Shown here in pieces: positions 1 through 33,385 of a stretch of DNA of 33,385 bases. The notes under the pieces were generated by a model that saw only the letters and a list, made by a program, of their open reading frames with translations, was not told the origin of the DNA and did not search any database. Positions within the stretch are counted from its first letter, which is position 1, and the number at the start of each line of letters is the position of its first letter. The translations under genes were made by a program, and so were the position numbers. Source of the stretch: Deltaproteobacteria bacterium (GTDB lineage: Bacteria > Desulfobacterota > Dissulfuribacteria > Dissulfuribacterales > QOAL01); assembly GCA_015489365.1 (NCBI GenBank), contig WFZW01000127.1, positions 1 through 33,385 of the forward strand, given 5' to 3'.

Positions 1-410
1 AAATAGGGCCTTGGTACGATCACTTGGTCGCCGGGCTCTAGGATCGCCTTGAATATGATGTTGAGCCCCCCGGCAGCGCCGCAGGTCATTATGATTTCCT
101 CTTCGGAGACAGGTACCTGGTGTTCCCTTCCCACGAAGCCTGCCACCTTTTTCCTGGTCATGGGGATGCCGGCATTGGGCATATAGGCGTGAACGCCAGG
201 TGATCTGTCCGAGGCCGCCACTTCCAGGGCCTTCTGGAAGGCATCAGGCGGTGCCAGATCAGGGTTCCCAAGGCTGAAATCGCATACCTTGTCTGCCCCA
301 TATTTGGTCTTGAGGCGGGCCCCTTCCTCGAACATTTTCCTGATCCATGAGGATTTTTCCATAAATCCAAGCATTTTTGAGGAGATAGTAGTGGTATTAG
401 ATTGGTCCAT
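1..410 (-). CDS. PLP-dependent class I/II aminotransferase, N-terminal part (runs off the left edge)
   Basis: Translating the minus strand from the ATG at 408–410 gives about 136 residues with no stop before the window edge. The segment reads like the start of a fold-type I aminotransferase of the aspartate/aromatic/LL-DAP group: an N-terminal substrate-lid region with FSLGNPDLAPP, a Tyr-containing YMPNAG segment, and the cofactor-binding turn TCGAAGGLNIIFKAIL followed by EPGDQVIVPRPYF. A ribosome binding site (GGGAG, about 10 bases upstream) supports the start. The PLP lysine and the C-terminal half lie outside the window, so the amino-acid substrate cannot be assigned. The gene diverges from rpe across a 328-base spacer. 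Confidence 0.85.
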   Translation of the reverse strand, partial: MDQSNTTTISSKMLGFMEKSSWIRKMFEEGARLKTKYGADKVCDFSLGNPDLAPPDAFQKALEVAASDRSPGVHAYMPNAGIPMTRKKVAGFVGREHQVPVSEEEIIMTCGAAGGLNIIFKAILEPGDQVIVPRPY

Positions 411-738
411 TGTTTCTTTTCTCCCTGGAATAACTATTTTAGCGTAACAGATCGGTATTTATTAAAGACTTTTTTGCCATGGACATACATAAATTTTTCT
501 TCATGCTCGAGCGGGCACGAAGAAGGTTCTAAATGTCTGCGGCAATGTGTTGACCGCAGGAAAGGATTACGTATATTTGGCCCTGGCCAGTAGGTCAGGA
601 ACAGTTGTCTCCTGTACCCTTTTGTAGGCCGTGGCTGAATAGATACCCCCTGGAAGTGAAAAGGGTTGGCCTTGAAGGAGAGGCCTATCAAGAATAGATG
701 TAGCATGCCATAGGCAAATACGCTATAAGGTCTTTACT
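411..738. other. Intergenic region between divergent aminotransferase and rpe
   Basis: I find no convincing gene here; the short frames lack ribosome binding sites and family resemblance. It must hold the divergent promoters for the aminotransferase and rpe, but I see no strong -35/-10 pair. Minus-strand bases about 603–660 weakly resemble the 3' domain of the dispersed repeat described elsewhere (TTCCAGGGGG followed by AAAGGGTACAG) and could be a decayed copy; this is a low-confidence reading. Confidence 0.4.
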
Positions 739-1419
739 ATGAAAATACAGATTGCACCATCAATTCTTTCCGCGGATTTTTCAAGGTTGGCAGAAGAGAT
801 ACAGGCAGTTGAACGTGTGGGTGCGGACCTTATCCATGTAGATGTGATGGATGGCCATTTTGTTCCCAATATTACTATTGGGCCCCTTGTGGTCAGGTCA
901 TTAAGGCCGGTTACAAGATTGCCCTTGGACGTTCATTTGATGATAGAGGAACCTGCCAGATACATAGATGACTTTGCACAGGCAGGCGCTGATTGGATAT
1001 CGGTACATGTGGAGGCATGTGTTCACCTACACAGGACGGTTCAGGCTATAAGGGCCCTTGGGATAAAGGCCGGGGTCGTGCTCAATCCGGCGACGAATCC
1101 ATGTGAACTGGAATACGTGCTTGACGATCTGGATTTTATACTCGTCATGGGAGTAAATCCGGGCTTTGGTGGACAGGATTTTATCCCATCGACATTGGAG
1201 AAAATCAGGGCCTTGAAGGAGATGTGCCGCAGAAAGGACAGGATTGTTCCCATAGAGGTAGATGGAGGGATAAATCCTGGAACCATAAAGGAGGTGGCTG
1301 CAGCCGGTGCGGATATATACGTGGCAGGATCGGCGGTATTTGGAGCCGGTAGCTATGAAGAGGCTATCAGGGAATTGCGTTTTTTGGCAAACGGAATCAA
1401 GACCTCGGGGATTAAATAA
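739..1419 (+). CDS. rpe: Ribulose-phosphate 3-epimerase
   Basis: A 226-residue protein of the usual length for Rpe. It interconverts D-ribulose 5-phosphate and D-xylulose 5-phosphate in the pentose phosphate pathway, in the cytoplasm. Seen in the sequence: [12 protein letters not shown] at the N-terminus, the metal/catalytic strand [10 protein letters not shown] (residues 35–44, with the Asp and His that bind the metal and act in catalysis), DVHLMIE (around residue 66, second metal His), the phosphate-binding VNPGFGGQ (about 138–145) and EVDGGIN (about 174–179, with the second catalytic Asp). The start has an AAGG ribosome binding site about 9 bases upstream. It stands alone, followed by a hairpin and repeat D rather than another pentose-phosphate gene. 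Confidence 0.96.
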
Positions 1420-1424
1420 AGGCA

Positions 1425-1452
1425 ATGTGGATTTGCAAGGTTGAATCCACAT
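1425..1452 (+). terminator. Stem-loop just after rpe (possible weak terminator)
   Basis: A perfect 9-bp stem (ATGTGGATT at 1425–1433 with AATCCACAT at 1444–1452) and a 10-base loop begin six bases after the rpe stop codon. The position fits a terminator, but only CTTT follows, so intrinsic termination would be weak. It could instead stabilise the 3' end. Confidence 0.5.
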
Positions 1453-1560
1453 CTTTAGGCAGCATGTTGCCTGGATATGACGCCGCGTTTTTTATGTTAT
1501 ACCCTAATCGGTTCCCTTTTGGGTCAATTGCGGGCATGCAAGGACAAAGAGCAGAGATTC

Positions 1561-1697
1561 CCAGCGGTACATTTTAATACATTGTTGTGTCTGTCCCGGG
1601 AATGCGGTTACCGCAAAAATCCATCCTGAATCAGGGATGTATCTTCATACCCTGGGGGGGGTAGCGTAAAGGATACGGGCTGTATGAAGGTTTGGAT
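1561..1697 (+). repeat. Dispersed structured repeat, copy D
   Basis: Plus-oriented copy of an intergenic repeat family. It contains GTTACCGCAAAAAT, then GGGATGTATCTTCATAC, and ends in GTATGAAGGTTTGG. CTTCATAC (1643–1650) and GTATGAAG (1682–1689) form a perfect 8-bp closing stem. Bases 1671–1695 are identical to 2250–2274 in copy E. It ends directly at the terminator that follows. Confidence 0.75.
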
Positions 1698-1730
1698 TTA
1701 AAAAGGGGGGAAGCACCCCCCTTTTTTAAA
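1697..1730. terminator. Bidirectional intrinsic terminator
   Basis: Symmetric hairpin: a run of A, then GGGGGG (1705–1710), loop AAGCA, CCCCCC (1716–1721) and TTTTTT. Because the stem is flanked by A on one side and T on the other it works on both strands. It lies 12 bases beyond the stop of the minus-strand small secreted gene, and also closes the plus-strand transcript through repeat D. Confidence 0.9.
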
Positions 1731-1741
1731 ATCTAAAGGGA

Positions 1742-1948
1742 TTAACAACCTTCTACAGCGGCCGCCCTCTTGATCTTGATTTTTACGTTGTCACCAACCT
1801 TGGCCTTGCATTTCCCCTTGATCTTGACGACCATTTCCTTCCCTTCCATCTTGACGACCTGGCCCTTACAATGAGCAGCGAGGCTGACTCCAGACATACC
1901 AAGTGTAAAAAGTAAGGCTATAGTGAGTGATGTAATCTTCTTGCGCAT
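1742..1948 (-). CDS. Small secreted basic protein, 68 aa, two-Cys, function unknown
   Basis: The start at 1946–1948 has an excellent ribosome binding site (AAGGAGGG, 5 bases upstream); an in-frame extension to 2110 lacks support. Residues 1–24 form a signal peptide (MRKK, hydrophobic core, cleavage near SLA/A). The mature part of about 44 residues is rich in alternating Lys/Val, as in a small beta-barrel (KGQVVKMEGKEMVVKIKG, later KVGDNVKIKIK), with Cys at 27, 47 and 68. I know similar short periplasmic proteins of unknown role in deltaproteobacteria but no function. A promoter lies upstream, and the gene sits alone between repeats D and E. It is likely exported and possibly metal- or disulfide-related; that is speculation. 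Confidence 0.8.
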   Translation of the reverse strand: MRKKITSLTIALLFTLGMSGVSLAAHCKGQVVKMEGKEMVVKIKGKCKAKVGDNVKIKIKRAAAVEGC

Positions 1949-2021
1949 ATTTCCCTCCTTGTTTTTTGGGTCACCAGGCGTTAAATAAAAGACCTTGGCG
2001 AGGCTTATCTTGTAACATTTT

Positions 2022-2050
2022 TTACTATACGAGTATAGGTCCTGTGTCAA
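2022..2050 (-). promoter_or_regulatory. Sigma-70-type promoter for the small secreted protein gene
   Basis: On the minus strand a perfect TTGACA (complement of 2045–2050) is followed 17 bases later by TAGTAA (complement of 2022–2027); TATAGT at 15-base spacing overlaps it. The region lies about 75 bases upstream of the start codon at 1948, in the right orientation. Confidence 0.6.
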
Positions 2051-2135
2051 GCCTTGATTTTTTATTCGAAAATACATTTTTTTTGATTGGCCATGGACAC
2101 ACAAGGACATATACGGACAAAAGGTAAAATGTTTT

Positions 2136-2275
2136 CAGTGGCGTATTTTCATACTTCGTTGTGCCCGCCCAGGGAATGGCAGTTACCGTGAAAATATGCC
2201 TTGGCTAAGGGCTGTATTTTTTTTCATTTCCAGGGGAGAGCAGCACGGAGGATACGGGCTGTATGAAGGTTTGGG
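2136..2275 (+). repeat. Dispersed structured repeat, copy E
   Basis: Longest copy of the repeat family. The 5' domain is a long hairpin: GGCGTATTTTCA (2140–2151) pairs with TGAAAATATGCC (2189–2200), 12 bp with one G·T. The 3' domain runs from GGGCTGTATT to GTATGAAGGTTTGG and shares 25 identical bases with copy D (2250–2274 against 1671–1695). It lies about 55 bases upstream of the histidine kinase start and could be part of its leader. Confidence 0.75.
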
Positions 2276-2329
2276 ATAAGGGTTTGATGTTAAGAGGGTG
2301 TCTGGTAACCATCTGCGCAATCCGAGTTG

Positions 2330-3793
2330 ATGGGCCAGGTGCCAGGAGCCAAAACGAAGAAGATGATTTGTTCAGGCACTCAGTTGATGGCCTTGATTGA
2401 TACCACAGACCATGAAAACAAGGGCAGCGGATTGAGACTAATACTCGATTTGGCCGTAAAGCTCAATAGTGCCTTTCTCAAGGCAAGCCAACTTGATGAT
2501 ATCTTGAAGGCCGTCTTGGTGGGGGTGACCGCTGGTGAAGGGCTTGGCTTTAACAGGGCCTTTTTGTTTACGATAAATGCAAAGGGAAAGAAAATCGAAG
2601 GCAAGCTTGCCATAGGTCCGTCTAGTCCGGAAGAGGCAGGTGTGATATGGGGCGAAATCTCCCAGAAAAGGCTTTCCCTCTTCGAGATCCTCGATAACGT
2701 CCGTGATGCATTGTTTGATCCCAACCATCCACTAAATCTGTTGGTAAGGCAGGTGGTCGTGCCATTGACCAATACGGAGCACGTCTTTGTCAGGGCGATC
2801 AAGGAAAGGAACGCCTTCCACGTATGTGATAATGGAGCACCTGATGCGCTGGATCTATCCAGGGCATTTTGCGAGGATGTATGCAATATCTTGAATGTAA
2901 AGGACTTTGCTGTTGCGCCCCTATACACTCAGGAGGAGGCATTCGGGTTGATAGTTGCAGACAATGCCATTACCCATGTACCGATCTATGCAAGCAATGT
3001 GGAGGCACTGCATCTTTTTTCATCCCTGGCCTCTATGGCCATATGCCAGATCAACATGATTGCGGCGTTGGAGGAGAAGATTGCCCAGTTAAAGGAACTT
3101 AATGCCATAGTAGAAAGGGACAAGGATGCATTGATTGAGGCAGAAAGATACGCTGCGCTTGGCCGTATGGCCGATCAACTGGTCCACGAAATAAGGAATC
3201 CTGTTTCTGTGATAGGTGGGATGGCAAAGATCTTACAGCGAAAGGTAGATAACCCTTCACTCAGGGCCTATGTAGATAATATAGCCAGCCAGGCAGGAAG
3301 GTTGGAGCAGATTCTGTCCGAGTTGCTCGATTTTTCCGTCCGGTTGCAACTAAATATTGAAGATGTGTATCTGTATCAGTTGGTTAATGCCTCTATAAAT
3401 CTCTTCCATGGAGAGATCGAAAGACACAATGTGGCCTTACATGTTTATATGCCAGATGAGGAACCTGTAATCAAGATAGACAGACTGGTATTTCAGCAGG
3501 CCTTCATGAACATACTCAAAAATGCCATCGAGGCCATGCCGGACGGAGGCATGTTACTTGTAACCGTGGATGTTAAGGATAATATGGTTGAGATCCAGGT
3601 TACAGATACAGGGCTTGGTATTGCCAAGGGTCATCTCGCCAAGGCGGATGAGCCGTTTTTTACGACAAAGACCCATTCCATGGGCTTGGGGTTGAGCCTG
3701 GCGAAACGCGCTATAGAAAGTCATGGCGGTGCATTGTGCCTTTCCAGGAATAAATTCGGCGGTACCACTGCTTCCATAACCTTGCCCCTGTGA
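2330..3793 (+). CDS. Sensor histidine kinase with GAF domain
   Basis: About 487 residues from the ATG at 2330; an ATG at 2363 with AGGAG-like purines upstream is an equally plausible start. No membrane segment is visible, so the kinase is probably cytoplasmic. Residues about 40–240 look like a GAF-type sensor domain; about 245–275 form a coiled linker. The HisKA phosphoacceptor is LVHEIRNPVSVIGG (His about 286), followed by the HATPase domain with N box NILKNAIEAMP, G1 DTGLGIA, F box EPFFTTK and G2 SMGLGLSLAK. It should autophosphorylate on ATP and pass phosphate to a response regulator, but no regulator gene lies nearby, so partner and signal are unknown. The tatD start is 16 bases after its stop. 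Confidence 0.9.
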   Translation: MGQVPGAKTKKMICSGTQLMALIDTTDHENKGSGLRLILDLAVKLNSAFLKASQLDDILKAVLVGVTAGEGLGFNRAFLFTINAKGKKIEGKLAIGPSSPEEAGVIWGEISQKRLSLFEILDNVRDALFDPNHPLNLLVRQVVVPLTNTEHVFVRAIKERNAFHVCDNGAPDALDLSRAFCEDVCNILNVKDFAVAPLYTQEEAFGLIVADNAITHVPIYASNVEALHLFSSLASMAICQINMIAALEEKIAQLKELNAIVERDKDALIEAERYAALGRMADQLVHEIRNPVSVIGGMAKILQRKVDNPSLRAYVDNIASQAGRLEQILSELLDFSVRLQLNIEDVYLYQLVNASINLFHGEIERHNVALHVYMPDEEPVIKIDRLVFQQAFMNILKNAIEAMPDGGMLLVTVDVKDNMVEIQVTDTGLGIAKGHLAKADEPFFTTKTHSMGLGLSLAKRAIESHGGALCLSRNKFGGTTASITLPL

Positions 3794-3809
3794 ACCCGAT
3801 GGACTTGCG

Positions 3810-4598
3810 ATGGAAAAGATAGATTATCTGGTCGACACCCATGCCCATTTGGATATGCCTCCACTTAATGGTGAGATTGACAGGGTACTTGATAGGGCAA
3901 AGATCAATCAGGTGGGGCAGGTGATCAGCGTGGGTATTGATTTGGACAGCTCGAAAGAGGCAGTCAGGATTGCCGCAGAATATGAACCGGTATTTGCCGC
4001 CATTGGTATACATCCCCATGAGGCCAAAAATGTCCAGCAGGAGGATTTCGAAAGACTTCAGGGTATGGCCTCGCTACAGGAGGTGGTGGCATGGGGAGAG
4101 ATCGGTTTGGACTTCTTCAAGGAATATTCCCCACCTGATATGCAGCGGAGGGTTTTTGAAGAGCAGCTCGATCTGGCCACGCGGGTTGGATTGCCGGTAA
4201 TAATCCATGACAGGGACGCCCATGATGCAGTCGTGGAGATATTGGGTAACTATGCAGGCCAGGGCCTGAAAGGGGTTTTCCATTGTTTTTCAGGCGGCAT
4301 GGATCTCGCTAGAAAGGTCTTGGATCTTGGCCTTTATATCTCTATTACTGGGGTAGTTACCTTCCCCAAATCCAGACAATTGCAGGATGCAGTCAGATAT
4401 GTTCCGATTGACCGCTTATTGGTGGAGACGGATTCTCCCTTCCTGTCCCCTGTGCCCTTCAGAGGGAAGCCAAATGAGCCGGCCAGGGTGGCAATCGTGG
4501 CAAAGACCGTTGCACATCTCAAAGATTTGAGTATCCAGGAGGTGGCCCATTGGACGACAGCCAATGCAAGGGCCCTTTTCGGACTGCCGCGGATCTGA
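3810..4598 (+). CDS. tatD: TatD family metal-dependent hydrolase (DNase)
   Basis: 262 residues, the normal length for TatD/YcfH-type metallohydrolases (TIM-barrel amidohydrolase fold). Visible metal and active-site motifs in order: DTHAHLD (residues 9–15), AIGIHPHEA, WGEIGLDFF, VIIHDRDAHDAV, FHCFSGG and LLVETDSPFLSP. Family members act as 3'-5' exonucleases or Mg-dependent DNases in DNA repair and quality control; the exact substrate is not readable from sequence. It heads a tightly packed run tatD–maf–yggS–queD–queE. The maf start codon lies 49 bases inside its 3' end, implying translational coupling. Confidence 0.93.
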   Translation: MEKIDYLVDTHAHLDMPPLNGEIDRVLDRAKINQVGQVISVGIDLDSSKEAVRIAAEYEPVFAAIGIHPHEAKNVQQEDFERLQGMASLQEVVAWGEIGLDFFKEYSPPDMQRRVFEEQLDLATRVGLPVIIHDRDAHDAVVEILGNYAGQGLKGVFHCFSGGMDLARKVLDLGLYISITGVVTFPKSRQLQDAVRYVPIDRLLVETDSPFLSPVPFRGKPNEPARVAIVAKTVAHLKDLSIQEVAHWTTANARALFGLPRI

Positions 4599-5170
4599 TA
4601 TTGGCCTCTGCCTCTCCCAGGAGAAAGAGGCTACTGTCTGGGTTGGGGATCCGATTCAGGGTGCTCGTAAATCCGGAAGAGGAACCACTGCCGACCGAGG
4701 ATATTATCCCCGAGGATTTTGTCCTTGGGAATGCGCGGCTTAAGGCCTTGGGTGTAGGGAAAAGATATCCAGGTTCAGTCACCCTTGGTGCAGATACGAT
4801 AGTGGTGTCAGATGGCAGGATATTGGGAAAACCCAGGGACCATAAAGATGCCTTCGAGATGCTTTCCGGCCTGGTAGGAAAGACACACGAGGTAGTCACC
4901 GGATGCCATATTTGTTGGCCATCAAGAGAGATTAACATAGATATGATATCAATGACCAGGGTCAGTCTTTCTGTATACGGTCAGGACGTGATCCGGGCAT
5001 ATGTGGCCACTGGTGAGCCGTTGGACAAGGCTGGCAGCTACGCGATTCAGGGCATAGGGGCATTCCTGGTGAAATCCATAAGAGGGTCCTATACCAATGT
5101 GGTCGGATTGCCCATGAATGATGTAGTGAGGACGTTGATGGATATAGGCGTTCTGGAGACGAGGATTTAG
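4550..5170 (+). CDS. maf: Maf-like nucleotide pyrophosphatase (septum formation inhibitor family)
   Basis: 206 residues from a TTG start whose ribosome binding site is strong (AGGAGG at 4537–4542, 7 bases upstream); this choice overlaps tatD. The P-loop-like LASASPRRKRLL (about 17–28), the catalytic LGADTIVV segment (about 82–89) and AGSYAIQGIGA near the C-terminus are Maf/HAM1-superfamily signatures. Maf proteins hydrolyse non-canonical or modified nucleoside triphosphates (dTTP/UTP or m7GTP depending on subgroup) and can affect septation. A start further downstream would remove part of the first strand, so TTG is preferred. Confidence 0.92.
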   Translation: MDDSQCKGPFRTAADLILASASPRRKRLLSGLGIRFRVLVNPEEEPLPTEDIIPEDFVLGNARLKALGVGKRYPGSVTLGADTIVVSDGRILGKPRDHKDAFEMLSGLVGKTHEVVTGCHICWPSREINIDMISMTRVSLSVYGQDVIRAYVATGEPLDKAGSYAIQGIGAFLVKSIRGSYTNVVGLPMNDVVRTLMDIGVLETRI

Positions 5171-5173
5171 TAG

Positions 5174-5866
5174 ATGCCTTGCTTGGAATTTCAAGAGATC
5201 AACCGGCGGATACGCGCTGCTGCCCAGAGGGCCAATCGTTCTCCTGAGGATATAAGGCTGCTTGCAGTTACCAAGACAAGGTCTCCGGATGTGGTTAGGA
5301 GTGCATATGGCTGTGGACAGCACCTTTTTGGAGAAAATTATATCCAGGAGGCCGTTTCAAAGTTATCTAATCTTGAGGACCTGCGCCCCTTCACAAGATG
5401 GCATTTCATAGGGCATCTTCAACGAAATAAGGCCAAGTTGGCAGCCGATTTGTTCGATTGTGTGGAAACAATTGATTCCATAAAATTGGCAAGGACACTG
5501 GATAGACACAGTAGGGCGTGCGGAAAGGTCCTTGACGTGCTGCTCCAGGTGAATATTGCAGGTGATCCGGCAAAATCGGGCCTTGCTCCAGGGCAGTTGC
5601 CTGAGATTCTAGAAAACATATTGGATCTTGAAAACATACGGGTAAAGGGCCTCATGACGATTCCCCCCTGGTCAACCGAGGCAGAGGGGGCGAGAAGGTG
5701 GTTTCGCGCCCTGCGTGACCTCAGGGATGAAATGGTCCGGGAGTTTGGGGAGGATTGCGGGCTTAGGGAGCTTTCCATGGGCATGACCCACGATTTCGAG
5801 GTGGCAATCGAGGAAGGCGCTACCATAGTTCGTATAGGAACGGCCCTGTTTGGTCCCAGAAGGTGA
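5174..5866 (+). CDS. yggS: YggS/PROSC family PLP homeostasis protein
   Basis: 230 residues, a one-domain alanine-racemase-like TIM barrel that binds pyridoxal 5'-phosphate and is thought to buffer and deliver it. Seen: LLAVTKTR with the PLP lysine (Lys34), FGENYIQEA (about 53–61), WHFIGHLQRNK, the GLMTIPPWS segment, and the C-terminal LSMGMTHDFEVAIEEGATIVRIGTALFG in which Ser/Met-Gly-Met and Arg-x-Gly hold the phosphate. It starts 3 bases after the maf stop. No aspects suggest a true racemase, since the C-terminal beta domain is absent. Confidence 0.94.
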   Translation: MPCLEFQEINRRIRAAAQRANRSPEDIRLLAVTKTRSPDVVRSAYGCGQHLFGENYIQEAVSKLSNLEDLRPFTRWHFIGHLQRNKAKLAADLFDCVETIDSIKLARTLDRHSRACGKVLDVLLQVNIAGDPAKSGLAPGQLPEILENILDLENIRVKGLMTIPPWSTEAEGARRWFRALRDLRDEMVREFGEDCGLRELSMGMTHDFEVAIEEGATIVRIGTALFGPRR

Positions 5867-5885
5867 AGGAGCAAGGACAAAGGAT

Positions 5886-6260
5886 ATGTACGAGGTATTC
5901 ATAAAGACCCATTTTTCATCAGCCCACTTTTTGCGCAATTATCCAGGCAATTGCGAGCATCTTCATGGTCACAACTGGGAGGTTAGGGTTGCCGTCAGGG
6001 CCGGCAGTCTAAATGGTATCGATGTGGCCATTGATTTTAGGGATCTTAAGAGGATAGTGGGGCAGATAATGTCTGAACTTGATCATATCAATTTGAACGA
6101 TCACCCAGCCTTTCAGGACCATAATCCCTCATCTGAACGCATCGCTGAATATATCTATGACCGCGTGAAGGAGGAGCTTGGTTCGTTCCCACATGTTTCC
6201 ATGGCCAGTGTCACGGTTTGTGAGACACCCAAATCGGGCGTGACCTTTTCAGAAGATTAG
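5886..6260 (+). CDS. queD: 6-carboxy-5,6,7,8-tetrahydropterin synthase (queuosine pathway)
   Basis: 124 residues from the ATG at 5886 (an upstream GTG extension inside yggS is unlikely). It belongs to the PTPS/QueD family: His14 and the CEHLHGHNW block (Cys23, His27, His29) supply the zinc ligands and catalytic Cys; DVAIDFRDLK and the DHINLN segment (about 66–71) follow; the C-terminal SVTVCETPKSGV carries the substrate Glu. QueD converts 7,8-dihydroneopterin triphosphate to 6-carboxytetrahydropterin, the second step of 7-deazaguanine synthesis. The next gene, queE, catalyses the following step, which supports QueD rather than biopterin synthase. Confidence 0.92.
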   Translation: MYEVFIKTHFSSAHFLRNYPGNCEHLHGHNWEVRVAVRAGSLNGIDVAIDFRDLKRIVGQIMSELDHINLNDHPAFQDHNPSSERIAEYIYDRVKEELGSFPHVSMASVTVCETPKSGVTFSED

Positions 6261-6269
6261 AGGGCCTTG

Positions 6270-6914
6270 ATGCCGTCCCGATTGAAGGTTTGCGAGACCT
6301 TCCTCAGTATCCAGGGTGAAGGGGCCTTGGTAGGTTATCCATGTTTTTTTATCAGGCTTACCGGCTGCAATCTCAGATGCACTTACTGCGATACTAGTTA
6401 TGCCTATCACGAGGGAGAGATGCTATCGGTGGATTCGCTGGTGGAAAGGGCCATACAAAGCAGGGCCTCCCTAGTAGAGATTACCGGTGGGGAACCCCTG
6501 GTACAGGGTTCTGTATACCGCCTTATGGAGCGTCTTGTCGCGGTTCGTAAAACGGTTCTTCTCGAAACCAATGGGAGTATTGATCTTTCTATGGTACCCA
6601 GAAGGGTGATTAAGATCGTGGACATGAAGACCCCTGGAAGCGGTATGGATAGGCATTGGCATCGTAATAATCTCAGGTGGATAGGGGCCAAAGACCAGTT
6701 GAAATTTGTTATTACCGATCGCTATGACTATGAATGGGCTGTCAGGCAGATCCAAAGGTTCCGGCTTACAGATTTTACCCAGGTCATCATTTCTCCATGC
6801 TGGGGGCGTCAAGATCCGGCTGAGCTTGCCAGGTGGGTGGTGGAAGATGCCAAAGATGTGCGTTTTCAGCTACAACTCCATAAGATCCTTTGGGGTGACA
6901 AAAGGGGCGTATAG
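6270..6914 (+). CDS. queE: 7-carboxy-7-deazaguanine synthase (radical SAM)
   Basis: 214 residues from ATG 6270 (a TTG at 6267 is directly adjacent). QueE ring-contracts 6-carboxytetrahydropterin to 7-carboxy-7-deazaguanine with a [4Fe-4S] cluster and S-adenosylmethionine. Evidence: FLSIQGEGALVGYPCFFIRL near the N-terminus, the radical SAM cysteines C33-x3-C37-x2-C40 (CNLRCTYCDT), the SAM-binding EITGGEPL, LLETNGS and the VDMKTPGSG strand. The C-terminus LQLHKILWG is typical of the family. It ends the tatD–queE run; queC and queF are not in the window. Confidence 0.94.
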   Translation: MPSRLKVCETFLSIQGEGALVGYPCFFIRLTGCNLRCTYCDTSYAYHEGEMLSVDSLVERAIQSRASLVEITGGEPLVQGSVYRLMERLVAVRKTVLLETNGSIDLSMVPRRVIKIVDMKTPGSGMDRHWHRNNLRWIGAKDQLKFVITDRYDYEWAVRQIQRFRLTDFTQVIISPCWGRQDPAELARWVVEDAKDVRFQLQLHKILWGDKRGV

Positions 6915-7272
6915 AGAGGCCATGGGTATGGATGGTAAATTTTAACATTATTTGATCTCCAATCCTTTGAGGTGACCAGACCTTATTTTATTGGGAAGGT
7001 TAGGCCTTTTTTGTACGTTTTGGTAGTAACTATTTGAATCTACAAGTATTTTTTTGAAATTTGATGCAATTAGAATAGAGGGGAAGCACTTAATTCATCG
7101 GTAAGGTTACTGGTAAATAATAAGAGACAAAAAAGACAAGCTATTCAAAAGGCGTTGACAGAATTGACCAAATAATGTAAAAGCTTCCAGTAGAATTTTC
7201 TGAATGGTGCTTCATTTTTCTTAAGCTCCTAGATTTATTGGTTGTTTAGCCTTCGGGGGGAAGGAGAACAAT
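6915..7272 (+). other. Intergenic leader between queE and the atp operon
   Basis: AT-rich stretch of about 360 bases with no credible ORF. A weak hairpin followed by six T (around 6995–7012, AAGG/CCTT stem) may end the queE transcript. A good promoter is at 7155–7183. The b'-subunit start is preceded by the Shine-Dalgarno GGGGGAAGGAG. No copy of the dispersed repeat was recognised here. Confidence 0.6.
7155..7183 (+). promoter_or_regulatory. Sigma-70-type promoter of the atp operon
   Basis: Perfect -35 TTGACA (7155–7160), 17-base spacer, and TAAAAG (7178–7183) as -10 (4 of 6 matches). It lies about 90 bases upstream of the first atp gene in otherwise AT-rich DNA, the only strong -35 in this gap. 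Confidence 0.6.
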
Positions 7273-7698
7273 ATGATTACACTTGATTGGTCATTCTGGG
7301 CTCAGCTGATCAGTGCCCTGATAATGATGGCGCTCCTGAATTCAATGCTGTACAAGCCGATGAGGCGCATGTTGCAGAAACGTGAAGAAAAGATGTCCAC
7401 GATCCGCAGCGACGTGGAGAAGTTTGAGCGAAACGCCAAGCAGCTTCTGGAGAATTTTGAGAAAAAGATGAGTGAGGCCAGGCTTGCTGGCAAAAAGGAG
7501 ATGGAGAAGCTAAAGGATGAGGCCAGGAAGACGGAGGGTGAGTTGATGGAGGCCGCATCCAAGGAGGCCCAAGAAAAGAAATCGCAATTGTTGGCAGAGC
7601 TTACCAGCCAGATCGAGGCAGCTAGGAAGGAACTTCAGGCCAAGGCCGAGTCCTTCGCTGTTGAGATCGCCCAAAAATTGCTGGGGAGGGCTGTATAA
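7273..7698 (+). CDS. atpF: F-type ATP synthase subunit b' (short b subunit)
   Basis: 141 residues: one N-terminal membrane helix (about 5–26, LISALIMMALLNSMLYKPM) followed by a highly charged, Ala/Glu/Lys-rich coiled coil to the C-terminus (ending AQKLLGRAV). This is the peripheral stalk subunit that links Fo to F1. Two different b-type genes in a row (this and the next) are usual in deltaproteobacteria, whose stalk is a b/b' heterodimer. Start supported by AAGGAG 6–8 bases upstream. First gene of the operon; atpI, atpB and atpE are absent and must be elsewhere in the genome. Confidence 0.93.
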   Translation: MITLDWSFWAQLISALIMMALLNSMLYKPMRRMLQKREEKMSTIRSDVEKFERNAKQLLENFEKKMSEARLAGKKEMEKLKDEARKTEGELMEAASKEAQEKKSQLLAELTSQIEAARKELQAKAESFAVEIAQKLLGRAV

Positions 7699-8390
7699 TG
7701 TCTTGTCGCCTTCTACGCATATTCCTAGTTTTGGTCGCATGTTGTTCATTGATGTTCATTTTTGTCCCTGGGACGCTCTGTGCTGCTGCTGAAAACGAAA
7801 TGGGCACCCAGGTCTCGGATATGCACGGGGCCGCTGATGCGGCAGGCGGGCATATGGAGGCTACCCATAAGGCAGGGCATGAGGAGCACGGGCGTTTTGG
7901 TATTACCCATACCCAGTTGATGAACTTTATATGGCACTGCTTGAATTTTACCCTCCTGGTCATCATCCTTGTAAAATTTCTCAAAAAACCTATTGTGGAT
8001 GCCCTGCATGGGAGGACAGAGTCCATTAGGGCGGCCTTTGACGAACTGGCGGCCCAAAAGGCTGAGGCCGAGCGTCAATATGCAGAATATGAACGTAAGT
8101 TGTCAGGTATGGATGCCGAGGCCGACAGGATACTTAAAAGTTTTATAGAACAGGGACAGGCAGAGAAGGAAAAGATAATTGCCCAGGCCAAGGAGACGGC
8201 CGAAAGGATCAAGGCTCAGGCAGAATTCTATATTCAGCAAGAGTTGGAAAAGGCCAAGACCGAGTTGCGTGAAGAGGTCGCTGATATGGCGGTAAAGATG
8301 GCCGAGGAATTGGTGAAGAAAAATCTGACAGAGCAGGATCATCATAAGCTCATCAGTGAATATCTTGAAAGGGTGGTGCAAAAAAATTGA
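7698..8390 (+). CDS. atpF: F-type ATP synthase subunit b with N-terminal signal-like extension
   Basis: 230 residues, longer than the typical 156–170-residue b subunit. Residues 1–31 look like a cleavable signal sequence (MSCRLLRIFLVLVACC, then PGTLCAAAEN). They precede a His/Gly-rich stretch (about 35–70, MHGAADAAGGHMEATH), the membrane helix (about 76–96, IWHCLNFTLLVIILVKFLKK) and a long coiled coil. The gene overlaps the previous one by one base (TAATG) and the next by four (TTGA). Extended b subunits of this type are known in deltaproteobacteria. The extension would place a His-rich segment outside the membrane if the signal is cleaved. Confidence 0.93.
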   Translation: MSCRLLRIFLVLVACCSLMFIFVPGTLCAAAENEMGTQVSDMHGAADAAGGHMEATHKAGHEEHGRFGITHTQLMNFIWHCLNFTLLVIILVKFLKKPIVDALHGRTESIRAAFDELAAQKAEAERQYAEYERKLSGMDAEADRILKSFIEQGQAEKEKIIAQAKETAERIKAQAEFYIQQELEKAKTELREEVADMAVKMAEELVKKNLTEQDHHKLISEYLERVVQKN

Positions 8391-8938
8391 TAAGCACAGT
8401 ATTAGCTAGAAGGTATGCCAAGGCCCTTTTCGCTGTGGCCAAAGAGGAAAAGAGCCTGGAGGCCTACAGCAAGGCGATACAGGCAATTGGTACCTTATTA
8501 GCAGAAAACCCGGATGTGGAATCGGCTCTGGAAAGCCCGGTGGTCTCTCCTGAGATCAAAGAAGAGATCGTGGAGTACATAATCAAGGCGATCCAAGTAA
8601 AGGAACCGCTGGCAAATTTTCTCAGGCTTTTGGTGGAGCGGCGACGGATTCAGCACCTGCGAATCATTGCGGAATCCTTTCAAGAACTCATGGATGAAGA
8701 GATGGGGGTCATCCGGGCAAGGGTTGTAACGGCTGTGCCGTTACCGGCCGAACTCAAGAAAAAGGTGGCGGAGGTTTTATCCAAAGTTACGGGGAAGACG
8801 GTTGCATTGGTGACGGAAGAAGACCCCACCATCATCGGCGGTGTGGTAGCCCATGTCGGCGATATGGTTTGGGATGGAAGTATAAGAAGCCAGCTTCAGG
8901 GCTTTAAAGAATCCATAGGGAGGGGCGAGATAGGATAA
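8387..8938 (+). CDS. atpH: F-type ATP synthase subunit delta
   Basis: 183 residues, normal for the delta/OSCP subunit that attaches the stator stalk to the top of the alpha3beta3 hexamer. The N-terminus [17 protein letters not shown] is the conserved first helix, and the C-terminal domain has [28 protein letters not shown], the family signature. It begins with TTG at 8387, overlapping the b subunit stop (TTGA), so it is probably translated by coupling. It shares one base with atpA (TAATG). Confidence 0.95.
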
Positions 8939-10461
8939 TGGCACAGATAAAGGCATCTGAAATAAGTGATATCATAAAGAAAAAGATTCAGGAATTTGAG
9001 AAGACCGTAGATCTGGCTGAAACAGGCACCGTGTTATCGGTCGGTGACAATATCGCCAGGGTCTATGGTGTGCGTAACTGTATGGCCATGGAACTCCTGG
9101 AATTTCCCGGGGGGATTATGGGTGTCGCCCTGAACCTAGAGCAAGACAACGTGGGTGTCGCCGTCATGGGTGATTGTGCCAAGATCAAGGAAGGTGATCT
9201 GGTCAAAAGGACGGGAAGGATTGCCCAGGTTCCAGTAGGCGAGGCGATGCTAGGGCGCGTGGTCGATGCGCTTGGTAATCCGATAGATGGCAAGGGCCCA
9301 ATAAACGCGAAGGAATTCCGTAGAATAGAAGAAAAGGCCCCGGGTGTTATCGCCAGAAAGCCTGTGCATGAACCGTGCTATACTGGCCTTAAGGCAGTCG
9401 ATGCCATGACCCCTGTTGGAAGGGGCCAGAGGGAGCTGATAATTGGAGATAGGCAGATAGGCAAAACGGCCATCTGTGTCGATGCCATTATCGCCCAGAA
9501 GGAGACCGATGTCTATTGTATCTATGTAGCCGTTGGCCAGAAGCAGGCTACAGTAGCCCTGGTGGTCGAGGCCCTCCGCAGACATGGTGCCATGGATTAC
9601 ACCACGGTGGTTGCGGCAAGTGCAAGTGAGCCTGCATCCCTTCAATATCTTTCGGCGTTTGCAGGTTGCGCCATGGGGGAATATTTCCGGGATAATGGCA
9701 AGCACGCCCTGATCATCTATGACGATCTATCAAAACAGGCGGTTTCCTACCGCGAGCTTTCACTCCTTCTTCGGCGTCCTCCAGGACGTGAGGCATATCC
9801 AGGCGATATATTTTATAACCACTCCAGGTTGCTGGAACGCGCCGCCAAGCTAAACGACGACCTGGGGGCGGGAAGCCTTACTGCCTTGCCCATCATTGAG
9901 ACCCAACAGGGTGACGTTTCCGCTTACATCCCAACAAACGTTATTTCGATCACAGACGGGCAGGTATACCTTGAGCCTTCCCTGTTCTTTGCAGGGGTAA
10001 GGCCGGCTATCAACGTAGGTCTATCCGTATCGCGGGTTGGTGGTGCTGCCCAGGTAAAGGCCATGAAACAGGTGGCTGGTACCCTAAGGCTCGATCTTGC
10101 CCAGTACAGGGAGCTTGCCGCCTTTGCCCAGTTTGGAAGCGATTTGGACAAGGCTACACAGCAGCAGTTGAATCGTGGTGAGCGCCTTGTGGAGCTCCTC
10201 AAGCAACCGCAATATCAACCATTGCCCATGGAGAAGCAGGTGGTAGCCCTTTTTGCCGGTACCAAGGGCTTGTTGGATCCATTGCCGGTATCCTCAATTC
10301 AAGAGTTCGAAAAGGAGCTGTATGACTTCGTGGAAAAGAAGCATCCAGAGATATTTTCAGAACTCAAGGAAAAGGAGGTTATCAGCGAGGCACTTGAGAA
10401 GAAGATGAGGTCCGCAATAGAGGAGTGCGTCCAGGAGTTCAAGACGACTCATAACCTTTAG
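8938..10461 (+). CDS. atpA: F-type ATP synthase subunit alpha
   Basis: 507 residues, typical of the alpha subunit. N-terminal stator-binding helix, beta-barrel (about 27–95), nucleotide-binding domain with P-loop GDRQIGKT (about 170–177), [16 protein letters not shown], then the [18 protein letters not shown] and [20 protein letters not shown] blocks that are near invariant, with the arginine finger in [13 protein letters not shown]. It forms the non-catalytic half of the F1 hexamer. Translation is coupled to atpH by TAATG. Confidence 0.98.
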
Positions 10462-10481
10462 CAAAAGAGGGCTGTTGTTAG

Positions 10482-11369
10482 ATGGCTTCACTAAAGGATA
10501 TTCAGCTAAAGATCGTCGGTGTCAAAAAGACCGAGCAGATAACCAAGGCCATGAATATGGTCGCTGCCGCAAAGCTTCGTGGCGCACAAAGCAGGATGGA
10601 GGAGTTTCGTCCATATGCCGAGAAATTCGGTTCTGTCATGGGGGAGCTTGCTGGTGGAACGAATCCTGCCTCTTTTCCCTTGATGGAAATAAGGGAGAAT
10701 ATCAAGAAGGTGGCATTGGTTATCGTAACCTCTGATCGCGGCTTGTGCGGGGCATTCAATGCCAACATAATCAATGCCTCTGAAAAATTTTTTGCAAGCC
10801 AGAGTGAAAAGGGCAGGCAAACCGCTGCAATCTGTATAGGGCGCAAGGGGAGTTCCTACTTCGAGAAATCACCGGTCGAGGTTATTTACAAGATGACCGA
10901 TTGTATGGCCGATATACAGATGTTCAATGCCAAGCAGGTCGGCCAGAAATTGATTCAACTCTTTCTAGATGGTGTGATAGACGAGGCACATGTGATCTAT
11001 GGCCGATTTATCAATGTGGCCGTTCAAAAGCCGGCTATAAGACGTCTTCTCCCCATAAGCCAGGAAGGCCTAGAGGAAGGCGCCGAGGCAGAAAAAGAAG
11101 GCCCAACTGCAGCGTATATCTATGAGCCAGAGCCAGAGGCTATACTTAATCAATTGATGCCTATGTTCATAAACGTGCAGATTATGCATGCCATGCTGGA
11201 GACGGGTGCCAGCGAACAGGCAGCCAGGATGACGGCCATGGATAATGCGACCAGGGCTTGCAAAGATATGATCGAAAATCTGACATTGGCCTATAACAAG
11301 GCCCGTCAAGGTGCTATTACGACAGAGCTTATGGACATTGTTGGTGGTGCCGAGGCCTTGAAGGGCTAA
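10482..11369 (+). CDS. atpG: F-type ATP synthase subunit gamma
   Basis: 295 residues: the central rotor shaft of F1. The N-terminal helix ASLKDIQLKIVGVKKTEQIT and KAMNMVAAAKLR, the SDRGLCGAFNANI motif (about 87–99), and the C-terminal helix with AMDNATRACKDMIENLTLAYNKARQ and ITTELMDIVGGAEAL are diagnostic. The start ATG lies 20 bases after the atpA stop. An acidic insertion around residues 195–215 (EGLEEGAEAEKEG) precedes the C-terminal domain. Confidence 0.97.
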   Translation: MASLKDIQLKIVGVKKTEQITKAMNMVAAAKLRGAQSRMEEFRPYAEKFGSVMGELAGGTNPASFPLMEIRENIKKVALVIVTSDRGLCGAFNANIINASEKFFASQSEKGRQTAAICIGRKGSSYFEKSPVEVIYKMTDCMADIQMFNAKQVGQKLIQLFLDGVIDEAHVIYGRFINVAVQKPAIRRLLPISQEGLEEGAEAEKEGPTAAYIYEPEPEAILNQLMPMFINVQIMHAMLETGASEQAARMTAMDNATRACKDMIENLTLAYNKARQGAITTELMDIVGGAEALKG

Positions 11370-11393
11370 ATGACGCGATTTTAACCGGGATGA

Positions 11394-12857
<1,464 letters not shown>

Positions 12858-12911
12858 ACGATGCCTGCCGGTGTGTTTCTGGTGTAACGGTTGCTGAAAT
12901 AGGATATTACC

Positions 12912-13331
12912 ATGGCAAACAAATTGATCCTGGAGGTAGTGACCCCAAGCAGGCAAGTCGTTAGCGATGAGGTTGATCTTGCTACCGCTCCTGGTACGGA
13001 TGGGGTCTTCGGCGTGATGGCAAATCATGCACCGCTTCTCGCAACGCTACAGATAGGTGAGATGCACTATGAGAAAGATGGAGAGGTGGTGCGTCTCGCT
13101 GTAAGTGGCGGTTTTTGCGAGGTTTCCAATAATAGAATGACTATACTGGCCGAGGCGGCCGAAAGATCCGAGGAGATTGATATCGACCGGGCGTTGAGGG
13201 CCAAGGAGAGGGCCGAAAGAAGGCTTCAGGAGGCCGAGGCACGCAAGGCAGAGATAGATCTTGCCAGGGCCAAGGCCGCGATGACCAGAGCACTTGTACG
13301 GCTTAAGATAGCACAGCAAAAGCAATCGTAA
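12912..13331 (+). CDS. atpC: F-type ATP synthase subunit epsilon
   Basis: 139 residues: an N-terminal beta-sandwich (LEVVTPSRQVVSDEVD, then PGTDGVFGVMANHAPLLATL) and a two-helix C-terminal domain rich in Ala/Arg/Glu (from about 90). Epsilon is the rotor-foot subunit that couples gamma to the c-ring and can inhibit ATP hydrolysis. It ends the operon and is followed within 30 bases by a strong terminator. Confidence 0.96.
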   Translation: MANKLILEVVTPSRQVVSDEVDLATAPGTDGVFGVMANHAPLLATLQIGEMHYEKDGEVVRLAVSGGFCEVSNNRMTILAEAAERSEEIDIDRALRAKERAERRLQEAEARKAEIDLARAKAAMTRALVRLKIAQQKQS

Positions 13332-13360
13332 GAATTTTCGGGTTGTGAGGGAGTTCAATT

Positions 13361-13390
13361 GGGGGCGAGTTGATCTTGCCCCCTTTTTTT
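13361..13390 (+). terminator. Intrinsic terminator of the atp operon
   Basis: 9-bp stem (GGGGGCGAG at 13361–13369 with CTTGCCCCC at 13375–13383, one G·T), loop TTGAT, then seven T. Located 30 bases after atpC, in the direction of transcription. Confidence 0.95.
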
Positions 13391-13391
13391 A

Positions 13392-13504
13392 TCCAAAATA
13401 CCTGCCTTCCTTGGATAGCTTACCGTAATAATACAGGGTCATAGGGTGGTATCTTCATGTACTAGGGGGACAGCACCAAGGTACGGACCACATGAAAGTT
13501 TGGA
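13392..13504 (+). repeat. Dispersed structured repeat, copy A
   Basis: Plus-oriented copy between the atp terminator and glmU: TTACCGTAATAATAC, then GTATCTTCATGTA, GGGGGACAGCACC, AAGGTACGGACC and CATGAAAGTTTGG. CTTCATG (13453–13459) pairs with CATGAAAG (13491–13498) around one bulged A. The end lies 5–8 bases before the glmU start, so the copy also occupies the place of the glmU leader. Confidence 0.75.
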
Positions 13505-13511
13505 TGGAATG

Positions 13512-14492
13512 ATGAATGTTGCAGGACTTGTTTTGGCCGCCGGCAAGGGAACCAGAATGAAGTCCCAGGTTCCCAAGGTGATGCATGGACTCCTGGGTAT
13601 CCCCATACTTGGGCACGTCCTTGCTTTGCTCGATTCCACTGGTGTTGAGGATGTTACCGTGGTGATTGGCCATGGTGCCGATATCGTCGGGGCCTTTGTT
13701 AAGGAATATGGGGGTAATGTGGCGGTCCAGGAGGAGCAACGGGGGACAGCCCACGCGGTGCTGGCCGCAAGGGATGTATTGAAAAAGTTTGATGGGGATG
13801 TATTGATACTTTGTGGGGATACCCCGCTGTTGAAACCGGGTACACTTTCCGGTTTCATTGAGGCCCATCGGTCGTCCGGTGCCATCATTTCAATTTTATC
13901 ATCAAATTTTTCAGATCCTACCGGTTATGGTCGTATTATCAGGCACAGGGATAATCCTGCTTCGGTGCGGGCAATAATTGAAGAGCGTGATGCAACGGAT
14001 GAACAACGCAGGATAAGGGAGATCAATACCGGAAGTTACATATGCAGCAGTCAGTTTTTATTTGATTCCCTTGGTGAGATCGGGTGCGATAACGTACAAG
14101 GGGAATACTATTTGACCGACATCGTGGAACTGGCCGTGAGGAGAGGAGAAAAGGTGAGTGCTATTTGCTCTGCCTCCGAGGAGGAGGCCCTGGGTATAAA
14201 TTCGCGGGCAGATCTTGCTAGGGCAGAGAGGGTATTGTTGAATAGGCTATTGCACAGGTGGATGTCCGAGGGAGTGACATTCGAGCTTGCTGAATCAATA
14301 TACCTGGAACCCAGGGTAAAATTGGAGCGGGATGTTGTCATAGGCCCTCATTCGGTCTTGAAGGGGAATACTATCATTAAGAAGGGGGCCGTCATCGGGG
14401 CCTTTTCTTACCTGGAAAATGTAACCGTTGAATCCGGTGTTACCATTTCTCCCTACTCCATTTTAAAGAAAAGCAAGTGTCCTGCACAGTAA
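13512..14492 (+). CDS. glmU: Short GlmU-type N-acetylglucosamine-1-phosphate uridylyltransferase
   Basis: 326 residues (start ATG 13512, or the adjoining ATG 13509). The pyrophosphorylase domain is complete: LVLAAGKGTRMKSQVPKVMH (about 5–24), QRGTAHAV, LCGDTPLL, GYGRIIR, EERDAT, EINTGSY, and QGEYYLTDIVE. Only a few left-handed beta-helix turns remain (about 255–320), so the acetyltransferase domain of a standard ~456-residue GlmU, with its catalytic His, is missing. The protein should make UDP-GlcNAc from GlcNAc-1-P and UTP, with acetylation done by another enzyme. Repeats lie on both sides (A before, B after). An in-frame start at 13446 would translate repeat A and is rejected. Confidence 0.85.
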   Translation: MNVAGLVLAAGKGTRMKSQVPKVMHGLLGIPILGHVLALLDSTGVEDVTVVIGHGADIVGAFVKEYGGNVAVQEEQRGTAHAVLAARDVLKKFDGDVLILCGDTPLLKPGTLSGFIEAHRSSGAIISILSSNFSDPTGYGRIIRHRDNPASVRAIIEERDATDEQRRIREINTGSYICSSQFLFDSLGEIGCDNVQGEYYLTDIVELAVRRGEKVSAICSASEEEALGINSRADLARAERVLLNRLLHRWMSEGVTFELAESIYLEPRVKLERDVVIGPHSVLKGNTIIKKGAVIGAFSYLENVTVESGVTISPYSILKKSKCPAQ

Positions 14493-14947
14493 CCGGACAG
14501 GACATGAGAGGGCGATTTTGGCGCCTTATCCCATGGGTGTTCTACCTGACAAACCGTTTGTACAGGCGTGAATTCGCCTGAATCCATTCGCCCAAACTTC
14601 CATGCGGCCCGTACCTTGGTGCCGCACCCCCAATACATGAAGATACAGCCCTAGATTCCGTATTTTCACGGTAACTGTCATTCCATGGGCTAAATACGCC
14701 TCTGGAAACATCTTATCTTTTTTTCCATACCCAACAGGGCATGCAAAAGTTCCAGATGTGAAACCATAACCGATAGACTGCTATATACATGGGCCGTGAG
14801 TAGGGATCAAAGGGCAAGAGGGCCATCATAATCATAATAATATCCGATGATCCTTCCCCGCCATATTCAAAAAAGCAATTGGATTTAGCTGAAATCATTT
14901 GCTATTCTTGGTGCATTCACTATAAAGGCGAGGCAAGGGAGAAGATC
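14493..14947. other. Intergenic region between glmU and the porin gene
   Basis: Contains repeat copy B (14591–14702, minus orientation) and about 240 bases of AT-rich DNA before the porin. A 7-bp stem (TGTCCTG near 14478 with CAGGACA near 14498) straddles the glmU stop but lacks a T tract. A weak promoter for the porin cassette may be TTGGAT (14879–14884) with TATTCT (14903–14908). I see no gene. Confidence 0.5.
14591..14702 (-). repeat. Dispersed structured repeat, copy B
   Basis: Minus-oriented copy. On the minus strand it reads GCGTATTTAGCC, GTTACCGTGAAAATACG, GGGCTGTATCTTCATG, a GGTGCGGCACC mini-hairpin, AAGGTACGGGCC and CATGGAAGTTTGG. Over about 57 bases it differs from copy C by a single base. 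It is antisense to both neighbours, so it is not a leader of either gene. Confidence 0.8.
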
Positions 14948-16447
14948 ATGCAACCTTTGATCAAAGGACATGGAGGCCGCTGTTTCTTAATCCTCTTCTT
15001 ATGCACGACCGGCATCTTGTTAATCCATGGAGCTTGCTGGAGTCTCAACCTGTATCAAAGGGACGGCATGAGGCTGGATACCGATATTGACCTGGCAGCT
15101 AGGTACGAATACTGGAAATGGTTTTCACCAAAAAAACAGGCAACTGACCGAAACCGCTACGATTTCTTTTTTACAAGATCCAGGTTGGATATGGATCTTT
15201 CGAATCAACACCTGAACGTCTTTGTCCAGCTACAAGACGTTCATATGTGGGGACTGCCGGACAAATCCATATCCTCTCCTCCAGCGGGTCCACTTGGCGG
15301 TGGTGCCATCTATTTCGCCCATGGCCAGCAGAAAGACTACCACAGCACCGCTATACGACAGGCATATATAAAAAGCAACAGGCTGTTTTCAAAGGGGCCT
15401 TCGTTCAAGATAGGTCGCTTTGACTATACAGACGGGCTTGAGGTCACCTACAGCAACAAGAAACTGTCCTGGATCAAGAAGATGAGAGTGGCAGAGCGCC
15501 TCATAGGCCCATTTATCTGGTCAAGCTTCTGGCGAAGTTTTGACGGCATGGAGCTATTTTTGGACACCGATCCTTTAAATCTCACTGGCATGGCCACCCA
15601 TCCGACACAGGGCGGATTTGAAAACGATACGCAAACCACGATCCATGACATAGATCTTGCCACCCTTACCTTGACGTTAAGGTACAATACCTTAATAAGG
15701 AATAACGAGGCCCGCATCTTCTACTTCTATTATCAGGACAAAAGGGACGTGCCCAAGGCGGACAACACACCTGCTGGATCTGACCTCGATAGCGGTAACA
15801 TCATCATACATACGATAGGGGCGCATCTGCTCGGCATCCACCCCGCCTTGACAGGTACCATTGATTGGTTGTTCTGGGGCGCCTACCAGGCCGGCAGATG
15901 GGGCAGGCTCGATCATCAGGCATGGGCCTTGGCGGTCGAATTCGGCTATCAGTTCGATCACACCAGATGGCGTCCCTGGATAAGGACTGGATATGCGGTT
16001 GGCTCCGGGGACGCAGACCCAAACGACGGATGGCATAATACATTCTATCAACTGGTGCCAACCTCGCGAAAATATGCCCTGTTTCCATTCTATAATATGA
16101 TGAACAGTGAAGACCTGTTCATCCAGGCCATATTGAAGCCATCCACAAAAACGACCATAAGGACCGATCTTCATCGCCTAAGGCTCAATGATGCCTCTGA
16201 TCGTTGGTACATGGGAGCAGGCCCTACCCTTGAGTCAGGAAGGATCTTTGGCTATATAGGCCGTCCCTCCTTTGGGGACCATGATCTGGGGGTACTGGCT
16301 GATATCACCCTGATCTATCACCACTCACCCCATCTTTGGTTTACCGCCTATTATGGTCACGTGTTTGGGCAGGATGTGATCAAGAACATCTATCCCAGGG
16401 ATAGGGATGCGGACTATGCATACCTTGAAATGGGATTGAGATTCTAG
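14948..16447 (+). CDS. Outer-membrane beta-barrel porin (alginate-export-like)
   Basis: 499 residues from ATG 14948 (AAGGGAG upstream); an extension to 14879 is unsupported. Residues about 12–34 are a hydrophobic signal sequence. The mature protein is a succession of amphipathic strands rich in Tyr/Trp/Phe, beginning LDTDIDLAARYEYWKWF and FFTRSRLDMDLSNQHLNVFVQLQD, and ends in the outer-membrane signature AYLEMGLRF with a terminal Phe. The early part resembles the alginate-export/AlgE-like porin family. The transported solute is unknown. It is the first gene of a three-gene cassette with a binding protein and an Fe-S membrane protein, so its substrate may be the ligand of that binding protein. 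Confidence 0.8.
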   Translation: MQPLIKGHGGRCFLILFLCTTGILLIHGACWSLNLYQRDGMRLDTDIDLAARYEYWKWFSPKKQATDRNRYDFFFTRSRLDMDLSNQHLNVFVQLQDVHMWGLPDKSISSPPAGPLGGGAIYFAHGQQKDYHSTAIRQAYIKSNRLFSKGPSFKIGRFDYTDGLEVTYSNKKLSWIKKMRVAERLIGPFIWSSFWRSFDGMELFLDTDPLNLTGMATHPTQGGFENDTQTTIHDIDLATLTLTLRYNTLIRNNEARIFYFYYQDKRDVPKADNTPAGSDLDSGNIIIHTIGAHLLGIHPALTGTIDWLFWGAYQAGRWGRLDHQAWALAVEFGYQFDHTRWRPWIRTGYAVGSGDADPNDGWHNTFYQLVPTSRKYALFPFYNMMNSEDLFIQAILKPSTKTTIRTDLHRLRLNDASDRWYMGAGPTLESGRIFGYIGRPSFGDHDLGVLADITLIYHHSPHLWFTAYYGHVFGQDVIKNIYPRDRDADYAYLEMGLRF

Positions 16448-16471
16448 GGGAAAAATTCACGAGGATCGTCC

Positions 16472-17329
16472 ATGAAGAAGCGTCTGGACTCACCGGAAAG
16501 AAGGGAATTCATAAGATCATACACGGCGGCTGCACTGGCGGCCGCCCTACCCGCCTGTACCCCTGAGGCGGGACTGTTCAGAAAGCCGGATCTCAGGGTA
16601 TGGTCTTGCGGCGGACTTGCCGAGGCATTCATCCTGGCAAACAGATGTTACGAGGAAATGACCGGTACGAAGATAGGCTACACCGGGGCCTTTGCCGCTG
16701 CCCTTGGCGACAGCCTCCTGAAGGGTGCCAGCACCGATGTGTTCGCAGGTAGGGTGCTGAAATTGGCAAAGAAACTCAGGGTCAAGGGAAAGATGTCCTA
16801 TTTCAAGCCCCTGTGCTTCACGGAGTATGTCATAGTGACGCCCCTTGGGAACCCGGCAGGGATCAAGGACCTAGCGGATCTGGCAAGGCCAGGGGTAAGG
16901 GTGATCCTTGCTCCTGGCGCATCACCCCCGGGTGGCAAGGCGGTTCTGGCCCTTTTGAAAATGGCAGGGATACGGGATAAGGCCCTTGAGAACACCGTGG
17001 TAAGGGGAAGTTGTGTCCAGAGGATCATGAAGGATGTTATCCAGGGGAAGGGGGATGCAGCCATAGTCGAAAGGCGTCTTACCAGGATACCGCGCTTTGT
17101 CGGCAAGACTGAGATCATATCCATACCCGAGCGGTATCAACCGCCTCCTCCGCTCACCTTTACGGTCGGTGTGATGAAATCCGCAAGCGACAGGGGGGCA
17201 GCGGATCGATATGTGGAATTCATCACATCAGAAAAGGGGCAATCCTTTTTCCATAGGCAGGGATTTATTCCCGCCATATCGGAGAGGGGGAAAATGCTTA
17301 TTGAACGCTTTGGAGTAAAGGATGTCTAG
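16472..17329 (+). CDS. ModA-like substrate-binding lipoprotein (Tat-type signal)
   Basis: 285 residues. The N-terminus has a twin-arginine motif (ERREFIRSY, residues 9–17), a hydrophobic Ala-rich stretch and a lipobox-like LPAC (Cys about 29), so it is probably Tat-exported and lipid-anchored. The rest is a type II periplasmic binding fold of the molybdate/extracellular-solute (SBP_bac_11) kind: LRVWSCGGLAEAF, GASTDVFAGRV, YVIVTPLGNPAGIKDLADLARPGVRVILA, and GDAAIVERRL. No permease or ATPase gene is linked; instead the next gene, overlapping by 8 bases, is a NapH-like ferredoxin. The ligand could be molybdate/tungstate or another oxyanion, but this is inference. Confidence 0.8.
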   Translation: MKKRLDSPERREFIRSYTAAALAAALPACTPEAGLFRKPDLRVWSCGGLAEAFILANRCYEEMTGTKIGYTGAFAAALGDSLLKGASTDVFAGRVLKLAKKLRVKGKMSYFKPLCFTEYVIVTPLGNPAGIKDLADLARPGVRVILAPGASPPGGKAVLALLKMAGIRDKALENTVVRGSCVQRIMKDVIQGKGDAAIVERRLTRIPRFVGKTEIISIPERYQPPPPLTFTVGVMKSASDRGAADRYVEFITSEKGQSFFHRQGFIPAISERGKMLIERFGVKDV

Positions 17330-18059
17330 GCTACGATATCTGAGGATCTGGAGACGCGGAATCCAGTTGTCCATGCTTGCCATGCTTGGTCAGTGGTCCT
17401 TTTACGGGATCTTCAGGTGCCCGTTTCCCGTCCCGTTTGTCTCCTGTACTAATTGTCCGGTGATTACCTGCCAGGGAAGACTGGCAAGCCTTTTCTGGGG
17501 CACCTGGGGACTGATTCTCTTTTCAGGACTGGTCTTCGGTAGGGTCTTTTGCGGTTGGGCCTGCCCGGGAGGGTTCGTCTCCCAAATGATCGGGAGGTTG
17601 CTTCCCCGAAGGGTCCGATGGAAAGATGGGATCAAGGGGGCACATCTTGGAAAATATATTGCACTTGCCGTAATCCTTTATCTATGGCTCGCAATATCCA
17701 ATCCCAGATGGGCCGTTCCTATTCGTATCGGTGCCTTCATCGAATCCGTGGAATTGACCTTTCAGAATGCTGGTCCCTATTGGTTTACAAGGACGCTTAC
17801 GGTCCTCCTGTTCCTGGCAATCGGTTTATTCATCTCAGGTGCGTGGTGCAGATATGCATGTCCCACGGGTGGACTACTGGAACTGCTGCGTGCCTTTTCC
17901 CCCCTTCGTATCTACAAGACCGATGTATGCAACAACTGCGGCCTCTGTAAGGACATATGTGAAATGGATACGATGCCAGGGGAGGCGAACTGCACCAACT
18001 GCACGGAATGCATCCCTGCCTGTCCAGGCAAGGCCATAAAGATAGGTCGCCATCCGTAG
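17322..18059 (+). CDS. NapH/NosR-like membrane protein with two C-terminal [4Fe-4S] sites
   Basis: 245 residues with about four to five hydrophobic helices, the internal motifs CTNCPVITCQG, FCGWACPGGF and WCRYACPTGG, then a ferredoxin tail CNNCGLCKDIC...CTNCTECIPACP. CGWACP/CRYACP pairs are hallmarks of the NapH/MauN/RdxA family, which take electrons from menaquinol and pass them through Fe-S clusters to a periplasmic or assembly partner. The partner here is not obvious: the only linked genes are a binding lipoprotein (8-base overlap) and a porin. It is the last gene of the cassette, followed by repeat C. Confidence 0.85.
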   Translation: MSRLRYLRIWRRGIQLSMLAMLGQWSFYGIFRCPFPVPFVSCTNCPVITCQGRLASLFWGTWGLILFSGLVFGRVFCGWACPGGFVSQMIGRLLPRRVRWKDGIKGAHLGKYIALAVILYLWLAISNPRWAVPIRIGAFIESVELTFQNAGPYWFTRTLTVLLFLAIGLFISGAWCRYACPTGGLLELLRAFSPLRIYKTDVCNNCGLCKDICEMDTMPGEANCTNCTECIPACPGKAIKIGRHP

Positions 18060-18174
18060 ATATCAGCCTTGAGCAGCATTAGTAGTAACCGCGTCCTATC
18101 CATAGTCAAAGACTATGTTCCGGTCCTTAATCATAAAATATTCCGATTTGACTTGATAACTATACCCTTTATTC

Positions 18175-18256
18175 TAAACTTCCATGCGGTCCGTACCTTG
18201 GTGCCGCACCCCCAATACATGAAGATACAGCCCGTAGACTCTGTATTTTCACGGTA
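18175..18256 (-). repeat. Dispersed structured repeat, copy C
   Basis: Minus-oriented copy, almost identical to copy B: on the minus strand TTACCGTGAAAATAC, GGGCTGTATCTTCATG, GGTGCGGCACC, AAGGTACGGACC, CATGGAAGTTT. It lies 115 bases after the NapH-like gene and in the same orientation as copy B, so the two bracket the porin–binding protein–NapH cassette. Confidence 0.8.
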
Positions 18257-18461
18257 AATCGAAACATGAGACACAAGCTTATACTACCCACATGAAACGA
18301 CGAGAGGACATAAGAGCATGACTTATCTGCATCAATCAAGATATTGAACCGGAAATCGGTGGTTACCGATTGGCCTGGTGCAGGCTGTAAGTTCTGATTG
18401 CCTCTCCCGATTACCTGCCTTCTGACCCTATTTTGACCCTTGCCTCATAAGCTTCCCAACA

Positions 18462-18496
18462 GGGGCCAAATGGCCGGTAAGACCGGAAGAGGCCCC
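18462..18496 (+). promoter_or_regulatory. Structured leader element before hdrA
   Basis: Nested hairpin: outer GGGGCC/GGCCCC, inner CCGG–TAAGA–CCGG. It lies about 90 bases upstream of the hdrA start codon with no downstream T run, so it is not a simple terminator. It may be a regulatory leader or mRNA-stability element; no ligand class was recognised. Confidence 0.35.
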
Positions 18497-18584
18497 GGGG
18501 ATCTGAAGCTGTCTTCCCTTATGGACAGGTTCAAACCCTGCTGCATTATGTCCTTGAAGTCCTGTGTAACAAGGATAAGACATT

Positions 18585-21500
18585 ATGGATACCAATATCT
18601 TCAAGTCTACAAAGGGCCTGGTTGGCTCAGTGCTGGTGGTTGGCGGGGGTGTTGCAGGCGTTCAGACCTCCCTTGACCTCACAGGGCTCGGATACAAGGT
18701 CTATCTTGTGGAAAAGAGCGCTGCCATAGGCGGTGCCATGGCGAGGTTGGACAAGACCTTCCCCACCAATGACTGTTCCCTGTGTATCCTTGCCCCCAAA
18801 CTGGTGGAGGCAGGAAGGGACCCCAACATCGAGATCCTTACCAACGCGGAACTGGTCTCCCTGGAAGGAGAGGCGGGGGCCTTCAAGGCGGATATCAGGT
18901 GCAGACCCCGTTTCATAGACGAGGAGGCGTGCACGGGTTGCGGCCAGTGCAGCCTGTATTGCCCAAGGGTGATTGCCGACGACTACAACGCGCGACTGGA
19001 TATCAGCCGGGCAGCCCACATCGATTATCCCCAGGCCGTGCCCACTAGCTATTACATAGACGCCAAGGCATGCCTACGTGTCAATTACGATACCTGCGGC
19101 CTGTGCGCCTCTCTCTGCCAGGCCAGGGCAATCCGCTTTGACCAGGAGGAAGAAATCAGGCGTCTTGATGTCGGGGCCGTGATACTTGCGCCCGGTTTTG
19201 GCCGGATCAACGAGGAGGTCTTCAGGAGGTATGGATGGGGCAGGTATGAAGACGTCCTGACTGCGTTTGAATTTGAGCGGCTCATGTGCGCGAGCGGCCC
19301 AACCAGCGGCTCAATCGTGAAGATCTCGGACAGGAGCCATCCGCGGCGCATTGCCTTTCTCCAGTGCATTGGCTCAAGGGATGTCACCTGCGGCAATAAC
19401 TACTGCTCATCGGTCTGCTGCATGTATGCCATCAAACAGGCCACCATGGCCAGAGAGCACCTCCCGGAGGCGGAAATCACCCTCTTTTACATGGATATCC
19501 GTACCCACGGCAAGGGCTTTGACGCCGCAAGGGAGCGCGCAATCAGGGAAAACGGGTTCCGGATCATCTACGCACGTCCACCCAGGGTGGAAGGGATCGA
19601 TGGGATGCTCTTTCTTACCTATGTCACCCCAGAGGGAAACCATGTCAGCGAGGCCTTCGACATGGTTATCCTCTCCCAGGGACTTGAGGCCCCTGAAGGC
19701 GCTGAAGGACTAGCAAGGGCGGCCGGGATCGACCTGAATCCCTACGATTTTGCCGCCACCGGCATCTACGCCCCCCTTTCCACCTCCAGGGCCGGCATCT
19801 ATGTGATCGGGGCCTTCCAGGGGCCGAAGGACATCCCGGACAGCGTGACCCAGGCAGGGGGGGGCCGCGGCCCTCTGCTCCGGTCTCCTCCGGGGTGCCC
19901 GCGGCAGCCGGATAGTCACGGCTGAATATCCGCAAGAGAGGGATATAGCCGGAGAAGAGGCGCGGATCGGCGTCTTTGTCTGCCACTGTGGCACAAACAT
20001 CGGCGGGGTCGTGGATGTGCCATCGGTGCGGCAGTACGCGGCCAGGCTTCCAGGGGTGGTATACGCGGCGGACAATCTCTACACCTGTTCCCAGGACACC
20101 CAGAGACATATCGCGGAGATGATAGACAGGCACAGACTGAACAGGGTGGTCGTGGCGGCCTGCACCCCCAGGACCCACGAACCCCTTTTCCAGGCCACGC
20201 TCCGGGCAGCCGGACTCAACCGTTCACTCTTTGAGATGGCCAATATCCGGGACCAGTGCTCCTGGGTCCACATGAACGAACCGGAAGCGGCCACGGAAAA
20301 GGCCAAGGATCTCGTGCGCATGGCAGTGACAAAGGCCGCCTACCTGGTCCCTCTGGCCGAGCAGTCGCTGCCGGTTACCGGATCGGCCCTTGTGATAGGC
20401 GGCGGGGTGGCGGGCATTACCGCGGCCCTGACAGTAGCGGACCAGGGTTATGAGTGCGTGCTGGTGGAACGGGGAAAGGATCTGGGGGGACAGGCGCTGA
20501 AGCTCACTGCCGACCGGAACGGGCAGGATCCCAGGGAAAAGGTTGCGGCCCTTATCAGGCAGGTGGAAGGGCATCCCCGCATCAGGGTCCTTAAGCGCGC
20601 TGAAGTTTCGTTGATCTCAGGCTACGTGGGCAACTTCACCTCTACTGTCGCCACTGATTCAGGAAACCAGTCAGTCAAGCACGGCGTAACGGTGCTGGCC
20701 ACCGGTGGGCATCCATATTGCCCTGGCGGGCGGTACCTGTACGGCAAGTCCCCCAGGGTAATGACCCAGTTGGAGCTTGAGGCAAGACTTGCCTCTGATG
20801 ACCCCCTTCCACCGGATGCCGGGCAGGTCGTGATGATCCAGTGCGTTGGCTCCAGGGGAGAGGATCTCGCCTATTGCAGCAGGGTCTGCTGCGGACAGGC
20901 GCTCAAAAACGCCATCAGGCTCAAAAGGGCCAGGCCGGACCTCGGAGTGGTCATCCTTTACCGGGACATGCGGGCCTATGGCTTTCTGGAAGACGACTAC
21001 CAGGAGGCCAGGCGCATGGGCGTCATATTCCTGCGCTACAGCCCCGAGAGACCTCCCCGGGTCCTGGAGGAAGAGGACAGGGGCGGCACGCTCACGGTAA
21101 GGGCCTGGGACCCTCTCATCGGAGAAGATGTTGAGTTCAGGACAGACATGCTGGTGCTCTCAGTGGGCGTGGTGCCGGAGGACCAAAGGGACCTTGCCGG
21201 CATGCTGAAGGTGCCGGTTACGGAAGACGGATTCCTTCTTGAGGCCCATGTAAAGCTCCGCCCGGTGGACCTGCCCGTGGACGGCGTATACGTCTGCGGG
21301 CTTGCCCATTCTCCCAGGTCTATTGACGAATCCATTGCCCAGGCACAGGCCGCGGCAGCCAGGGCCTGCCGGTCCCTGGCGCGGGGGAGCATCGTGCCAG
21401 AGCCCATTGTCTCCAGCGTGGACGAGGAAAAGTGCGTAGGATGCGGGGCCTGTGAACGGTTTTGCCCGTACAAGGCCATCCGGCTCCACAAGGAGGGGAA

Positions 21501-21663
21501 AAAATGCAAGGCAAGGACCATAACCGCCTCCTGCAAGGGGTGCGGGATCTGCGCATCCCGCTGTCCCACAATGGCCATAGACATGGGCCGCTTTACCTGT
21601 GAAGGGATCATGGCCCAGATTCACGCCTTTAGCGAAAGGGAGGAAACCAATGGCAACCAATAA
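18585..21663 (+). CDS. hdrA: HdrA-type FAD/Fe-S electron-bifurcating subunit, double-module form, interrupted by a +1 frameshift
   Basis: Two frames join to give about 1,025 residues. Frame one (18585 onward) has FAD motif VVGGGVAGVQ, ferredoxin cysteines CTGCGQCSLYCP and CGLCASLCQA, and the signature YCSSVCCMYA (Cys278, Cys279). At an 8-G tract (19857–19864) the frame shifts; removing one G restores reading into the canonical HdrA N-terminal domain (IGVFVCHCGTNIGG), a second FAD site (VIGGGVAG), YCSRVCCGQA and a C-terminal 2x[4Fe-4S] ferredoxin (CVGCGACERFCP, CKGCGICASRCP). HdrA splits or merges electron pairs at FAD between ferredoxin and other carriers. HdrB and HdrC are not linked; MvhD and a formate dehydrogenase follow. 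As sequenced, translation stops at 19925; the shift may be a sequencing error, a mutation or phase variation. Confidence 0.88.
19857..19864 (+). other. G8 homopolymer at the hdrA frameshift
   Basis: Eight consecutive G interrupt hdrA at the codons for Ala-Gly-Gly. Seven G would keep one frame from 18585 to 21663, with no stop in the rejoined segment (checked through 19865–20010). Confidence 0.9.
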
Positions 21664-22267
21664 GTATGAACCCAGGATCCTGGGATTTCTGTGCAACTGG
21701 TGCTGCTACACCGCGGCCGATTCCGCGGGAGTTGGCAGGTATCAATATCCCCCGAACCTGCGGGTCATCCGCATCATGTGCACCGGCAGGCTTGATCCCT
21801 CTTTTCCGCTGGAGGCGCTGGCTACCGGCGCGGACGGCGTCTTCGTGGGCGGTTGTCACCCTGGCGAATGCCACTATCAGGATGGAAACTACCACGCGCT
21901 GGTGAGCGCCGCCCTGGTCCATGAAGGCATGGAGATGCTGGGGGTGCGTAAGGAACGTTTTCTCATTGACTGGGCCTCAGCCGCGGAAGGCCCCCATTTT
22001 GTCAAGATAATCACAGACTTCACCCGGCAGGTCACAGAGCTTGGCCCCCTGGGTAAGGCAGAGGGCCGGGATGCCAAGCGACTGCGCAGGCGTCTTTCCA
22101 TGGCGGCCGCGGCGGCCAGGGGCAGGAAGGTGCGCACAGGGCTTATAAACGCTGCCAGGGAGATGATGAAGGGCCGGGATTTCAGCAGGGAGGGCATCGC
22201 CGGCCTTGTCCGGGATAAATGCGGCCGCTCCCTTGAGACCGCGTTGGGAGACAGGGCAGGACGATGA
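21650..22267 (+). CDS. mvhD: MvhD/FrhD-type [2Fe-2S] electron-transfer subunit
   Basis: 205 residues from ATG 21650, which has AGGGAGGAAA upstream and overlaps the hdrA stop by 14 bases; a GTG at 21599 is not needed. The N-terminal LGFLCNWCCYTAADSAG (Cys15, Cys18, Cys19), IMCTGRLDPSFPLEALATGADGVFVGGCHPGECHY and following segments are the MvhD signature. The protein passes electrons between a hydrogenase or formate dehydrogenase and HdrA. Cys19 (codon TGC, 21704–21706) sits where selenoprotein members of the family (VhuD type) carry selenocysteine. The C-terminal 70 residues are basic and less conserved. It ends with ATGA, the fdh fusion start overlapping by four bases. Confidence 0.93.
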   Translation: MATNKYEPRILGFLCNWCCYTAADSAGVGRYQYPPNLRVIRIMCTGRLDPSFPLEALATGADGVFVGGCHPGECHYQDGNYHALVSAALVHEGMEMLGVRKERFLIDWASAAEGPHFVKIITDFTRQVTELGPLGKAEGRDAKRLRRRLSMAAAAARGRKVRTGLINAAREMMKGRDFSREGIAGLVRDKCGRSLETALGDRAGR

Positions 22268-25200
22268 AAGACGCAGGCAGGAAGGTCACCATCTCCATTG
22301 ACGGAAAGCGGATAACCGCCGCGCGGGGGACCACGGTGATGGAAGCGGCGGACAGGGCCGGTATCCACATACCGCGCCTGTGCCATCTGCCCGGAAAGGG
22401 GGAACCTGCCAGGCCATGCCGCCTCTGCACAGTGGATGTGGACGGGAGAAAGGTCAGGGCGTGCGTCACCGAGGTCTGTGAAGGCATGGCCGTGGTTACG
22501 GACAGTCCAGGCATCTTTTCCTACAGGAAGAGTCGTCTTGAAGAACTTGCCTCCATACACTACGGCGACTGCAAGGCCCCGTGCAGCCTCGCCTGTCCCG
22601 GGGGAATAAACGTCCAGGGCTATGTCAATCTCATCGCAAAGCGGGAATTCGGGGCGGCGCTCAGGCTCATCAAGGAGAAAAATCCCCTCCCTGTATCAGT
22701 TGGAAGGGTCTGCCCTGGTTTTTGTGAGACCAGGTGCAGACGAATCCTCCTGGATGAGCCCCTGGCTATCAATCACCTGAAGAGGTTCGTGGCGGATTAT
22801 GCCAGGGAATTTGGTTTCAAAGACGAGGAGATCGGCGAGCCTACCGGCAAAAAGATAGCCGTAATCGGCGGGGGGCCGGCAGGCCTTTCCTGCGCATATT
22901 TCTTGAGGAAACAAGGGCATGGTGTCACCATCTTTGAGGCAGAGGACAGGCTGGGCGGACTTTTACGCTACGGCATACCAGGATATAGACTTCCGAACAA
23001 GGAGGTGGATGGAGAGGTACAGACTGTCCTGAACCTGGGGATCCAGGCAAGGCTGAACAGCCGCTGGGGTAAAGATTTCAGCCTCCAGGATCTAAGGGAC
23101 AAGGGCTTTGAGGCCATATTCATTGCAACCGGCCTTTCCGGTCAGAAACAATTAGAGATAGAGGGCGCCGGGTGCGCCATCTGTGCTCTTGCCTTTTTGA
23201 AGGAGGTCAACCAGGGTGGCAGGCCTTCTATCGGTGCCGAGGTCCTGGTCGTTGGCGGCGGTGATATTGCCGTTGACGCGGCCAGGAGCGCAAGGCGCCT
23301 TGGCGCAAAGCAGGTAACGGTGGTCTATCCAAGGTCCAGGGTTGAGCTTCCCGCCCATCAAAGGGATATCGAAGAGGCTGAAAGGGAAGGGGTCCAGTTT
23401 TTCCTCATGGCCACTCCAATGAAGATTATGGGAGAGGGTGGGAGGCTCAAGGTGGAGTTGGCGCGGACCGTATTGGATGAACCTGACCAAAGAGGCATCC
23501 GTCACCCTGTCCCCATGCCGGGTTCACGTCTCTACTGGACGGGGGACACAATCATTTCGGCCCTTGGCCAGGAGGGAGATCCCGGTTTTCAAGCCTACGG
23601 GGAACTTGAGGCCTCCATCCAGCTTACCCCCAAAAAGACCATAAAGGTCCATCCGGGCACCATGAAGACCAGCGTGGAAGGCATCTATGCCGGGGGGGGA
23701 CCTGGCCACCGGCCCAAGGACGGTAATCCAGGCAGTGGCCGGCGGCCGGCGCGCTGCGGAGGCCATCCATGCATATCTCATGCAGGAAAAGGTCGGGACT
23801 TTCGAGCCCCGTTTTAATTTTACCAGGGGAAAACGTTTTGAAGACGTGGATATGCACAACTTTGATGGCTGCAATATCCAGTTGAATGAGACCATGCCCT
23901 CAAGACCGCCTGAGCACAGGCTTGGGGACTTTGACGAGGCGGAGCTTGGTTTTTCAGAGGAGATGGCGGTCAGGGAGGCCCGCCGCTGCCTCCAGTGCGG
24001 CTGCCTTGGGCTTTCAAAGTGCACCCTTAGAGAACTTTGCATTGGTTACAAGGTCAAGGCAAAAAAGGCCGGGAAGAGGCTCAAATACAGGGTTGATAGC
24101 CGCCATCCATTTATAGTGGTGGATGCCAACAAGTGTGTTGGCTGCTCAAGGTGCGAGAGGAGTTGTGCATACGGGGCATTGGAATTGCGCATCAGGACAG
24201 ATCAAGGCACACAAATTATAACCAGTCTCTCTATAGGGTTTAATGAGAAATGTGTCTCCTGCGGGGCCTGCGTGGATGCCTGCCCCACCGGGGCGCTCAC
24301 CAAGAAGGGCCTCTATGTCCCGCTCCTTCCGGGAGCAGCAGAGGTGACCCAGAGCGTCTGTACCTATTGCGGGACCGGGTGCAACATAAATATCCACGCC
24401 AGGCACGACGTGATCCTTGAGGTAAAGGCAGACCCGCTCCAGCCCCCCAACCACGGCGACCTCTGCGTAAAGGGCAGGTTCGGTTTTGATTTTTACCGCC
24501 ACCCGGACCGGCTCACCCATCCCCTGGTGCGGATGAGCCGGGATGAGCCCTTCCGGAGGGCCTCCTGGGATGAGGCCATCTCCCTTGCTGCCGGCGGGTT
24601 TGCGAGGATCAGGGATGGCTACGGCCCGGAGGCCCTCGGGGTCGTCACCTCGTCACGGTGTGAGAACGAGGTCAACTACCTGGCCCAGAAGCTCTGCCGG
24701 GTGGTCTTTAGGAGCAACAACGTGGACAACTGCGCCAGGGTCTGCCACGCCCCGTCGGTCAGCGGGCTGAGGATCGCGCTTGGAAGCGGCGCGGCCACCA
24801 ATCCCCTGGAGGACATCGAGAGGGCGGAGGTGCTGTTTGTCTGCGGATCAAATACCAGCGAGGCCCATCCCGTGGTGGGCGTGAAGGTGCGGCGGGCCGT
24901 CAAGGAGGGGGCAAGGCTTATAGTCATTGATCCAAGGAAGACCGAAGTGGCTGCCATGGCCCATGTCTGGCTTCGGTTGAGACCGGGGACCAACGTGCTG
25001 CTTCTCAACTCCATACTCCAGGTGATCCTCGAGGAGGGACTTGAAAACAGGGAGTTTATCAAGGCAAGGACAGAGGGATTTGAAGGTCTTTGCCGCCACC
25101 TGGAGGCCTTTTCCCCAGAGGCCACCCAGGTCGCCACCGGGGTCGCGCCTGCGCTGGTAAGAGAGGCGGCACGCCTTTATGCGGGCACGGACAGGGGGCT

Positions 25201-26383
25201 GATCCTCTACGGCCTCGGGGTGACGGAACACAGAAACGGGACCAGGGGGGTCATGGCCCTTGCAAACCTGGCACTTGCCACGGGAAACGTGGGCAGGCCA
25301 GGCGCCGGCATCTGTCCCCTCAGGGGACAAAACAATGTCCAGGGCTCCTGCGACATGGGGGCCCTTCCCTCTGTATTTTCCGGATACCAGGACGTCAACG
25401 ATCCGGCGGTCCGGAAGAGGATGGAAGAGGCCTGGGGAGTGGAACTCCCTGCCTCTCCCGGCCTCACCGAGGAAGAGATGTATGGCCAGGCCAGAAGGGG
25501 CCGGTTCAAGGGCCTTTATTGCATAGGCGATGACCCCCTCCACACCCAGGCCGATCTGGCAGCGGTCCGCGAGGCATTTAAAAAGATGGACATGGTGGTC
25601 GTCCAGGACATATTCATGACCGAGACGGCCAGGATGGCCCATGTGGTCCTCCCCGCGGCATGTTTCTACGAAAAGGACGGGACTTTTACCAACGCCGAAC
25701 GGAGAATACGGCGTATCAGAAAGGCGGTTTCGCCCCCGGGCGAGGCCCTGCCGGACTGGGAGATCACCTGCCGCCTGGCCACTGCCATGGGCTACGCCAT
25801 GTCCTACCATGGACCGGCGGAGATCATGGAGGAGATCGCCGGGTGCACCCCGTCCATGGGAGGCGTCAACTACAGGCGGCTTGAGGGTCAGGGCCTCATA
25901 TGGCCCTGTCCGTATGAAGGCCATCCGGGCACGCCGCTGCTCCACCGGGATGCCTTTACCAGGGGAAGGGGCCGGTTCTCGGCGCTCAGCGATGTAAGGA
26001 CCCTGGAAACGCCTGACGAAGACTATCCCCTGGTGCTGATAACCGGGCGCAGACTGGCCCATTACAACAACGGCTCCATGACCAGGCGCTGTCAGGGCCT
26101 GTTGACGCTTGTCCCTGAAGAGACAGTGGAGATCCACCCACGGGATGCCTCACGCCTGGGCATTGAGCAGGGCCAGATGGCCCTTGTCCGTTCCCGCCGG
26201 GGGGAAGTGGAGGTCAGGGCCAGGGTGACGGAACGGAGCCGGCCCGGCACGGTCTTCATGGGCTTTCACTTTGACCGGCCCCTTACCAACCTGCTTACCA
26301 GTCCTGGCCTGGACGAGATCGCCCTCACGCCTGAATACAAGGCGTGCGCAGTGGCGGTCCTGCCCGCGAACAAGGGCGGATGA
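22264..26383 (+). CDS. fdhA: Formate dehydrogenase fused to ferredoxin and GltD/NfnB-like NAD(P)H flavoprotein, interrupted by a +1 frameshift
   Basis: After one frameshift correction this is about 1,372 residues. Order of domains: [2Fe-2S] ferredoxin (Cys in RLCHLPGKG and PCRLCTVDV, 1–80); GltD-type linker with paired cysteines (APCSLACPGG, CPGFCETRCRR); FAD site VIGGGPAGLSCAYFLRKQG and NAD(P) site VVGGGDIAVDAARSA; junction at the G8 tract 23692–23699; [4Fe-4S] pair CVGCSRCERSC and CVSCGACVDACP; then the molybdopterin catalytic unit with CTYCGTGC...LCVKGRFG and active-site CARVCHAPSV. The Mo/W ligand is Cys827 (TGC, 24743–24745), the Sec position of FdhF. It should couple formate/CO2 to NAD(P)H and, with HdrA–MvhD, to ferredoxin. 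As sequenced, the first frame stops at 23817. Confidence 0.88.
23692..23699 (+). other. G8 homopolymer at the fdh fusion frameshift
   Basis: Eight G in the codons for Ala-Gly-Gly of the GltD-type FAD motif (GIYAGG-DLATG). With seven G the flavoprotein runs straight into the formate dehydrogenase half. Same tract length and same direction of shift as in hdrA. Confidence 0.9.
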
Positions 26384-26400
26384 GGCCTGAAATCAACAGT

Positions 26401-26490
26401 GGGGGCGATGGTACTGGTGTGCCCCGCGGGCTGCAAACCCGTTGGCCCTGTCTAGTAAACAGGGAGGAGGTTCGATTCCCCTCGCCCCCT
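26401..26490 (+). tRNA. tRNA with tRNA-Sec body, GCA (Cys) anticodon and U73 (selC-like)
   Basis: 90 bases, no encoded CCA. Acceptor stem 8 bp (26401–26408 with 26482–26489), U discriminator at 26490. D-arm GGTAC/GTGCC (26410–26414 with 26419–26423) around a 4-base TGGT loop, the compact D-loop typical of tRNA-Sec. Anticodon arm 26426–26430/26438–26442, loop CTGCAAA with anticodon GCA at 26433–26435. Long variable arm CCCTGT/ACAGGG (26446–26451 with 26459–26464). T-loop TTCGATT (26471–26477), T-stem GG-A-GG with CCCC, four pairs plus a bulged A at 26468. So it is an 8/4 tRNA mimicking tRNA-Sec but with the CysRS identity elements GCA and U73. It lies 17 bases after fdhA and 23 bases before selB, and is probably co-transcribed and processed out. 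Confidence 0.93.
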
Positions 26491-26513
26491 TTAGTTTTTG
26501 ATGGCAAGCCGCG

Positions 26514-28448
26514 ATGGCCGATACATTAATCATAGGCACGGCAGGCCATGTGGATCATGGCAAGACCTCTCTCATAAAGGCCCTTACAGGTATTGACCTT
26601 GACAGGGACCCGGAGGAAAAGAGGCGGGGGCTTACAATAAACGCGGGCTATGCCAGCCTTGAAATGGATTCAGGCCTGGTATTTTTCGTGGATGTCCCGG
26701 GTCACCAGGCCTATCTGAGAAACACCATTCGTGGGCTCTGGGGGGTAGAGACGGCCATACTGGTGATCGCCGCGGATGAAGGAGTCATGCCCCAGACCAG
26801 GGAACACCTGGCGGTACTGGAAATTCTTGGCGTTTCAAAGGGGATAGTCGTGCTTACAAGGGTCGATCTGGCGGATGAAGAGGTCCTTTGCATGGCGGAA
26901 GACGAGGCAAGGGACCTTGTCAGGGGCACCTTCCTGGAGGCGGCCCCGGTTATCCGTTTCTCTGCCAGGACCGGGCTTGGGAAGGCCGAAGTAAAAACGG
27001 CTATCAAGGGGTTGTTGTCCAGTGCCCTGCACAGGAACGTGGACAGACCGTTCATGATGCCTGTAGACCAGGTGTTCACCGTGGACGGATACGGGACAGT
27101 GGTGACCGGCTCGGTGGCCTCGGGCAGGATCCATACCGGTTCGATGGTTGAGATATGTCCAGGGAAAAGGCAGGACCAGGTACGCCTGCTCCAGGCGGGC
27201 GGCAAGCCGGTCGAGGCGGTGAGGGCAGGGATGCGGGCCGGGATCAATCTCAGGCTGACCGGCCATGGCCAAATCGCAAGGGGTATGGTGCTCGGAGGAC
27301 CTGGATGCCTGCGTGAGGGGAGATTTGTAAATCTGGAACTCCACCTGCTGGACCACCTCAGAGAGCCTTTAAAAAATCATGCCGTGGTGCGTGTCTTCTG
27401 CGGTTCCTCCCATGCCATGGCCCGGCTTGTCTTGATGGAAGGCGAGGTCCTCCTGCCAGGCCGCAAGGCCCTTTGCCAACTGAGATTCAAAGGAGATATC
27501 GCTGCCCTCCCCCTTTTCCCCCTGGTGATTTCCAGCCTCTCTCCTGTAAGGATCCTGGGCGGCGGGCCGATCCTTGAGATCTCAAGGCGCAAGTGGCGGA
27601 AAAAATACAGAGAAAAAGCAGGTTACCTGAAACTGCTTTCTTCCGGGCGCCTTGGTGACATAGTGGTGGCGATCCTCAAAAACAGCCCTGGCAGGCCGGT
27701 TGATCCCGCTGAGATAGCCATAACTTCCGGTCATTCCCTGGTGGATATGGAGAGAGAAATCAGGGCACTTCTGAACAAAAGAGAACTCTTGTATGTTGGT
27801 CAAAGGGTTTATCTTTACCGATATTTCAAAGAGATAACAGACAATGCCATAAGGGCTGTCTCCACGTATAACTGCCAGAGGCACGAATTCCCTGGTATGC
27901 CCATTGAGGAGATACGGAGCAAGTTCCCCGTTTCTGATGAGGGCTTAAAGGATGCGCTTATAGAGGCCCTCAAGGCAGATGAAGGCCTGGAGACCGCAAG
28001 GGGCGACCGCCTCTGCATGGCCGGTTTCAAGCCCTTTTTGCCCAATAGGCTCGAAGGGATTTCCCGGAAGGTCATTTCTTTTCTGGAGAGCCGTGAGCCA
28101 AGGCCGGTTACCTTTTCAGACCTTAAGGGACTGGACTCTGTTACCGAGGCTGACCTGCGAAGGGTAGTCTCTTTCCTCTTTCATAATGGAAAGATTGTCA
28201 GGATATTCAAGTCCCATAGAGGCAACAGGGAGGAGTATATTACAACCGGGTACCTGGAGAAAATAAAGGAGAGGATCAGCCGGCATATAATGCTTCACGG
28301 CAGGCTCACCTTTGAAGACACGGCCACGGTTATTCCCATCGGCAGGCTCAGATTCAATATCCTCGACTACCTTGATTCCATAAGATTTACCATTAGATCC
28401 CCAGATATGTCGCGAACCTTGGATACTGGGCACAAGCACAGGAAATAG
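26514..28448 (+). CDS. selB: SelB-type specialised translation elongation factor, divergent
   Basis: 644 residues, full length. EF-Tu-like GTPase domain with P-loop GTAGHVDHGKT (8–18), DVPGH (about 59–63) and TRVD; two beta-barrels; then winged-helix repeats in the C-terminal half (about 370–640) that in SelB bind the SECIS hairpin of the mRNA. It departs from SelB consensus at usually fixed places: RGLTINAGYA instead of RG(I/M)(S/T)IDLG(F/Y)A in switch I, PGHQAYLRNTIRG instead of PGHE(R/K)F(V/I)KNMLAG in switch II, and PVDQVFT (Asp185-Gln186) where SelB has IDR, the Arg of the selenocysteine pocket. Arg241 (AGMR) matches the other pocket Arg. The ATG at 26514 has only a weak ribosome binding site. 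The gene directly follows the unusual tRNA. Confidence 0.93.
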   Translation: MADTLIIGTAGHVDHGKTSLIKALTGIDLDRDPEEKRRGLTINAGYASLEMDSGLVFFVDVPGHQAYLRNTIRGLWGVETAILVIAADEGVMPQTREHLAVLEILGVSKGIVVLTRVDLADEEVLCMAEDEARDLVRGTFLEAAPVIRFSARTGLGKAEVKTAIKGLLSSALHRNVDRPFMMPVDQVFTVDGYGTVVTGSVASGRIHTGSMVEICPGKRQDQVRLLQAGGKPVEAVRAGMRAGINLRLTGHGQIARGMVLGGPGCLREGRFVNLELHLLDHLREPLKNHAVVRVFCGSSHAMARLVLMEGEVLLPGRKALCQLRFKGDIAALPLFPLVISSLSPVRILGGGPILEISRRKWRKKYREKAGYLKLLSSGRLGDIVVAILKNSPGRPVDPAEIAITSGHSLVDMEREIRALLNKRELLYVGQRVYLYRYFKEITDNAIRAVSTYNCQRHEFPGMPIEEIRSKFPVSDEGLKDALIEALKADEGLETARGDRLCMAGFKPFLPNRLEGISRKVISFLESREPRPVTFSDLKGLDSVTEADLRRVVSFLFHNGKIVRIFKSHRGNREEYITTGYLEKIKERISRHIMLHGRLTFEDTATVIPIGRLRFNILDYLDSIRFTIRSPDMSRTLDTGHKHRK

Positions 28449-28462
28449 CCATGCGAAATGTT

Positions 28463-28479
28463 GTTAAGCGGCGCTTAAC
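28463..28479. other. Palindromic hairpin between selB and the convergent THEP1 fusion gene
   Basis: GTTAAGC and GCTTAAC form a 7-bp stem around GGC, 15 bases after the selB stop. No T tract follows on either strand. It could be an RNA 3'-end structure or a protein-binding palindrome. Confidence 0.4.
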
Positions 28480-28600
28480 GCTACATAGCCCTCGATGGAC
28501 ACCATGTATTGGTTTCGGTCGGATGAAAGGAATCCAAGAATAGAAAAAAATGTGCCAAGCCGTTAGATGCGTCACCGTCAGAGGGGGAATCTTTGCGGTT

Positions 28601-30349
28601 TCAACAACTATTTTTTAAGGACAGAATTTCTTCTGTGAGGTCCTCAACCTTTCTCCCGGCGGTAACCTCATAAACAGGTGCCTCTTTCAGGCCCCAACGC
28701 CGGTGAACCTCCTCTATGCTCTCCTCACGTACCAGCCAGACCATAGGTATGTTGACGGTTTGTACGAGGATGTCCAGTGACTTCGCCCACCCCTGGCCCT
28801 GGAGTTCCCATGGTCCGACCTCGTCAACCACCACCAGGTCGGCCCTTTGGATCCGTTCCGGAGAGAGTGCCCGGCGTCCCACGGCCAATCCTTGTTTGCT
28901 AAAACAAAACGGGCCAAAACCGGGAAGGTCCCCCTCTTTACCCCGGCGGCAGAGGAGCCGGCGCTCCCCGGTAAGGAGGTCCACGATGTCGAATCCACTC
29001 CGTATCCTTCCTTCCCAGAGACCGACTGCCAGGATGCCGCCGACCTCCAGGCCGGCAGCCTTCAAGGCCTTAACCGCCTGGGCAAGGAAGGTGGTCTTAC
29101 CGGCCCCTCTTTTCCCGGTGACGATGAGAGTGGGCGGCCTCCGGGATGTTCGGGGCTGGATGCCGGTTGAGTAGGAGTCCACCTGGCGAATGATCCTGGC
29201 CACGGTCTTTACCGGCTGGGAAAAGAGTCCCCTCCGGGCCGCAGCCAGCCTGTCCACCATGAACGGCAGGATATCAAAGGCCACTGGCAGGGCCAGGTAG
29301 AGCTGACGGAAACCGTGATTTTCCATCCAGAGGCGCAAACCAGGGTTTCGGAGCTCAACCCCGAGGGCGGCAAAACCCGCCACCATGAGCACGGCCCGAA
29401 TGTTCATCTCGAGGCCGGCCCGTGCCCCCTGCCAGCTCCAACCGGTACTGGCACTGGCGTTATTGATATGCCCGAGGAGCATCCCGGCCAGGATGGTGAG
29501 CGCGGCCAGCACGGCCCAGAAGCCGGGCCTCTTCAGATATCTCATGCCTTGACGGTAGCGCAGGGATACCAGGAGGACGTAAAGGGCGACAAGGGCGGCG
29601 GAAATCATCAGCGGCAGTCGCCCCAGGAACCAAAGACCCCCGGAGATAATGATTAGATGGAGGATCAACAGGCCCTTGTGAAAGGCCTGCCCGGGATCTA
29701 CCTTTCTTCCTTCAAACCGCCGGCCGGCCGGCAGAGAGGTGGCGAGGGGACCGGCAGGAAGGTTAAGGGCCCGGTCCCCGATGTACCAACCCAAAAGGGC
29801 CGCGCCGATACCGCCCAGGAGATAGAGCGCCGCCAGTCCTGACACCAGGCGCCAGAATCCATGCTGACTTGGATCAAGCCCCAACTGATGGGCTGCAAGC
29901 TGGTACAGACGCAGGTAGAGGTTCACGAGATTCGGGCCGTAGACTACAAGCAGCCTTCCCACCTTGTGCAGGAGGCTCCAGGAGACGGCCAGTGCCCCGC
30001 CCAGCAGGTATCCCGGGATATTGGGACAGAGGAGTTTTACCCCCGCCTCCAGGCACAGGGCCTCTATCACGATGGCCACCATGGGCCCCAAAATGACCGC
30101 GGAGGGCGAGATGGACTTCATGGCCGCGCAGATAAGGCCGGCCCTAAGGAAGAGCCCTTTCCGCGGCCGGAGCCGGTGGGAGGCAACCAGCAGGCAGACT
30201 GCCCAGGCGCTCAGTATCAATCCGGCCAGCGGGACGTGGAGATTGTGGAGGAAGCTGCCAAGTACGATTTCCATCGAGGCCCAGAGGCTGCCGATACCCG
30301 CGGCCCTGAACCACAAGGGGGACAGCCTCCCCGCCTCATCCCTTTTCAC
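28601..30349 (-). CDS. Polytopic membrane protein fused to a THEP1-type P-loop NTPase
   Basis: 582 residues from a GTG start, 4 bases beyond the end of the TonB receptor gene. Residues about 1–340 contain many hydrophobic helices (e.g. SLWASMEIVLGSFLHNL, LLGGIGAALLGWYIGDRAL, PLMISAALVALYVLLVSL) and look like an integral transporter/ECF-like module, with a cytoplasmic linker about 345–400. The C-terminal ~175 residues are a nucleoside-triphosphatase of the THEP1/NTPase_1 family: Walker A TGKRGAGKTTF (about 411–421), GILAVG, FDIVDLLTGERRLL, Walker B LVVVDEVGPWEL (about 503–514). The architecture suggests ATP-driven uptake in which the NTPase is covalently attached. The substrate is unknown; the neighbouring TonB receptor and TupA-like protein point to a metal oxyanion, metallophore or cofactor. 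Confidence 0.75.
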   Translation of the reverse strand: MKRDEAGRLSPLWFRAAGIGSLWASMEIVLGSFLHNLHVPLAGLILSAWAVCLLVASHRLRPRKGLFLRAGLICAAMKSISPSAVILGPMVAIVIEALCLEAGVKLLCPNIPGYLLGGALAVSWSLLHKVGRLLVVYGPNLVNLYLRLYQLAAHQLGLDPSQHGFWRLVSGLAALYLLGGIGAALLGWYIGDRALNLPAGPLATSLPAGRRFEGRKVDPGQAFHKGLLILHLIIISGGLWFLGRLPLMISAALVALYVLLVSLRYRQGMRYLKRPGFWAVLAALTILAGMLLGHINNASASTGWSWQGARAGLEMNIRAVLMVAGFAALGVELRNPGLRLWMENHGFRQLYLALPVAFDILPFMVDRLAAARRGLFSQPVKTVARIIRQVDSYSTGIQPRTSRRPPTLIVTGKRGAGKTTFLAQAVKALKAAGLEVGGILAVGLWEGRIRSGFDIVDLLTGERRLLCRRGKEGDLPGFGPFCFSKQGLAVGRRALSPERIQRADLVVVDEVGPWELQGQGWAKSLDILVQTVNIPMVWLVREESIEEVHRRWGLKEAPVYEVTAGRKVEDLTEEILSLKNSC

Positions 30350-30353
30350 CTTG

Positions 30354-32372
30354 TTAAAATTTCACCCTTAACCCCACCAGAAAATTGCGCCCCGGCATGG
30401 GCCCGTGACCATCGTCATAATTGAGGTCGGCCGCGTTACTTATGTGGCCAAAGAGCTCTCCCTTCAGGGGAGAAGGCAGGGGAAATCCCTTTCTGATTCC
30501 CAGGTTTAACAGGAAAAAGTCGTCAAGCCTGCGCCTGGTCCCGTCTCTCAGATACTCGTATTGGCAGGCGGTATAAGAGGCCAGCAGGTCCAGGGAGGTA
30601 TTCCAGGGGAGAGAAAACCTGGATTCCAGGTCTAGCTTGTGCCGCGGACGCCTGGGGATATCCTGGTCAAGCCCCTTGTCACGGGCAGAAAGATAGGTGT
30701 AATCACACCTCAGATGCATCCAGGACAGGGGCGCGATCCGCAACCCGGCCTCTACCCCCTTGAGGACCGCCCGTCCCAGGTTGACGTATCTCCATCCCCA
30801 TCTTCCGCGCTCCCGCTGGATAAGCCCTTTAACATTATTATAGAAATAACTGGCCCAGACCCTCCCTTGGCCAAGGTCCCTTTCAAGGCCCAGTTCATAC
30901 TGGACGGTCTCTTCAGGACCCAGGTGGGGGTTTCCGCCCGCATGCGCGCTGTACAACTCCTTTAAATGGGGGAACCTGGTCTTTTTCCCTATGGAGGCAT
31001 GGAACCTGGTATCCCCGGTAAGCCTGTAGACGATCCCCAGTTGGGGATTCCAGGAATCGGTGCTGTCCGGCACGGCCCCGCCGGCCGCCTTGATGGGGTC
31101 AAAATAGTCATAACTGGAACCGGCGACAATGGACAGCCTGTCAACAGGCCGGATCTCGTCCTCGATGGCAAAGGTATAGGTGTTGGCTTCAGACTCCTTT
31201 TCCGGCTGCCATCCAGGCTGATCCCACCCCTTTTTGACCCCGAAGGACTTCTTATCCAGGTACTCCTTTTCTTTATGATTGTCCTTGATGTAGTTAAACC
31301 CCATCCTCAGGAGGCTGATCCTGCCAAGATCAAGATAGGCATGGACTTCTCCGCCTGTGGAATAGTCGTCATACCTGCTCTGTTCAAACCACTTCCTCTT
31401 TGTCTGATGGTTGTCCCAACTTACGTCTTTCAGCATGTCTTCGTGATCCACATAAAAGGCCCGGGCCCTTATGGTGAAGAGTTCATTGAATCTCTTTTGC
31501 CCCACCAGGTTCAGGTGCCACTGGTTCCACTTGGGAAAGGCCCAGTAACGGTCGTATTCCGGGGGGCATCCCCGGTCATTGTTGTGGTAGTCAAAGGACA
31601 GGTAGACCTTTGTATCCTCACTGGGTTCATAACCGATTTTCGCGTTCAGGCTCCGCTTCTGGTAATAACTGAGGTCTCTTCTCCCGCCGTCTTCGTGATA
31701 TGGTGAATTTATCCCGAGGTACTTGCTGTCCCTGTCAAAGTCATTAGAGAGACGGAATCCATGAGACTTGCGATAGCCGGCAAGGAGCCAATAATTGAAT
31801 TTTCCCACCGTGGCCCCGTGATTGAGGATGTAGTTCTGGGTATCGTAGTCTCCAAACGAGCTGGTAAACTCGGTGACAGGTCTTTTTCCCCCCTTTTTGG
31901 TAACGATATTGATCACCCCTCCAAGGGTATTGGCACCATAGAGGACGGAAGAGGCGCCCCTGATAACCCATATCTTGGCAATGGCGTCTACCGGGATCTG
32001 CGAAAGGTCCAGGGTCCCGAAATAGCTCTCATAGGCAGGTACACCATCTATGAGGACCTTTATATCCTTTTGGGCAAATCCCCTTATGTTTACCTGCGAT
32101 TGCCCCTTTCCTCCAATATGGACATCCACCCCGGGGACGAAGTCCAGGGCCTCCCCTGCCGTCTGGACGCCCCAGTCCCTGATCTCTTTAGCGTTTATCT
32201 CGGTAATTGCAGCGGCCTGATTCATGGTCTCCCTGGTTCCAGTTACTAGTACCTCTCCCAACCGAAAGACCGCTGCCGTTTTTCCCTTGGTTTCCTGTGA
32301 GAAACCCGCCTGGGGTACGGCAAGCAAGATAACCCAGCACGCTGCCATAATTGTTTCGATTGCAGTCAACAT
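30354..32372 (-). CDS. TonB-dependent outer-membrane receptor (BtuB/FepA-like)
   Basis: 672 residues from ATG (complement of 32370–32372; a GTG 12 bases upstream is the alternative). Signal peptide about 1–29 (ending AGFSQ). Plug domain about 40–150 with EVLVTGTRE, AGEALDFVPGVDVHIGG, VNIRGFAQKDIKVLIDGVP and the very typical VIRGASSVLYGANTLGGVINIVTKK. The rest is a 22-strand barrel ending GRNFLVGLRVKF with a terminal Phe. Such receptors import scarce ligands using the TonB–ExbBD system. The downstream membrane–NTPase fusion, 4 bases away, is probably the inner-membrane partner. Ligand not assignable from sequence. Confidence 0.93.
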   Translation of the reverse strand: MLTAIETIMAACWVILLAVPQAGFSQETKGKTAAVFRLGEVLVTGTRETMNQAAAITEINAKEIRDWGVQTAGEALDFVPGVDVHIGGKGQSQVNIRGFAQKDIKVLIDGVPAYESYFGTLDLSQIPVDAIAKIWVIRGASSVLYGANTLGGVINIVTKKGGKRPVTEFTSSFGDYDTQNYILNHGATVGKFNYWLLAGYRKSHGFRLSNDFDRDSKYLGINSPYHEDGGRRDLSYYQKRSLNAKIGYEPSEDTKVYLSFDYHNNDRGCPPEYDRYWAFPKWNQWHLNLVGQKRFNELFTIRARAFYVDHEDMLKDVSWDNHQTKRKWFEQSRYDDYSTGGEVHAYLDLGRISLLRMGFNYIKDNHKEKEYLDKKSFGVKKGWDQPGWQPEKESEANTYTFAIEDEIRPVDRLSIVAGSSYDYFDPIKAAGGAVPDSTDSWNPQLGIVYRLTGDTRFHASIGKKTRFPHLKELYSAHAGGNPHLGPEETVQYELGLERDLGQGRVWASYFYNNVKGLIQRERGRWGWRYVNLGRAVLKGVEAGLRIAPLSWMHLRCDYTYLSARDKGLDQDIPRRPRHKLDLESRFSLPWNTSLDLLASYTACQYEYLRDGTRRRLDDFFLLNLGIRKGFPLPSPLKGELFGHISNAADLNYDDGHGPMPGRNFLVGLRVKF

Positions 32373-32472
32373 CTTTCCTATCACTCCTTCTGAAAAAACT
32401 GCGCAAAAGGCGGAACATGCATTATTCCCTAAAAGGAATAACGATAAAGTAAAAAAAATTCATCCTAACTGG

Positions 32473-32805
32473 TTAGCCCTTGTTGGGCATTCCAAGCCTG
32501 CAACCCATCATTCCGGCACTGGTCCCAAAGGCAAGGTGCAACAAGAGGAGCAAAAAGGGATCACAGTGAAATCCACTACCGGATAGACTGCGCAACAATA
32601 ATACAAGGGATCCTTTAGCCAGGTGTGACAAGGCAGCAATGCCCGTTGCCGTCATGAAATAGCGCCAGGATCCGGCCAGGAGATTTCTTGTGCGCGGCCA
32701 GAGCACGTCCAATATCAGGCCGGAGATGGCGTACCTTAGAAAGGTTGAGTACCAAGTACCTCCGGTTATGCCTGCCATGGGCATGATCAGAAATGTCGCG
32801 GTGCC
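32473..32805 (-). CDS. Small membrane protein, probably 5'-truncated (ECF S-component-like)
   Basis: An open frame reaches 32949, but the first ~45 residues there are antisense to the TupA-like gene and to repeat F and look non-coding. The credible part starts around 32805–32784. It has three or four hydrophobic helices (GTATFLIMPMAGITGG, YAISGLILDVLW, WRYFMTATGIAALSHLAKG, LLLLLHLAFGTSAGMMGCRLG), with Gly/Ala spacing reminiscent of small substrate-binding (S) subunits of ECF importers. No ribosome binding site is visible. It precedes the TonB receptor on the same strand and may be the third member of that uptake group or a decayed remnant. Start and functionality are uncertain. Confidence 0.5.
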   Translation of the reverse strand, partial: GTATFLIMPMAGITGGTWYSTFLRYAISGLILDVLWPRTRNLLAGSWRYFMTATGIAALSHLAKGSLVLLLRSLSGSGFHCDPFLLLLLHLAFGTSAGMMGCRLGMPNKG

Positions 32806-32875
32806 CAAGGCAAGGGCTGTGTTTTTATATCCAGGAGGGTGGCGCCAAGGGTACAGATTGCATGAAAGCTTGGGG
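32800..32875 (+). repeat. Dispersed structured repeat, copy F (3' domain)
   Basis: Contains GGGCTGTGTTTTTATATCC, AGGGTGGCGCC, AAGGGTACAG and GCATGAAAGCTTGG, matching the 3' domain of copies D/E. The 5' TTACCG domain is not recognisable. It lies between the divergent small membrane protein and the TupA-like gene. Confidence 0.6.
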
Positions 32876-32910
32876 TTGATGGGTAAAAATCCCTGCCATG
32901 GGCAATTAGG

Positions 32911-33385
32911 ATGAGCACCTCGCCAGATTTTCAGAGAAGGGAGCCTCAAATCATTTGTAAGGCAGGGGCGGCAAGTGATGTCGTCCGGGCAGCCGTAATC
33001 GGTGGCATGATAATGACCGGCCTCTGGGACCGGATATCAAGGATATTCGAGGCCCATTCCGGTTACAAGGTGGAGGTGGTCGTCTCAGGCCCAAGACCGG
33101 TGCTTGCAAGGGCCTTGGGCCAGGGAAAGGTCGATATCCTCACCATGCATTCCGGGGACATCACCACGAATCTGGTCGCTGATGGCTACGGGCAGAATCT
33201 GCGGCCCTGGACCCGAAACGAACTGGTAATCGTCGGGCCGTTATCCGATCCTGCCGGTATACGGGGGATGAAAGACGGTGCCGAGGCCCTTTGGCATATT
33301 GCGAGAAAGAAGGCCCCTTTTGTGGACTTTCTTGGGGTCGGCAGCCGGGAAGTCTGTCACAGGCTTTGGCGGGAGGCCGGTGTAT
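32911..33385 (+). CDS. TupA-like tungstate/molybdate-type binding protein, cut by the right edge
   Basis: Open from ATG 32911 to the window end (158 residues so far); the upstream in-frame stop is at 32884. The sequence follows the TupA pattern: VAAVIGG-like first segment, WDRISRIFEAHSGYKVEVVVSGPRP, GKVDILTMHSGD, VADGYGQNLRPWTRNELVIVGPLSDPAGI, and IARKKAPFVDFLGVGSREVC...LWREAGV. TupA proteins bind tungstate or molybdate outside the cytoplasmic membrane for an ABC importer. Oddly, no signal peptide precedes the domain (MSTSPDFQRREPQIICKAG). Either the true start is different, the 5' end was lost next to repeat F, or the protein is cytoplasmic. Tungstate or molybdate would serve the formate dehydrogenase in this window. 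Confidence 0.75.
   Translation, partial: MSTSPDFQRREPQIICKAGAASDVVRAAVIGGMIMTGLWDRISRIFEAHSGYKVEVVVSGPRPVLARALGQGKVDILTMHSGDITTNLVADGYGQNLRPWTRNELVIVGPLSDPAGIRGMKDGAEALWHIARKKAPFVDFLGVGSREVCHRLWREAGV

Follow-up and report, generated by a model that had tools for sequence, protein, structure and literature searches.

A SelB* elongation factor with glutamine at a selenol-pocket arginine position, encoded beside a cysteine-type tRNA

In the genome of a Deltaproteobacteria bacterium (contig WFZW01000127.1), a gene for a SelB-type elongation factor is located directly behind a tRNA with a cysteine anticodon, and one arginine of its selenol-binding pocket is replaced by glutamine. The stretch of DNA analysed, here called the window, is 33,385 nucleotides long. 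An earlier note on this locus had proposed that the pocket no longer demands a selenol and that the factor and its tRNA co-evolved, so the question is whether this glutamine follows the cysteine identity of the tRNA, and what the pair may deliver.

The gene pair and its known relatives

The features of the locus are listed in Table 1. The selB* ORF scored 289 bits against the TIGR00475 selB model, above the curated cut-off of 242, and encodes a G domain, domain 2, a SelB beta-barrel and, putatively, a C-terminal arm of winged helices. GTP_EFTU, GTP_EFTU_D2 and Beta-barrel_SelB were above the Pfam cut-off, and none of the Pfam SelB-wing models matched the window protein, unlike 22 of 25 SelB* proteins, which were matched by SelB-wing_3. 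An AlphaFold2 model, made with an input alignment of 34 ordinary SelB proteins that biases it toward the ordinary SelB fold, was confident along the full length (pLDDT 85) and was closest, among full-length structures, to E. coli SelB (5lzb, TM 0.76/0.79 over 639 columns). As the model aligns with this full-length SelB, the whole SelB fold including the winged-helix arm is predicted to be retained, the Pfam wing miss notwithstanding. In the last winged helix, an Arg-Lys pair is found in 111 of 113 ordinary SelB proteins, and the Lys is replaced in SelB*. As the window SelB* has lost both this pair and the matches to the Pfam SelB-wing models, its RNA ligand may be another one.

Table 1. Features of the selB* locus, with positions in the window
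Feature	Position	Strand	Basis
Formate dehydrogenase (FDH) alpha part, directly upstream of the tRNA	23687..26383	+	TIGR01591, 831 bits
selC*-type tRNA-Cys(GCA)	26401..26490	+	ARAGORN, Rfam, covariation with 7 homologues
selB*, second SelB-type elongation factor, 644 aa	26514..28448	+	TIGR00475, Pfam, AlphaFold2 model
Switch I A44-G45-Y46 (E. coli SelB L40-G41-Y42)	26643..26651	+	alignment
Arg73 codon (E. coli SelB Ala70, switch II)	26730..26732	+	alignment
Gln186 codon (E. coli SelB Arg181)	27069..27071	+	alignment
Arg241 codon (E. coli SelB Arg236; retained in 28/28 SelB*)	27234..27236	+	alignment
Gly243 codon (E. coli SelB Ala238)	27240..27242	+	alignment
Arg611-Leu612, last winged helix (Arg-Lys in ordinary SelB)	28344..28349	+	alignment

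The adjoining tRNA was called tRNA-Cys(GCA) by ARAGORN and tRNA-Sec by Rfam (59.5 bits). It has a perfect cloverleaf with an 8-bp acceptor stem, a 4-bp T stem with a bulged A (26468) and a long variable arm; its anticodon GCA is at 26433-26435, its discriminator U73 at 26490, and the CCA end is not encoded. In an alignment with seven homologues, both sides had changed in 10 of the 28 pairs, which none of 500 shuffles equalled. The tRNA combines Cys identity marks with a SelB-type shape, and the Cys identity and 8/4 GCA form named in the earlier note are borne out. It is separated by 17 nt from the FDH gene in front and by 23 nt from the start of selB* behind.

Feature by feature, the pair matches the already described selC*/selB* system and is a member of it; tRNA-ReC is presumably a further name for this system. 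It was reportedly described in anaerobes by Mukai et al. 2017. In Syntrophobacterales and Desulfobacterales, the selC* tRNA-Cys has U73, GCA or UCA as anticodon, an 8/4 structure with an A51a bulge and a second selB downstream, and a special CysRS (cysS*) is described only for the Desulfobacterales type with UCA and A1-U72 (PMC7609411). CysRS*, SelC* and SelB* occur alongside the normal SelC and SelB and might be used under selenium scarcity (PMC9437257). The window shares with this system the 8/4 tRNA-Cys with A51a bulge, U73 and GCA, the second selB directly downstream, an ordinary selB and a tRNA-Sec at other places in the genome, and a SelB that groups with other SelB* (100/99). It differs by the lack of cysS*, by the Gln at the Arg181 position, by the diverged last winged helix and by the location of the pair directly behind a Cys-type FDH gene. 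The pocket changes of SelB* may already have been recorded in the primary papers of 2016-2018.

With ordinary bacterial SelB (E. coli, 5lzb; TIGR00475), the window protein has in common the domain order, the predicted full fold, Asp180 and Arg236, whereas R181Q, A70R, A238G, L40A, the missing Lys behind the conserved Arg in its last winged helix and the Cys-type tRNA partner set it apart. The tRNA-Sec(GCA) of Aeromonas salmonicida, described as inserting Sec at Cys codons (PMC11415595), is likewise a Sec-shaped tRNA with a Cys anticodon, but the window tRNA has U73, Cys identity and a separate SelB. Another SelB-like factor associated with Cys-tRNA is the archaeal aSelBL (MM1309), a reported binder of Cys-tRNA-Cys (PMC4329189). 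Unlike the window SelB*, it is archaeal and short, with altered P-loop and switch regions, an ordinary tRNA-Cys and a separate duplication.

The window genome (99% complete) also contains a second, ordinary SelB (contig C227), a tRNA-Sec with UCA and G73 (C103), SelA (C76) and SelD (C51), together with an ordinary tRNA-Cys (C143). It has one CysRS, of ordinary size (C7), and no second CysRS (cysS*) was found in this genome, as the review predicts for the GCA type (PMC7609411). Ordinary SelB co-occurs in all SelB* genomes examined except G121 (62% complete), and SelA in all except three incomplete ones. SelB* is thus nearly always found with a Sec system, which fits a role linked to selenoprotein sites. 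The tRNA and SelB* were paired at 27 loci with variable spacing, and the genes found at SelB* loci included SelD, YedF-like, cysteine desulfurase, HgdB/HgdC-like, HdrA, MvhD and FDH genes, named in part by a family library and for the rest by sequence recognition. In one genome (G260), SelD is located at the SelB* locus and CysRS* directly downstream.

Pocket and switch residues across the phylum

The sequence of E. coli SelB in PDB 5lzb was used as the residue reference, and the numbering of D180, R181 and R236 was confirmed. For the survey, a covariance model built from eight selC*-type tRNAs was run across 395 genomes of the phylum, the tRNAs were located and the neighbouring SelB was read, which gave 28 SelB* proteins; these were compared with 113 ordinary SelB proteins. 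The SelB* proteins form a single clade (support 100/99) apart from ordinary SelB. The window protein is only 59% identical to its nearest orthologue, and the residues invariant across the clade are all present in it.

The alignment to E. coli SelB showed that the substitution described in the earlier note is real, with Gln186 as the equivalent of Arg181, and the two accompanying claims, that the remainder of the pocket is retained (D185 for D180, R241 for R236) and that both switches deviate (A44 for L40 in switch I, R73 for A70 in switch II), were upheld as well. The positively charged pocket of Arg181 and Arg236 therefore has its second arginine in the window SelB*, while the first is replaced by Gln. 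Position 181 is the right position to examine, since the pocket differences between EF-Tu and SelB listed in an EF-Tu engineering paper (H67Y, E216D, D217R and N274R; PMC4150793) align with SelB positions 42, 180, 181 and 236.

At position 181, all 113 ordinary SelB proteins carry Arg, and the SelB* proteins carry Arg (14), Gln (10), Gly (2) or His (2), so that Arg181 is absent in 14/28 SelB* and 0/113 ordinary SelB. The separation is sharper at other positions. Position 70 is Ala in 113/113 ordinary SelB versus Arg in 28/28 SelB*, position 238 is Ala in 112/113 and Gly in 1/113 versus Gly in 28/28, and Leu40, present in 112/113 ordinary SelB, is found in 0/28 SelB*. Residue 42 is Phe in every ordinary SelB (113/113) and varies in SelB* (Ile 10, Val 9, Phe 5, His 3, Tyr 1). 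Since Arg181 and Ala70 are found in 113/113 and Leu40 in 112/113 ordinary SelB, chance or ordinary variation as the source of the residue changes in the window is excluded by this comparison.

Arg181 is near-universal in ordinary SelB, but not strictly so, because the solved SelB structure 4zu9, an ordinary SelB outside the 113-protein set, has Ser at this position; it is therefore not a strict criterion of the SelB family. Judged by the alignments, A70R, A238G and residue 42 are better marks of the clade than the loss of Arg181. Within the survey set, the change at 181 is restricted to the clade yet optional in it, with A70R and A238G as the fixed candidates.

The glutamine, the anticodon and the possible cargo

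If the Gln had co-evolved with the cysteine tRNA, SelB proteins with Gln would be expected always to sit beside 8/4 GCA tRNAs, as the earlier note had suggested. This was not the case. Next to GCA/U73 tRNAs (18 SelB*), position 181 is Arg in 13, Gln in 2, His in 2 and Gly in 1, whereas next to UCA/U73 tRNAs it is Gln in 7/7; next to UCA/A73 tRNAs it is Arg in one and Gly in one. A tie between Gln and the GCA anticodon can be ruled out on these counts. The contig with the Gln-bearing SelB* of G045 stops short of where a tRNA would be. On the SelB* tree, three changes suffice for Arg versus non-Arg at 181, which is too few to show co-evolution of Gln and anticodon. The raw Fisher test (p = 6e-12) ignores this shared ancestry, and a tree-based test for a correlation between non-Arg and UCA has no power, with 3 independent pairs only.

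What survives of the proposal is the part concerning the pocket. Gln at 181, which the earlier note had asked about in ordinary SelB, was found in 0/113 of them, and a pocket freed from its selenol demand fits the loss of Arg only in the SelB* clade, beside U73 tRNAs, although its link to GCA falls away. The loss of Arg181 does not seem to be necessary for Cys delivery, because the tRNA-Cys of selC* type in D. nigrificans (Desulfotomaculum nigrificans) is delivered by SelB and gives Cys at a Sec UGA (PMC11415595), and in six genomes that have a GCA tRNA of this general type and lack SelB*, the one SelB present has the full ordinary pocket. Arg181 is therefore compatible with the presence of a Cys tRNA, and within the survey set it is lost only in the duplicated line.

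The explanation that we favour, with a probability of roughly 0.6, is that SelB* is a SelB paralogue forming a private cysteine delivery line with the 8/4 tRNA-Cys, in which Gln186 points to a relaxed selenol pocket and not to a switch. The gene pair, the clade, its residues and the coexistence with a full Sec system are directly established; the tRNA charging, the binding by SelB*, the target codon and the role of each residue are inferred. CysRS would charge the tRNA (U73, GCA) with Cys, and the 8-bp acceptor stem would keep it off EF-Tu and direct it onto SelB*. SelB* would then carry the Cys-tRNA to codons that a SECIS-like hairpin marks out, most likely selenoprotein UGA codons, so that Cys could replace Sec, for example under selenium shortage. 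The GCA anticodon is not cognate to UGA, which counts against the UGA part of this reading. After the duplication, the pocket and switches would have been remodelled, with A70R and A238G in all members and residue 42 unfixed, and Arg181 would have been free to turn into Gln, His or Gly. Gln186 is thus best read as a sign that selection for selenol binding has ceased, and not as the specificity switch itself. A more far-reaching version, which we put forward only tentatively, is that one duplication with remodelling of pocket and switches (A70R, A238G, 42 and in some 181) produced a Cys-specific factor that rejects Sec-tRNA, so that two parallel SelB lines in one cell would contend for recoding sites that are identical or related.

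The FDH gene directly in front of the pair was considered as a client. At the site of UGA in selenoprotein FDH, the window FDH has the Cys codon TGC (24743-24745). Its Sec paralogue in the same genome (L145, G000 contig 237; 57% identical) has TGA there, followed by a hairpin with a 7-bp stem and a GGUCU loop, which the window FDH has lost. In a congener (G001), FDH is one intact ORF that retains TGC, the acceptor stem of the tRNA is decayed (A1-C72 mismatch), and selB* survives, some 230 bases downstream, as a short remnant with 93% identity to window positions 26542-26572. In this congener, the tRNA and selB* decayed together, and FDH did not. With the congener's FDH intact after the loss of selB* and the hairpin lost in the window, the neighbouring FDH is unlikely to be a client of SelB*. 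A sense-codon target within the window FDH was also judged unlikely, with the SECIS-type stem gone and the gene kept in G001 without SelB*. No in-frame UGA was found at the homologous site in MvhD, HdrA, FDH or other neighbours of the fetched loci. In the window, the multi-domain FDH (22264-26383) is broken at a stretch of eight G near 23690 and reads as two ORFs that overlap. As G001 and G022 have a single ORF of about 1380 aa, the break is probably an assembly or sequencing frameshift.

These observations bear on an unlikely but not far-fetched alternative, that SelB* and its tRNA read UGC/UGU Cys codons of the adjoining redox genes (FDH, MvhD, HdrA) and not UGA. The GCA anticodon is cognate to these codons, and the flanks of the pair often hold FDH, MvhD or HdrA genes whose Sec-type sites have Cys. 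However, the hairpin of the Sec paralogue is missing from the window FDH, the congener keeps TGC and an intact FDH after the loss of selB*, and the UCA-bearing group would not read UGC. It is doubtful, too, that Arg181 to Gln was itself the switch from Sec to Cys specificity, in co-evolution with the GCA tRNA, even though Arg181 is lost only in SelB* within the survey set and 181 is among the four positions at which the pockets of EF-Tu and SelB differ (PMC4150793); the Arg in 13/18 GCA-paired and the Gln in 7/7 UCA/U73-paired SelB*, the Ser in 4zu9 and the Arg kept in single-SelB genomes with a selC*-type GCA tRNA all speak against it.

There is little to suggest that the pair is being lost in this genus and retains little function, decay being the cause of the Gln and of the weak C-terminal domain. 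The remnant selB* and damaged tRNA of the congener, the missing Pfam wing domain and the 59% identity to the nearest orthologue would agree with decay, but the 644-aa ORF is intact, the cloverleaf is perfect, the clade-invariant residues are all retained and the full-length fold is confidently predicted; moreover, the orthologues in G022-G024 are intact though they also lack Arg181. We consider it highly improbable that the tRNA has remained a Sec tRNA, now with GCA as its anticodon, and that the pair inserts Sec at UGC. The precedent of Aeromonas salmonicida (PMC11415595), the tRNA-Sec-like shape and the SelA and SelD in the genome could be taken that way, but all SelB*-adjoining homologues have U73 rather than G73, bar two with A73, the genome has a separate tRNA-Sec with UCA and G73, and a SECIS is absent after the nearby UGC.

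Outlook and further loci

EF-Tu apart, little is known about how elongation factors check the amino acid, beyond the tRNA itself. SelB and SelB* offer a natural comparison, with fold and tRNA shape in common and with cargo that is expected to differ, and their fixed (A70R, A238G) and variable (42, 181) differences provide a short list of residues to swap. The system could also show whether these bacteria choose Cys or Sec at the same sites.

Several other loci were recorded in the survey. Genes for an HgdC-type activator and 2-hydroxyacyl-CoA dehydratase-like proteins recur beside selB* at six of them (L129, L130, L131, L138, L190 and L194), with SelD and YedF present at some. The SelB* proteins of L129 (G023) and L130 (G024) have GHVKHGK, not GHVDHGK, as the first GTP-binding motif. 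G227 has two selC* tRNAs (L187 and L203), both with C33 for U33 before the GCA anticodon, and there is no SelB* beside the tRNA of L203. Sec-shaped tRNAs with GCA and U73 were also located at L204-L206, L207, L208 and L209, in genomes with one ordinary SelB. At L199 (G383) and L202 (G311), the 8/4 A51a tRNAs carry UCA and A73, which is neither the Cys-type U73 nor the Sec-type G73, and each adjoins a SelB* that is highly divergent and whose G domain is degenerate; a further SelB* (L249) with no adjoining tRNA is found in G311.
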